50,919 bases of DNA from assembly GCA_019119995.1 (NCBI GenBank), contig DWVY01000066.1:1-50919 (forward strand), in the 5' to 3' direction. This DNA comes from Candidatus Mediterraneibacter faecavium. Lineage in GTDB: Bacteria > Bacillota > Clostridia > Lachnospirales > Lachnospiraceae. The translations under genes and the position numbers were made by a program. Below the pieces are notes generated by a model. It saw only the letters and a list, made by a program, of their open reading frames with translations. It had not been told where the DNA came from and searched no databases. Positions 1 to 50,919 of the stretch are shown one piece after another (positions within the stretch are counted from its first letter, which is position 1; the number at the start of each line of letters is the position of its first letter).

Positions 1-161
1 TTGCTGTAATTGGCGTAGGAGCAGAGAATCAGATACCAGAAAAGAAAAGAGCCTCCGGTGGTTCGGATGCTCCTGTCATTTATTAAGGTCTGTATGAAGT
101 TGCGGTAGATCCGGCAGCGTGGGAAATCTACGATTTGTTTGAGTTCTAATTGGTATTCCAT
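1..161 (-). CDS. partial protein of the integrated element (5' end only)
   Basis: The reading frame starts with ATG at 161 on the minus strand and stays open to the window edge, giving 53 residues beginning MEYQLELKQIVDFPRCR. AGAGAGG lies at good spacing upstream. From memory the start resembles small proteins found on clostridial integrative elements, but I could not test this and give no function. The residues seen include two cysteines and an aromatic, hydrophobic stretch (FLFWYLILC), so it may be a folded or membrane-associated protein. A strong hairpin lies just upstream, and an attachment-site scar lies 300 bp to the right. It is therefore probably the terminal gene of the mobile element. 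Confidence 0.6.
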   Translation of the reverse strand, partial: MEYQLELKQIVDFPRCRIYRNFIQTLINDRSIRTTGGSFLFWYLILCSYANYS

Positions 162-180
162 AATAAGCCTCTCTTTCTGA

Positions 181-215
181 AATAAAATAGAGGCAGCGTC
201 ATCATGCTGCCTCTA
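181..215 (-). terminator. Rho-independent terminator inside the element
   Basis: A perfect 10-bp inverted repeat (TAGAGGCAGC at 188-197, GCTGCCTCTA at 206-215) has an 8-nt loop. Read on the minus strand it is followed by a T-rich run (TATTTTATTT). It would end any transcript coming from the element terminus before the partial gene. Confidence 0.7.
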
Positions 216-461
216 GCCAATCGTTCGGTTGAATGTCACCTTTATTCTATTAATTCTGGATGTGAGGATATCCTGCCAATATCCCTCCATCATCCCTTTT
301 GCATCGAAAAAGCCTTGCCAAAGTCAAATTCTTGATTTATACTTAATTTGCAAGAAATTTATCATTAAGGCTGTTTCGAGCTGGTAAAAAATCCCCATTT
401 TTCGGGACTCTAAGTTCCATTTCGTACCAAGACGTTCTGGGAAAATCGACTGGCACAAAAT
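216..461. other. non-coding end of the mobile element
   Basis: This AT-rich stretch between the terminator and the attachment site has no convincing reading frame on either strand. Non-coding DNA of this kind, where a tyrosine recombinase and its accessory factor bind, is usual at element ends. I saw no clear repeated arm-binding sites. Confidence 0.35.
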
Positions 462-517
462 GACTTAAAATCCCGTGGGTAGTAATACCCGTGCCGGTTC
501 GACCCCGGCCTGCGGCA
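462..517 (+). mobile_element. attachment-site scar: 3' part of tRNA-Leu(TAA)
   Basis: The 56 bp correspond to a leucine tRNA from its anticodon region (ACTTAAAATCC, anticodon TAA) through the long variable arm (TGGGTAGTAATACCCG), the T arm (GCCGG-TTCGACC-CCGGC) and the 3' acceptor strand (CTGCGGC plus A). The 5' half is absent: no GCCGCAG acceptor strand or D arm precedes it. Integrases of ICEs and phages commonly use the 3' end of tRNA genes and leave such a duplicate at the far end. The element should lie to the left, with the intact tRNA at its other boundary. Confidence 0.75.
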
Positions 518-528
518 TCAGGTAAAGA

Positions 529-558
529 GACTAAGACATAAAAGTTTTAGTCTTTTTT
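529..558 (+). terminator. Rho-independent terminator after the tRNA-Leu scar
   Basis: The stem is GACTAAGAC (529-537) paired with GTTTTAGTC (544-552), with one G-T wobble, followed by six T. It is probably the original terminator of the tRNA-Leu transcription unit, separated from its promoter by the insertion. Confidence 0.75.
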
Positions 559-584
559 CTTCCTCGTTTTCAGTCTTAATCTTC

Positions 585-613
585 TGGACATTGCAGGATC
601 AGTAATATATAAT
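585..613 (+). promoter_or_regulatory. sigma-A-type promoter for the DUF5684 operon
   Basis: TGGACA (585-590) and TATAAT (608-613) are separated by exactly 17 nt. The promoter faces the gene starting at 688, leaving a leader of about 68 nt. Confidence 0.65.
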
Positions 614-687
614 GAAACCATGCACGGGACAGAAGGATCTGGAAGTGTCCGGAATCAAGATACTGTCGGATGAAGGAGGAAGAGAGT

Positions 688-1809
688 ATGGCAGGAGCAG
701 TAGCAGTACTATTTATATTGATGTTTATACTGGTCATCTTTGCAATATGCATCGTTATGATCATTGCAGAGTGGAAACTGTTTAAGAAAGCCGGACAGCC
801 TGGCTGGGCGGCAATCGTACCATTTTACAATGCATATGTTCTGACAAAGATCACATGGGGGAATGGCTGGCTTTTCCTGCTTGGTTTTCTCCCGCTGGGG
901 AATATTATTTTCCTGATCTTTACATGGATCAAGCTGGCAAAGGCGTTTGGCAAAGGAGGGGGATATGCGGCAGGACTGTTTTTTGTTCCGTTTATATTCC
1001 TGCCGATGCTGGCATTTGGCGGCGCTGTGTACCAGGGACCGGATCAGGGCAGTAAGAAGGGGGCGCTCATTGCGTGCGCAGTACTTGGCGGCATCGGTGT
1101 CCTGCTTTACGGATTGCTGCTCATTACCGCAGTTACAGCCGGAGTGACCCAGATGAGAGATATACCGCCGGTGTATATGGAAGATCATGATGACATGGAC
1201 AATCTGTATGAAGATGGTTATGATGACCAGGATGATCTGTACGGAGACAGTTATGATGACTATGATAATTATGACGATCAGGATGACTACGGCGATTATG
1301 GTGATATCGGTTCGGACGTGGAAAGGACTCCGATCGAAGGCTATAACTATTTTGTGAATGTCATGCTTGACAATGGTGATACGCAGGTCAGCGTACCCGT
1401 GCCGGACAGTGAGTACCTTGCCGCTTCAGGCGGAGCCGCATCAGCGGTTCTTGACGGTGTATCAGTTTCGGTTTATGCCGGGTATAAATACGCGGATCTC
1501 CCTGAGATGGTGAGTGACTCTGTCGAGAGTACCTGCGATCTTATGGAAAGCATGCCGGAATATTATGCGGATATCACGGTGGATGAGATGATAGCCGGAG
1601 ACGGTTTCGCCCTCCAGCAGATCAACTATAACTATATTAACTGGGATGGCGAAAAAATACCGTGTATTGAGATCATTAAATGTGATCAGGTAGATGACGG
1701 CATGGTGATGCTGGATCTTTCTGTTGACAATTCCAGTGCAACGGAAAATACGCAGACGATTTTTGAAGAAGCGTGCGCATTGTACGGAATTGATTTTAGT
1801 TTCGACTGA
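688..1809 (+). CDS. DUF5684-family membrane protein with acidic Tyr/Asp linker
   Basis: This 373-residue protein has unknown function. The ATG at 688 is chosen because AGGAGG (674-679) is well placed for it, while an upstream in-frame ATG at 670 lies before that site. The first 150 residues hold about four hydrophobic segments and the pattern typical of DUF5684 (PGWAAIVPFYNAYVLTKI, then WIKLAKAFGKGGGYAAG). Next comes a linker of about 45 residues made almost only of Asp and Tyr with some Gly, then a soluble C-terminal domain of about 160 residues that I do not recognise. The gene is likely co-transcribed with the following two, as no terminator intervenes. The Tyr/Asp linker resembles the tail of the lipoprotein at 35337-36356. 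Confidence 0.8.
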   Translation: MAGAVAVLFILMFILVIFAICIVMIIAEWKLFKKAGQPGWAAIVPFYNAYVLTKITWGNGWLFLLGFLPLGNIIFLIFTWIKLAKAFGKGGGYAAGLFFVPFIFLPMLAFGGAVYQGPDQGSKKGALIACAVLGGIGVLLYGLLLITAVTAGVTQMRDIPPVYMEDHDDMDNLYEDGYDDQDDLYGDSYDDYDNYDDQDDYGDYGDIGSDVERTPIEGYNYFVNVMLDNGDTQVSVPVPDSEYLAASGGAASAVLDGVSVSVYAGYKYADLPEMVSDSVESTCDLMESMPEYYADITVDEMIAGDGFALQQINYNYINWDGEKIPCIEIIKCDQVDDGMVMLDLSVDNSSATENTQTIFEEACALYGIDFSFD

Positions 1810-1850
1810 TGCATAAAAAATAAAATTCAGACAAGAAAAGGAGAATGAAA

Positions 1851-2045
1851 ATGAGTACAGGAATGATTTGTAATTGCAAGCAGGTATCTTATGCAGATGT
1901 GGAGAATGCACTGCATCAGATGGATAAATTCGATGATGTTCTCTCAGCATTTGACGAAGTTCAGAAAATCACACATTGTTCTACGGGATGCGGCGGATGT
2001 CATGACAAGATCATGGATGCTATTTCGGAAATTATGATGGGATAA
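1851..2045 (+). CDS. BFD-like [2Fe-2S] small protein
   Basis: This 64-residue protein has the cysteine pattern of the bacterioferritin-associated ferredoxin (BFD) [2Fe-2S] domain. Cys7-x-Cys9 sits at the start, and a cluster at residues 43-50 (CSTGCGGC) near the end is followed by a helix. Proteins of this family carry a [2Fe-2S] cluster and act in iron release or as electron carriers attached to oxidoreductases. The start at 1851 is preferred over the in-frame ATG at 1845, because AAGGAG (1838-1843) is 7 nt from 1851 and only 1 nt from 1845. The HAD gene follows after 10 nt. Its partner is not evident from the neighbours. Confidence 0.75.
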   Translation: MSTGMICNCKQVSYADVENALHQMDKFDDVLSAFDEVQKITHCSTGCGGCHDKIMDAISEIMMG

Positions 2046-2055
2046 TCGTGCAGAT

Positions 2056-2769
2056 ATGAGTATAAAGCATATTTTATTTGATCTGGATGGTACGCTGCTG
2101 CCTATGGTACAGGATGAATTTGTAAAATTCTATATGCCGCTTTTGGCAAAATCGTATACGGATGCAGGTGTATCGATCGATCCGAAGAAATTTATCGGTG
2201 CAGTATGGGCCGGATACGAAGCGATGGTGAAGAATGACGGGAGCCGTACGAATCGTGAGGCTTTCTGGAGCTACATAGAGCCGGAGCTTCCGCTCCCGAC
2301 AGAGGAATCCGAGAAGATTGCCCTGAATTTTTACGCGGATGAGTTCAATCAGGCGATATGCACTACAAAACCTACGCCTGTGTCGGATCAGATCGTGAAA
2401 AGGGCGAAAGAGAGAGGGTTTGAGATTTATCTTGCCACCAATCCGGTATTTCCGCGATGTGCCACTCTTAACCGCATCCGCTGGGCAGGACTGGATGCAG
2501 AAGACTTCAAAGTGATCACTACATATGAGAAATGTACATACTGTAAGCCGAACCCGGAGTATTTCAGAGGGATTCTTGAAGAATTCCGTCTGGATCCGGC
2601 AGAATGTCTGATGGTGGGCAATGATGTGGGCGAAGATCTTTCGATCAGGACGCTCGGTGTGAAGACATATCTTGTCACAGATACGATGGAGAATAAGAAG
2701 AACCTGCCGATCGAATCGGAATACACAGGGGCTTTGAGTGATCTGCTTGAATTTATTGAAACACTGTAA
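2056..2769 (+). CDS. HAD-superfamily hydrolase
   Basis: This 237-residue protein has all the haloacid dehalogenase motifs. Motif I is DLDGTLL near residue 9 (nucleophile Asp and general acid Asp), motif II is ATNP near residue 127, and a lysine (CKPNPEYF) precedes motif IV (VGNDVGEDLSI). A helical cap lies between motifs I and II. Such enzymes hydrolyse phosphate esters in the cytoplasm. The substrate cannot be told from sequence; sugar phosphates or nucleotides are common. It begins 10 nt after the BFD-like gene and ends in a strong hairpin shared with the convergent LysR gene. Confidence 0.85.
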   Translation: MSIKHILFDLDGTLLPMVQDEFVKFYMPLLAKSYTDAGVSIDPKKFIGAVWAGYEAMVKNDGSRTNREAFWSYIEPELPLPTEESEKIALNFYADEFNQAICTTKPTPVSDQIVKRAKERGFEIYLATNPVFPRCATLNRIRWAGLDAEDFKVITTYEKCTYCKPNPEYFRGILEEFRLDPAECLMVGNDVGEDLSIRTLGVKTYLVTDTMENKKNLPIESEYTGALSDLLEFIETL

Positions 2770-2782
2770 AGTATGAGAAAAC

Positions 2783-2817
2783 GGGAAGTCTATTTAACAG
2801 ACTTCCCATATTTTTTG
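2783..2817. terminator. bidirectional terminator between HAD and LysR genes
   Basis: GGGAAGTCT (2783-2791) pairs perfectly with AGACTTCCC (2799-2807). ATATTTTTT follows on the plus strand and CCCGTTTTC on the minus strand. The last codons and stop of the LysR gene lie inside the hairpin, so both genes share it. Confidence 0.85.
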
Positions 2818-3674
2818 CATAGATCTATAAATGATCTCATGTTATCTGTAAGAAATTTGCTTTTATGATAGATAACATTCAGATTTCTCCGGATTGGCTG
2901 ATCGAGAGGAACCTGCCGGACCATCCCCTCTTCGATATCTTTTTTTACAAGAAGATAAGGAAGAACTGATACGCCGAGACCCTCGGCAACGGCTTTGACA
3001 AGTGCCTGTGTGCTTGTGCTCTCCCATCTGGGGGAGACTGTGATCTGCTGCAGGGAGAAAGCGGCGTCAAGCAGTTCTCGCCCGGCACTGCCTTTCTCGC
3101 GCATAAGGAAGGGGAAACGGGAAAGGCCGGCAAGGGATATGGATTTAGCTGAGGAGAGAGGATGGCCGGGCGGAATGATTACGCACATACTGTCTGTCAT
3201 AAAAGGGACAGCGCGCAGATCGGGATGTGAAGGCTGCGTTTCAATAAGTCCCAGATCGATGCCGCTGTGGATGAGCTCGTCTTCGATCGATGCTGATCTG
3301 CTGACTTTGGCTTCAATCGTAAGATCTGGAAATTTCTCCTGATATCCGTGGATCAGCACAGGCAGGATATGAGTGCCGATTGTGATACTCGCACCGACGC
3401 GGAGTGTGCCAAAAGTATCCCAGTTCCTCATTTTTTGCTCCATCTCGTTAAAAAGAGAGACAATATGGACGGCATATTCGTAGAATTCCTTTCCACATTC
3501 TGTAGGTGCGATGTGCCTGCCGATCCGGTCAAAGAGCCGGATGCCATAATATTCTTCCAGTTCACGTACGGCAAGGCTTACGGAAGGCTGGGCAAGATGC
3601 AGTTCCTGAGCTGCTTTTGTAATACTGTTCTTCTGGAATACAGATACCAATATTCTCATGTGGCGAAGTGTCAT
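2790..3674 (-). CDS. LysR-family transcriptional regulator, divergent from the chromate-type transporter
   Basis: This 294-residue protein has an N-terminal winged helix (MTLRHMRILVSVFQ, AQPSVSLAVRELEEYYG) and a two-lobe effector-binding domain starting near residue 85 (TLRVGASITIGTHILP). The start at 3674 gives the usual family length. A longer frame to 3725 would add 17 residues of non-family sequence, whereas AGGAAAGGAAA sits just before 3674. LysR regulators usually control the divergent neighbour, so the likely target is the transporter pair at 3836-4962, with an operator in the AT-rich gap. The effector is unknown. Confidence 0.85.
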   Translation of the reverse strand: MTLRHMRILVSVFQKNSITKAAQELHLAQPSVSLAVRELEEYYGIRLFDRIGRHIAPTECGKEFYEYAVHIVSLFNEMEQKMRNWDTFGTLRVGASITIGTHILPVLIHGYQEKFPDLTIEAKVSRSASIEDELIHSGIDLGLIETQPSHPDLRAVPFMTDSMCVIIPPGHPLSSAKSISLAGLSRFPFLMREKGSAGRELLDAAFSLQQITVSPRWESTSTQALVKAVAEGLGVSVLPYLLVKKDIEEGMVRQVPLDQPIRRNLNVIYHKSKFLTDNMRSFIDLCKKYGKSVK

Positions 3675-3721
3675 GTCAGATTTCCTTTCCTGGCTTCTCC
3701 CGGCCCAGAGAGGCGGAGAAA

Positions 3722-3762
3722 GCATATATGCTTAGTTTATATATAATTAAAATATTATATAT
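3722..3762. promoter_or_regulatory. palindromes in the LysR/transporter divergent gap
   Basis: Two palindromes lie here: GCATATATGC (3722-3731), and ATATATAAT (3739-3747) paired with ATTATATAT (3754-3762) across 6 nt. AT-rich inverted repeats in a divergent gap are typical LysR binding sites, and they overlap possible -10 elements on both strands. Assignment to this LysR protein is inferred from position only. Confidence 0.45.
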
Positions 3763-3835
3763 CATATAGAATAATACTATTTTACATATGAATCAACTGC
3801 GAATATACTTAGGAACGGAGAAGGGAGATAAAGGC

Positions 3836-4402
3836 ATGAATAATAAAAAAGAAGTCTTGTTGAAACTGTTTGTATCGACTTTGTATCTCAGTGCGTTTAC
3901 ATTCGGCGGAGGTTATGTGATCGTGACGCTGATGAAGAAAAAATTTGTGGATGAATATCACTGGATCGAGGAAGATGAGATGCTGGATCTGGTGGCGATT
4001 GCCCAGTCCTCGCCTGGTGCGATCGCGGTCAATGGTGCGATCGTAGTCGGATATAAGCTTGCAGGGGTGGCCGGTGCGCTGGTTGCTATTGTGGGCACCG
4101 TGATACCCCCGTTTCTTATCATCTCTGCGGTATCGGTATTTTATAATGTGTTCCGGGAAAATTACATTATCGCACAGCTGCTTGAAGGGATGCAGGCGGG
4201 AGTCGGGGCGGTTATCGCTGCGGTCGTGTTTGATATGGGCGAGGGTGTGGTGAAAGGGAAAAATGCCGGCTCGATCATCATAATGCTGGGGGCTTTTATC
4301 GCTTCCTGCATATTTGGTGTTAATGTCGTCTATATCGTGATCGCATGCCTTATGATCGGTGTTGCCAGGACGCTCATAAATGAGAGGGGGGAAAAGAAAT
4401 GA
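3836..4402 (+). CDS. chromate transporter family protein, short subunit 1
   Basis: This 188-residue integral membrane protein belongs to the short form of the CHR family, where two half-size proteins from adjacent genes pair up. It shows FTFGGGYVIVTLMKKKFV near residue 20 and AIAQSSPGAIAVNGA near residue 55, both CHR hallmarks, then about four hydrophobic segments. The ATG at 3836 follows GAAGGGAG at workable spacing. An upstream ATG at 3788 would add residues unlike the family. The stop overlaps the start of the partner gene (ATGA), so translation is probably coupled. Whether the substrate is chromate or another anion is not shown by the sequence. Confidence 0.88.
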   Translation: MNNKKEVLLKLFVSTLYLSAFTFGGGYVIVTLMKKKFVDEYHWIEEDEMLDLVAIAQSSPGAIAVNGAIVVGYKLAGVAGALVAIVGTVIPPFLIISAVSVFYNVFRENYIIAQLLEGMQAGVGAVIAAVVFDMGEGVVKGKNAGSIIIMLGAFIASCIFGVNVVYIVIACLMIGVARTLINERGEKK

Positions 4403-4962
4403 TCTATCTGGAATTGTTTTGGAGTTTTTTGAAAATCGGACTCTTTAGTTTCGGAGGAGGTTATGCGGCAATGCCGCTGATCCAGGAACAGGTGGTTTCT
4501 TCCCATAACTGGCTGAGTATGGCTGAGTTTACGGATCTGATCACGATCTCTCAGATGACGCCGGGGCCGATCGCGATAAATTCGGCTACTTTCGTGGGAA
4601 TTAAGATAGCCGGGATACCGGGGGCTTTGGTTTCGACGATCGGATGTATCCTGCCGTCCTGCATTATCGTTATGCTGATCGCAAAGCTTTATCTGAAATA
4701 CCGCACGGTGAATATGCTGCAGAGCGTACTGAATTCCCTTCGGCCTGCAGTGGTGGCTATGATCGCATCTGCAGGTATTTCAGTCCTGATCACAGCATTC
4801 TGGGGAAGTGCGGAACTGATTTCGCTGGCAGGGACAAATTGGATTTTGGTCATTATTTTTGCCGCATGCGTTGTTCTGCTCCGAAAATTCAGAATGAATC
4901 CGATCCTTGTCATGGTGCTGGCAGGTGTAGTGAAGGCGGGGGTATCTTTTGTGGGATTATAA
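4399..4962 (+). CDS. chromate transporter family protein, short subunit 2
   Basis: This 187-residue membrane protein is the second half of the CHR pair. It repeats the signature of its neighbour: LFSFGGGYAAMPLIQEQVV near residue 15 and ISQMTPGPIAINSA near residue 48, followed by hydrophobic segments. The start codon overlaps the previous stop by 4 nt, so the two are made together and probably form a heterodimer with inverted halves. Degraded genes follow, and no clear terminator is seen. Confidence 0.88.
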   Translation: MIYLELFWSFLKIGLFSFGGGYAAMPLIQEQVVSSHNWLSMAEFTDLITISQMTPGPIAINSATFVGIKIAGIPGALVSTIGCILPSCIIVMLIAKLYLKYRTVNMLQSVLNSLRPAVVAMIASAGISVLITAFWGSAELISLAGTNWILVIIFAACVVLLRKFRMNPILVMVLAGVVKAGVSFVGL

Positions 4963-5017
4963 ATCCGTGCAGAAAGAGGATCCTAGATCAGGCACGGAAG
5001 ACACCGGGACGAGATTG

Positions 5018-5393
5018 CTAGAATCTTGTTCCGAGATACAGAGTCATCGGACGGCGGAAAAGATGGGAAAAGCCATTTGTAATGGCACCTGTGCAGACGG
5101 CGGCGATCACAGTGCCGATTCCTACTGTCGAAAGATTGCGGAGCAGCAGAACAGAGAGAACAGATGAAGTCAAAGTCATCAGAATTTCTATACATATCCG
5201 AATCGTTCCGAAACTGCGATGAGTTCTGTGCGCCAGACTGGATATAAACCCTTCCATCGGGAGAACTGCGAATTTTGAGTTAAGCGTAAATGAAATGCCG
5301 ACGGCAAATACACTGCATGCCGCAGTGCCGTTCGACAAGTATTTCACATAGGAGCAGACCGCCGTTTACAACAAAATTAAAGACGGCATAGCT
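5018..5393 (-). pseudogene. remnant of a YczE/YitT-like membrane protein
   Basis: The minus strand reads as the C-terminal half of a multi-pass protein: AVLPMEGFISSLAHRT, SFGTIRICIEILM, GIGTVIAAVCTGAITN. This matches the conserved end of the YczE/YyaS/YitT group. A further piece (VFNFVVNGGLLLCEILV) lies just upstream in another frame, around 5334-5393, and the N-terminal half is gone. The frame break and missing start indicate a decayed gene rather than a real 109-residue protein. The family call is from memory of motifs. Confidence 0.5.
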
Positions 5394-5589
5394 CGATGAC
5401 GGGAAAAGACCGGTCAGTAAAAGTGCGAGACTGCAGCTTGGAGCAACTCCGAGCGAAGCTTTCAGAAAGAGATTTGATCCGCTGAAAGATGACTATCACT
5501 ACCCGATATCGTTGATATACTCCAGAAAAAGGCAACTTACAAATGCTGAAAAGAACTTTGTAAAGTTTATTCAGGATTATAAGCAGTGA
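5392..5589 (+). pseudogene. remnant of a LysR-type regulator C-terminus
   Basis: An open stretch without a plausible start or ribosome-binding site ends at TGA 5587-5589. It encodes FDPLKDDYHYPISLIYSRKR and then LTNAEKNFVKFIQDYK. That is how LysR effector domains usually finish, with a strand PISLIY, a basic turn and a final helix. About 230 upstream residues, including the DNA-binding domain, are missing. With the membrane-protein remnant it marks this interval as a site of gene loss. Confidence 0.4.
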
Positions 5590-5627
5590 ATTGTTATAAA
5601 ATGTTACATATTTATTAAGAAAATATA

Positions 5628-5655
5628 TTGACAAATGTTTTTGACGTGATATACT
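5628..5655 (+). promoter_or_regulatory. promoter of the fatty-acid synthesis operon
   Basis: A perfect -35 (TTGACA, 5628-5633) and a good -10 (TATACT, 5650-5655) are 16 nt apart. The -10 overlaps a palindromic operator. No other comparably strong promoter was noticed until after the MarR gene at the end of the cluster, so this one probably drives most or all of it. Confidence 0.8.
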
Positions 5656-5686
5656 TTGAGAGTCAAAGTATTTAAGACTCAAAGTA
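5652..5686. promoter_or_regulatory. FabT-type operator on the fab promoter
   Basis: TACTTTGA (5652-5659) and TCAAAGTA (5663-5670) form a perfect 8-bp inverted repeat with a 3-nt spacer. A second TCAAAGTA half-site stands at 5679-5686 with a degenerate partner. FabT, the MarR-family fatty-acid repressor of Firmicutes, binds TTTGA-N-TCAAA palindromes, and a FabT-like gene closes this cluster at 16519. The site covers the -10 and start region, which fits repression. Confidence 0.7.
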
Positions 5687-5697
5687 ATTTTATATAA

Positions 5698-5764
5698 CAG
5701 TTCAGCCATCTGATATCAGAAGACGGATTTATGCTTGCATAAGTATCCGGTGCAGGCTGAACTG
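5698..5764. repeat. long hairpin in the fab leader (copy 1 of a palindromic repeat)
   Basis: CAGTTCAGCC (5698-5707) pairs perfectly with GGCTGAACTG (5755-5764). Inside, CGGAT-TTATGC pairs with GCATAA-GTATCCG with a 2-nt bulge, so most of the 67 nt can fold. It lies in the 5' leader between promoter and fabH. Similar outer arms occur at 40353-40412. There is no T run, so it is not an ordinary terminator. Confidence 0.6.
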
Positions 5765-5793
5765 CTGCAATCTGAGAGATTTGGAGAATAGAA

Positions 5794-6765
5794 ATGGTTG
5801 GAAAAATATGTGGAACCGGATCCTATGTACCGTCCAGGGTGATGGATAATGATGATTTGTCAAAAATCGTGGATACCAATGATGAATGGATACGGGAGAG
5901 GACCGGGATTGGAAAGCGCCATATTATCGATGAAGAGACGACCTCCTACATGGCAGGGCAGGCAGCGCTGCGCGCCATAGAGCAGAGCGGGATCGATCCG
6001 GAAGAGATTGATATGATCCTTGTGGCATCTTCATCATCGGAGACGGTTTTCCCGTGTGCCGCATGTGAAGTGCAGAAAATGATCGGTGCGTCACATGCGG
6101 TCGGATATGACCTGAACGCGGCATGTACGGGCTTTGTACTTGCTTTCAATACTGCACAGGCATACATAAGCGCAGGAATGTGCCGGACGATCATGGTGAT
6201 CGGCGCTGACAGCATGAGCAACATGATCGACTGGACAGACAGGAGTACATGTATTCTGTTCGGAGACGGCGCAGGGGCGGCTCTTTTGAGGGCAGAAGAA
6301 GGAAGCCCGGTATACATGGCAGCTCATTCGGACGGTGTGAAAGGCCCGGCTCTGACAGGCCTGAGCAGACACCGCAAAGGATGGGAGAAGGAATTGGAAG
6401 AAGGGGCTGTGAAAGAGTCCTTTATTCACATGGACGGACAGGGCGTATTTAAATTTGCTGTCCGTAAAGTACCTGAAATTATAGAAGAAGTTCTGGAAGA
6501 AGCAGGAAACTCTCTGGACGACATTGATTATTTTGTTCTCCATCAGGCAAACAGGAGGATCATTGAGGCGGTAGCGAAGAGGCTGAAGACAGACATCTCG
6601 AAGTTCCCGATGAACCTCGAGGAATATGCAAATACTTCCGCAGCGACAGTGCCGATCCTCATCGATGAGATGAACCGAAAAGGAATGTTCAGAAAAGGCC
6701 AGAAGATCATGATGGCGGGATTCGGTGCAGGGCTTACATGGGCGGCAAGCCTGTTTGAGTGGTAA
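5794..6765 (+). CDS. fabH: beta-ketoacyl-ACP synthase III
   Basis: FabH condenses an acyl-CoA primer with malonyl-ACP to start fatty-acid synthesis. The 323-residue protein has the catalytic triad: Cys111 in NAACTGF, His in VLHQANRRI near residue 248, and Asn in EYANTSAATVP near 278. The glycine-rich end (AGFGAGLTWAA) is also typical. GGAGAATAGAA precedes the ATG. It is the first gene of the cluster, placed after the FabT-type operator, so primer condensation is the step most directly exposed to repression. Length and motifs fit the family throughout. Confidence 0.96.
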   Translation: MVGKICGTGSYVPSRVMDNDDLSKIVDTNDEWIRERTGIGKRHIIDEETTSYMAGQAALRAIEQSGIDPEEIDMILVASSSSETVFPCAACEVQKMIGASHAVGYDLNAACTGFVLAFNTAQAYISAGMCRTIMVIGADSMSNMIDWTDRSTCILFGDGAGAALLRAEEGSPVYMAAHSDGVKGPALTGLSRHRKGWEKELEEGAVKESFIHMDGQGVFKFAVRKVPEIIEEVLEEAGNSLDDIDYFVLHQANRRIIEAVAKRLKTDISKFPMNLEEYANTSAATVPILIDEMNRKGMFRKGQKIMMAGFGAGLTWAASLFEW

Positions 6766-6867
6766 TTTCCGGCAATGCCGGATTACAATACATTCTCTCC
6801 GCATGGCGGAGCGATATAACATCCCGTGAAGGGAAAATATTTTCAAGTAAGAAAGGAAAAAGGAACC

Positions 6868-7092
6868 ATGTTAGAGAAGATCAAAGAAATCGTAGCAGAG
6901 TCATTAAACGCAGACGTTGACACACTTACAGAGGAGACATCTTTCAAAGATGATCTTGGAGCTGATTCCCTGGATCTGTTTGAAATGGTAATGGCATTCG
7001 AGGAAGAGTTCGAAGTTGAGATTCCGTCTGAGGATCTGGAGCAGATCAACACGATCGGCGATGTTGTAAAATATCTTGAGGCACACAAATAA
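6868..7092 (+). CDS. acpP: acyl carrier protein
   Basis: This 74-residue acidic helical protein carries growing acyl chains on a phosphopantetheine arm. The attachment Ser34 lies in the GADSLDLFE motif, followed by the acidic helix EEEFEVEIP. The start at 6868 follows AAAAAGGAACC and gives the usual length. A longer frame from 6826 adds lysine-rich residues absent from the family. It sits between fabH and fabK, so it is made together with the enzymes that use it. Confidence 0.96.
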   Translation: MLEKIKEIVAESLNADVDTLTEETSFKDDLGADSLDLFEMVMAFEEEFEVEIPSEDLEQINTIGDVVKYLEAHK

Positions 7093-7127
7093 GACTTAAT
7101 TCTTTAGAGAAAGAAAGGTTGTAGAGT

Positions 7128-8066
7128 ATGAAAACAAAAGTAACCGAATTATTAGGAATTGAATATCCGATCATTCAGGGAGGAATGGCCTGGGTTGCTG
7201 AGTATCATCTTGCAGCCGCCGTATCCGAAGCCGGCGGCTTGGGACTGATCGGTGCTGCGAGTGCGCCGGCTGACTGGGTGCGTGAACAGGTCAGAGAGGC
7301 GAAGAAACTCACTGACAAGCCATTTGGAGTGAATATCATGCTTATGAGTCCGTATGCGGACGATGTGGCAAAAGTTATCGTGGAGGAAGGCGTGAAAGTC
7401 GTTACGACAGGCGCGGGTTCTCCGGAGAAATACATGAAGATGTGGAAAGAAGCCGGAGTCAAAGTCATACCGGTGGTTGCATCTGTCGCGCTTGCAAAGC
7501 GTATGGAGAGATGCGGAGCCGATGCACTTGTTGCAGAGGGAACCGAGGCCGGCGGACACATCGGTGAGAATACGACAATGGTACTTGTACCGCAGGTCGT
7601 AGATGCAGTGAATATCCCGGTCATCGCAGCGGGCGGTATTGCCGACGGAAGAGGAATCGCGGCGGCATTTATGCTTGGCGCCCAGGGTGTGCAGATGGGA
7701 ACTCACTTTGTGGTTACGAATGAATCTCAGGTTCATGAAAATTATAAAGATATGATCATCAAGGCAAGGGATATTGATTCCAGAGTAACAGGAAGATCCA
7801 CAGGTCATCCGGTACGTGCCCTGAGAAATCAGATGACAAAAGAATACTTACAGAAAGAACAGGAAGGCGCTTCATTTGAAGAACTTGAGCACCTGACTCT
7901 CGGCGGCTTAAGACGTGCAGTCGTAGACGGTGATGTGAAGACAGGAAGCGTGATGGCAGGACAGATTGCAGGTATGGTCAAAGAGAAGATGTCATGTCAT
8001 GACCTGATCCAAAAACTTGTAAAAGAGACAGATGACCTGATCGGAGGAAAAGGTTTCTATGAGTAA
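7128..8066 (+). CDS. fabK: enoyl-ACP reductase II (FMN-dependent)
   Basis: FabK reduces the enoyl-ACP double bond, the last step of each elongation round. The 312-residue protein is a TIM barrel of the nitronate-monooxygenase superfamily: IQGGMAWVAEY near residue 16, SEAGGLGLIGAAS near 33, the conserved EAGGHIG around residue 142 (active-site His), then AAGGIADGRG and LGAQGVQMGT for flavin phosphate binding. It replaces the triclosan-sensitive FabI; no fabI is present here. Its end overlaps fabD by 8 nt. Confidence 0.95.
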   Translation: MKTKVTELLGIEYPIIQGGMAWVAEYHLAAAVSEAGGLGLIGAASAPADWVREQVREAKKLTDKPFGVNIMLMSPYADDVAKVIVEEGVKVVTTGAGSPEKYMKMWKEAGVKVIPVVASVALAKRMERCGADALVAEGTEAGGHIGENTTMVLVPQVVDAVNIPVIAAGGIADGRGIAAAFMLGAQGVQMGTHFVVTNESQVHENYKDMIIKARDIDSRVTGRSTGHPVRALRNQMTKEYLQKEQEGASFEELEHLTLGGLRRAVVDGDVKTGSVMAGQIAGMVKEKMSCHDLIQKLVKETDDLIGGKGFYE

Positions 8067-8979
8067 GATCGCATTTATGTTCCCGGGACAGGGAGCACAG
8101 AAAGCCGGAATGGGCAAAGATTTTTATGAACAGAGTGAAACAGCAAGGAAAGTCATCGACAAGGCGACAGAACTGCTGGATATAGATATGAAAGCGTTAT
8201 GCTTTGAAGAAAATGATAAGCTGGATCAGACAGAGTATACACAGGCGGCGCTTGTGACTGTCTGCATGGCAATGGAACACGTATTGAGAGAGCGCGGACT
8301 GAAAGCTGACGTGACGGCCGGATTAAGCCTCGGCGAGTACTGCGCCATCGCATCGGCAGGCGGCATGAGCACGGAGGACGCCATCACCACAGTGAGAAAG
8401 CGCGGTATCCTTATGCAGAATGCAGTGCCGGGCGGAAAAGGTACAATGGCGGCAGTGCTGGGCATGAAAGGTGAGGATATCGAGAAAGTCGTCGATCCGA
8501 TCGACGGCGTTACGATCGCCAATTACAACTGCCCGGGACAGATCGTCATCACAGGATGGAAAGAGAGCGTTGAGAAGGCTTCGGAGGAACTGAAAGCCGC
8601 CGGGGCAAAGAGGGTTATGCCGCTGAATGTAAGCGGACCGTTCCACTCTCCGATGCTGGAAGAAGCAGGAAGAGAACTGGGACAGGTGCTCGCAGGCGTA
8701 CAGCTCTCCGAGCTTGAGATCCCTTATGTGACAAATGTAACGGCAGAGTATGTGACAGATATCTCTGAGACAAAAGCGCTCCTTGCAACACAGGTGGCTT
8801 CATCTGTGCGCTGGCAGCAGAGTGTGGAGAATATGATCGCTGACGGCGTGGATACATTCGTAGAGATCGGGCCGGGCAGGACACTGGCAGGATTCATGCG
8901 CAAGATCAGCCGTGACGTGAAAGTGTACAATGTCGGTACATGGGAAGATGTAGACAAGGTGGTAAGTGAATTATGTTAA
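8059..8979 (+). CDS. fabD: malonyl-CoA:ACP transacylase
   Basis: FabD transfers malonyl from CoA to ACP to supply the extender unit. The 306-residue protein shows [12 protein letters not shown] at the start, the nucleophile Ser90 in GLSLGEY, and the catalytic His in GPFHSPML near residue 199, ending with [11 protein letters not shown]. It overlaps fabK upstream and fabG downstream by a few bases, so translation is likely coupled across the three genes. Confidence 0.96.
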
Positions 8980-9713
8980 ATGGAAAAGTTGCTGTAGTAA
9001 CAGGCGCTTCCAGAGGAATCGGAAGAGCGATCGCCATAAAACTTGCATCCGAGGGCGCGACGGTAGTGATCAACTACAATGGTTCCAAAGACCGTGCCGA
9101 GGAAGTAAAGAAAGAAATTGAGGAGAACGGCGGAAAGGCCGACATCAGACAGTGCAATGTATCTGATTTCCATGCCTGCGAAGAAATGTTCAAAGAAATC
9201 ATCGCAACATTCGGCAGAGTGGATATCCTCGTAAATAACGCAGGTATTACGAGAGACGGGCTGCTCATGAAGATGACAGAGGAAGATTATGACGCGGTCC
9301 TCGATACAAACCTGAAAGGAACATTCAACTGTATCCGTTTCGTAGCGCGTCAGATGATCAAACAGCGCGGCGGACGTATCATCAATTTGGCATCTGTATC
9401 CGGAGTGCTCGGAAATGCGGGACAGGCAAACTATTCTGCATCCAAGGCAGGTGTGATCGGGCTTACAAAGTCTGCGGCAAGAGAACTTGCAAGCCGCGGG
9501 ATCACGGTAAATGCGATAGCACCGGGATTCATCAATACAGAGATGACAGAAGTGCTCTCCGATAAAGTAAAAGAGGGTGCCGTGGCGCAGATCCCGTTGG
9601 GGAAATTCGGTGAGACAGAAGATATCGCAAATGCAGCGGCATTCCTGGCAGGAGACGGAGCACGGTATATCACAGGACAGGTGCTGTGCGTAGACGGCGG
9701 AATGGCTATATAA
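8973..9713 (+). CDS. fabG: 3-oxoacyl-ACP reductase
   Basis: FabG is the NADPH-dependent short-chain dehydrogenase that reduces beta-ketoacyl-ACP. The 246-residue protein has the cofactor motif TGASRGIG at 10-17, NNAG at 88-91, catalytic Ser141 and the Tyr154-x3-Lys158 pair in YSASKAG, and the usual end GQVLCVDGG. It overlaps fabD by 7 nt. A gap of over 200 nt follows before fabF, unusual in this tightly packed run. Confidence 0.95.
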
Positions 9714-9929
9714 AACCAGAGAGCCTTGTTGCGAAAAATTCCGCCGGAACGGTCTGCATTATCACTGCGGACGCGCTTTCGCTCGGGTCGGAACGCAGAC
9801 GGGAATTGTTTTGGATGAAACTGATACAGAAAAGGGAAACGTGATCCTGTGGAAAGCGGGATTGTGTTAAGTAGGATGTTTGGGATGAGGCAGATAGAGA
9901 GTCTGTCTCGGAAAGGGATTGTTTTGGAT
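9714..9929. other. fabG-fabF spacer with short duplication
   Basis: No gene is supported here. A frame from 9849 continues into fabF but has no matching family sequence. The 12-mer ATTGTTTTGGAT occurs at 9805-9816 and again at 9918-9929, directly before the fabF ATG, which suggests a small duplication of the translation-start region. GTCTGC and GCAGAC near 9755-9800 can form a weak outer stem around a GC-rich stretch. No promoter or terminator with a T run is seen. Confidence 0.4.
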
Positions 9930-11171
9930 ATGGAGAAGAGAAGAGTTGTAGTGACCGGGCTTGGGGCTGTGACGCCGATCGGAAATACGGTGGAGGAGTT
10001 CTGGGCAGGTATTAAGGAAGGCAAGGTCGGGATCGGGCCGATCACGAAGTTTGATGCTTCAGATTTTAAGGTACAGATCGCGGCTGAGGTAAAGGGATTT
10101 GTCGCAAAAGAGCGGATGGACTTTAAGGCTGCGAAGAGAATGGAGCCTTTTTCACAGTATGCGGTTGCGGCTGCGAAAGAGGCATTTGAGGATTCAGGCA
10201 TAGATATGGAGCAGGAAGATCCGTACAGAGTTGGAGTGATCGTGGGCTCAGGTATCGGAAGTCTGCAGTGTGTGGAGACCAATTATGAGAAGATCATCAC
10301 AAAAGGACCGAACAAGGTGAATCCGCTTATGGTTCCGCTTATGATCTCCAACATGGCGGCAGGTAACATTTCCATCCAGCTCGGACTGAAAGGAAAATGT
10401 ACCAACGTCGTTACAGCGTGTGCATCCGGCACGCACTGTATCGGAGATGCGTTCCGCGCGATCCAGTACGGCGATGCAGACGTAATGGTCGCAGGCGGTA
10501 CGGAGGCTTCGGTGTGCCCGACGGGAATTGCCGGGTTTACGGCGCTGACTGCCCTGTCTACAACAAATGATCCGGAACATGCTTCCCGTCCGTTTGACAA
10601 GGACAGAGACGGATTTGTCCTCGGAGAGGGCTCCGGTATCGTAGTGCTCGAGGAACTGGAGCACGCTAAGGCAAGAGGCGCGAAGATCTATGCGGAGCTT
10701 GTCGGATACGGAGCTACCGGCGACGCATATCATATCACATCTCCGGCGGAAGACGGAGAAGGCGCCGGAATGGCTATGAAGCTTGCCATGAAAGAGGCGG
10801 GCGTGGCTCCGGAGCAGATTGATTATATCAACGCGCACGGAACAAGTACGCACCACAATGATCTGTTCGAGACAAAGGCGATCAAATTTGCTCTCGGCGA
10901 CGCGGCGAAGAATGTTTCCATCAACTCTACAAAATCCATGATCGGACATCTGCTCGGAGCGGCAGGCGGCGTGGAATTCGTCGTATGCGTAAAGAGCATT
11001 CTGGACGGATTCATCCATCAGACCGTGGGCACCGAGAATGTAGATCCGGAGTGCGACCTGGACTATACAGTGGGCGCGCCGGCAGAGAAAGATGTAAATT
11101 ATGTGCTGACGAACTCGCTTGGATTCGGCGGACATAACGCGACACTGTTGTTGAAAAAGTATGAAGGGTAA
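9930..11171 (+). CDS. fabF: beta-ketoacyl-ACP synthase II
   Basis: FabF performs the elongation condensations. The 413-residue thiolase-fold protein begins MEKRRVVVTGLGAVTPIG. It has nucleophile Cys164 in VTACASGTHC, the first catalytic His in NAHGTSTHHND and the second in STKSMIGHLLGAAGG. The start at 9930 gives the family length; the longer frame from 9849 is rejected. The ribosome-binding site is weak and distant (AAAGGG at about 12 nt), so translation may depend on upstream ribosomes. accB begins 12 nt downstream. Confidence 0.94.
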   Translation: MEKRRVVVTGLGAVTPIGNTVEEFWAGIKEGKVGIGPITKFDASDFKVQIAAEVKGFVAKERMDFKAAKRMEPFSQYAVAAAKEAFEDSGIDMEQEDPYRVGVIVGSGIGSLQCVETNYEKIITKGPNKVNPLMVPLMISNMAAGNISIQLGLKGKCTNVVTACASGTHCIGDAFRAIQYGDADVMVAGGTEASVCPTGIAGFTALTALSTTNDPEHASRPFDKDRDGFVLGEGSGIVVLEELEHAKARGAKIYAELVGYGATGDAYHITSPAEDGEGAGMAMKLAMKEAGVAPEQIDYINAHGTSTHHNDLFETKAIKFALGDAAKNVSINSTKSMIGHLLGAAGGVEFVVCVKSILDGFIHQTVGTENVDPECDLDYTVGAPAEKDVNYVLTNSLGFGGHNATLLLKKYEG

Positions 11172-11183
11172 GAGGTGCGTGCA

Positions 11184-11705
11184 ATGAAAGTTGAACAGGT
11201 ATTGGAATTAGTAAAAGCTGTTTCAGATTCTGAACTTACAGAATTTAAATATGAGGAAGACGGAGTAAAGCTTTCCCTCAAGAAAACAAGTGACAAGATC
11301 GTCCAGGTGCAGGCGCCTGCCGCTCCGGCAGCTCCGGTAATCGCACCGGCAGTTATGCCGGCAGCTCCGGTTCCGGGCGCACCCGTACCGGCGGCTCCGG
11401 CAAATCAGGCACCGGGAGCAGCGTCGGCTCCGGCAGAAGCCGCGCAGGCAACAGAGAGTGCCGCTCCCGCAGGGAATATCGTAAAATCCCCGCTCGTGGG
11501 AACATTCTATGCAGCTCCGGCTGAGGATGCAGAGCCCTTCGTAAAAGTAGGCGACAGCGTAAAAGAAGGCCAGGTACTGGCGATCGTAGAAGCGATGAAA
11601 CTGATGAACGAGATCGAAAGCGACTTCACAGGAACCGTAAAAGAGATACTCGTAGAAAACGGCCAGGGTGTAGAATTTGGCCAGCCACTCTTTGTAATAA
11701 GCTAG
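11184..11705 (+). CDS. accB: biotin carboxyl carrier protein of acetyl-CoA carboxylase
   Basis: BCCP carries carboxyl-biotin between the carboxylase and the transferase. The 173-residue protein has an N-terminal domain ([13 protein letters not shown]), a flexible linker at about 45-95 made of Ala, Pro and Val repeats, and a biotinyl domain with the lysine (about residue 139) in [11 protein letters not shown]. The ATG at 11184 is preferred, with AAGAGGTG just upstream; a GTG at 11175 would add three residues. It is followed by an unusually structured 173-nt spacer before fabZ. Confidence 0.95.
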
Positions 11706-11840
11706 TCCGCATGCGCTGCGGAGCAGAATGCTGTGGCAGGCTTGCCTGCCGACAGCGTTCTGACCCGCAGCATATGGCGACAGCCATACAGCGAGATGGA
11801 GCTGCGAAGCAGCGGAATCGAGCTGTAAGCATGCGGACGG
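11706..11840. repeat. GC-rich nested inverted repeats between accB and fabZ
   Basis: TCCGCATGC near the start pairs with GCATGCGGA near 11830. Inside, GCTGCGG-AGC-AGAATGCTGT plus GGCAGGC pairs with GCCTGCC plus GACAGCGTTCT-GAC-CCGCAGC to give a long hairpin of about 60 nt. Further GCTGCGAAGCAGC-type stems follow. There is no T run and no reading frame. It may be a palindromic intergenic repeat or an RNA-processing or stability element inside the operon. Confidence 0.55.
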
Positions 11841-11878
11841 AAGGCGGCAGCTAGGCGCAGTAGAAAGGAAGCAGAATC

Positions 11879-12310
11879 ATGAACAGTTTAACAGTAGAAC
11901 AGATCCAGGAGATCATCCCCCACAGACATCCGTTCCTTCTCCTCGATAAGATCGAGGACTATGAGCCGGGACAGTATGCAGTGGGATATAAAGCAGTGAC
12001 ATACAGAGAGGACTTTTTCCGCGGACATTTCCCGCAGAAAGCGGTAATGCCGGGAGTGCTGATCCTCGAGGCGCTTGCGCAGACAGGCGCGGTGGCGATC
12101 TTAAGCATGCCGGAGAATCAGGGCAAGATCGCGTTCTTCGGCGGCGTGCAGAAATGTCGTTTCAAAGGCATGGTAATGCCGGGAGATACGCTGAAGCTTG
12201 AGACGAAGATCATCAAGAGCAAGGGTCCTGTCGGAGTAGGACAGGCGACAGCCTATGTAGACGGAAAGGTAGTTGTCAGTGCGGAACTGACATTTATGGT
12301 AGGGGAGTAA
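11879..12310 (+). CDS. fabZ: 3-hydroxyacyl-ACP dehydratase
   Basis: FabZ removes water from beta-hydroxyacyl-ACP. The 143-residue hot-dog-fold protein has [11 protein letters not shown] at 15-25 and the catalytic pair His50 (RGHFP) and Glu64 ([10 protein letters not shown]). Length and motifs fit FabZ, not the isomerising FabA. AAAGGAAG precedes the start. accC follows after 4 nt. No separate isomerase for unsaturated fatty acids is seen in the cluster. Confidence 0.95.
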
Positions 12311-12314
12311 GAAA

Positions 12315-13655
12315 ATGATTGGAAAAGTATTGATCGCAAACCGCGGTGAAATCGCCGTGCGCATCATCCGCGCGTGCCGGGAAATGGGGATCGAAACAGT
12401 GGCCGTCTACTCTGAGGCGGACAGAGACGCCCTGCACACACAGCTTGCCGATGAGGCGGTGTGCATCGGGCCGGCGCCTTCCTCTGAGAGTTACCTGAAT
12501 ATGCAGAACATCATCAGCGCGACGGTGATCTCCGGAGCGGACGCTATCCATCCGGGATTCGGTTTTCTTTCTGAGAACAGCAGATTTGCAGAACTGTGCG
12601 AACAGTGCAACATAACATTTATCGGACCGAAATCCCAGGTCATCCAGAGCCTGGGCAATAAGTCCGAGGCAAGAAATACGATGATCAATGCGGGTGTTCC
12701 GGTAATACCGGGCAGCACGGAGCCCATCTTTGATGCAGAGACGGGAGCGAAGATAGCAGAGGAGATCGGCTACCCTGTTATCGTGAAGGCTGCGCTCGGC
12801 GGCGGCGGCAAGGGCATGCGTGTGGCGCAGACTCCGGAAGAGTTCGAGAACAGCTTCAATACGGCGCAGAAAGAGGCGCAGATGGCATTCGGCGATAATA
12901 CGATGTATATTGAGCATTTTGTCCAGCATCCGCGCCATATCGAGTTCCAGATCCTCGCGGACGAGCACGGCAATGTGATCCACCTCGGAGAGCGCGACTG
13001 CTCGATCCAGAGAAACCACCAGAAAATGATCGAGGAATCACCGTCTATCGCCCTTACTCCGGAACTCCGCGAGAAGATGGGAGAGGCGGCAGTAAAAGCG
13101 GCGAAAGCGGCTCACTATACAAATGCGGGAACGATCGAGTTCCTGTTGGAGAAGAACAATAACTTCTACTTCATGGAGATGAATACAAGGATCCAGGTAG
13201 AGCATCCGGTCACCGAATGGGTGACAGGGATCGACCTGGTCAAAGAACAGATCCGCATCGCAGACGGAAGGCCGCTGAGCTATAAGCAGGAGGATGTGCA
13301 CATCACGGGACATGCGATCGAGTGCCGTATCAATGCAGAGAACCCGGCGAAGAACTTCCGCCCGTCACCGGGAACGATCACGGATATGTATCTGCCCGGC
13401 GGCAAAGGAGTCCGCATCGATTCCGCGATCTACAGCGGCTATACAGTTCCGCCGTATTACGACTCTATGCTGGCGAAGCTGATCGTTCATGCCAAGAACA
13501 GAAACGAAGCGATCCGCAAGATGCGCAGCGCCCTTGGAGAAGTGATCATCGAGGGAATCGATACCAATGTAGACTATCAGTATGAGATATTGAATCATCC
13601 GGACTTTGTATCGGGAAATATCGATATTGAGTTTATTGAGCGGTTGTCAGAGTAA
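12315..13655 (+). CDS. accC: biotin carboxylase subunit of acetyl-CoA carboxylase
   Basis: AccC carboxylates biotin using ATP and bicarbonate. The 446-residue ATP-grasp protein begins [20 protein letters not shown]. It has the glycine-rich ATP loop ([10 protein letters not shown] near residue 160), the [16 protein letters not shown] stretch (here [12 protein letters not shown]) and [14 protein letters not shown]. AccC, the AccB carrier and the fused AccDA make a complete carboxylase in this cluster. Confidence 0.96.
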
Positions 13656-13682
13656 TCAGGCGATATCAGGAGGTAATCTCAG

Positions 13683-15440
13683 ATGAATCTGAAAGATATG
13701 TTTAAGAAGACGAGCGGCAGATCTCATTACATCTCTCTGCGGAATTCCCGCCCGGAAGTTCCCACAGGGCTTCTGCGCAAATGTAATAAGTGCGGGGCGG
13801 CGATCATCGCGGAGGATGTGAAGAACGGCTATTATATCTGCCCGAAATGCCACGGCTACTTCCGTGTGCATGCTTACCGGCGGATCGAGATGATCGCGGA
13901 CGAGGGCTCTTTTGAAGAGTGGGATAAGGAGATGGACTTTGTCAATCCTCTGGATTTTAAAGGATATGAGGAGAAGATCGATCACCTGAAAGAGCGGACG
14001 AAATTAAATGAGGCTGTTGTGACAGGGAAAGTCCTGATCAATGGAAATCCTGCGGTAGTCGGCGTGTGCGACGGAAGATTTATGATGGCGAGCATGGGAT
14101 GGATCGTGGGAGAGAAGATCACAAGGGCTGTGGAGAGAGCCACACAGGAGAAGCTTCCTGTGATCATCTTTACCTGCTCCGGCGGCGCACGTATGCAGGA
14201 GGGAATCGTATCCCTGATGCAGATGGCGAAGACGTCGGCGGCGCTTAAGAAGCACAGTGACGCCGGCCAGCTCTATGTATCCGTGCTGACGGATCCTACG
14301 ACAGGAGGCGTGACGGCAAGCTTTGCCATGCTGGGCGATATCATCCTGGCGGAGCCGAAAGCGCTGATCGGATTCGCGGGGCCGCGTGTCATCGAGCAGA
14401 CCATCGGACAGAAGCTGCCGAAGGGCTTTCAGCGTTCTGAGTTCCTGCTTGACCATGGATTTGTAGACCGCATCGTGGAGCGGGAGGAATTAAAAGATGT
14501 GCTGGCGCGTATCCTTAAGATGCATCAGAGAGCGGATGCGGCGGCAGTGAAAGCTGCTCTTAAGGCAGACGGGAATATCGGCGCCGCGCAGACTGCGGAC
14601 AGCGGGGCGCACGCAGAGATCGAAGAAGAGAGCTCTGTTACGGAACAGATCAGGGATTCGCTGAGCGCCTGGGAGCGCGTACAGATTTCCCGGCAGAAGG
14701 ACCGTCCGGTGGGAACGGATTATATCGACGCGCTGTTTACGGACTTTATGGAGTTCCACGGCGACCGCTACTTTAAGGACGACCATGCGATCGTCGGCGG
14801 CATCGCATATTTCCACGGGATCCCCGTGACTGTGATCGCCCAGGCAAAGGGAAAGACGACCAAAGAGAATCTGGACCGCAACTTCTCCATGCCGTCTCCG
14901 GACGGATACAGAAAGGCGCTGCGCCTTATGAAACAGGCTGAAAAATTCGGCCGCCCGGTCATCTGTTTCGTAGACACGCCGGGAGCATTCTGCGGACTGG
15001 AAGCCGAGGAGAGGGGACAGGGCGAGGCCATCGCCAGGAACCTGTTCGAGCTTTCCGGCCTGAAAGTACCGGTACTCTCCGTCGTGATCGGAGAGGGCGG
15101 AAGCGGCGGCGCCCTTGCCATGGCTGTCGCGGATGAAGTGTGGATGCTGGAAAACGCTGTTTACTCCGTGCTCTCGCCGGAGGGATTTGCAAGTATCCTC
15201 TGGAAAGACAGCAAGAGAGCCAGCGAAGCGGCGGAAGTCATGAAGCTGACGGCAGGGGACCTGAAGCGCCTCGGCATTATCGAGCAGGTGATCCCGGAGC
15301 CGGAAGAGTTCACGGATGAAAATATGGAAGACGTGCGCGCGGATCTGGACGGACGGATCGCGGGATTTCTGGAGAATTATACAGAGTACAGCGCAGATGA
15401 GCTGACTGCAAGGCGTTATGATAGATTCCGCGGGATGTGA
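13683..15440 (+). CDS. accDA: fused acetyl-CoA carboxylase carboxyltransferase beta-alpha
   Basis: This 585-residue protein joins the two carboxyltransferase subunits that are separate in E. coli. The beta part (about 1-285) has a zinc ribbon (Cys34-x2-Cys37, Cys53-x2-Cys56) and the crotonase-like core ([26 protein letters not shown]). A charged linker at about 285-320 leads to the alpha part with [25 protein letters not shown] and [11 protein letters not shown]. Fusion fixes the stoichiometry and is known in some Firmicutes. AGGAGGT stands upstream. It transfers carboxyl from biotin to acetyl-CoA to give malonyl-CoA, the FabD substrate. Confidence 0.94.
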
Positions 15441-15448
15441 GGTTTAAT

Positions 15449-16501
15449 ATGAAGAATCTGAAGATTGGTGAAAAACTGACCCGTATCCCGCTGATCCAGG
15501 GAGGTATGGGCGTAGGCATAAGCCTGGGCAGGCTGGCAGGAGCGGTTGCAAAGGAAGGCGGCGTCGGAATCATTTCCACCGCGCAGATCGGATACCGGGA
15601 ACCGGATTTCGATGCAGATCCCGCCGAAGCTAATTTAAGGGCGATCGAGAGCGAGATGAAGAAAGCCCGCTCGATCTCCCCGGACGGGATCATAGGATAT
15701 AACGTGATGACTGCGCTGAAAGAACATGCCGCCCACGTAAAAGCGGCTGTCAGGGCGGGCGCGGATATCATTATATCAGGAGCCGGACTGCCGACAGATC
15801 TTCCTGCGCTCACAGAAGGGAGCAATACGAAGATCGCTCCGATCGTGTCCACTGACAAGTCGGCAAATGTGATCCTGAAATACTGGGACAGAAAATATAA
15901 GAGAACGGCGGACCTTGTCGTGATCGAGGGACCACAGGCCGGCGGACATCTGGGATTTAAAAAAGAGGAACTCTCGGAATACACACCGGAAACCTACGGC
16001 GAAGAAATACAGCGCATTATCCGGACTGTGAAGAAATACGGAGAGAAGTACGGCGTGGAGATCCCGGTGGTCGTCGCAGGCGGCATCTATGACAGCAGTG
16101 ATGTGAAACGGGTCATGGATCTGGGAGCCGACGGCGTGCAGGTGGCGACCCGCTTCGTCACGACAGAGGAGTGCGATGCGGATATCCGCTACAAAGAGGC
16201 ATATATCCACGCATCCGAAAAAGATATCGCGATCGTGAAAAGCCCGGTGGGAATGCCCGGACGGGCGATCATCAACCCGCTCATGAAACGGGTGGCGGAC
16301 GGTGAGAAGATCCCCCACAGTCCATGTCACAGATGTCTGGCAAAATGCAGTCCCGCTGACATCCCGTATTGTATTACAGACGGACTGATCAATGCAGTGA
16401 AAGGAAATATAGACGAAGGGCTGCTCTTCTGCGGCGCAAAGGCGTGGAAAGCGCAGAAGATCGATACTGTAAGAGAAGCGGTTCAGGAATTGTTTGCCTG
16501 A
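15449..16501 (+). CDS. FabK/nitronate-monooxygenase-family flavoprotein
   Basis: This 350-residue FMN-dependent TIM-barrel protein is distantly related to FabK. It has IPLIQGGMGVGISLGRLA at the start, GADIIISGAGLP near residue 107, EGPQAGGHLGF (active-site His) near 160 and VVAGGIYDSSDV. Near the end a cysteine cluster (CHRCLAKCSPADIPYC) is not found in FabK and could bind metal. The position in the fab cluster suggests a second enoyl reductase or a flavoprotein for unusual acyl chains, but nitronate oxidation is also possible. The ATG at 15449 follows GTGAGG; a GTG at 15437 overlapping the previous stop is the alternative start. Confidence 0.8.
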   Translation: MKNLKIGEKLTRIPLIQGGMGVGISLGRLAGAVAKEGGVGIISTAQIGYREPDFDADPAEANLRAIESEMKKARSISPDGIIGYNVMTALKEHAAHVKAAVRAGADIIISGAGLPTDLPALTEGSNTKIAPIVSTDKSANVILKYWDRKYKRTADLVVIEGPQAGGHLGFKKEELSEYTPETYGEEIQRIIRTVKKYGEKYGVEIPVVVAGGIYDSSDVKRVMDLGADGVQVATRFVTTEECDADIRYKEAYIHASEKDIAIVKSPVGMPGRAIINPLMKRVADGEKIPHSPCHRCLAKCSPADIPYCITDGLINAVKGNIDEGLLFCGAKAWKAQKIDTVREAVQELFA

Positions 16502-16518
16502 CAGAAAGGAGAAACCGG

Positions 16519-16971
16519 ATGGATCCACATGAAACCATCAATGATATTCTGGTGAATCTGTTCAATGAGATATTGAAACTGGAAGAAGAAGCGATCATTA
16601 CGGATGAGTTTAAGGACATCACAAATAATGATATGCATATCATAGAAGCGGTCGGACTGTCCGGTGAAAATACGATGTCTGTGGTGGCGAAAAAGCTGGG
16701 CATCACAGCAGGTTCGCTCACAACGTCTGTCAACAGTCTTGTGAATAAAAAATATGTGAAAAGACAGAGAAGTGATGAGGACAGACGTGTTGTATTCCTG
16801 AAGCTGACGGAGAAAGGAAAACGGGCGTACGAGCATCACCGAGAGTATCATCGTCAGATGACGGAAGCAGTGATCAGCAGACTGGATGAAAATGAAGTTC
16901 CGGTCCTGATAAAGACGCTTACCGGATTGTCAGACTTTTTCAGGGGATATCATGATCAGATGAATAATTAA
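16519..16971 (+). CDS. fabT: MarR-family fatty-acid regulator, FabT-like
   Basis: This 150-residue winged-helix protein has the MarR core: NTMSVVAKKLGITAGSLTTS as the helix-turn-helix (about 52-72), the wing RQRSDEDRRVVFLKLTEKG (about 86-104), and dimerising helices at both ends. The sequence and position match FabT, which represses fab operons when bound to long-chain acyl-ACP. A matching palindrome lies on the fabH promoter. In streptococci fabT is near the start of the cluster; here it is last. AAAGGAG precedes the ATG at 16519, and an upstream in-frame extension is rejected. Confidence 0.82.
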   Translation: MDPHETINDILVNLFNEILKLEEEAIITDEFKDITNNDMHIIEAVGLSGENTMSVVAKKLGITAGSLTTSVNSLVNKKYVKRQRSDEDRRVVFLKLTEKGKRAYEHHREYHRQMTEAVISRLDENEVPVLIKTLTGLSDFFRGYHDQMNN

Positions 16972-16991
16972 TGTAAAAGAAACAAAAAAAT

Positions 16992-17020
16992 TTGACCTTT
17001 TTTAAAAAATGAGGTACAAT
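16992..17020 (+). promoter_or_regulatory. promoter of the DUF6465 gene
   Basis: TTGACC (16992-16997) and TACAAT (17015-17020) are 17 nt apart. This is a good vegetative promoter with a leader of about 95 nt before the gene at 17123. Confidence 0.7.
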
Positions 17021-17050
17021 CCCCTATGGAACTTGAGGATTGAGTTGAAT

Positions 17051-17098
17051 ATGAAATGGCACGACCGGGAGGAGGCCGTAGCCGGAAATACTTGGTAA
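17051..17098 (+). CDS. possible leader peptide of 15 residues
   Basis: Within the leader of the DUF6465 gene, ATG at 17051 opens a 15-codon frame (MKWHDREEAVAGNTW) ending with TAA. Its ribosome-binding site is poor (GAGG about 14 nt upstream), so it may be chance. The same stretch is GC-rich (ACCGGGAGGAGGCCGTAGCCGG) and could fold. It is recorded because a leader this long and structured needs an explanation. Confidence 0.2.
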   Translation: MKWHDREEAVAGNTW

Positions 17099-17122
17099 GT
17101 TATTTTAGGAGGGACAAGTATT

Positions 17123-17695
17123 ATGGCAGTAAAGAAAACAACTGGGGCAGCTAAGACAGTTAAGGCAGAACCTGCGAAGGCTGAGACAAAAGCAGTAAAA
17201 GCAGAGCCGGCGAAAGAAACAGCGAAAGCAGAACCGGCAAAAGCAGCAGCCAAGACTGTAAAGGCAGAGAGCGCGAAAGCGATCGAGACAAAGAAAGACA
17301 CAACGAAAAAGCTTGAGACAAAAGCAGGAGTTTTAGTAGATACACCGGCAGCAGAAGAAAAGAAAGCTGCAGCGAAGACAGCAGCAAAGAAGACTACTGC
17401 AAAGAAGGCGACAGCAGCCAAGACAACTGCGGCTAAGAAGACGGCAGCAAAGAAAACAACAACGACAAAGAAAGCAGCAGCTAAGAAGGCTGAGATCAAG
17501 ACAGAGATGTACCTGCAGTTTTCCGGCAAAGAGTACTCTCAGGAAGAGATCCTTCAGAAAGTAAAAGACATCTGGACATATGATCTGCACCAGAATGTAG
17601 ATGATATCAAAGATGTACAGCTTTATCTGAAACCGGAAGAGTCCGCAGCATACTATGTTGTAAACGGCGTAGAGAGCGGAAAAGTGGTTCTGTAA
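17123..17695 (+). CDS. DUF6465-family protein with histone-H1-like Lys/Ala tail
   Basis: This 190-residue protein has two parts. Residues 1-127 are almost only Lys, Ala, Thr, Glu and Val with AKAEPAK and KKTAAKKT repeats, like the basic tails of bacterial H1-type nucleoid proteins. Residues 128-190 (MYLQFSGKEYSQEEILQKVK and onward) form the small DUF6465 domain, whose role is unknown. A DNA- or RNA-binding nucleoid protein is the natural guess for the tail, but nothing shows it directly. AGGAGGG lies upstream. It has its own strong promoter and a terminator, so it is a single-gene unit. Confidence 0.8.
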   Translation: MAVKKTTGAAKTVKAEPAKAETKAVKAEPAKETAKAEPAKAAAKTVKAESAKAIETKKDTTKKLETKAGVLVDTPAAEEKKAAAKTAAKKTTAKKATAAKTTAAKKTAAKKTTTTKKAAAKKAEIKTEMYLQFSGKEYSQEEILQKVKDIWTYDLHQNVDDIKDVQLYLKPEESAAYYVVNGVESGKVVL

Positions 17696-17727
17696 TTAAA
17701 TAGGCGGAGAGATATATAAGGAACTGT

Positions 17728-17782
17728 CACACGGCGGATATCATGATTGAAATATGATACCTGCCGGAGTGGCGGTTTTTTT
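17728..17782 (+). terminator. terminator after the DUF6465 gene
   Basis: ATATCAT pairs with ATGATA and flanking GGCGG with CTGCC, making a bulged stem. GGAGTGGCGG and a run of seven T follow. It ends the single-gene unit. Confidence 0.6.
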
Positions 17783-17882
17783 CTTGACAAAAATATACCA
17801 GAAGAAAGTTCCGGATTTATGTGTGAAATTCTTCGCAAGCGTGCTACAATAGGAAACAGAGAGCACTCATTGGAGAAAAGAA

Positions 17883-18512
17883 ATGGAGATGACCGGAATG
17901 GGAACAAAACAGCATGACATGCAGAAACAGAGGCTGGAGCAGCAGATCAGATTTATCATTGAAGTGGATAAAGTGAAAAATATTTTCCGCCAGACTTATC
18001 TGGCAGACGGGCAGCGCAAGGAGAATGATGCTGAGCATTCGTGGCATCTTGCGCTGTCCGCCGTGCTTTTAAAGGAACATATGAAAGAGGACGTGGACCT
18101 GACGAAAGTGATGATCATGGTGCTGATCCACGATCTGGTGGAGATCGACGCGGGGGATACTTATGCGTATGACGCTGCGGGCGCTGCGACGAAGCGGGAG
18201 CGGGAAGTGAAGGCTGCCGACCGTATCTTCGGACTTCTTCCGGAAGACCAGGGTACATATTTCCGAAAGCTCTGGGATGAATTTGAAGCGTATGAGAGTG
18301 CAGACGCGAAATTCGCACATCTGCTGGATAACTTCCAGCCCCTTTTGCTCAATGATGCGTCGGACGGCAGGAGTTGGACAGAGCACGGAGTCCACAAGTC
18401 TCAAGTGTGCAAGAGGAATGAAAAGATCCCTGAGACGTCGGAGATTGTATGGGAGAAGATGCTGGAGATCATGGATAAACATATTGAGGAAGGCCATCTG
18501 AAAGCAGACTGA
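17883..18512 (+). CDS. HD-domain phosphohydrolase, YfbR-like
   Basis: This 209-residue cytoplasmic protein has the metal-binding HD pattern: AEHSWHLALSA (first His near 45), LIHDLVEIDAGD (His-Asp pair near 81) and a later Asp in AHLLDNFQPLL. Relatives include the 5'-deoxynucleotidase YfbR and other HD hydrolases that remove phosphate from nucleotides. The substrate is not certain. The start at 17883 follows TTGGAGAAAAG; ATG at 17898 is a possible alternative. A spacer with four GATCAG words separates it from the sirtuin gene. Confidence 0.82.
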   Translation: MEMTGMGTKQHDMQKQRLEQQIRFIIEVDKVKNIFRQTYLADGQRKENDAEHSWHLALSAVLLKEHMKEDVDLTKVMIMVLIHDLVEIDAGDTYAYDAAGAATKREREVKAADRIFGLLPEDQGTYFRKLWDEFEAYESADAKFAHLLDNFQPLLLNDASDGRSWTEHGVHKSQVCKRNEKIPETSEIVWEKMLEIMDKHIEEGHLKAD

Positions 18513-18613
18513 GAGCCGGGGAAGGGCAGAGCGGGAACAGAGATTTATCGATCAGCAATTGATCAGAAATACGGATCAGGAAAGACAGATCAGTAGGAAA
18601 GGGGCGGATCATC

Positions 18614-19342
18614 ATGTATGAAAAGGAAATCGAACAGCTTCAGAAGATCATAGACGACAGCAGCAGGATCGTCTTTTTCGGCGGGGCAGGTGTGTCAACG
18701 GAGAGCGGGATACCGGATTTCCGCAGTGCGGATGGGATTTACCATCAGAAATATAAGTACTCGCCGGAGCAGGTGGTAAGCCACAGTTTCTTTATGAAAT
18801 ATCCGGAAGCCTTTTATGACTTCTATAAAGATAAGATGATGGCACTGGACGCGAAGCCGAATCCCGCGCATCTGAAACTGGCAGAGCTTGAAAAAGCGGG
18901 AAAGCTTACCGCGGTAGTGACCCAGAACATCGACGGTCTCCATCAGGCGGCGGGCAGCAAGACAGTTTATGAGCTGCACGGAAGCATCCACAGAAATTAC
19001 TGTACGAAGTGCGGGAAATTTTACGATGCACGTTATGTGAAAGAATCAGATGGGGTGCCGCGCTGCGAGTGCGGCGGGCTCATAAAGCCGGATGTGGTCT
19101 TGTATGAAGAAGGTCTTGACCAGAATGTGATACAGGGAGCGGTCAGAGCGATCGCGTCCGCCGATACGCTTATCATCGGAGGCACGTCTCTGGTAGTATA
19201 TCCGGCAGCAGGCTTTATCGACTACTTCCGGGGAAAACACCTTGTTGTGATAAATAAATCGTCCACGGGAAGAGCTGTCCGCGCGGAGCTTTCCATCTCT
19301 GCGCCGATCGGAGAGATCCTGGGGCAGATCAGAGTTCGGTAA
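18614..19342 (+). CDS. cobB: NAD-dependent protein deacylase, sirtuin family
   Basis: This 242-residue Sir2 enzyme removes acyl groups from lysines using NAD. Motifs include GGAGVSTESGIPDFRS (NAD binding, about 23-38), TQNIDGLH (about 103-110), catalytic His122 in ELHGSIH, and a zinc site from Cys130, Cys133, Cys151 and Cys153. Substrates are usually metabolic enzymes such as acetyl-CoA synthetase. AGGAAAGGGG precedes the start. A hairpin downstream belongs to the convergent gene. Confidence 0.93.
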   Translation: MYEKEIEQLQKIIDDSSRIVFFGGAGVSTESGIPDFRSADGIYHQKYKYSPEQVVSHSFFMKYPEAFYDFYKDKMMALDAKPNPAHLKLAELEKAGKLTAVVTQNIDGLHQAAGSKTVYELHGSIHRNYCTKCGKFYDARYVKESDGVPRCECGGLIKPDVVLYEEGLDQNVIQGAVRAIASADTLIIGGTSLVVYPAAGFIDYFRGKHLVVINKSSTGRAVRAELSISAPIGEILGQIRVR

Positions 19343-19384
19343 TCTGCGGAAAATACAGAAAAAGGAAATCCGTGGAAAATACAG

Positions 19385-19428
19385 AAAAAAGGATCCCGAA
19401 GAAGCAGCAGTACTTCTCCGGGATCCTT
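19385..19428 (-). terminator. terminator of the CmpB-like gene
   Basis: AAGGATCCCG-AAGAAG pairs with CTTCT-CCGGGATCCTT (19389-19428). On the minus strand a run of six T follows, as needed for termination of the gene at 19452-19997. On the plus strand there is no T run, so it may only weakly stop the sirtuin transcript. Confidence 0.8.
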
Positions 19429-19451
19429 GATATATCCGGTAGACACACGGT

Positions 19452-19997
19452 CTAAAAACAGTATGTATAAATAATATCTGCGATAAACAGTATCAATAAG
19501 ATCAGGCTGACGGTATATAATACCCGGTCAGACATTTTGCCGGTCAGCTTTTTGAACAGCGGCTGAAGCAGATAAAGGAAGACCATGCCGCCGATACCGA
19601 AACGGATGCTCGGATTCAGCGCGATCCTGCCTTCGAAATTAAACGAAAACCGGGTGTAGTCCCACAGCCATCCGCCCTGAGTGAACTCCATGATATAGCT
19701 GGCTATCAGTTCCAGAACGGTCGTGATGACCACGATACCGATAAAAACGAGCACCGGCGTTATCAACACTTTTCCCAGATACAGGCGTTTCTTCTGGAGT
19801 CCACCGAGAGAAAAGATCAGGATGAGCGCGCCCACTCCGTAGATGATGCAGTAAGGTCCGAACAGGACGCCGCGGTTCGAAAATCCCCAACGGTAAACGA
19901 CCACTTCCAGAAACACTTCGTAGATCCAACCGAGGATGGAGTACATCATAAAATAGAGATAGTATTCTGCAAATTTCTTCTGTATATTCTGTTTCAT
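19452..19997 (-). CDS. CmpB-like integral membrane protein (putative ABC-transporter type IV family)
   Basis: This 181-residue protein has about five hydrophobic segments. Near residues 14-50 it shows YFMMYSILGWIYEVFLE and GFSNRGVLFGPYCIIYGVG, and later FNFEGRIALNPSIRFGIGG. These are the hallmarks of the family annotated as putative ABC transporter permease (CmpB). The family has no proven transport role, and no ATPase lies beside it. Its own terminator makes it a single gene. Confidence 0.82.
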   Translation of the reverse strand: MKQNIQKKFAEYYLYFMMYSILGWIYEVFLEVVVYRWGFSNRGVLFGPYCIIYGVGALILIFSLGGLQKKRLYLGKVLITPVLVFIGIVVITTVLELIASYIMEFTQGGWLWDYTRFSFNFEGRIALNPSIRFGIGGMVFLYLLQPLFKKLTGKMSDRVLYTVSLILLILFIADIIYTYCF

Positions 19998-20065
19998 ATT
20001 TCCCCCTTCAGTAAAACAACATTTTCAAAAATGATTTGTGCCCGGTGTTGAAATGATCCTGGGAT

Positions 20066-20923
20066 TCAGCGTTCCCACCGTCCGGAAGCGCCGCAGGGCA
20101 GTATCAGACCTGATTCCGTCACCGGCAGTCCGATCTCCTGTGCCTCTACATGTCCGTTCCATGGTTTTAATTCGGTGGCTATCATGTAAGTGAGCACTGC
20201 CGGTGCAAGCCCTGTCGTGTATGAGTTTACCAGAAAGAACAGGGCGTCTTTTGACAGGATCTTTGTACACAGCTTAATGAGCGGATGGATCATATCCTCG
20301 ATCTTCCAGATCTCGCCTTTCGGGCCTCTCCCATAGGAAGGCGGATCCATGATGATGGCGTCATAGGTATTTCCCCGGCGTATCTCGCGCTCTACGAATT
20401 TCACACAGTCATCTACCAGCCAGCGGATCGGCGCGGCTTTCAGTCCGGAAGACACAGCGTTTTCCTTTGCCCATGTCACCATGCCTTTTGATGCATCTAC
20501 GTGTGTGACCTGAGCTCCTGCCGCAGCCGCTGCAAGGGTAGCACCGCCGGTGTAGGCGAACAGGTTCAGTACCTTGACCGGACGCCCGGCGCTGCGGATC
20601 TTCTCAGAGAACCAGTCCCAGTTTGTCGCCTGCTCGGGGAAGAGTCCGGTATGCTTGAAACTGAACGGTTTCAGATTAAAGGTAAGAGAACCGTAATGGA
20701 TCTGCCACTGTTTCGGCAGGCTGAAGAACTCCCATTCACCGCCTCCTTTTTTGCTACGGTGGTAATGTCCGTTCATGTGCTTCCATCCTCTGGCGTTTCT
20801 GGGTGTGTCCCAGATGACCTGGGGATCCGGCCGTACAAGGATATAATCTCCCCATCGTTCCAGCTTCTCTCCTTTGGAACAGTCGATGACTTCATAATCT
20901 TTCCAGTTGTCAGCTATCCACAT
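20066..20923 (-). CDS. SAM-dependent RNA methyltransferase, RlmI-like
   Basis: This 285-residue class I methyltransferase has a SAM loop (VLNLFAYTGGATLAAAAAGA, about 137-156), the acidic residue after strand 2 (VTHVDASKGM) and the catalytic-site motif MDPPSYGRG, as in RlmI and RlmK cytosine-5 or N7 rRNA methyltransferases. The N-terminal 120 residues are a partner domain without a PUA signature that I can identify. The start at 20923 follows GGAGAGG at good spacing; a frame from 20959 would add 12 unlikely residues. It is transcribed from a promoter back to back with that of yedF. Confidence 0.83.
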   Translation of the reverse strand: MWIADNWKDYEVIDCSKGEKLERWGDYILVRPDPQVIWDTPRNARGWKHMNGHYHRSKKGGGEWEFFSLPKQWQIHYGSLTFNLKPFSFKHTGLFPEQATNWDWFSEKIRSAGRPVKVLNLFAYTGGATLAAAAAGAQVTHVDASKGMVTWAKENAVSSGLKAAPIRWLVDDCVKFVEREIRRGNTYDAIIMDPPSYGRGPKGEIWKIEDMIHPLIKLCTKILSKDALFFLVNSYTTGLAPAVLTYMIATELKPWNGHVEAQEIGLPVTESGLILPCGASGRWER

Positions 20924-21018
20924 AAATATTTCCTCTCCAAAATAAACATATAAACACAAAATTTATTACAGATATGGCTTTTCCATATGTACAGCAGCTG
21001 AACCACAGCCGCTAAGTG

Positions 21019-21048
21019 ATTATAGCACAGAAGAGAGGAAAAGGGCAA
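21019..21048 (-). promoter_or_regulatory. promoter of the methyltransferase gene
   Basis: On the minus strand TTGCCC (21048-21043) and TATAAT (21024-21019) are 18 nt apart. Its -35 box directly abuts the -35 of the divergent yedF promoter, so the two may compete for polymerase. Confidence 0.5.
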
Positions 21049-21077
21049 TGGACGGCGGGAAAAGTATGTGGTATACT
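21049..21077 (+). promoter_or_regulatory. promoter of the selenium locus (yedF)
   Basis: TGGACG (21049-21054) and TATACT (21072-21077) are 17 nt apart and upstream of yedF, leaving a leader of about 50 nt. Confidence 0.5.
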
Positions 21078-21131
21078 TGACTGAGCAGCTGACGGCGTGA
21101 GCCGGACGAAGCGATAAGGAGCGTGATAAAG

Positions 21132-21773
21132 ATGATCACAGTAAATGCAATGGGGGATATCTGCCCGATCCCGGTCGTAAAGACGAAGAAAGCTCTCGGG
21201 GAGCTGAATGGACCGGGAGAGATAGAGGTTCTGGTGGACAACGAGACCGCAGTAAAGAATGTGACAAAGATGGCGAAGAGTTCAGGGGCTTCTGCAGAGT
21301 CAGAACAGCTCGGAGAAAAACAGTACCGGGTGCTGATCACGGTGGGAGAAGCTGCGGCAGAGCAGCTTAAGAGCGCACATAATGCGGATGCAAAGGCTCA
21401 GGTTCAGCCGGAGGCAGCCGCAGGCTGCAGGACATGCGTGGGCACGGTAGTAGCGATCGGTTCTGACAGGATGGGAGAGGGCAGCGAAGAACTGGGGCAT
21501 ATCCTCATGAAGAGCTTTATTTTTGCCCTGACCCAATTAGATGACCTGCCGGATAAGATTCTTTTCTATAACGGCGGGGCAAAGATCACGATCGAAGGTT
21601 CCGAGAGCCTTGAGGATCTGAAAACCCTTGAGGAACAGGGAGTAGAGATCATGACATGCGGGACATGTCTGGATTATTACGGAATTAAGGACAAGCTTGC
21701 GATCGGCAGCGTGACAAATATGTACAGTATTGTTGAGACGCTCCAGAGCGCGATGAACGTGATCCGTCCATAG
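21132..21773 (+). CDS. yedF: selenium-metabolism sulfurtransferase-like protein YedF
   Basis: This 213-residue two-domain protein has an N-terminal TusA/SirA domain with the CPxP motif (Cys11 in GDICPIPVVKTKKAL). Its C-terminal DsrE-like domain (about 110-213) contains a cysteine-containing MTCGTCLDYYGI segment. YedF is consistently found with selD in selenium-using bacteria and may carry persulfide-like selenium. AAGGAG is 10 nt before the ATG at 21132; a GTG at 21123 is too close to it. It is the first gene of the selenium operon. Confidence 0.92.
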   Translation: MITVNAMGDICPIPVVKTKKALGELNGPGEIEVLVDNETAVKNVTKMAKSSGASAESEQLGEKQYRVLITVGEAAAEQLKSAHNADAKAQVQPEAAAGCRTCVGTVVAIGSDRMGEGSEELGHILMKSFIFALTQLDDLPDKILFYNGGAKITIEGSESLEDLKTLEEQGVEIMTCGTCLDYYGIKDKLAIGSVTNMYSIVETLQSAMNVIRP

Positions 21774-21780
21774 AATGATC

Positions 21781-21824
21781 GCTGCTCTTTGCGGCGGGAA
21801 GATCAGCCTGCTGCAAAGAGCAGC
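21781..21824 (+). promoter_or_regulatory. strong hairpin between yedF and selD
   Basis: GCTGCTCTTTGC (21781-21792) is perfectly complementary to GCAAAGAGCAGC (21813-21824), with a 20-nt loop. It lies 35 nt before the selD start and has no T run, so it is not a terminator. A role in RNA stability or translation of selD is possible. It does not follow an in-frame TGA, so it is not placed like a SECIS element. Confidence 0.65.
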
Positions 21825-21858
21825 GGCTTTAGAAGCGGACTGTAAGAGGTGCAGAGAT

Positions 21859-22923
21859 ATGAAAGAAGAAATCCGTCTGACTCAATTTGCGAAGCATGGG
21901 GGCTGTGCGGCGAAGATCGGGCCGGATACGCTTTCCCGCGTACTCGGGCGGCTGCCGAAGTTCAGCGATCCGGAGCTGATCGTCGGATTTGAGACGTCGG
22001 ACGATGCGGCGGTATATAAGATCACAGATGATGTGGCAGTGATCCAGACACTTGATTTTTTTACGCCGGTAGTGGATGATCCCTATACGTTCGGCCAGGT
22101 GGCGGCCACGAATGCATTAAGCGATGTATACGCAATGGGCGGCGAGCCTAAGATCGCGCTGAATATCGTATGTTTCCCGGGAGACCTTGATCCGGATATC
22201 TTAGGAGAGATATTAAGAGGCGGCGCGGACAAGGTAAGAGAAGCGGGAGCTGTCCTTGTAGGCGGTCACTCGATCCAGGACGATGTTCCGAAATACGGAC
22301 TGTCTGTAGCCGGACTTGTGCATCCGGATCATGTGTATAAAAACTTCGGATGCAGGAAAGGCGATGTGCTGATCCTTACAAAACAGCTCGGAAGCGGGAT
22401 CATCAATACGGCGGTAAAAGCGCAGATGGCATCGCCGGAGTCAGAGCGGGAAGTGATCCGTGTTATGACAACATTGAACAAAAAAGCGAAAGAAGCGGCG
22501 GCAGGATTTACTGTACATGCCTGTACGGACGTGACCGGATTCGGACTGCTGGGACACTGCGCGGAGATGGCAGACGCCAGCAGAGCGGTGATCGAGCTCG
22601 GAGCAGAGGGAATTGCTTTTATGCAGAATGCAAAAGAATATGCCGAGATGGGACTGATCCCGGGCGGTGCATACAGGAATCAGGAGCATGTAAGCCATCT
22701 CCTGGATGCCGGCGATGTGGCTGAGGTATATGTGGATCTGCTCAGTGATCCTCAGACTTCAGGCGGATTATTGTTTGCCGTGCCGGAGGGCGAAGCACAG
22801 GATATGCTGCAGGCATTTGAACAGGCAGATCTTGGAACAAAAGTCTCAGTGGTCGGAAGAGTGCTTGAGAGCGGTGTGGACAAGCCGTGCATCCGGCTGT
22901 GTCATAAGGCGGAAATGCGATGA
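21859..22923 (+). CDS. selD: selenide, water dikinase (selenophosphate synthase)
   Basis: SelD makes selenophosphate from selenide and ATP, the donor for selenocysteine, selenouridine and the selenium cofactor of some hydroxylases. The 354-residue protein starts MKEEIRLTQFAKHGGCAAKI. The catalytic position is cysteine (Cys16, TGT), not selenocysteine, and Lys19 is present. The second cysteine seen in E. coli is alanine. Later motifs include FFTPVVDDPYTFGQVAATNAL and TDVTGFGLLGH. The start at 21859 has AAGAGGT upstream; an in-frame start at 21775 would translate the hairpin. It overlaps the LysR gene (ATGA). Confidence 0.94.
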   Translation: MKEEIRLTQFAKHGGCAAKIGPDTLSRVLGRLPKFSDPELIVGFETSDDAAVYKITDDVAVIQTLDFFTPVVDDPYTFGQVAATNALSDVYAMGGEPKIALNIVCFPGDLDPDILGEILRGGADKVREAGAVLVGGHSIQDDVPKYGLSVAGLVHPDHVYKNFGCRKGDVLILTKQLGSGIINTAVKAQMASPESEREVIRVMTTLNKKAKEAAAGFTVHACTDVTGFGLLGHCAEMADASRAVIELGAEGIAFMQNAKEYAEMGLIPGGAYRNQEHVSHLLDAGDVAEVYVDLLSDPQTSGGLLFAVPEGEAQDMLQAFEQADLGTKVSVVGRVLESGVDKPCIRLCHKAEMR

Positions 22924-23816
22924 ATCTGAAACAATTGGAAGCTTTTGTGCGGGTGGCGGAGACGAAGAGCTTTTCGACAGCGGCAAAGATGCTTTTCCTC
23001 ACACAGCCTACGGTCAGCGCCCATATCGCATCGCTTGAGCGGGAGCTTAATACCTGCCTGCTGATCAGGAATACGAAAGGGGTCGCATTGTCGGAGGCAG
23101 GGAAGGAATTGTATGCGTATGCAGAACAGATGCTGGAACTGGAACAGAAGATACGGGAGAGGTTCGGGCTTACGGGCAGGCAGTCCGGCAGTGTGCTCAG
23201 GATCGCTGCTTCGACGATTCCATCCCAGTATCTTCTGCCGGATATCATGGCACGGTTCCGAAAGGAATATCCGGAAGAGCAGCTGAAGCTTTTTGAGACA
23301 GACAGTAGCGGTGTGGTAGAGATGATCCTGTCACATAAGGCGGATGTGGGATTTACCGGTACTGTGCTTGAGAGAGGCAGCTGTACTTATATTCCTTTTT
23401 ATCAGGATGAACTTGTCATCCTGACGCCTGCGGCGGAGAGATACAGAGCGAGAAAAGACGCTGATATTGCATCATGGATACCGGAGGAGCCGGTCATCTT
23501 AAGAGAAGAAGGATCGGGTACACGAAAAGAGGCGCTCCGGCTTCTTGCACAGACCGGGATTGATATAACCAGACTGAATGTGGCGGCGATGATGGAAAAT
23601 CAGGAGACGATCAAGCGGTCAGTGAGCAGCGGCATGGGGATATCCATTCTTTCAAAGCTGGCGGCAAGGGAGGAAATAGACAGCGGAAAACTTCTTGCCT
23701 TTCCTCTTGGCGAGACGGGCGGAAAGCGAGATATCAACGTTGTCTATGACGCGGGATATCCGAGCCTTCCCGCAGCAGATAAATTCATAAAAACAGTCAA
23801 GCAGATGTATCTGTGA
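22920..23816 (+). CDS. selenium-locus LysR-family regulator
   Basis: This 298-residue LysR protein has a winged helix (MNLKQLEAFVRVAETKSFS, TQPTVSAHIASLERELN) and an effector domain from about residue 93 (SVLRIAASTIPSQYLLP). LysR genes overlapping selD recur in Firmicutes selenium loci, which suggests control by a selenium or sulfur compound. It overlaps selD by 4 nt. It is followed by a terminator, then a palindromic promoter for the desulfurase gene, its probable target. Confidence 0.88.
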   Translation: MNLKQLEAFVRVAETKSFSTAAKMLFLTQPTVSAHIASLERELNTCLLIRNTKGVALSEAGKELYAYAEQMLELEQKIRERFGLTGRQSGSVLRIAASTIPSQYLLPDIMARFRKEYPEEQLKLFETDSSGVVEMILSHKADVGFTGTVLERGSCTYIPFYQDELVILTPAAERYRARKDADIASWIPEEPVILREEGSGTRKEALRLLAQTGIDITRLNVAAMMENQETIKRSVSSGMGISILSKLAAREEIDSGKLLAFPLGETGGKRDINVVYDAGYPSLPAADKFIKTVKQMYL

Positions 23817-23860
23817 AGGTACATTTTGACTGGCCGATCAGAAATATATTTTGGCGATTT

Positions 23861-23898
23861 ACCGCTTATAGATATTGTCTATAAGCGGTGCTTTTTTA
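23861..23898 (+). terminator. terminator after the selenium LysR gene
   Basis: ACCGCTTATAGA (23861-23872) pairs perfectly with TCTATAAGCGGT (23878-23889) across a 5-nt loop. GCTTTTTTATTTT follows. Confidence 0.9.
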
Positions 23899-23908
23899 TT
23901 TTCGTTTT

Positions 23909-23949
23909 CGATTAGACGTAATCGGGAAAGAACCCTATACTTAAAGTAT
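23909..23949 (+). promoter_or_regulatory. promoter and palindromic operators of the desulfurase-yedE unit
   Basis: CGATTA-GACG-TAATCG (23909-23924) is a perfect palindrome over the -35 region. ATACTT-A-AAGTAT (23937-23949) is a second one covering the -10 (TATACT, 23936-23941). The -35 itself is poor (TAGACG, 17 nt away), as at activator-dependent LysR promoters. AAAAGGAG follows before the gene at 23979. Confidence 0.55.
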
Positions 23950-23978
23950 GCATCGTGCAAAAAAGGAGTTGAAGATTT

Positions 23979-25115
23979 ATGATCTACATGGATAATGCGG
24001 CTACTACATTACATAAGCCGGACGCTGTCAAAGAGGCTGTCCTCGCCGCATTTGATACGATGGGAAATGCCGGGAGAGGAGCGTCGGAGCCGGCTCTGGA
24101 TGCTTCGAGGGTGATCTATGATACAAGAGAAAAGCTGGCACATTTATTTAACGCTGAATCGGCATCCCGTATCGTATTCACCGCGAACTCGACAGAGAGC
24201 CTCAATATAGCTATAAAGGGTCTGTTCCATCCCGGAGACCATGTGATCACGACTGTGCTCGAACATAATTCTGTTTTAAGACCTCTGTATGAATGCAGGG
24301 AGCACGGAGTAGAGCTTTCGATCCTTGGGTGCGATGAAAAGGGAAATATCTCATATGACGAGATGGAGAGCGCGGTAAAGGACAATACGAAAGCGGTTGT
24401 CTGTACGCATGCGTCGAATCTGACAGGCAATATGATCGATCTGGACAGAGTGGGAGAGATTACGAAGAAACACGGGCTGCTTCTTGTCGTGGATGCGTCC
24501 CAGACAGCAGGTGTATGGCCCATCGATGTCTGGAAAACAGGGATCGATGTACTTTGTTTCACCGGACACAAAGGTCTGCTGGGACCACAGGGGACCGGAG
24601 GGATGTATGTGAAGACAGGGGTTGAGATCCGCCCGCTCCTCTCTGGGGGAAGCGGGATCGATACTTACAATCCGCATCATCCGTCCCAGATGCCGACAGC
24701 GTTGGAAGCCGGGACGCTGAACGGGCACGGGATCGCAGGTCTCGGGGCGGCAGTCTCGTATCTGGAAGAGACCGGGCTGGATGTGATCCGGGAGAAAGAA
24801 CAGTCCTTGATGCGGCGCTTTTATGCAGGTGTTTCCCGTATACCCGGTATTAAAGTATACGGTGATTTCAGCACATGGAAACGTGCGGCTATCGTATCTT
24901 TCAATATCGGTGACTATGACTCTTCGGAAGTCAGTGACGAGCTGAATATGGAGTACGGGATCGTGACGCGCCCGGGAGCCCACTGTGCGCCGCTCATGCA
25001 CCGGGCGCTGGGAACCGTGGAACAGGGAGCCGTCAGGTTCAGCTTTTCCCACTACAATACAGAAGAAGAGGTAGATGCCGCCATCCGGGCGGTGGAAGAA
25101 CTGGTACGGGAGTGA
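23979..25115 (+). CDS. cysteine-desulfurase-family PLP enzyme of the selenium locus
   Basis: This 378-residue class V aminotransferase has the PLP lysine Lys198 in FTGHKGLLGPQG, the cofactor-binding Asp in VVDASQTAG, and Cys336 in RPGAHCAPLMH as the likely persulfide- or perselenide-forming residue. It starts MIYMDNAATTLHKP. Members of this subfamily beside selD and yedE probably deliver selenium or sulfur from (seleno)cysteine, but this was not shown here. It is separated from yedE by a short tandem duplication and has its own promoter. Confidence 0.85.
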   Translation: MIYMDNAATTLHKPDAVKEAVLAAFDTMGNAGRGASEPALDASRVIYDTREKLAHLFNAESASRIVFTANSTESLNIAIKGLFHPGDHVITTVLEHNSVLRPLYECREHGVELSILGCDEKGNISYDEMESAVKDNTKAVVCTHASNLTGNMIDLDRVGEITKKHGLLLVVDASQTAGVWPIDVWKTGIDVLCFTGHKGLLGPQGTGGMYVKTGVEIRPLLSGGSGIDTYNPHHPSQMPTALEAGTLNGHGIAGLGAAVSYLEETGLDVIREKEQSLMRRFYAGVSRIPGIKVYGDFSTWKRAAIVSFNIGDYDSSEVSDELNMEYGIVTRPGAHCAPLMHRALGTVEQGAVRFSFSHYNTEEEVDAAIRAVEELVRE

Positions 25116-25181
25116 TCCTGTGCATCAGGAAGAAAACAGGCACAGGAGTGATCCTGTGCACCGGAAAGAAAACGGCATGGG
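25109..25181 (+). repeat. short tandem duplication spanning the desulfurase stop codon
   Basis: The sequence GGGAGTGATCCTGTGCA and its continuation (to about 25145) is followed by a near copy starting GGAGTGATCCTGTGCAC at about 25146. The unit is about 36 bp. The first copy contains the end and stop codon of the desulfurase gene, so the second is a non-coding duplicate of the gene end. Confidence 0.7.
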
Positions 25182-25223
25182 AATGAGAGACTGTGCCGTA
25201 GATAAGCAGGAGGGAAAAGAAAC

Positions 25224-26321
25224 ATGAATTTATCTGATTCAAAGAAGAAACTTGCGCTGGCGGGCGTCGTCTGCGGACTTGTGGCGGCGTGTCTGGCGTA
25301 TTTCGGGAATCCGGCAAACATGGCGTTCTGTATCGCATGTTTTATCCGTGACACGGCGGGAGCCCTGGGGCTTCATTCTACAGAGACTGTGCAGTATGCA
25401 AGACCGGAGATCATTGGTCTTGTGCTGGGATCATTTATTATTTCGGTGGCAACAAAGGAGTACCGCTCCACAGCGGGATCATCGCCTATGGTACGCTTTG
25501 TCCTCGGTATGATCCTTGCCATCGGTTCTCTTGTATTTCTGGGATGTCCGCTGCGCATGATCATCCGCATGTCTGCAGGAGATTTGAACGCATGGATCGC
25601 GCTGGTCGGATTCATTCTCGGAGTGGGGACAGGCGTCATTACTCTTAAGAGAGGATTCAGCCTTGGCCGCGCGCATCTGACAAACCGCATGAGCGGCGGC
25701 GTACTGCCTGTACTGATGCTGGGAATCCTTGTGCTGGCTCTTGCAACGACTCTGTTAAAGAGCAGCCAGAGCGGTCCGGGAAGCATGCACGCACCGATCA
25801 TTCTTTCTCTGATCGGAGGGCTGATCTTCGGAGTGTTCGCACAGAAGTCCAGAATGTGCTTCGCGGGAAGTATCCGTGACGTGATCCTGATGAGAAACTT
25901 CGATCTGTTGACGATCATCGGAAGCTTTTTCGTTGTTATGCTGATCTATAATATCGCTACAGGCAATTTTACTCTTGCATTCGATACTCCGGGTGTGATC
26001 GCTCACTCTGAACACCTCTGGAATATCCTTGGCATGTATGCGGTAGGATTTGCTGCAGTGCTTGCAGGCGGATGCCCGCTGCGCCAGCTCATCCTTGCAG
26101 GCCAGGGATCGTCGGATTCTGCCATGACTGTGACCGGCATGTTTATCGGAGCGGCGCTGGCTCACAATCTGGGGCTTGCGGCAAGCGCAACAGCTCTTAA
26201 TGCAGAGACTCAGGAAGTGGCAGCAGGAAGCGTGCCGCTCAATGGAAAAGTGGCGGTTATTATCTGCATTGCGGTATGTTTTGTGATCGGATTTTTCAAT
26301 AAAAGAAGCGAAAATAAATGA
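25224..26321 (+). CDS. yedE: selenium-metabolism membrane protein YedE
   Basis: This 365-residue integral membrane protein of the YeeE/YedE group has about ten hydrophobic segments. Two matching halves each carry a Cys-Pro-Leu-Arg motif (LGCPLRMIIRM near residue 111 and GGCPLRQLILAG near 285), plus FAQKSRMCFAGSIRD in the middle. Relatives import thiosulfate through such cysteines; this version travels with yedF and selD and is the candidate selenium transporter. CAGGAGGG precedes the ATG. Confidence 0.9.
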   Translation: MNLSDSKKKLALAGVVCGLVAACLAYFGNPANMAFCIACFIRDTAGALGLHSTETVQYARPEIIGLVLGSFIISVATKEYRSTAGSSPMVRFVLGMILAIGSLVFLGCPLRMIIRMSAGDLNAWIALVGFILGVGTGVITLKRGFSLGRAHLTNRMSGGVLPVLMLGILVLALATTLLKSSQSGPGSMHAPIILSLIGGLIFGVFAQKSRMCFAGSIRDVILMRNFDLLTIIGSFFVVMLIYNIATGNFTLAFDTPGVIAHSEHLWNILGMYAVGFAAVLAGGCPLRQLILAGQGSSDSAMTVTGMFIGAALAHNLGLAASATALNAETQEVAAGSVPLNGKVAVIICIAVCFVIGFFNKRSENK

Positions 26322-26362
26322 ACTGTTACAATTGGAAATAATAAGAGAAAGAAGGAATAAGG

Positions 26363-26575
26363 ATGAAAGAAGTAGATGCAAGAGGACTTTCCTGCCCGGA
26401 GCCGATGATGCTCACGGAAGAAGCGGTCAAAAGCGAAAAAGGAGCCATAAGAATTCTTGTGACAGAACCCCATCAGAGGATGAATGTGGAGAAATGTGCG
26501 CGAGATCACGGAAGAGAGTATACATCGACAGAGACTGAAGACGGATTTGCAGTTGTGATCGAGCCGCAGAAGTAA
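26363..26575 (+). CDS. TusA/SirA-family sulfurtransferase-like protein
   Basis: This 70-residue protein has the CPxP active-site motif (Cys11 in ARGLSCPEPMML) of TusA-type carriers. It resembles the N-terminal domain of YedF in the same locus. It probably passes persulfide or selenium from the transporter or desulfurase to the next acceptor. GAAGGAATAAGG precedes the start, 41 nt after yedE. Confidence 0.85.
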   Translation: MKEVDARGLSCPEPMMLTEEAVKSEKGAIRILVTEPHQRMNVEKCARDHGREYTSTETEDGFAVVIEPQK

Positions 26576-26580
26576 AGCAT

Positions 26581-26817
26581 ATGAGAAAGAAAGAATTAAA
26601 ACTTGTAGTAACATTTCACACGACAGCGGATGCGATGGCTATGGAGAAAGCCTGCCGGGAACTGGATGTTCCGGGCAGGCTGATCCCTGTGCCGAGAGAG
26701 ATATCCGCAGGGTGCGGGCTTGCGTGGTGCGCGCCCCTTACGGAGAGAGACCGACTCGCCAGAGTGATGGCGGAACGCGGGATCGAGCAGGAAGACCTGC
26801 ATGAGTGCATGCTTTAA
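26581..26817 (+). CDS. DUF3343 protein of the selenium locus
   Basis: This 78-residue protein has the DUF3343 pattern: TFHTTADAMAMEKACRELDVP, then PVPREISAGCGLAW. Cysteines at 25, 45, 50 and 76 could take part in selenium handling. DUF3343 genes are repeatedly found beside selD, yedE and yedF, but their biochemical role is unknown. It starts 5 nt after the TusA-like gene and is the last selenium gene. A GC-rich 149-nt spacer with a weak GGAGC/GCTCC stem follows. Confidence 0.85.
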   Translation: MRKKELKLVVTFHTTADAMAMEKACRELDVPGRLIPVPREISAGCGLAWCAPLTERDRLARVMAERGIEQEDLHECML

Positions 26818-26966
26818 GCGTGTTAGCGCGACGAGTGCGCATGCGGAGCGGCGATCAGGTGTGAACTGCTCCGACCATCTCTTTATCACATTTACAACAC
26901 AGAACTTTCACACAATGTTGTTACCCTTTTGGATGTATTCAAATATATGTTCAGGAGGGTAAAGCT

Positions 26967-27965
26967 TTGATAGAAGTGAGGAATCTGGTAAAAAAATACG
27001 GAACTCATTTAGCCGTAGACCATCTGGATTTTAAGATCGAATCCGGACGGATCTATGGCTTTTTAGGTCCTAACGGCGCCGGCAAATCGACGACCATGAA
27101 CATTATGACAGGGTATCTGGGGGCAACGGAGGGAGAAGTGCTCATCGATGGTCACGATATCCTGAAAGAACCAGAGGAGGCAAAGAGACATATCGGCTAT
27201 CTGCCGGAGCAGCCGCCGCTCTATGTGGATATGACCGTCCGGGAATATCTTGGATTTGCAGCGGAATTAAAAGGAATCCCAAAAGCAAAAAGAGAGGAAG
27301 AGATCACGGAGATCGAGAAGATGGTCCGGATCAAGGATGTGGAGCACCGGCTGATCAAAAACCTGTCCAAAGGGTACCGCCAGAGAGTGGGGCTTGCCCA
27401 GGCTGTCCTCGGGTTCCCTGAGATCATCATACTGGATGAACCAAGCGTAGGACTGGATCCGAAGCAGATCATCGAGATCCGTGAACTGATCCGGAAACTG
27501 GCGAAAAACCATACGGTCATCTTAAGCTCGCACATCCTTGCGGAAGTGAGGGAAGTCTGTGACCATATACTGATCATATCAAAAGGCAGGCTGGTGGCCA
27601 GCGATACGCCGGAGAACCTGGAGAAGATGCTGGGCGAACATAATTCCGTTGAGATCGAGACCGGGGCATCTCCGTCTGAAGTGCGGCTGATCCTGAAAAA
27701 CGTGCCGGGGATCGAAATGATCGAGACGCAGGAAAAGGACGACGGCGTGACATGGGCAAGGATCACGGAGAAGAAAGGGGAAGATATAAGGGAACAGATA
27801 TTTACAGCATTTGCATCTGCGAAGACCCCGCTTCTGACCCTGAAGGCAGCAGGAATGACTCTGGAGGATGTATTTATGGAACTGACCCAGAGCGATACCG
27901 TTCCGGATGCATTTATCACTAAGGCAAAATGGGAGGAGGTCGGAACAGATGCTGGCGATTTATAA
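26967..27965 (+). CDS. ABC transporter ATPase (Gld-type system)
   Basis: This 332-residue ATP-binding protein has Walker A GPNGAGKST near residue 37, signature LSKGYRQRVGLAQA near 132 and Walker B IIILDEPSVGLDP near 152. An extra C-terminal 100-residue domain follows, as in GldA-like and bacteriocin-exporter ATPases. The start is TTG at 26967: AGGAGGG (26953-26959) fits it and the frame begins IEVRNLVKKYG. It overlaps the permease gene by 17 nt. The four-gene unit to 31151 is likely one operon. Confidence 0.9.
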   Translation: MIEVRNLVKKYGTHLAVDHLDFKIESGRIYGFLGPNGAGKSTTMNIMTGYLGATEGEVLIDGHDILKEPEEAKRHIGYLPEQPPLYVDMTVREYLGFAAELKGIPKAKREEEITEIEKMVRIKDVEHRLIKNLSKGYRQRVGLAQAVLGFPEIIILDEPSVGLDPKQIIEIRELIRKLAKNHTVILSSHILAEVREVCDHILIISKGRLVASDTPENLEKMLGEHNSVEIETGASPSEVRLILKNVPGIEMIETQEKDDGVTWARITEKKGEDIREQIFTAFASAKTPLLTLKAAGMTLEDVFMELTQSDTVPDAFITKAKWEEVGTDAGDL

Positions 27966-28815
27966 AAGAGAACTGAGGTCGTATTTCCAGTCAATGGTGG
28001 GGTGCGTCTTTATCGCATTTCTCATCGCTTTTACGGGAATCTACTTTATGGCGTACAACCTGATGTCGGGTTATCCTTACTTTTCCTATACGCTGTCGGG
28101 TTCGCTGATCGTATTTATCGTCGGGATTCCGCTGATCACGATGCGGAGCTTTTCGGAGGAAAGGAAAAATAAGACAGATCAGCTCCTGCTTACGGCTCCG
28201 GTGAGCCTGTGGAAAGTCGTTATGGGGAAATATCTCGCGATGGCAACCGTGATCGCGGTCCCGAATGTGATATTCTGCATCTTCCCGCTGATCATAAAAT
28301 CTCAGGGGACTGCGTATCTTACAGTGGATTATATTTCGATCGGTGTATTTTTCCTGCTGGGATGCGTCTATGCAGCGATCGGAATGTTCCTGTCCTCGCT
28401 GACGGAGAGCCAGATCATTGCGTTTATCAGCACGTTTGGCATCCTGCTCGTGCTCTATCTGTGGGAGGGCATCCTCTCCATGCTGCCAAGTTCTGCGATC
28501 AGCGGACTCGTAGGTGTTCTGATCGTTTTGACGATCGTGGCATTTTACGTATGGCATATGACTGAAAATGTTGTATTATCCGGTGGGATCGAAGTGATCG
28601 GCGCGGTTGTGGCGATCGTCCTATATGTCGTAAAACAGGAACTTTATGAGAATCTGCTCACCAGTCTGCTGGGGAGACTGGCTCTTGCAAATGTGTTCAC
28701 GGATATCACGGAAAACAGCATTGTGGACGTGACCGGGATCGCGCTGTATCTGTCGGTCATAGCGGTATTTGTATTTCTGACGATACAGTCGATCCAGAAA
28801 AGACGCTGGAGTTAG
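27949..28815 (+). CDS. ABC transporter permease (Gld-type system)
   Basis: This 288-residue protein has six or seven hydrophobic segments in the ABC-2 permease arrangement, with RSFSEERKNKTDQLLLTAPVS between the second and third as in GldF. GGAGG lies before the ATG at 27949. It should form the membrane channel with the preceding ATPase. The substrate is unknown. Confidence 0.87.
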   Translation: MLAIYKRELRSYFQSMVGCVFIAFLIAFTGIYFMAYNLMSGYPYFSYTLSGSLIVFIVGIPLITMRSFSEERKNKTDQLLLTAPVSLWKVVMGKYLAMATVIAVPNVIFCIFPLIIKSQGTAYLTVDYISIGVFFLLGCVYAAIGMFLSSLTESQIIAFISTFGILLVLYLWEGILSMLPSSAISGLVGVLIVLTIVAFYVWHMTENVVLSGGIEVIGAVVAIVLYVVKQELYENLLTSLLGRLALANVFTDITENSIVDVTGIALYLSVIAVFVFLTIQSIQKRRWS

Positions 28816-28827
28816 GAGGGCCGGATC

Positions 28828-30246
28828 ATGAATAAGATAAAATCATTGAAAAATATATTTCATACATCAGGCACAAAACACGGAGCTTACAGCGTGGGGC
28901 TGACCGTGCTGGTGATCGCCGTTGTGATCGTATTTAACCTGATCGTGGGACAGATCCCGGAAGCTTACCGCAATCTGGATGTGAGCAGTACGAAGATCTA
29001 CGACATTTCAGATACGACGACAGAGCTTCTGGACAGTCTCGACAGTGAAGTGGATATGACGGTGCTGGCGGTAAAAGACAGCACGGACGAACGGATCACG
29101 AACTTCCTCAGCCGGTATGCGGCACTGTCAGACAAGATCAAGGTAGAATGGATCGATCCGGTGCTCCATCCGTCTGCCCTGACAGAGTATGACACGACGG
29201 AGGATACGATCGTCATATCCTGTGAAGATACCGGAAAGACAACGACAGTATCCTTTGATGACATTCTTGTGATGGATCAATATTCCTATTACTATTACGG
29301 TACGACATCGTATACGGAGTTTGACGGAGAGGGACAGCTCACAGGCGCGGTGAACTATGTCACAAACGATACGGACCACACCATTTATCAGACGACAGGG
29401 CATGGGGAGAGCTCCCTTTCCACAACGATCACAGATCTGATGGAAAAGAACAGCTATACACTCTCGGAAGTAAATCTCCTGATGACAACTTCGATCCCGG
29501 ACGACTGTGACCTGCTTCTGATGTATGCCCCGACGACGGATCTTTCTGAGGATGAGGCGCAGATGCTGCGGGATTACCTCGCGGGCGGCGGGAAAGTGAT
29601 GATCCTGTCCGGTGATGCCAACCCTGCCGAGCTTCCGAATCTTGCAGGTGTGCTGAGGGAGTACGGCATAGAAGCTGCCGATGGATATATCGCGGATCCG
29701 TCAAGATGTTACCAGGGAAATTACTACTATATCTTCCCGGAACTTTCTGTATCCGGTGATATGGCAAGCGGTATTTCTTCAGAGATGGTGCTGCTCACCA
29801 ATGCACACGGCATGAATCTGGTCGATCCGGAGCGCGATACGATCTCCACGACTTCGTTTATGTCTTCCTCTGATCAGGCTTATGCGGTGACAGAAGATAC
29901 ACAGGAGCAGGGAAGTTATACGCTCGGCGCAGTTGCAACCGAGACGATCGAGAGTACAGATGAAGACGAGACAGAGAGCAGGCTTACTGTGATCTCGGCG
30001 GGCAGCCTGATCGACCAGTCGATCACAGATACATTCCCGCAGCTTGAGAATACGCAGATCTTCATGAATGCAGTGACAGCTAATTTTGAAGGCGTGCAGA
30101 ATCTTTCCATCGAGGCAAAGAGCCTTGGCACAGAGTATAATACAATGCAGCATATCGGTCTGCTCAGCTTCCTCGTAATATTCGGCATCCCGGCAGTGAT
30201 CCTGATCGGAGGATTCGTTGTATGGTTCAGGAGGAGAAGAGCATGA
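28828..30246 (+). CDS. GldG-like membrane-anchored protein
   Basis: This 472-residue protein has one N-terminal membrane segment (about 22-41) and one C-terminal segment (about 446-467). Between them is an extracellular ABC-associated domain: RNLDVSSTKIYDISDTT near the first segment, IYQTTGHGESSL near 190, and LRDYLAGGGKVMILSG near 247. This matches the Gldg family found with GldA/GldF ABC genes. In gliding bacteria relatives serve motility; here the role is unknown, perhaps export or cell-envelope work. It starts 12 nt after the permease and overlaps the next gene. Confidence 0.85.
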   Translation: MNKIKSLKNIFHTSGTKHGAYSVGLTVLVIAVVIVFNLIVGQIPEAYRNLDVSSTKIYDISDTTTELLDSLDSEVDMTVLAVKDSTDERITNFLSRYAALSDKIKVEWIDPVLHPSALTEYDTTEDTIVISCEDTGKTTTVSFDDILVMDQYSYYYYGTTSYTEFDGEGQLTGAVNYVTNDTDHTIYQTTGHGESSLSTTITDLMEKNSYTLSEVNLLMTTSIPDDCDLLLMYAPTTDLSEDEAQMLRDYLAGGGKVMILSGDANPAELPNLAGVLREYGIEAADGYIADPSRCYQGNYYYIFPELSVSGDMASGISSEMVLLTNAHGMNLVDPERDTISTTSFMSSSDQAYAVTEDTQEQGSYTLGAVATETIESTDEDETESRLTVISAGSLIDQSITDTFPQLENTQIFMNAVTANFEGVQNLSIEAKSLGTEYNTMQHIGLLSFLVIFGIPAVILIGGFVVWFRRRRA

Positions 30247-31151
30247 GAAAGAAGAACAAAGGCATCCTGATCCTGGCTATTGCTCTTGTCCTGCTTCTCG
30301 CCGTGTACTTTGGACTCAGGGCATGGAACGCAGGACAGGAAGAAAAAGAAGCAGCGGAGCAGGAGGCGGCGACAGTCCATGTGACGGATACTTCTGCCGA
30401 TGATATCGTGTCATTGAAATTCGACGTAGGAAACGGTGATCTCGAGTTCAGCAAAGAGGATGATCAGTGGTACTACACCCCGGATAAAGATTTCCCGTTA
30501 AAGCAGAGCTATCCGGAAGATATGGCGGAGGCTGTGGGCAGCGTTACCGCAGACCGTGAGCTGACAGACGGAGATCCCACTGACGCCTACGGACTGGATG
30601 ATCCAGTGTACACGATAGAGTACACAGATACAGACGGGAATACAACAGAGCTCCTCTTCGGAGATATGACCGGGGATGATTATTACGTGATGCTGAGCGG
30701 AAGTGATACCGTATATACCGTGAGCAGCAGTGTGATCGATCCGTTGGATCACGCTCTGGACGATATGGCGCAGCTTGACGATTACCCGAGTATCGGAAGC
30801 GGCAATCTTGTGAAAGAAGTCATCTCTCAGAACGGTGAGACAACGACCTATGACAGTGAGGATGAAGACCAGGCGGAAGATATCGCAGCTGTAGCAGGCG
30901 GCCTGGGCGCAGTGACGCTTTCCGAGGCGGCAGACTATTCTGTAGAAGATAAGGATCTTGGGATGTACGGACTGGATGCAGATTCGCGGATCACAGTCGA
31001 AGCCACTTATACGCAGGATGACGAAGAGCAGATGCTTACCTTGTATATCGGAAATGAAGACGGAAACGGGAACCGGTATGTGATGTTGAATGACTCGCGG
31101 ATCGTCTATCTGATCTCAGACGAGATATGTGATAATATCCTGAATGCGTAA
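30243..31151 (+). CDS. DUF4340 membrane-anchored protein
   Basis: This 302-residue protein has one N-terminal membrane anchor (about 7-24) and an acidic extracellular region with repeated beta-rich segments (DDIVSLKFDVGNGDLEFSKE, then DPTDAYGLDDPVYTIEY and DLGMYGLDADSRITVEA), the DUF4340 pattern. Its start overlaps the GldG-like stop (ATGA). DUF4340 genes usually end Gld-type ABC operons, so it is probably an extracellular partner of the system. A 143-nt spacer without clear signals follows. Confidence 0.85.
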   Translation: MRKKNKGILILAIALVLLLAVYFGLRAWNAGQEEKEAAEQEAATVHVTDTSADDIVSLKFDVGNGDLEFSKEDDQWYYTPDKDFPLKQSYPEDMAEAVGSVTADRELTDGDPTDAYGLDDPVYTIEYTDTDGNTTELLFGDMTGDDYYVMLSGSDTVYTVSSSVIDPLDHALDDMAQLDDYPSIGSGNLVKEVISQNGETTTYDSEDEDQAEDIAAVAGGLGAVTLSEAADYSVEDKDLGMYGLDADSRITVEATYTQDDEEQMLTLYIGNEDGNGNRYVMLNDSRIVYLISDEICDNILNA

Positions 31152-31294
31152 AAATACAGTGAGCACTATCCGTAAAACGGCATTATGTGCTGATCGTGGC
31201 TGCCGCCATTGTTTTACTCATTAAAATTTATAGGATTTTAATTGACTTTGCCGGATAAACAGTGGAAAATATATTGCAAAAAGGACAGGTGAAA

Positions 31295-31702
31295 ATGAAA
31301 GAGAAATTTATACGTTTTATGCAGGGAAGATACGGGATAGATCAGTTGTCGAAATTCCTTCTTATTGTAGGCCTGGTCATCGTACTTATATCAGCCTTTC
31401 TGGGGGATCATCCGGCCGCACTGATCCTGTACCTTATTGGATGGGCGTTTGTGATCTACTGCTATTTCCGGGTGTTTTCGCGGAATGTGAGCAAGAGATA
31501 TGCAGAGAACCAGGCGTTTCTGGCAAAGACATACGGGATCAGGAACTTTTTTCAGAAACAGAAAAATATATGGCAGCAGAGGAAAGTATATCATATCTAT
31601 ACGTGCCCGTCATGCAGACAGAAGATCCGTATACCGAAGGGCAAGGGCAAGATCGAAGTAAGATGCCCGAAATGCGGTACTACATTTATCAAAAAGAGCT
31701 GA
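31295..31702 (+). CDS. zinc-ribbon membrane protein
   Basis: This 135-residue protein has two hydrophobic segments (about 20-37 and 42-60). A cytoplasmic C-terminal zinc ribbon follows, with Cys-Pro-x-Cys pairs (TCPSCRQKIRIPKGKG, then RCPKCGTTF). Such proteins are common in Lachnospiraceae beside the J-domain gene that follows after 15 nt. A joint role in membrane-protein quality control is a guess. ATG at 31295 follows AAGGACAGGTG; a GTG at 31262 is less likely. Confidence 0.75.
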   Translation: MKEKFIRFMQGRYGIDQLSKFLLIVGLVIVLISAFLGDHPAALILYLIGWAFVIYCYFRVFSRNVSKRYAENQAFLAKTYGIRNFFQKQKNIWQQRKVYHIYTCPSCRQKIRIPKGKGKIEVRCPKCGTTFIKKS

Positions 31703-31717
31703 TCGGGAGGAAAAGCA

Positions 31718-32413
31718 ATGTCAGATCCATACAGTATACTGGGTGTGGACAGAAATGCATCGGATGAAGAGATTAAAAAAGCATATCGTAAATTAAGCCG
31801 AAAGTATCATCCGGATGCGAATATCAACAATCCTCACAAGGACGAGGCAGAGGCGAAGTTCAAGGAAGTGCAGCAGGCTTACCAGCAGATCATGGATGAA
31901 CGCGAGCGCGGGTATGCCTCAGGCGGATATGGGTCATTCGGCGGTTTCGGCGCAGGAGATCCGTTCGGGAGCTCCGGCTCATATGGTTATGGAAGACAGC
32001 AGAACAGCAGCCAGTCAGAAGAAGCCATCCATCTGCGCGCCGCGGCCAATTATATACGCAGCGGGCACTACAGAGAGGCGCTCAACGTGTTGGATGGAAT
32101 AAAGGACAGGAGCGCGCTCTGGTATTTCTACAGTGCATCTGCCAATTCCGGACTGGGAAATAATGTGACAGCCCTGGAACAGGCCAGAGAAGCCGTCAGG
32201 CTCGAACCGGACAACATGCAGTATCAGATGCTGCTCCAACGGCTGCAGAACGGCGGAGCGTGGTATGAACAGCGCCAGAGTACATATGGCTATCCGGGAT
32301 CATTTGATACGAGCTGCTGCGCGAAGCTGTGCATAGCGAACCTGCTGTGCAACCTCTGCTGCGGAGGCGGCGGACTGTGCTGCGGCGGATACGGCGGCGG
32401 GTACTATATTTGA
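31718..32413 (+). CDS. J-domain protein with TPR-like region and Cys/Gly tail
   Basis: This 231-residue protein begins with a J domain ([23 protein letters not shown] in SRKYHPDAN near 31), which stimulates DnaK-type ATPases. A Gly/Ser/Tyr linker is followed by paired helices like TPR units ([33 protein letters not shown], about 125-175). The last 35 residues are rich in Cys and Gly ([19 protein letters not shown]). The tail may bind metal or be lipid-modified. It lacks the DnaJ zinc centre and client domain, so it is a specialised co-chaperone rather than DnaJ itself. Confidence 0.83.
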
Positions 32414-32446
32414 GATGTAGATTTCTTTAAGTGAAAGAACTTGTTA

Positions 32447-33850
32447 TTACTCGCGGAGATCTGCAATCTCTCCCATATCCGGCAGCCACACTTCCGAGGC
32501 GTCTATCCTGTTTCCCATATCCGCTTCCTGACCGGAAATGGTCGAGGGGATCGTCCCGTCCAGTTGGCCTCTTACGCTCTCGGATCTGAGCAGACAGAAT
32601 TTGGCGAAAGTCTCCACACCGGTCAGGTAATCTTCATATGAACAGAATGCGGTGGGATCTTTTTCTACGTACGGGGCGATCATCCTGGTCGTCTCGGCTA
32701 CTTTTTTCTCGAAATATCCGTTTTCAAAGTAGTTCTCCATGAAATGATCAAAATATCCGTGATATCGGGTAAAATACTCCTCTGTCTTCATCAGGTTATG
32801 ATAGAGCGGTCGGTTCAGCATGACCTCCCCGGCAGCGGGGGTGTCTATCGGGTAATTCACATAGAGTCCGGCGTCGTTTACAGGATCCGACATGCCGAGG
32901 GAGTACGTGGCAAACGCAAGATTATAATCCCAGGGCAGGATACGGATGATACCGTCTTCCTCGTAAAGAAAATAATTATGTCCGGTTTTGCCCAGATAGC
33001 TGTCCAGATTTACGACAAATACCTGAACCGTAAAATATCTGAGTACTTCGTCTACGTCAACGGCGGATTGAAGTTCTGTTCCGTGTCCTTCTGAAAGGAC
33101 TTTTAACGCACGGATCAGACGCTGTTGGTCGGATTCTGTGCAGTCGAATTTTGCATGACGGAAGATATTATCGTAATCTTCAGGATTATCGGTAGTGTAT
33201 TTCAGAGCCACATCATTGTTGGCGTCTTCAAGCGAACGGTAATCAGGCTTATACAGCATACCGTGATCCGCACCGAAATTACGACGGGCAAACGCCTCCT
33301 CGGGCTCTTCCACAGCCAGAAATAATCCCCAGTCTTTTTCGTTTACCGTAACCTGGACATAGCTGCACAGCGGCGACGGGACGCCCATAAAACGCATCAT
33401 GTCATATGTCATATAATTCTTCAGATAAGAATTATCCTGAAAAGAAGAATCCAGAGACATTTTATCCAGTCCGTAGTATGTGTTTCCATCCTGAAAATGA
33501 TCAAATTCTATTTTGAGGCTGTACCTGTCAAGTCCGTATTCTTCCACAAGCCTGCGCGAATTGTTTCCTTTGGCTCTCAGCCCTACGGAAGCGAAAAGCT
33601 CGCCGTCGATCTCTACATCGCATTCGACGTATTCTTCTTCTGGCGCATCTTCAAGGAACTTATCCCAGTCGCCGATCTGAATATCGATACGGTGGACGTA
33701 ACTGTCGTCGAATATTTTCACAGAATATTCGGGCGTTGATGAAACCGGCGTGATCCCCAGCTTGTCTCCTGCAAGGAATAATGAGGCTATGATACATGCG
33801 GCAGCTGCGATGACTATACAGATCTGGTCGGTATATTTGTGCTTCAGCAT
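32447..33850 (-). CDS. CotH-like protein kinase, membrane-anchored
   Basis: This 467-residue protein has an N-terminal hydrophobic anchor (about 9-27) and the CotH kinase fold outside the membrane: GLRAKGNNSRR near 93, YGLDKMSLDSSFQDNSYLKN near 127, NLDSYLGKTGHNYFLY near 280 and the catalytic-type ILPWDYNLAF near 305. CotH proteins are atypical kinases that phosphorylate spore-coat or surface proteins. It is the last gene of a minus-strand operon (lipoprotein, VTC, DUF4956, CotH) and begins 5 nt after DUF4956. The Tyr- and Ser-rich tail of the lipoprotein is a possible substrate. Confidence 0.88.
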   Translation of the reverse strand: MLKHKYTDQICIVIAAAACIIASLFLAGDKLGITPVSSTPEYSVKIFDDSYVHRIDIQIGDWDKFLEDAPEEEYVECDVEIDGELFASVGLRAKGNNSRRLVEEYGLDRYSLKIEFDHFQDGNTYYGLDKMSLDSSFQDNSYLKNYMTYDMMRFMGVPSPLCSYVQVTVNEKDWGLFLAVEEPEEAFARRNFGADHGMLYKPDYRSLEDANNDVALKYTTDNPEDYDNIFRHAKFDCTESDQQRLIRALKVLSEGHGTELQSAVDVDEVLRYFTVQVFVVNLDSYLGKTGHNYFLYEEDGIIRILPWDYNLAFATYSLGMSDPVNDAGLYVNYPIDTPAAGEVMLNRPLYHNLMKTEEYFTRYHGYFDHFMENYFENGYFEKKVAETTRMIAPYVEKDPTAFCSYEDYLTGVETFAKFCLLRSESVRGQLDGTIPSTISGQEADMGNRIDASEVWLPDMGEIADLRE

Positions 33851-33855
33851 GGCGG

Positions 33856-34536
33856 TTACCCCATATAGTCTCCGTTGTACGAGACTAAGACTACATTGCT
33901 GATTCCTTCAATCTGGGACAGCGCATTGACAAATGCTGACTCCCCTTCTTTAAAACGGATCTCATAGTTCAGTTCAATACATCCGGGAGAGACTGCCTTG
34001 CTCTTTAAGGAAACAGCTTTCACCTGTCCTTTGATATATTCTTCGGCTTCTTTTTCCTTCTCGGCCGTTTCACAGTGAATTACGAGAATATAAGGGCGTT
34101 CTATATTCTTCCTGCCGGAGAAAATCAGGAGGATAAGCCCGATAAATACACTTCCGAAGACCGCAAGCGGTATGAAGCCGGCGGCGAGTACGATGCCTGC
34201 TGCGATACTCCAGAAAAGAAACGCGATATCCATAGGTTCCTTGATCGCTGTCCGGAAGCGGACGATGGAGAGTGCGCCGACCATACCGAGCGAGAGCACT
34301 ACATTGCTCGTAACGGCAAGAATAAGGAGCGTGGTTATCAGTGTAAGCGCGACAAGCGTAGCTCCGAAAGATGCAGAGTACATCAGTCCGCAGTAGCTCT
34401 TCTTATAGATATAGAAGATAAAAAGCCCCATTGCAAAGGAAAGAATGAGGGCGACCGCCATATCCAGAACAGAGATTGCATTTACATTTTCTAAAAATCC
34501 TGATTTAAAAATATCCTGAAATGTCATAGTGTCCAC
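33856..34536 (-). CDS. DUF4956 membrane protein
   Basis: This 226-residue protein has four hydrophobic segments in its first 135 residues, with the family pattern VLSLGMVGALSIVRFRTAIKE. A soluble C-terminal domain of about 80 residues follows. DUF4956 genes repeatedly lie between VTC and CotH genes, suggesting that the three proteins form one complex or pathway; the function is unknown. The upstream 115-nt gap to the VTC gene holds GC-rich stems (around GGATCC repeats) that may modulate expression. Confidence 0.88.
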   Translation of the reverse strand: MDTMTFQDIFKSGFLENVNAISVLDMAVALILSFAMGLFIFYIYKKSYCGLMYSASFGATLVALTLITTLLILAVTSNVVLSLGMVGALSIVRFRTAIKEPMDIAFLFWSIAAGIVLAAGFIPLAVFGSVFIGLILLIFSGRKNIERPYILVIHCETAEKEKEAEEYIKGQVKAVSLKSKAVSPGCIELNYEIRFKEGESAFVNALSQIEGISNVVLVSYNGDYMG

Positions 34537-34651
34537 CTTTTCTTTATGTAATCCTGTGAAGCCCGTTGGATCTGCGCTTTCCTGGATTCAAGACCCGCGG
34601 ACGGATCCTGGCGCGGGATCCGGGCCGTCTTTAACTGACATAATACATTTG

Positions 34652-35347
34652 TCAGCCAAAACGCCTGCAGACGGCATATTTTGAAAACGCGCCGGTCTTT
34701 CTGTCCGGCACCTGAACCGCCATCCTGACAATGTCCGGTAAAAATGCGTCGTATTTTACTTCCAGGACCGTATTTCCCGGTTCAGGCTCAAGAAAATTGG
34801 AAAGTGTCTTTAAAAACACTCCTGAAGAAGTACATGTGCAGACTCTCCTGTCAAGCGTAATGCGTACATTGCCCGGAGCGAATATAAATGCCTCGCGTTC
34901 ATAGCTGACGATTGTCCGGGGCATCAGAAGTTCGCCTCTCATCTTGCTGTAGAGTTCGATCAAAAGCGGGTCTTTGCTCTTAAGAAGAAAAACAATATCG
35001 CCTTTTAATAGTTTTTCAGCCTGCCTGTAAGAAAGGCGGGCGCTGCGTTTGGAGCAAAGCCCGCCCTTCTTTATCTTTTTCTCAAGCCGGAGAAAATCCG
35101 GCGCATCACCGTAATATCGAAGCCGGAATTTCTCACGTTTGTCTACTCCGGAAATCTTCTGGAGCAGAGCCTTGTCTTCCGGAGTGTCAAAATAAAGGCT
35201 GTTTACCTGATATACGCCGCCCGGCCCGGCATGGCTGTCCCTGTGGAACAGCCTGCCGAGTCTTTCTGATATGATCCGGTCTTCTGCCGGAGAGATCAGA
35301 TGTTTAAGCTCGTGGCGGAAAGAGGCGGGCGTTTTATTAATCATCAT
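34652..35347 (-). CDS. VTC-domain protein, polyphosphate-polymerase-like
   Basis: This 231-residue protein is a tunnel-fold (TTM-type) domain like the catalytic part of yeast VTC4. It has RHELKHLIS at the start, VNSLYFDTPEDKAL near 47, KFRLRYYGD, a basic strand (RLEKKIKKGGLCSKRSARLS), PRTIVSYEREAF, and a final ELE-like strand (TVLEVKYDAFLPD). VTC4 makes polyphosphate from ATP; the bacterial role is inferred. The start at 35347 overlaps the end of the lipoprotein gene by 11 nt. A longer frame to 35749 reads the lipoprotein repeats in the wrong frame and is rejected. Confidence 0.85.
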   Translation of the reverse strand: MMINKTPASFRHELKHLISPAEDRIISERLGRLFHRDSHAGPGGVYQVNSLYFDTPEDKALLQKISGVDKREKFRLRYYGDAPDFLRLEKKIKKGGLCSKRSARLSYRQAEKLLKGDIVFLLKSKDPLLIELYSKMRGELLMPRTIVSYEREAFIFAPGNVRITLDRRVCTCTSSGVFLKTLSNFLEPEPGNTVLEVKYDAFLPDIVRMAVQVPDRKTGAFSKYAVCRRFG

Positions 35348-36356
35348 AGCCGGAATCTCCGTCATCGTAACCGGAATCCCCGTTGTCATCGTAACCGGAA
35401 TCGCTGCTGCCGTAATTGGAATTTCCGCTGTCATAGCCGGAATCACCGTAGTCCGTTGTCCCTGAGCCGGATGATTGTGACGGGGCAGGAGCCGCCGGCT
35501 GTGACGGGGCAGGAGCTGCCGGCTGGGAAGGAGCAGGAGCCGCCGGCTGGGAAGGCGCGGGAGTTGTCGCCTGTCCTGAGCTGTAGCCGGAATCGCCATC
35601 GTCATAGTTTGTAACGCCGTCGCTGCCTGATCCATAATCAGTGCTTCCATAGTTTGTGTTGCCATAATCTGTGTGTCCGCTGGTTCCTGTATTTGTATTG
35701 CCGCCTGCATTGTCTGAACTGCCCGATGCAGCAGTCGGTTTGTCATCATAGTCAGTTACACCGTCGCTGGTTGTGCCGTAGTCGGTATCATCATAGTTAG
35801 TCACCCCGTCGTTGTCCGGGCCGTAGTCCGTATCGCCGTAATTGGTCCAGCCGTAAGTGCTTTCGCCATCTATCGCAACAGGGGTGTTGATCTTCTCGGC
35901 GCTTGTGTACTTCTGGATTTCAGCTACAATGGTATTTAAAAAGTTTTCTGTCGGAAGAATGGAACCTTCTTCTATTTCGAGAGTGATCTGATGCGCCTTG
36001 CCTTCTGTTTCCTCTACGAAATATCCGGCTTCGTTTATCAGGGCGATAAGTTCGCTGATAACAGTGTGGCATTCTTTCCCTTCAAAACCGGTATAATCGG
36101 CGATTACTTTTTTGCCGTCGTCGTTGCGGCTTTCGACATTTGTAACCTTGCCGTTTTCATCATAGAATACTGCAATTTCGGGATTTACCTTGAGGGAAAT
36201 GACGCCTCCCTGTTCTTCTGCCTGTGTCTCTGTGACAGTGCCGGTCTGTGCGGCGGCCGGGGCAGAAGGCTGTCTGCTTCCGCATCCGATGAGCCCTCCG
36301 AAGAGTGAAAGTGATAATACAGCTGCGAGTGTTGCCATTAATCTTTTCTTTGTCAT
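35337..36356 (-). CDS. lipoprotein with RsgI-like domain and repetitive Tyr/Asp tail
   Basis: This 339-residue protein has a signal peptide ending in a lipobox (LIGC, Cys25), so it should be membrane-anchored outside the cell. Residues 52-160 resemble the extracellular domain of the RsgI protein encoded 1 kb away. Both share ...NPE...G-V-VE-N-DGK-DY-GK, including an Asn58-Pro59 pair, the place where RsgI proteins are known to cut themselves. The last 170 residues are low-complexity: NYDDTDYG-like Tyr/Asp repeats, four PAPSQPAA units and SGYDD repeats. It is transcribed divergently from sigI from a promoter with the same motif. I read it as an orphan sensor or decoy for SigI/RsgI signalling. 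Confidence 0.83.
   Translation of the reverse strand: MTKKRLMATLAAVLSLSLFGGLIGCGSRQPSAPAAAQTGTVTETQAEEQGGVISLKVNPEIAVFYDENGKVTNVESRNDDGKKVIADYTGFEGKECHTVISELIALINEAGYFVEETEGKAHQITLEIEEGSILPTENFLNTIVAEIQKYTSAEKINTPVAIDGESTYGWTNYGDTDYGPDNDGVTNYDDTDYGTTSDGVTDYDDKPTAASGSSDNAGGNTNTGTSGHTDYGNTNYGSTDYGSGSDGVTNYDDGDSGYSSGQATTPAPSQPAAPAPSQPAAPAPSQPAAPAPSQSSGSGTTDYGDSGYDSGNSNYGSSDSGYDDNGDSGYDDGDSGYDD
35476..35571 (-). repeat. four 24-bp tandem repeats encoding PAPSQPAA
   Basis: Units start at 35476, 35500, 35524 and 35548. Two use TGTGACGGGGC and two TGGGAAGG-type starts, yet all encode PAPSQ. The last unit is degenerate. Such minisatellites can change copy number by slippage. Confidence 0.85.
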
Positions 36357-36399
36357 AATTCATTTCTCCTTCTTTTGAATTTTGTTTTTGCTTTTGATG

Positions 36400-36433
36400 T
36401 AGTATACGAAAGCCAGGACAGAAAAACGGGGTC
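36400..36433 (-). promoter_or_regulatory. SigI-type promoter of the lipoprotein-VTC-DUF4956-CotH operon
   Basis: On the minus strand GACCCCG (36433-36427), 18 nt, then CGTATACTA (36408-36400). This is identical in both boxes and spacing to the site in front of sigI. SigI promoters in Bacillus and cellulolytic clostridia have a C-rich -35 and a CG-starting -10. The start codon is 44 nt downstream. Confidence 0.75.
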
Positions 36434-36593
36434 AGAAAGGATTTTTTTGAAAAAATTTTTTCCCCTGGCGGCACTGTTGTGTTTATTATAATGTAGCTTT
36501 TCTGACAAATCTTTGCATTTACATGGATTTAACGTATATATAACATAAATTTTATGTAAAAGTTGTAAAATTCTTCTGCGAATTTTAAACTCA

Positions 36594-36627
36594 GACCCCG
36601 AAAATAATCACTCAGCTTCGTATACTA
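36594..36627 (+). promoter_or_regulatory. SigI-type autoregulatory promoter of sigI-rsgI
   Basis: GACCCCG (36594-36600), 18 nt, CGTATACTA (36619-36627), then TTAGGAGG and the sigI start at 36647. The short distance places the transcription start about 15 nt before the start codon. The match to the divergent site predicts positive autoregulation. A palindrome ACATAAA-T-TTTATGT (36543-36557) lies between the two promoters. Confidence 0.75.
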
Positions 36628-36646
36628 TGATTAGGAGGAAAAGTCG

Positions 36647-37384
36647 ATGAACGCTGGGCATGAACTTGTGGAGCAGGTATATGCAGCCAAAACGGATACT
36701 GAAGCGGCTGACAGGCTGATACGTCAATATATGGGATTTATACGGGCTGAAACAGCAAAGTATATCCATCGTGCTCCCATAGAGGGGCAGGACGAAGAAC
36801 TTAGTATAGTACTGTTGGCTTTTTATGAAGCGATCCTCGGATACGAAAAAAAGCGTGGAGCGTTTCTTTCATATGCCTCCAGAGGGATCCGCAGCCGTAT
36901 CATCGATCATTACCGTAAAGAAAAGAAACATATAAACGTAATATCACTTCATGAGCCTGTTCAGGATGATGACAATGAAATATGGAAGATCGATCAGTTG
37001 GAAGATCCGGAAAACAGGATTGAAAAAAGTCATCATATAAGCGCGACAAGAGATGAAATCCAGGAATATGAAAAAAAACTGTTGGAGTTTGGAATTTCCT
37101 TTTCGGATGTGGCGGATAACTGCCCGCGGCAGGAACGCACCCTGCAGGCATGCAGGAGAGTGCTGTCGGCGGCAAGAGAAAATCCCGAATTACTGGATGA
37201 GCTGCTCCGTACGAAAAAACTTCCAATGGCGTCGCTTTCACTGATATCCAAAACCGATAAGAAGACGATGGAGCGGCACAGAAAGTATTTGGTAGCTGTT
37301 TTGCTTGCCTTTACAAACGGATACGAGATCATACGGGGGCATCTGTATCATCTCACCGGAAACCGGGAAAACTCTGACGTATAG
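36647..37384 (+). CDS. sigI: RNA polymerase sigma factor SigI
   Basis: This 245-residue sigma-70-family factor has region 2 with ELSIVLLAFYEAILGYEKKR and FLSYASRGIRSRIIDHYRKEKK (about 51-90), and a C-terminal DNA-binding region unlike ordinary region 4 (GISFSDVADNCPRQERTL, then KTDKKTMERHRKYLVAVLLAFTNGYE), as in SigI. SigI is held by the membrane anti-sigma factor RsgI, encoded 17 nt downstream. In Bacillus it answers heat and wall stress; in cellulolytic clostridia it senses extracellular polysaccharides. Confidence 0.92.
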   Translation: MNAGHELVEQVYAAKTDTEAADRLIRQYMGFIRAETAKYIHRAPIEGQDEELSIVLLAFYEAILGYEKKRGAFLSYASRGIRSRIIDHYRKEKKHINVISLHEPVQDDDNEIWKIDQLEDPENRIEKSHHISATRDEIQEYEKKLLEFGISFSDVADNCPRQERTLQACRRVLSAARENPELLDELLRTKKLPMASLSLISKTDKKTMERHRKYLVAVLLAFTNGYEIIRGHLYHLTGNRENSDV

Positions 37385-37401
37385 TAGAAACGGAGCCGAA
37401 A

Positions 37402-38361
37402 ATGGAAAAAGAGACAAATTATCTGGTAGTAGAAGTGCATAATGCATATGCGGTTGTCCTGGATAACGGAGGACGGTTCATAAAAGCGGCAAACTGCGGA
37501 TATGAGGTCGGAGACACCATTGACAGTATCATTCCCATGGTCTATCCCCAGGATAAAAGGAAACGTGCCAATACGATCATCCGCCTGGCTGCAAGTATAG
37601 CTGCCTGCATATGCCTGGGTATTTTCGGGATTTACGAATACCAGTATGTATATACTGAATATGGAAGCATACATATGCAGATCAATCCTGAGGTGGAAAT
37701 CACCCTGAGCCGTTCGGGACGCGTTCTGGACGTCGAGGGAGAAAATGAAGACGGAAAAGAGCTGGTCAGAGATTATGAATATAAAGGGAAAGATAAAGAA
37801 ACAGTTGTAGACGAGCTTGCGGATCTGGCTATAGAACAGCAGTATCTTGCAGACGCCGGGCGGATTTCTATCGAAGTGGATGCGCGCAGCGATGAATGGG
37901 TGCGGAAAATGGAAACAGAGTTATCGAAAGAGCTTAACAGCTATCTGCAGGGTCAGGGCATAACGATAGAAGTGATCGTCGGTCCTATGGAAGACGAGGA
38001 CGATACAGAGAGCAAAGAGATTCTGGAGAAGCCGCAGTCTGTTACCATTCCGATCCCGGAAATGACGGATCAGACAGATGACTCTGCGGCGGGAAGTGAT
38101 TATAGCGGCGATGATGGGGTGACAGACTATGCTGCGCCATCCGGAACAACATCCGCACCGGCCGCTCCCTCATCTTCAGCTCCGGCTCCTGCGCCGGTAC
38201 AGAGTGATCCGGGGGATGACAGCGGCGGTGACAGCTCGTATGGCGGCGGTGACAACTCGGACGACAGCAGCGGAAACAGTCCTTATGACAGTCAGGGGAA
38301 CAGTTCTTATGGCGACAGTTCCTACAGCGGTTCAGATGGAGATAATGATGACGATGATTGA
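37402..38361 (+). CDS. rsgI: RsgI-type anti-sigma factor with low-complexity tail
   Basis: This 319-residue protein has a short cytoplasmic SigI-binding domain (1-50, LVVEVHNAYAVVLDNGGRF), one membrane segment (about 58-78) and an extracellular domain (about 85-195) beginning HMQINPEVEITL. The Asn95-Pro96 pair is the site at which RsgI proteins cleave themselves, a step needed for signalling. The last 120 residues are disordered: a Pro/Ala run, then Gly, Ser, Asp and Tyr, with DGVTDY shared with the lipoprotein at 35337. No carbohydrate-binding module is seen, so the signal may be bound by another protein or by the tail. Confidence 0.88.
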   Translation: MEKETNYLVVEVHNAYAVVLDNGGRFIKAANCGYEVGDTIDSIIPMVYPQDKRKRANTIIRLAASIAACICLGIFGIYEYQYVYTEYGSIHMQINPEVEITLSRSGRVLDVEGENEDGKELVRDYEYKGKDKETVVDELADLAIEQQYLADAGRISIEVDARSDEWVRKMETELSKELNSYLQGQGITIEVIVGPMEDEDDTESKEILEKPQSVTIPIPEMTDQTDDSAAGSDYSGDDGVTDYAAPSGTTSAPAAPSSSAPAPAPVQSDPGDDSGGDSSYGGGDNSDDSSGNSPYDSQGNSSYGDSSYSGSDGDNDDDD

Positions 38362-38362
38362 A

Positions 38363-38398
38363 CTGTACGGAAATAAGGCAGGTGCAGACCTTATTTGT
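38363..38398. terminator. stem between convergent rsgI and degV
   Basis: GTAC-GG-AAATAAGG pairs with CCTTATTTGTAC around a 10-nt loop, overlapping the degV stop. There is no run of T beyond the stem on either strand, so it is a possible rather than clear terminator. Confidence 0.4.
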
Positions 38399-39263
38399 AC
38401 CGCACCGCGCCGATACCGAGACCGCCCGGTCCCACATGTGTCCCGATGCTCATCGTGAGTGGGAAATAGACGAGTTCCAGATCAGGAAAAGCGCTCTGGA
38501 GCTCGTTTTTAAATTGTTCCAGCTTTTCTTCTTCCATCATCGTGTTGGCCAGGCCGATCTTAAGTTGCCTCTGTTCTCTTAAGTGAGATAATCTGGATGA
38601 AATATCCGATGCCAAAGCATCCAGCATGACGCGGAAAGCAGATCTCATTCCGCGTGCCTTTGCAAAAGAATCCAGTTTTCCGCCCTGTATTGTCAGGACA
38701 GGCTTTATTTTGAGGATTGTTCCAAGGGCTGCGGCAGCAGAGGTGATGCGCCCGCCCTTTTTTAAGTATTCCAGTGTGTCTACGGCAATATAGATCGTAG
38801 CGTCCATCGCCTCTTTTTCAAGGATATCCTTGATCTCGCGTGCAGTTTTTCCCTCATCAGCCAATGTCTTTGCATCCAGGACAGCCAATGCCTGCGTAAC
38901 CGAGATGCGGTGGTTGTCGACCACGAATACCCGATCTTTATAAGGCTCGTCATCGGCAAGCAGAAGCGCGGTCTGGCATGTATTGCTAAGCCCGGAGGAC
39001 ATAGGGATAAATACGATCTCATCATATGTTTTGAGAAGGCGGTCCCACATGTCAGTCACATCTCCCGGAGACGGCTGGGAGGTCGTGATGACAGAACCGG
39101 AGGTCTGCTTTTGATAAAATCCCTCCATAGTGATATCGATTCCTTCAAAATATGTTTTCCCATCTATGATAATGGGCATGGGCAGAATGTGAATCCCGTA
39201 ATCAGCCTCTTCTGCAGGCATGATCCCGCAGTTGCTGTCTGCCATGATCGCGGTCCGCAGCAT
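38391..39263 (-). CDS. DegV-family fatty-acid-binding protein
   Basis: This 290-residue two-domain protein has TAIMADSNCGI at the start, the fatty-acid-binding Ser pair in TTSQPSPGDV and PMSSGLSNTCQTA, then DTLEYLKKGGRIT, and an end HVGPGGLGIG. DegV proteins bind a fatty acid in the cytoplasm; in some Firmicutes (FakB) they present it to the kinase FakA. No fakA is seen nearby, so the kinase partner would be elsewhere. It is divergent from a TetR gene across a gap with a GTTGGGGC/GCCCCAAC hairpin (39296-39315). Confidence 0.9.
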   Translation of the reverse strand: MLRTAIMADSNCGIMPAEEADYGIHILPMPIIIDGKTYFEGIDITMEGFYQKQTSGSVITTSQPSPGDVTDMWDRLLKTYDEIVFIPMSSGLSNTCQTALLLADDEPYKDRVFVVDNHRISVTQALAVLDAKTLADEGKTAREIKDILEKEAMDATIYIAVDTLEYLKKGGRITSAAAALGTILKIKPVLTIQGGKLDSFAKARGMRSAFRVMLDALASDISSRLSHLREQRQLKIGLANTMMEEEKLEQFKNELQSAFPDLELVYFPLTMSIGTHVGPGGLGIGAVRYK

Positions 39264-39324
39264 ATAATCCCCTCCTGAAATCTCATTTTATCTTGGTTGG
39301 GGCTTTTGCCCCAACATCATTTGA

Positions 39325-39353
39325 TTGACCGTTATTATAACAGGTGTTAAAAT
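39325..39353 (+). promoter_or_regulatory. promoter of the TetR-family gene
   Basis: TTGACC (39325-39330) and TAAAAT (39348-39353) with 17 nt between them. The leader is about 75 nt, AT-rich, and could hold a TetR site, though no perfect palindrome is seen. Confidence 0.5.
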
Positions 39354-39436
39354 TATAGCAAAACGCATACTCAATAACAATGAACAATAATGAAAAAATG
39401 TTAGTTAATTATACAGAAAAGGAAAAATGATAAGAA

Positions 39437-40027
39437 ATGGAAGACAGACGTATCACAAAAACCAAAAGGAGTCTAAAAGCTGCTTTGACCGACATGCTTG
39501 CAAAAGAAGACTTTGAGCATATTTCGATCACAGAGCTGTGCCGCAGGGCGGAGGTCAGCAGGATCACATTTTACTCCCACTATAATGATAAATATGCTCT
39601 GCTCGATGATATATTTGAAGATATGCTGCGGATCGGGACGGAAGATTATTACCGGCGGCAGAGAGAGAATAATCCGCAGGGGAAGCTGGCGGCGGGATAC
39701 GTAAACATGCTGGATGCGATCCTGGAGATCTATTATGACAGATTTGATTTCTTTCAATATACGAATCCGGAGAAGAATCCTTATCTGGCGTCCAGACTTT
39801 ACAGTATTATCCTTGAGACAGTGGAGATGCATACAATGCATGTGAAGGAGCGCCTGCCGCTCAAGTATTCGCCGAAGAAGATCGCTGGTTTTGTCTGTTT
39901 CGGTATGCTGGGGTTCGTCAATGAGTCCCATGAGGAGAATACGCCGTTGGAAGAGATCCGCCGGGAGGCGAGAGTGCTGCTGAAAGACTTGATCAAATCC
40001 GGGATACTGACCGAGCATGAATCATAG
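39437..40027 (+). CDS. TetR-family transcriptional regulator
   Basis: This 196-residue protein has an N-terminal helix-turn-helix (DRRITKTKRSLKAALTDML, then ISITELCRRAEVSRITFYSHY, about 33-53), followed by a helical ligand domain with a C-terminal part like TetR_C in SH3-less regulators of Lachnospiraceae. Ligand and target are unknown; it may regulate itself or degV. It is not followed by a clear terminator before the tRNA genes on the other strand. Confidence 0.85.
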   Translation: MEDRRITKTKRSLKAALTDMLAKEDFEHISITELCRRAEVSRITFYSHYNDKYALLDDIFEDMLRIGTEDYYRRQRENNPQGKLAAGYVNMLDAILEIYYDRFDFFQYTNPEKNPYLASRLYSIILETVEMHTMHVKERLPLKYSPKKIAGFVCFGMLGFVNESHEENTPLEEIRREARVLLKDLIKSGILTEHES

Positions 40028-40053
40028 AAAAAGAAGAAAAGAGCATGAAAAAA

Positions 40054-40127
40054 TGGAAGCAACGGGGCTCGAACCCGTGACCTCTCGCGTGTGAGGCGAA
40101 CGCTCATCCCAGCTGAGCTATGCTTCC
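40054..40127 (-). tRNA. tRNA-Val(CAC)
   Basis: The minus strand folds as a full cloverleaf of 74 nt: acceptor GGAAGCA/TGCTTCC with discriminator A, D arm GCTC/GAGC, anticodon stem TTCGC/GCGAG with loop CTCACAC (anticodon CAC), T arm ACGGG-TTCGAGC-CCCGT. CCA is not encoded. It is downstream of tRNA-Leu on the same strand. Confidence 0.93.
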
Positions 40128-40169
40128 ATGTAACCTATTATAGCACTTTGAAAGAAAATTTCAAGGAAA

Positions 40170-40202
40170 TAAAAAATCCCGCAACCACTCGGGTTACGGG
40201 AT
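40170..40202 (-). terminator. terminator between tRNA-Leu and tRNA-Val
   Basis: On the minus strand ATCCCGTAACC pairs with GGTTGCGGGAT, then TTTTTATTT. It ends the tRNA-Leu transcript before tRNA-Val, so tRNA-Val depends on read-through or another promoter. Confidence 0.8.
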
Positions 40203-40205
40203 CTA

Positions 40206-40289
40206 TGCGGAAGAAGAGACTTGAACTCTCACAGGATTAACTCCCACTAGAACCTGAATCTAGCGCGTCTGCCATTCCGCCACTTCCGC
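40206..40289 (-). tRNA. tRNA-Leu(CAG)
   Basis: A class II tRNA of 84 nt on the minus strand: acceptor GCGGAAG/CTTCCGC with discriminator A, anticodon stem CTAGA/TCTAG with loop TTCAGGT (anticodon CAG), a long variable arm (TGGGAGTTAATCCTG) and T arm GAGAG-TTCAAGT-CTCTT. CCA is not encoded. It is a different leucine isoacceptor from the scar at 462-517. Confidence 0.93.
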
Positions 40290-40301
40290 TCGACAAAAAG
40301 T

Positions 40302-40330
40302 ATTCTATCATAACAGTCTGCATTTGTAAA
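40302..40330 (-). promoter_or_regulatory. promoter of tRNA-Leu(CAG)
   Basis: On the minus strand TTTACA (40330-40325) and TAGAAT (40307-40302) are 17 nt apart. The tRNA begins 12 nt after the -10. Confidence 0.7.
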
Positions 40331-40352
40331 CCCCTAAATTTTATTTTTTTGT

Positions 40353-40412
40353 AACGGTTCAGCCGCAATAAGCACGAAGTGCGGTTTTCCGAATGGTGCG
40401 GGTTGAACTGTT
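40353..40412. repeat. palindromic repeat, copy 2
   Basis: AACGGTTCAGCCGCA (40353-40367) pairs with TGCGGGTTGAACTGTT (40397-40412) with two G-T wobbles and one bulge. GCAC-GAA-GTGC forms an inner stem. The outer arms match those of the hairpin in the fab leader (5698-5764), pointing to one repeat family. Confidence 0.6.
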
Positions 40413-40426
40413 ATAAGTAACAGTAG

Positions 40427-40485
40427 TTGACATATATCGGAAATCTATATATAATATGGGAGAAGATATATAGATTTCCGATATA
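40427..40485 (+). promoter_or_regulatory. consensus promoter with perfect 20-bp inverted-repeat operator
   Basis: TTGACA (40427-40432), 17 nt, TATAAT (40450-40455) is a full consensus promoter. Arms at 40433-40452 and 40466-40485 (core CGGAAATCTATA and TATAGATTTCCG) are perfectly complementary over 20 bp with a 13-nt centre. They cover the spacer, the -10 and the start. This is an expected autorepression site for the PadR protein encoded next. PadR sites are usually shorter, so the length is notable. Confidence 0.85.
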
Positions 40486-40498
40486 AGGAGGGTGTTTG

Positions 40499-40831
40499 AT
40501 GAAGATTGATAAGAGTTTGGTTTCGGGCAGTACTACGATGCTTTTGCTGAAACTGCTTGAAGAAAAGGACATGTATGGTTACGAGATGATCGAAGCCCTG
40601 CGTGAGCGCTCCCAGAATGTGTTTGAGCTCAAGGCCGGGACGCTGTATCCCCTGCTGCACAATCTGGAAGAGAAAGGAATGCTTACTGTATATGAGAAAG
40701 AAGCAGGAAATAAAGTGCGCAAATATTACAGCATAACAAAGCAGGGAAAAAAGATATTGGATGAAAAGAAAGATGAATGGGAGCTTTATTCCAAAGCTGT
40801 TGCCAGCGTGCTCGGAACCGCACTGGTCTAA
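40499..40831 (+). CDS. PadR-family transcriptional regulator
   Basis: This 110-residue winged-helix protein has LLLKLLEEKDMYGYEMIEAL at the start, the recognition region FELKAGTLYPLLHNLEEKGML (about 42-63) and the wing KVRKYYSITKQGKK. AAGGAGG precedes ATG at 40499. PadR regulators of this short class usually repress their own operon together with a membrane protein gene; here that is the SEDS-like fusion starting 15 nt after its stop. The ligand is unknown. Confidence 0.92.
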   Translation: MKIDKSLVSGSTTMLLLKLLEEKDMYGYEMIEALRERSQNVFELKAGTLYPLLHNLEEKGMLTVYEKEAGNKVRKYYSITKQGKKILDEKKDEWELYSKAVASVLGTALV

Positions 40832-40846
40832 AAGAGGAGGGGAAGT

Positions 40847-42232
40847 ATGAATAAGGAAGAATATATCAAGACCCTGACGGATCAGATCAGGTGTAAGATG
40901 GCGCGTCCGGAGGTGGCGCGGGAGCTGGAAGACCATATTGAAGATCAGACAAGAGCGTTTATGAGTGAGGGGATGAGCAGGCAGGAAGCTGAGACCGCCG
41001 CAGTAAAAGATATGGGAAATCCCGTTGATACCGGAGTGGAGATGGACAAGATACACCGTCCGAGAATGCCGTGGGGCATGATCGCGTTGATCATCGTCTT
41101 AAGTGTTACCGGCTGTATATTTCAGTACATTCTGAATAATAGAAACATAGAAGCGGGCGGAGACGGATTTTTGTCGCAGGGCCGTGGATGGTTCACTGTA
41201 CTTGGGATTCCGGTGATGATCGCGGTTTGTTTTGCAGATTATACAAGAATCGCGGCACGGGCAAGAGAGCTGATGATCGGGCTTATTGTGCTGATCGTGT
41301 TGGGGAAACAGTTCCTGGGCCTTTCTCTCAACGGGAACAGGCAATGGATCGGCTTGCCGGGCGGATGGTCTGTAAATATACCGCTTATACTGATGCTGAC
41401 AGTCCCGCTCTATGCGGCGATCCTGTACGGATACAGGGGAAAGGGGACGGCGGTTATAGTGAAAAGTGTATTGTGGATGATCCCGGGATGCTTTCTGGCA
41501 TGGCAGAGCGTCAGTTTATGGATGACATGTGTTCTCTTTCTTACTTATCTGGTTGTACTTGCTCTGGCAGTTTACCGCGGATGGTATCGGTTGAAAAGAA
41601 AGCCGGTGCTCGCTGGGATCGGGGCTTTTGTCGTGGGGCTTCCGTTAGCGGCGGCGTGCTGTTGCTGGTTTTTCGGCGCGGATTATCAGAGGGAACGGCT
41701 CCTCTTTTATCTCTCTCCGGCTGTGGGATGGGATAAACAGCCGCAGGAAATAGTATCGAACGGGATCATGTACGTGAGGGCGATCCTCGGAAACAGCAGC
41801 CTGATCGGACAGGGGGACGGCGTCCCGGATATTTCGGACATGCCGGAACTGTCTGATTATCTCCTCGCCGGCGTGGCAGGGTATTACGGGGTACTTCTGG
41901 CGGTATTCCTTGCAGGGCTGCTCTTGTTCCTGCTGCTTCGCTTCCTGAGAGTATCCTTAAGGCAGAGAAATCAGCTCGGCATGCTGATGGGGACTGGCTG
42001 TGCGGCTGTCTTTCTGATCGAGACGGCGTTCTATCTTATGAATAATTTCGGCGTCATGTATCTGGGAAATTACTGCCCGTTTTTCTCTTATGGGGGCACC
42101 GGCGTGCTCGTGACTTATGTGCTGATGGGGATCTTGCTCAGCATCTGCCGGTATCAGAACACCGCACCGGAGCGCAGATCCGCCGGATCCCTGTTCGGGA
42201 TCCGGCGGCCGGCTGAGAAAATGAAAGAGTAA
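40847..42232 (+). CDS. permease-prefix domain fused to a FtsW/RodA-like (SEDS) protein
   Basis: This 461-residue protein starts with a cytoplasmic permease-prefix domain (about 1-65; RPEVARELEDHIEDQTRAF, RQEAETAAVKDMGNP), typical of PadR-linked membrane proteins. About ten membrane segments of the SEDS family follow. Shared marks are LNGNRQWIGLPG (NGARRWI in FtsW/RodA), the loop YQRERLLFYLSP-x4-WD with ILGNSSLIGQG, and the end FFSYGGTGVLVTYVLMGILLSI. SEDS proteins polymerise peptidoglycan glycan strands with a partner penicillin-binding protein. No such partner is nearby. It looks like an accessory SEDS enzyme under PadR control; activity is unproven because the loop differs from RodA. Confidence 0.82.
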   Translation: MNKEEYIKTLTDQIRCKMARPEVARELEDHIEDQTRAFMSEGMSRQEAETAAVKDMGNPVDTGVEMDKIHRPRMPWGMIALIIVLSVTGCIFQYILNNRNIEAGGDGFLSQGRGWFTVLGIPVMIAVCFADYTRIAARARELMIGLIVLIVLGKQFLGLSLNGNRQWIGLPGGWSVNIPLILMLTVPLYAAILYGYRGKGTAVIVKSVLWMIPGCFLAWQSVSLWMTCVLFLTYLVVLALAVYRGWYRLKRKPVLAGIGAFVVGLPLAAACCCWFFGADYQRERLLFYLSPAVGWDKQPQEIVSNGIMYVRAILGNSSLIGQGDGVPDISDMPELSDYLLAGVAGYYGVLLAVFLAGLLLFLLLRFLRVSLRQRNQLGMLMGTGCAAVFLIETAFYLMNNFGVMYLGNYCPFFSYGGTGVLVTYVLMGILLSICRYQNTAPERRSAGSLFGIRRPAEKMKE

Positions 42233-42241
42233 AAATAAATT

Positions 42242-43504
42242 TTAATCCTGATATACAATGTCGCCTTTGCAGACAGTCATCTTGACTTTCCCGTACAGAT
42301 CCCATCCGGTGAACGGAGAGTTGGAGGACATGGAAACGTACTGCTCTGGAATCCAGTGCTCTTCCGGATCGAAGACCACCAGATCGGCGGCAGCGCCTTT
42401 CTGGATCCTGCCTGCGGGAAGGTGGTAGAGATCCGCAGGATTTACCGTCATCTTTTCAAGAAGCTGCATCAGTGTCAGGTGTCCGGGGCGCACGAGGGAA
42501 GTGATCCCGAGGGCAAGAGAGGTCTCGAGCCCGATGATCCCGCTTGGAGCGGCAGTGATGGAGCGCTCTTTCTCCTCTCTGCTGTGGGGCGCATGATCCG
42601 TTGCAATGAGATCGATGGTGCCGTCTGCCAGTCCTTTTATGATGGCGAGGCGGTCCTCCTCTTTGCGCAGCGGCGGATTCATCTTTGCAAGGGTGCCGTA
42701 TCGGAGCACCGCCTCATCGGTCAGTGTGAAATGATGGGGCGTAGCCTCGGCGTGGAGATTGGCGCCCATTGCCTTGAACATGCGGACCAGTTCAACAGAG
42801 CGACCGGAGCTGATGTGCTGGATCACCGTGTGGGCGCCGGAGCGCAGGGCAAGCAGGCAGTCCCGGGCTACAAGAGATTCCTCCGCAATGGATGGAGAAC
42901 CATAGATACCGAGCTGTTCGGACACAGTTCCGTGATTGATCCCGTTATTCTTGATGAATGCGGGATCTTCTTCGTGCAGGCTGACCGGCACATCCAGTTC
43001 TTTCGCAGTTTCCAAGGCATGATAGAGGAATGCCGCATTTTTCAGCGGGATGCCGTCATCAGTAAATCCACACGCGCCCGCTTCTTTCAGGGCAGCCATA
43101 TCCGTCATTTCTTCGCCTTTGAGAGAGCGGGAGACACTAGCCGCCTGATAGATCCGCACTGCTTCGGATTTCGAGCGGTTGAGAATATCGTCTAATACTT
43201 CTGTATTATCTACAACCGGCGAAGTGTTGGCCATACAGATCACGGAAGTGAATCCGCCCTTTGCCGCGGCAAGCGCGCCCGTGTGGAGTGTTTCTTTATA
43301 GGTGAATCCCGGATCCCGGAAATGGACGTGGGTGTCGATCAGTCCCGGGGCGATAGTCAGTCCGCCGGCGTCGATTACCTCCTCGTTGTCTGAAGGAGTG
43401 AGATTTACCCCGATATCCGCGATAAAGCCGTCCTCAATGAGAAGATCCGCTTTGTAGGACTCTGCGGATGCAGGATTTATGATAAGACCGTTTTTAATGA
43501 GCAT
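42242..43504 (-). CDS. pyrC: dihydroorotase
   Basis: This 420-residue amidohydrolase interconverts carbamoyl-aspartate and dihydroorotate in pyrimidine synthesis. It has LIDTHVHFRDPGFTYKE (zinc His pair, about 56-72), MANTSPVVDN, the metal His in VSLHEEDP and VIQHISSG, and the catalytic Asp in ATDHAPHS. The start at 43504 follows GGGAGG at good spacing; a frame to 43564 adds non-family residues. No other pyr gene is adjacent. Confidence 0.92.
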   Translation of the reverse strand: MLIKNGLIINPASAESYKADLLIEDGFIADIGVNLTPSDNEEVIDAGGLTIAPGLIDTHVHFRDPGFTYKETLHTGALAAAKGGFTSVICMANTSPVVDNTEVLDDILNRSKSEAVRIYQAASVSRSLKGEEMTDMAALKEAGACGFTDDGIPLKNAAFLYHALETAKELDVPVSLHEEDPAFIKNNGINHGTVSEQLGIYGSPSIAEESLVARDCLLALRSGAHTVIQHISSGRSVELVRMFKAMGANLHAEATPHHFTLTDEAVLRYGTLAKMNPPLRKEEDRLAIIKGLADGTIDLIATDHAPHSREEKERSITAAPSGIIGLETSLALGITSLVRPGHLTLMQLLEKMTVNPADLYHLPAGRIQKGAAADLVVFDPEEHWIPEQYVSMSSNSPFTGWDLYGKVKMTVCKGDIVYQD

Positions 43505-43539
43505 AAGCAACCTCCCTGTCAAGATGTTTTCTGCACTTA

Positions 43540-43569
43540 AGTATAGCTTACCGGTATAGCCCATTGCAA
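43540..43569 (-). promoter_or_regulatory. promoter of pyrC
   Basis: On the minus strand TTGCAA (43569-43564), 18 nt, TATACT (43545-43540), about 36 nt before the start. Upstream (43605-43684) is a GC-rich spacer with nested GCGCCAG/CTGGCGC stems and one GGTTGAACTG half-arm like those of the palindromic repeats. Confidence 0.55.
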
Positions 43570-43684
43570 GATATTACATCCGAAAAAACGGTATATTGGT
43601 ATCAGAAGGTTGAACTGCCGCGTATATTGCGCCAGCCGCCGGCAGGACGTGCAGACATGTCCGCCTGGCGCGCTGTCTGCGCAA

Positions 43685-43732
43685 ATAAAAACCGGGAGGA
43701 CATTCCCGCCTTTTTGGCGGGCGTCCTCCCGG
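43685..43732 (-). terminator. terminator of the phosphofructokinase gene
   Basis: CCGGGAGGAC pairs with GTCCTCCCGG, and inner CCCGCC with GGCGGG, one of the strongest stems in the window. TTTTTATTT follows on the minus strand. Confidence 0.9.
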
Positions 43733-43765
43733 CAACATCCGGACGATTTTGATACCTTCTGCTTT

Positions 43766-44998
43766 TTACAACTGACGGTAAAGATGACGCGGTATACCGT
43801 CTACCATTACAGGAGATACATCGCCCTGGATGAGCGGGCGTACATAGCTGACGAATTCATCGGTCACATAGGAACCGTCCTCGGTTACCCACTCACGCGG
43901 GACGAGTTTTTCGTCGTTTGCGATCTTATGAACATCCTTTACTTCTGTTCCGCTCTGATACGGATCGTCGGACAGACGCTGGAGAACGACCATTTTACCG
44001 GAATCTCCCTCGTCAGCCGCTTTGACGGCAGCGCCGCCTACCTGATATGCTTCCAGGATATCCACGCGGGATGCACAGTGGGAAGCGGAGCGCTGAAGCG
44101 AGCTCAGCTCGATGGAGCGGGTCTTGCATCCGATCTCGCCTGCAATATAGCTTGCAAGATAGTTTGCCGTACCTGAGAGCTGTTTGTGTCCGAAAGCATC
44201 TACAAAGTCAATGCTCTGTCCCAGCTCGCATACATAGCGGCCGTCCGCAAGGCGGATGCCCTCGGAGATCGCTACTACTACAGATGACTTCTTGGAAAGA
44301 AGCTCTCTTACTTTATTTCCGAATGCTTCGATGTCAAAAGGAAGCTCCGGCAGATAGATCAGATCCGGACCTGCGCAGTCCTCGCCTTTTGCGAGTGCAG
44401 CGGCACCTGTCAGCCAGCCGGCGTTCCTTCCCATGATCTCTACGATCGATACAAGCCCTTTATCATATTCCAGACAGAAGCTGTCGCGGATGATCTCCTT
44501 TACGGAAGTTCCGATATATTTCGCTGCGCTTCCGTAGCCCGGCGTATGATCCGTGAGAGCCAGGTCGTTGTCGATCGTCTTCGGACATCCGATGAAACGT
44601 GTGGGATGGCCGGTGATGATCGCATAGTCAGACAGCTTCTTGATCGTATCCATGGAATCATTGCCGCCGATATAGATAAAAGCTTCGATATTCAGCTTGT
44701 TGAGGATGTCGAAGATCTTGTCATATACTTCCCTGTCCTCATGGATCTCCGGCAGTTTATAACGGCAGGAGCCTAAGAATGCGGCAGGAGTTCTCTTTAG
44801 AAGCTCTGCATCAAGTTCATTTGTGATATATTCGGACAGATCGATATAGCGTTCCTGAAGAAGTCCCTGGATCCCGTGAAGCATTCCATATACCTTAGCG
44901 GCACCGCGGTCCTTGGCTGTACGGTATACCCCTGCGAGACTTGAGTTGATCGCAGCGGTCGGGCCGCCTGATTGTCCGACGATTACATTTCCTTTCAT
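43766..44998 (-). CDS. phosphofructokinase, pyrophosphate-dependent type
   Basis: This 410-residue enzyme phosphorylates fructose 6-phosphate. It begins MKGNVIVGQSGGPTAAINSS. The donor-specific positions read GGNDS (111-115) and PKTIDND (139-145). The Lys in PKTIDND and the Asp in GGNDS are marks of PPi-dependent enzymes, where ATP enzymes have GGDGS and PGTIDND. Asn in place of the first Asp is a small departure. Asp143 and Asp145 are the catalytic and metal residues. It stands alone with its own promoter and terminator. Confidence 0.88.
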   Translation of the reverse strand: MKGNVIVGQSGGPTAAINSSLAGVYRTAKDRGAAKVYGMLHGIQGLLQERYIDLSEYITNELDAELLKRTPAAFLGSCRYKLPEIHEDREVYDKIFDILNKLNIEAFIYIGGNDSMDTIKKLSDYAIITGHPTRFIGCPKTIDNDLALTDHTPGYGSAAKYIGTSVKEIIRDSFCLEYDKGLVSIVEIMGRNAGWLTGAAALAKGEDCAGPDLIYLPELPFDIEAFGNKVRELLSKKSSVVVAISEGIRLADGRYVCELGQSIDFVDAFGHKQLSGTANYLASYIAGEIGCKTRSIELSSLQRSASHCASRVDILEAYQVGGAAVKAADEGDSGKMVVLQRLSDDPYQSGTEVKDVHKIANDEKLVPREWVTEDGSYVTDEFVSYVRPLIQGDVSPVMVDGIPRHLYRQL

Positions 44999-45063
44999 TG
45001 TAAGTTACCTCCGTTTTGCATATTATCGTTTTGAAAGTCATGCTCTCAAAGCACCTATACTAC

Positions 45064-45092
45064 AGTTTAGTGCATAATCACTAATTTGTAAA
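45064..45092 (-). promoter_or_regulatory. promoter of the phosphofructokinase gene
   Basis: On the minus strand TTTACA (45092-45087), 17 nt, TAAACT (45069-45064). A leader of about 60 nt with GGAGG precedes the start. The rest of the divergent gap to glf (to 45248) is AT-rich with a possible TATACT -10 for glf near 45164. Confidence 0.5.
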
Positions 45093-45248
45093 TGAAAAAA
45101 TATAAAAAATAGACAAATTAACGAAAAATATACAGGGCGGAGAAAATACAGCGGGAAAAATGTTATACTGATAGTAATGCACAATAAGACGCTGTATATA
45201 TCAGGAAAATAAGGATAGGTCAACAGCGCAGAATAGGAGAGAAAACAG

Positions 45249-46349
45249 ATGAAAAAATATGATTATCTGATCGTGGGAGCCGGCCTTTACGGAGCTGTCA
45301 TGGCTTATGAATTAGGGAAAAAGGGGAAAAGCTGTCTTGTGATCGACCGCAGAGACCATATAGCGGGAAATATCTACTGCGAGGATGTGGAAGGGATCCA
45401 TGTGCACAAGTACGGAGCACACATTTTCCATACTTCGGACAAAAAAATATGGGATTATGTGAATCAGTTCGCGGAGTTCAACAACTATATCAATTCCCCG
45501 GTCGCTGTCTATAAGGATGAACTTTACAATCTTCCCTTTAATATGAATACATTCAGCAAAATGTGGGGCATCAAGACGCCGCAGGAGGCGAAGGAGATCA
45601 TCGAAAGACAGAGGAAAGAGACCGGGATCACGGAACCGAAGAATCTGGAAGAGCAGGCGCTGTTCCTTGTGGGAAAAGATATTTATGAGAAGCTGGTCAA
45701 GGGCTACACGGAGAAACAGTGGGGCAGAAAATGTACGGAGCTCCCGGCATTTATCATTAAGAGGCTCCCGTGCCGTTTTATTTACGACAACAATTATTTC
45801 AATGACAGGTATCAGGGAATCCCGGTCGGAGGATATACCCCGATCATAGAAAAGATGCTTGCAGGAGCGGAAGTGCGCACAGGTGTAGACTTCTTTGAAT
45901 TCAGGAAAGAAAATCCGGATATCGCGGATACGGTCATCTTCACCGGGCAGATCGACGAATACTTCGGATACGAGCTCGGCGCGCTGGAGTACCGTTCCGT
46001 GCGCTTTGAGACAGAGGTGCTGGACTGTGAGAACTATCAGGGGAATGCGGTGGTTAATTACACAGATCGTGAAGTCCCGTATACGCGCGTGATCGAGCAT
46101 AAGCACTTCGAGTTCGGGCAGCAGGAGAAGACGGTCATCTCCAGAGAATATTCTTCCGAGTGGAGCGTGGGGATGGAACCGTACTATCCGGTCAACGATG
46201 AGAAGAACAATGCGCTGTATAAGCAGTATAAGGAGCTCGCGGACAAAGAGGAGAACGTGGTCTTCGGCGGCAGGCTGGGAGACTACAAATACTACGATAT
46301 GGATAAAGTGATCGCGGCGGCGCTGGAGCGTCTGGAAGAAATTGTATAG
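45249..46349 (+). CDS. glf: UDP-galactopyranose mutase
   Basis: Glf converts UDP-galactopyranose to UDP-galactofuranose for surface glycans. The 366-residue FAD protein has GAGLYGAVMAYELGKKGK (dinucleotide fold, about 10-27), HIAGNIYCEDVEGIHVHKYG, GAHIFHTSDKKIWDYVN and the end VFGGRLGDYKYYDMDKVI. Conserved arginines are in YTEKQWGRKC and near the C-terminus. AGGAGAGAAA precedes it. No glycosyltransferase is adjacent, so galactofuranose use must be encoded elsewhere. Confidence 0.94.
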   Translation: MKKYDYLIVGAGLYGAVMAYELGKKGKSCLVIDRRDHIAGNIYCEDVEGIHVHKYGAHIFHTSDKKIWDYVNQFAEFNNYINSPVAVYKDELYNLPFNMNTFSKMWGIKTPQEAKEIIERQRKETGITEPKNLEEQALFLVGKDIYEKLVKGYTEKQWGRKCTELPAFIIKRLPCRFIYDNNYFNDRYQGIPVGGYTPIIEKMLAGAEVRTGVDFFEFRKENPDIADTVIFTGQIDEYFGYELGALEYRSVRFETEVLDCENYQGNAVVNYTDREVPYTRVIEHKHFEFGQQEKTVISREYSSEWSVGMEPYYPVNDEKNNALYKQYKELADKEENVVFGGRLGDYKYYDMDKVIAAALERLEEIV

Positions 46350-46423
46350 TATCAGTAAGAATAGAAGACTGCTGTTGAAAAAGCACTTGCTATTTCATGA
46401 TGTATCAAGTATGATACTTTTAT

Positions 46424-46446
46424 CCGGACCGGTCTGGTCCGGCTCT
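46424..46446 (+). other. GC-rich hairpin after glf
   Basis: CCGGACC pairs with GGTCCGG around GGTCT. There is no T run, so it may stop or pause transcription only weakly. Confidence 0.3.
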
Positions 46447-46504
46447 GAGAATCTTTTCCATTATTAATTTCTGATGGGTTTCATTAGGGAAAAGGATGTG
46501 TTGA

Positions 46505-46539
46505 GCGGGCGGGACAGTTGAGGGACTGCCCCGCCCGCC
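46505..46539. other. very GC-rich hairpin before the pseudokinase gene
   Basis: GGGCGGG-A-CAGT pairs with ACTG-C-CCCGCCC across 6 nt. It lies 28 nt before the start codon of a gene that lacks a clear ribosome-binding site. No T run is present, so a role in translation or RNA end protection is as likely as termination. Confidence 0.5.
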
Positions 46540-46566
46540 GGATCATACAGCCGAAAAAAACTGAAT

Positions 46567-47598
46567 ATGAAAGAAATGTATGAAGTCCTCAAATTTATCG
46601 AACATGGCGTGCACTGCAGACAGAGCATGGACTGTGTGCAGGGAACGATCCTGCTCAATTATCTGAAAGAGAATCCCCGGATAGAAAAAGGAATGCTGAT
46701 AAGCTGGTTCCGGGAGCTGGCGGTCAGTGTCGACCAGTATCACAGGAGCCGCAGCAGACAGAACTACAGGTATCTGAATCCATGCAGTATAGTTGTTTCA
46801 GAAGAGGGAAAGCTCTTCCTTCTGGACATGGAAGCTCCGGACAATGAACCGGTCATGAAACGCATGCAGAAAAGAGCGGTGAGAAATCATTTTGTAAAAC
46901 CGGTATACGAGATCGGTACGGCGGGAAATAATGATGCAGATCTCTTCGCCTACGGGCGGACTATACAGTTTGTCCTGGCGTATTCAGAGGTGTATCCCGC
47001 GCTGAGCCGGCGGGAAGAAAATCGTCTCGCAAGAGTCATCGACCGCTGCACGGGGGAAACACGTAAGAAATATGCAGATCTGCAGCAGGTCCTGAAAGAT
47101 CTTCCGCCTGTTCCGAAGCCCGGAACATCTGCGCACAGACTCATCGGGAATGGGAGCGCAAGAGTGCGGAAAAGCGTGATACTGGCGGGGGCTGCCGCGG
47201 GGCTGACGGTATGTGTGGCCCTGGGAGCGGGGGAGGACGAGACATCCCGAACCGCCGGAAGCCGGACAGGGATAGCAAAGGAAAAAGATGCAGGCTATAT
47301 CAGTGAGATGAATGCGCAGCGGGCGGCAGAAAAAGCAGGCTTGGCAGCAGTAACTCTGACAGAGTCTCTGGAAAAACAGAGATTTGCAGAGGAAATGATC
47401 CTCGTCTATGGAAGAGTCATGGAACTTGAGGAAGACAGTGAAAAGATCAGGGAAGCAGGATTGAAGAAGATGGAGTTGGAGATGCAGCAGGGAAATTATG
47501 AACAGGCGATTCAGACTGCCAAGATTGTCTCGGAAAAGACGGGTGGATCGGAAAGACTCAGTGCATTGATCGGCGAATGCGAAGAAAGCATCCCATAA
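46567..47598 (+). CDS. membrane pseudokinase with helical C-terminal domain
   Basis: This 343-residue protein resembles the C-lobe of a Ser/Thr kinase. YRYLNPCS (67-74) aligns with HRDLKPEN, so the catalytic Asp and the Mg-binding Asn are lost. LFLLDME (83-89) sits where DFG would be, and DLFAYGRTIQFVL matches the helix after the activation loop (DIYSLG). The ATP-binding N-lobe is almost absent. A membrane segment follows at about 203-222, then an extracellular helical part like TPR units (FAEEMILVYGRVMELE, MQQGNYEQAIQTAKIV). It may be a signalling or scaffold protein. The start has no obvious Shine-Dalgarno sequence. Confidence 0.7.
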   Translation: MKEMYEVLKFIEHGVHCRQSMDCVQGTILLNYLKENPRIEKGMLISWFRELAVSVDQYHRSRSRQNYRYLNPCSIVVSEEGKLFLLDMEAPDNEPVMKRMQKRAVRNHFVKPVYEIGTAGNNDADLFAYGRTIQFVLAYSEVYPALSRREENRLARVIDRCTGETRKKYADLQQVLKDLPPVPKPGTSAHRLIGNGSARVRKSVILAGAAAGLTVCVALGAGEDETSRTAGSRTGIAKEKDAGYISEMNAQRAAEKAGLAAVTLTESLEKQRFAEEMILVYGRVMELEEDSEKIREAGLKKMELEMQQGNYEQAIQTAKIVSEKTGGSERLSALIGECEESIP

Positions 47599-47640
47599 AA
47601 AGTATCCCGTAAAAAGAAAATATCCCATAACAGGGAGGAT

Positions 47641-47670
47641 GCCGGGCAGCTAATCGGCTCAGCTCCCGGC
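47641..47670 (+). terminator. hairpin after the pseudokinase gene
   Basis: GCCGGG-C-AGCT pairs with AGCT-C-CCGGC. ATGTATTATG follows rather than T, so it is a weak terminator candidate. Confidence 0.4.
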
Positions 47671-47843
47671 ATGTATTATGAAAAAGTTTATTCAAAATAA
47701 CTTGTCAGCGTCTTGTTTAAGTGTTGTTTTCTTGTTTCTCTTTCGATGGTTTTAGTATATGGGAGAGAAATGAAGAAAGCGTGATAAGATAATGAAAGAT
47801 TTTTAAATGATAAATGAACAAATTATGAACAGGCGGATAAAGT

Positions 47844-47874
47844 AAAAGACCGATGGGGGAGCCATCGGTCTTTT
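47844..47874. terminator. bidirectional terminator
   Basis: AAAAGACCGATGG pairs with CCATCGGTCTTTT around GGGAG. T runs are present on both strands, although no minus-strand gene ends here. Confidence 0.75.
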
Positions 47875-47903
47875 GAGGGGAGTATAAATAATTAATAAGG
47901 GGT

Positions 47904-47939
47904 TGTAGAAAATAACCTTTCTACATTGAACAGTATAAT
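47904..47939 (+). promoter_or_regulatory. palindrome and -10 box before the Asn-rich gene
   Basis: TGTAGAAA (47904-47911) pairs perfectly with TTTCTACA (47918-47925). TATAAT follows at 47934-47939, without a good -35 at 17 nt. The palindrome may be an activator site. The leader would be about 145 nt. Confidence 0.4.
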
Positions 47940-48090
47940 ATACGGAATTGGAAAAAGCAAGAAAAAGTTTTGAAAAATGCAAAATTTGGCGGGAAAACAG
48001 ATGCCCGGATAAAATAACTTGTCCGGGGAGAATAAAAAGAATGCTATGAGACATACTAACAACGAACTAAAAAAACAGGAGGGATTACTC

Positions 48091-48288
48091 ATGGCAAAGA
48101 ACTATAGTAATACAAACAATTCAAACAAAAATGCAAAGAACAGCAATTCTTATGGAAACACACAGAGCAAGAACAAGAACACTAATAAAAACGCCAATAA
48201 GAACAGCAGCAATTCATATTCCAATGCTTCTGACAGCAGAAACTGCGGCAGGGATATGGATGCCTATGACGAGTCGGACCGTTACTGA
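48091..48288 (+). CDS. small Asn/Ser/Lys-rich protein
   Basis: This 65-residue protein is made mostly of Asn, Ser, Lys and Thr (MAKNYSNTNNSNKNAKNS onward), with an acidic end DMDAYDESDRY. AGGAGGG is well placed before ATG 48091, so it is surely translated. I do not recognise a family. Asn-rich small proteins occur among spore-associated proteins, but nothing here shows that role. A terminator follows. Confidence 0.75.
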   Translation: MAKNYSNTNNSNKNAKNSNSYGNTQSKNKNTNKNANKNSSNSYSNASDSRNCGRDMDAYDESDRY

Positions 48289-48332
48289 TCCTGACAGTTT
48301 TTTTATTCAAAGATAACAGAAAATGATGGACG

Positions 48333-48362
48333 GGGCAGGGAAAGTTCAACTTTACTCTGCCC
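48333..48362 (+). terminator. terminator after the Asn-rich gene
   Basis: GGGCAG-GG-AAAGTT pairs with AACTTT-ACT-CTGCCC, followed by TTGATTTAT. The T run is short. Confidence 0.5.
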
Positions 48363-48412
48363 TTGATTTATAGTAATATGGATACAGACAAAATATAAGG
48401 ACGGAGAAGTTC

Positions 48413-49561
48413 ATGGATAAAATGGAATGGATCGCGCCCTGCCACTTCGGTCTTGAGGCTGTCCTGAAGCGGGAAATTCAGGATCTCGGATATGAGATCG
48501 TGCAGGTCGAAGACGGAAGAGTTACATTCAGCGGCGGAATGGATGCTGTCTGCAGAGGGAATATTTTCCTGCGGACTGCGGAACGCATACTGCTGAAAGT
48601 CGGGAGTTTCAGGGCGGAGACATTTGAGGAACTGTTTGAAAGGACAAAGGAAATCCCGTGGGAAGATTACATACCCCAGGATGGAAAATTCTGGGTGACG
48701 AAAGCGGCTTCTGTAAAAAGCAGGCTGTTCAGCCCGTCGGATATCCAGTCCATTATGAAGAAAGCTATGGTAGAGCGTCTGAAGGCCAGATATCGTATCC
48801 AATGGTTCCCGGAGACGGGCGCCTCTTATCCGGTCAGGGTATTCCTGATGAAAGATATAGTGACCGTCGGGCTGGATACGACCGGCACTTCGCTTCATAA
48901 GCGGGGATACCGCCCGGTGGCGGGAAAAGCGCCGATCGCCGAGAATCTTGCGGCAGCGCTGATCATGCTCACGCCGTGGAAGCGGGACCGGATCCTGGTA
49001 GATCCGTTCTGCGGGAGCGGTACATTTCCGATCGAGGCGGCGATGATGGCAGCCAATATCGCTCCGGGCATGAACCGTTCATTTACGGCGGAGTCATGGA
49101 CGAACCTGATACCGAAGAAGAACTGGTATGAGGCGGTGAACGAAGCGCAGGATATGATCGATGATGATATCGAGACGGATATACAGGGATACGACGCAGA
49201 CGGTGAAGTCCTGCGGACGGCCCGCAGGAATGCAGAAGAGGCAGGAGTCGGCCACCTGATCCATTTCCAGCAGAGAGAGGTAAGAGATCTGAGCCATCCG
49301 AAAAAATACGGGTTTATCATCACGAATCCGCCATATGGCGAAAGGCTGGAAGAAAAAGAGACATTGCCGCGCATTTATAAGGAGTTTGGCGATGCTTTCC
49401 GCAGACTGGACAGCTGGTCGGCGTATATGATCACGAGTTATGAAGATGCGCAGCGGTATTTTGGCAGAAAAGCGGATAAGAACAGGAAGATCTATAATGG
49501 GATGATAAGGACTTATTTCTATCAATTTTCCGGGCCGAGGCCGCCAAGACAGAAGAAATAG
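48413..49561 (+). CDS. rlmL: 23S rRNA guanine-N2 methyltransferase, RlmL/YpsC-like
   Basis: This 382-residue enzyme has an N-terminal ferredoxin-like and THUMP region (about 1-160; ECILKREIQDLGYEI-type start, here VLKREIQDLGYEIV). A Rossmann methyltransferase domain follows with LVDPFCGSGTFPIEAAMMA (about 203-221) and the catalytic NPPYGERLEEK near 304. Enzymes of this type methylate G2445 of 23S rRNA. The second domain of E. coli RlmKL (m7G2069) is absent, as in Firmicutes. GGACGGAG precedes the start. The genes to 50671 likely form one operon. Confidence 0.88.
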   Translation: MDKMEWIAPCHFGLEAVLKREIQDLGYEIVQVEDGRVTFSGGMDAVCRGNIFLRTAERILLKVGSFRAETFEELFERTKEIPWEDYIPQDGKFWVTKAASVKSRLFSPSDIQSIMKKAMVERLKARYRIQWFPETGASYPVRVFLMKDIVTVGLDTTGTSLHKRGYRPVAGKAPIAENLAAALIMLTPWKRDRILVDPFCGSGTFPIEAAMMAANIAPGMNRSFTAESWTNLIPKKNWYEAVNEAQDMIDDDIETDIQGYDADGEVLRTARRNAEEAGVGHLIHFQQREVRDLSHPKKYGFIITNPPYGERLEEKETLPRIYKEFGDAFRRLDSWSAYMITSYEDAQRYFGRKADKNRKIYNGMIRTYFYQFSGPRPPRQKK

Positions 49562-49577
49562 AGGGTGTACAGGGAAG

Positions 49578-50189
49578 ATGAAAAAGAGGATTATATTTGC
49601 CACAGGCAATGAGAATAAGATGAAAGAGATACGGATGATCCTGAAGGATCTGGGGATGGAGATCCTTTCCATGAAAGAGGCGGGGGTCGATATTGATATT
49701 GTCGAGGACGGAATGAGCTTTGAGGAGAATGCGGAGATCAAGGCGAGAGCGGTAGCCAGAGTTCTGACAAATGATATCGTCCTTGCGGATGATTCCGGAC
49801 TTGAGATCGATTATCTGGATAAGGCGCCGGGTATCTATTCCGCGAGATTTGCCGGCGAGGACACTTCTTATGATATCAAGAACCGTATCCTGCTGGACAG
49901 GCTGGAGGGAGTGCCGGATGAAGAGCGCACGGCACGGTTTGTATGCGCGGTTGCTGCTGTATTTCCGGACGGAACAGTGTCCACTGTCAGAAAGACGATC
50001 GAGGGACGGATCGCGGAGGAAGCGGCAGGAGATAACGGGTTCGGATACGATCCGATCTTTTATGTGCCGGAGTACGGCTGTACGACGGCGGAGATGAAGC
50101 CGGAGCAGAAGAATGAACTGAGCCATAGAGGAAAAGCGCTCCGTGCAATGAGAGATATATTGAAAGAAAAAATCGGTGAGGATATGTAA
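49578..50189 (+). CDS. rdgB: XTP/dITP diphosphatase, RdgB/HAM1 family
   Basis: RdgB removes non-canonical purine nucleotides (dITP, XTP) before they reach DNA or RNA. The 203-residue protein has IIFATGNENKMKEIRMIL at the start, SFEENAEIKARAVA, DDSGLEIDYLDKAPGIYSAR near 71 and GFGYDPIFYVPEYG near 154, all family signatures. Its stop overlaps the start of the phosphoesterase gene by one base, the usual Firmicutes arrangement. Confidence 0.94.
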   Translation: MKKRIIFATGNENKMKEIRMILKDLGMEILSMKEAGVDIDIVEDGMSFEENAEIKARAVARVLTNDIVLADDSGLEIDYLDKAPGIYSARFAGEDTSYDIKNRILLDRLEGVPDEERTARFVCAVAAVFPDGTVSTVRKTIEGRIAEEAAGDNGFGYDPIFYVPEYGCTTAEMKPEQKNELSHRGKALRAMRDILKEKIGEDM

Positions 50190-50671
50190 TGAGGGTATTG
50201 ATCGTCAGTGATACACATGGCAGACACGGCAATCTGGACCGGGCACTGGAAGAAGCGGGCGAGATTGATGTATTTATCCATCTTGGGGATGTTGAAGGCG
50301 GAGAAGAGTATATAGATGCCGTGGTGGGATGTGAGAAACATATAGTCCGCGGCAACAATGATTTCTTTACCGATCTGCCCAGAGAGGAAGAATTTTATCT
50401 GGATAAGTATAAGGTGTTCATCACCCATGGACATGCATATTACGTGTCGCTTGATCCTGAGTACATATTTGAGGAGGGACAGGCGAGGAAAGCTGATATC
50501 GTAATGTACGGGCACACGCACAGGCCGTTCTTTGAGCAGAAAGACGGGGTTACCGTGCTTAATCCGGGCAGCCTTTCGTTTCCGCGTCAGGAAGGAAGAA
50601 AAGGCAGCTATATGCTCATGGAGATCGCACCGGACGGGGCGGTCACATATGATCAGAGATATCTCGGATGA
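50189..50671 (+). CDS. YfcE/MJ0936-family metallophosphoesterase
   Basis: This 160-residue calcineurin-fold enzyme shows metal motifs SDTHGRHGN (8-16), HLGDVEG, GNNDFF, THGHAYY and YGHTHRPFF. It hydrolyses phosphodiesters with a two-metal centre; the natural substrate is unknown. It is translationally coupled to rdgB (TAATG). A promoter for tRNA genes lies 50 nt downstream. Confidence 0.92.
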   Translation: MRVLIVSDTHGRHGNLDRALEEAGEIDVFIHLGDVEGGEEYIDAVVGCEKHIVRGNNDFFTDLPREEEFYLDKYKVFITHGHAYYVSLDPEYIFEEGQARKADIVMYGHTHRPFFEQKDGVTVLNPGSLSFPRQEGRKGSYMLMEIAPDGAVTYDQRYLG

Positions 50672-50720
50672 GGGGAAATAAAAAAGTTAAAAAAAGTGTG
50701 CCAGAAAAATAAAAAAGTTG

Positions 50721-50749
50721 TTGACATTATGAAATCCTTATAATATAAT
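50721..50749 (+). promoter_or_regulatory. promoter of the tRNA-Pro/tRNA-Gly operon
   Basis: TTGACA (50721-50726), 17 nt, TATAAT (50744-50749): a full consensus match 42 nt before tRNA-Pro, as expected for stable RNA. Confidence 0.85.
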
Positions 50750-50790
50750 AGTCAATGCGCTACGGGAAGACAGGAAACGTAGTAAAATAC

Positions 50791-50865
50791 CGGGGTGTGG
50801 CTCAGCTTGGCTAGAGCGCCTGGTTTGGGACCAGGAGGTCGCAGGTTCGAATCCTGTCACCCCGA
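50791..50865 (+). tRNA. tRNA-Pro(TGG)
   Basis: A cloverleaf of 75 nt: acceptor CGGGGTG/CACCCCG with discriminator A, anticodon stem CCTGG/CCAGG with loop TTTGGGA (anticodon TGG), T arm GCAGG-TTCGAAT-CCTGT. CCA is not encoded. Confidence 0.95.
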
Positions 50866-50870
50866 TATGT

Positions 50871-50919
50871 GCGGGTGTAGTTCAATGGTAGAACACCAGC
50901 CTTCCAAGCTGGATACGTG
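50871..50919 (+). tRNA. tRNA-Gly(TCC), cut by the window end
   Basis: The 5' part of a tRNA: acceptor GCGGGTG, D arm GTTC-AATGGTA-GAAC, anticodon stem CCAGC/GCTGG with loop CTTCCAA (anticodon TCC). The T arm and 3' acceptor lie beyond the window. It is 5 nt after tRNA-Pro. Confidence 0.9.

Follow-up and report, generated by a model that had tools for sequence, protein, structure and literature searches.

Does the sigma factor SigI transcribe, in addition to its own gene, the lipoprotein operon that lies back to back with it? The question is raised by a stretch of 50,919 nt from Candidatus Mediterraneibacter faecavium (referred to here as the window), in which the gap between sigI and the lipoprotein gene carries the same promoter-like motif on both strands. 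A first-pass annotation had read the two copies as divergent promoters through which SigI would turn on itself, its anti-sigma factor RsgI and a four-gene surface operon. The features that are relevant to this reading are collected in Table 1.

Table 1. Features of the sigI/lipoprotein region; positions are those of the window.
Feature	Position	Strand	Remarks
CotH-family kinase-like protein	32447..33850	-	PF08757, 206.9 bits; N-terminal hydrophobic segment read from sequence
DUF4956 membrane protein	33856..34536	-	PF16316, 41.1 bits
VTC-domain protein (polyphosphate polymerase type)	34652..35347	-	PF09359, 114.7 bits; start codon overlaps the lipoprotein end
Lipoprotein, 339 aa	35337..36356	-	lipobox, RsgI_M domain, long D/G/Y/T-rich tail
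Lipoprotein Asn58-Pro59, predicted autocleavage site as in RsgI	36180..36185	-	invariant in a 41-row alignment
Candidate SigI-type promoter facing the lipoprotein operon	36400..36433	-	GACCCCG, T-tract TTTTT, 13 nt, CGTATACTA
Four direct repeats, 11-bp period	36518..36556	+	TTTACA-N5-TTAACG-N5-ATAACA-N5-TTTATG
Sigma-A-like -10 facing sigI, downstream of the repeats	36566..36571	+	TAAAAT; read from the 19-locus alignment
Candidate SigI-type promoter facing sigI	36594..36627	+	GACCCCG, A-tract AAAA, 14 nt, CGTATACTA
sigI, sigma-I factor, 245 aa	36647..37384	+	Sigma70_r2 above cut-off
rsgI, membrane anti-sigma-I factor, 319 aa	37402..38361	+	RsgI_N, hydrophobic segment, RsgI_M, acidic low-complexity tail
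RsgI Asn95-Pro96, expected autocleavage site	37684..37689	+	aligned Pro starts PDB chain 8hep_B

The pair of motifs was recovered as described, with GACCCCG-N18-CGTATACTA present on the minus strand (36433-36400) and again on the plus strand (36594-36627), and the argument that sixteen bases at a fixed spacing would hardly arise by chance held as well. A 13-base core of the motif, allowed a spacer of 16-20, gave a mean of 0.01 matches per dinucleotide-shuffled window, and two core matches in one shuffle were seen in 0 of 100 cases. A genome scan recovered the core only at these two places in the 2,840,951-base assembly (2.84 Mb, around 90% complete), and the reversed control pattern gave one match in the whole assembly. 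A longer pattern with at most two mismatches added three scattered matches in the own genome, versus eight for its reversed control. The 18-nt 'spacer' is itself constrained: it starts with an A-tract on the sigI side and with a T-tract on the lipoprotein side, which are kept in most relatives. The gap had no match in a plasmid collection, and the literature searched yielded no mapped transcription starts for this clade.

To establish the conservation of the sites, genome contigs were scanned and 43 SigI loci were obtained, which according to their titles come from genera of the Lachnospiraceae and Oscillospiraceae and from unnamed Clostridia, with chicken as the source of some; many are closely related, and at 85% SigI identity they form 20 clusters. 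Among the named relatives Mediterraneibacter catenae is the closest, with a SigI that is 93% identical. A SigI-type site was found upstream of sigI in 43 of 43 genes (the window and 42 loci; L070 was omitted from the tract table, its sigI upstream region lying off the contig). The lipoprotein gene has a site of its own in 38 of 39 loci, across two gene layouts. In the first, divergent as in the window, the site is present in 19/19 loci; in the second, with the co-directional order sigI-rsgI-lipoprotein-VTC-DUF4956-CotH, it is present in 19/20, and 13 of those 19 have two tandem sites. Only L076 has no site before the lipoprotein gene, and four loci (L051, L057, L062, L072) are without a lipoprotein gene in the contig DNA examined. 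The co-directional layout constitutes a partly independent check, because the lipoprotein operon sits behind rsgI there and yet keeps its own site. The six genes recur in most loci whose contig sequence reaches far enough, the exceptions with only the lipoprotein being L048 (divergent), L050 and L071 (both co-directional). Two reduced cassettes were also seen (L076 and L226), in which sigI-rsgI-lipoprotein-CotH lacks VTC and DUF4956 in between, and in L070 two T-tract sites precede the lipoprotein gene.

When the 19 divergent loci are aligned, the majority base stands at the 16 fixed positions in 92% of the sequences on the lipoprotein side and in 93% on the sigI side; with boxes and ribosome sites set apart, the remainder of the gap reaches 61%. 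In this alignment, which was built without the motif pattern, the -10 never varies in its C, G, T and A; the 94 sites of the tract table discussed below were collected by a pattern that requires the C-rich box and CGTA, and form no separate test of these two elements. Given their sequence and placement, both sites are probably divergent SigI-dependent promoters.

The distribution within the genus points to the same connection. SigI was found in 10 of 37 same-genus genomes (G000-G036, of varying completeness). A CotH orthologue occurs in the same ten, of which G030 has only a fragment of it where a contig stops, and in 0 of the 27 others; a VTC protein of at least 66% identity is likewise present in these ten, with 8 of the 27 others having only a distant VTC (at most 38%). 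The patchiness of the cassette suggests repeated loss or transfer. A looser motif, ACCCCR-N17-19-CGTANNCT, matched 20 times in the ten SigI genomes (reversed control 9), and 18 of these matches lie at the cassette; the 27 genomes without SigI gave 14 scattered matches (reversed control 26). With a pattern of this stringency the only evident regulon of SigI is its own cassette, because 18 of the 20 matches sit there; weaker targets elsewhere are possible. The placement of the boxes, their conservation and this concentration support the earlier claim that SigI drives itself, RsgI and the four-gene operon, except that SigI is probably not the only input, as argued below. Two further observations concern isolated sites. 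A near-match starting GACCCCGAAGATTT, with 1-2 mismatches, recurs in three genomes with SigI and one without (G013:C39:4404-4437, G003:C29:17240-17273, G020:C8:53660-53693 and G004:C40:22472-22505) and is probably an unrelated conserved sequence. A lone SigI-promoter-like site, ACCCCGAAAAG...CGTATTCT, lies at G024:C99:3011-3043 in a same-genus genome (81% complete) in which no close SigI was found.

The window protein itself, judged from its sequence, combines sigma region 2 with a SigI-C domain in place of sigma-4, the combination by which the sigma-I family is recognized. Sigma70_r2 scores 26.6 bits (cut-off 24), no region-4 family is listed, and the C-domain of SigI1 (6ivu) aligns at residues 134-237. 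Its nearest solved relatives are SigI6 and SigI1 of C. thermocellum (solved open complexes), which align over most of its length. It was not filed as a TIGR02895 (spore_sigI) equivalog, because it covers nearly the whole model at 161 bits, under the cut-off of 185. The residues aligned with R98, D101 and R104 of SigI6, described in the available structural account as the contacts to the -10 CG, are kept in all 44 SigI proteins of the clade except for one R98Q. The product of the adjoining gene is recognizable as RsgI by RsgI_M (86.3 bits, above cut-off), with RsgI_N at 20.9 bits, below its cut-off of 25, and a single hydrophobic segment read from the sequence. The Asn-Pro dipeptide at the predicted autocleavage site is present in 43/43 complete RsgI proteins; autoproteolysis at this site is expected on the basis of the available part of PMC12203970 and the start of PDB chain 8hep_B.

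Some deviating loci were encountered outside the main set. In L195 an in-frame stop splits sigI into two open pieces, with rsgI and a lipoprotein remaining. In L209 (855-4985, minus strand) and L216 (7630-11757, plus strand), both members of the clade in the class-wide sample, sigI-rsgI is followed by a surface-type protein of 1376-1377 aa with lamin-tail and metallophosphoesterase domains; their sigI-facing -10 is CGAA, and the DNA examined showed no gene for a lipoprotein, VTC, DUF4956 or CotH.

The first gene of the opposite operon is closely connected to the anti-sigma factor, as the lipoprotein is, by sequence, a second copy of the RsgI outer domain with the same Asn-Pro site (NP in 35/35 complete lipoproteins) and a similar acidic tail. 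Pfam gave no match to RsgI_N up to E 5, and because this domain is absent the protein represents a copy of the ectodomain and not an anti-sigma factor. A duplicate of the sensor within the output might buffer or reset the sensor itself, a sensor-mimic feedback that we consider possible but rather unlikely. Under the alternative, the lipoprotein would be an effector, surface or cation-binding, that reuses RsgI_M as a self-cleaving anchor and has no feedback on RsgI, and the chances of this fall only slightly short of even. It would fit the position of the gene at the head of the output operon, the longer tail (median 168 aa, versus 97 aa in RsgI) and the greater frequency in that tail of the unit DG[VIT]T[DNG]Y (32/35 lipoproteins versus 24/43 RsgI). 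What speaks against it is the resemblance of the two tails, which have 5-mers in common in 32 of 35 pairs, and more so within a genome than between shuffled genomes: 226 shared 5-mers were counted within genomes versus a mean of 133 in shuffled pairings, with 0 of 1000 shuffles reaching 226, a comparison from which relatedness was not removed. Incomplete proteins were omitted from the tail counts (the lipoproteins of L055, L065, L066, L068 and L069 and the RsgI of L057). Thrombospondin-type calcium repeats were considered for the tails and rejected, as Pfam returned none up to E 5 for three lipoproteins and one RsgI. In two co-directional loci (L054, 7856-9103; L068, 7803-8789) RsgI_M of the lipoprotein is followed by a PepSY domain, which is absent from the lipoprotein of the window.

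The designation 'surface operon' turned out to be only partly right, as it does not suit the two genes that follow. VTC proteins are expected to be cytosolic, and the first part of the DUF4956 protein is predicted to be mostly helical, as expected of a membrane protein. Its structural model (pTM 0.54) is weakly similar in the C-terminal part to the C-domain of MgtC; no eukaryotic VTC chain appeared among the 50 matches listed for it. The three genes have been seen together elsewhere. CotH, polyphosphate polymerase and DUF4956 are contiguous accessory genes of Gram-positive Pel loci, where according to the available text they adjoin pelDEADAFG plus DUF4832 or a cyclase (PMC7112168), whereas in the window the trio is attached to sigI-rsgI-lipoprotein. 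The NELoc-2 locus of C. perfringens is described as containing a SigI-type sigma factor, VTC proteins, membrane proteins and CotH (PMC2879425, PMC11677781), to which PMC11677781 adds an anti-sigma factor domain protein. The likeness is one of gene lists, and the available text of these reports proposes no promoter, no lipoprotein copied from RsgI and no regulon. Our literature search, mostly without subscription journals, returned no function for the VTC-DUF4956-CotH trio, and nothing on CotH with a VTC domain and polyphosphate or on SigI/RsgI in Lachnospiraceae; no comparable cassette figured in the paper titles among the matches listed.

SigI is probably not the sole input, because a third conserved element, similar to one found before pstS, sits between the two sites. 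The four direct repeats are probably the box of an OmpR-family response regulator, with PhoP as the first choice. Scored with a consensus derived from the window itself, the box was the only match of at least 20 of 24 on either strand of the window. With 200 shuffles for each locus, p was at most 0.005 in 19/19 divergent loci and at most 0.01 on the sigI strand in 20 of the 24 others, the outliers being L055 (best match on the other strand), L067 (p 0.07), L069 (p 0.355) and L075 (p 0.03). The strict pair TT[TA]AC[ACG]-N5-TT[TA]AC[ACG] occurs in 14/19 divergent and 8/24 other sigI regions, and pairs of the unit TT[TAG]A[CT] in 17/19 and 24/24, respectively, versus 88 of 2000 random stretches. 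The sigma-A-like -10 downstream reads TATACT, TATAAT or TATATT in 17 of 18 aligned relatives. In the class-wide sample the box scored well in only two of the eight clade members, and 25 of 85 other SigI genes reached a two-unit score, in more AT-rich DNA (L145 and L172 were left out, having too little upstream DNA).

The Pho box, the site of PhoP, consists of direct repeats of TT[ATC]A[CT]A with an 11-bp period. The window and its genus agree with this consensus and share the element with a phosphate gene, which is not general in the clade. TTTACA-N5-TTAACA precedes pstS in the window's own genome. In 14 of the 15 same-genus genomes, the own genome among them, pstS is preceded by an 11-bp unit pair in the same orientation to the gene (in the 15th, G022, the upstream region is truncated by a contig end), versus 48 of 2000 random stretches. 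Among nine further genomes searched for pstS, seven were read upstream, of which four have the pair; in the genomes of L063, L075 and L076 the units stand singly, at other spacings. PhoP is the first choice because of this like-oriented unit pair before pstS in the same genus, and we regard PhoP input to sigI in this lineage as an evenly balanced proposition. A link to phosphate would suit a polyphosphate polymerase. No literature was found on PhoP with TTAACA direct repeats. WalR recognizes TGTWAH-N5-TGTWAH, and the reverse complement of the repeat box fits this consensus nearly as well: a score of at least 11/12 is reached in 36/43 loci for WalR versus 40/43, with 12/420 and 14/420 random stretches, respectively. 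It is therefore conceivable, and we give it a real though minority share of our confidence, that the box binds WalR or another OmpR-family regulator and that the second input is the state of the cell wall and not phosphate. In B. subtilis lytE has a SigI promoter next to a WalR-dependent sigma-A promoter (PMC7299342, available part), which lends this alternative some precedent, but it leaves aside the like-oriented units before pstS within the genus and in the four further genomes.

In published SigI promoters a C-rich region of specificity and an A-tract are followed, after 13-14 nt, by CGWA, as far as described in the available text of PMC6056542, PMC4711584 and PMC10575876. The earlier remark that the C-rich -35 and the CG-type -10 agree with known SigI promoters is corroborated by this architecture: both window sites have ACCCC, and CGTA follows 14 nt (sigI) and 13 nt (lipoprotein) past the tract. 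The sigI-facing site also has the A-tract, as AAAA; over the clade the sigI-facing tracts are A-tracts in 34/43, T-tracts in 4/43 and neither in 5/43. In the lipoprotein-facing site TTTTT is found at this position, and 50 of the 51 lipoprotein-facing sites have a T-tract, the remaining one being a T/A tie. This site is best described as a putative variant SigI promoter, because a T-tract replaces the published A-tract. In the available part of PMC6056542, which covers cellulosome producers, the A-tract is stated to be recognized by SigI factors in general, and single changes in it abolished recognition by SigI3. If it is indeed a SigI promoter, the lipoprotein-side site contradicts this rule.

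The likeness to C. thermocellum, as far as its promoters have been listed in the available sources, is considerable. It comprises the C-rich -35, tract, 13-14 nt and CGWA -10, sigI-rsgI operons bearing their own SigI promoters and an RsgI ectodomain of the same fold; the sigI2 promoter, CccccgAAA-14-CGaA, equals the sigI site of the window in boxes and spacing, and the promoter predicted for sigI7 in the published list has no clear A-tract. The differences are that C. thermocellum has several SigI factors with mostly cellulosome-related targets and the A-tract as a general rule, whereas the window clade has one SigI, with a target cassette bearing T-tract sites, and no carbohydrate-binding domain was found on the window RsgI. 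Bacillus subtilis is further removed: the Bacillales consensus, ACCCCC--AA-15N-CGAA, is unlike the window sites, and the SigI targets described for it in the available text are lytE and mreBH, not VTC-DUF4956-CotH.

Since the T-tract is a feature of ECF promoters in B. subtilis, at that same position and with a similar -10, and the A/T difference has been suggested to separate the two kinds and perhaps to prevent crosstalk (PMC6056542, available part), only the sigI site might be a SigI promoter, the lipoprotein site being used by an ECF sigma factor. We consider this very unlikely: the upstream half of the -35 is ACCCC as at sigI and not the AAC triad named there for ECF promoters, the motif is concentrated at the cassette within the genus, and sigI itself has a T-tract site in some lineages, namely in the four cases above and in six of eight further clade members from the class-wide sample (A-tract in one, none found in one). 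Because of these six, the division into an A-tract for self and a T-tract for output does not hold throughout. The class-wide sample comprised 391 genomes, from which 60 chosen and 30 other SigI loci were taken. Replacement of the minor-groove His171 of SigI6 by Gln was considered as the cause of the T-tract and could not be established. Gln occupies this position in all 44 clade SigI proteins; a further 94 SigI rows (90 class-wide plus five order-level loci, minus L195, which was too short; eight of the 94 are the further clade members) have H, A, S, K, N, Q, F, G or T there. Among these rows, for which a loose promoter finder returned nothing in 56 of 94, Gln was also found with A-tract sites and T-tract sites were also found without Gln. 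That the boxes are operators of a DNA-binding regulator, with sigma-A using TATNCT as -10 at both starts, is highly improbable: TATNCT resembles a sigma-A -10 and an OmpR-type box lies nearby, but a sigma-70 scan (at least 9/12 matches) places no promoter -10 at either site, the invariant C, G, T and A are unexplained by it, CG is retained at the CGTAATCT sites although these no longer match TATNCT, most relatives have not kept the GTATAC palindrome seen in the window, and the spacing of 18 or 19 and the gene-ward direction are retained.

In the SigI reading that we prefer, the two sites would be the promoters of a self-contained module. SigI, whose recognition of both we infer, would use the A-tract site to transcribe sigI-rsgI, its own operon, and the T-tract site to transcribe lipoprotein-VTC-DUF4956-CotH, with a start just 3' of CGTATACT at both genes. 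RsgI would retain SigI at the membrane, and this hold would end once the RsgI ectodomain, after processing at Asn-Pro, has been released and what is left of RsgI degraded. The OmpR-type box, with PhoP as its most likely ligand, would give sigI a second, sigma-A-dependent entry, opened by phosphate limitation in this lineage, and the output would include the lipid-anchored ectodomain copy, with its presumed buffering or resetting of the sensor. Taken to its full extent, this would be a phosphate-gated SigI circuit that makes a lipid-anchored mimic of its own sensor, in which CotH, VTC and DUF4956 modify the RsgI and lipoprotein tails (by phosphorylation or with polyphosphate), thereby resetting the sensor, and in which SigI reads an A-tract (self) and a T-tract (output) class of promoter. 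As a whole, this extended version is improbable; were it true, it would break the rule by which SigI and ECF promoters have been proposed to be kept apart.

The layout recurs in many relatives, and its third element may tie the gene set to phosphate supply. Recognition of T-tract sites by SigI would challenge the published generality of A-tract recognition, with many sites in two families, and the lipoprotein would be a naturally occurring example of a sensor domain with a second copy in its own regulon. The VTC-DUF4956-CotH trio gains a candidate regulator, a surface partner and a condition that may induce it, all of which would be testable in one commensal.
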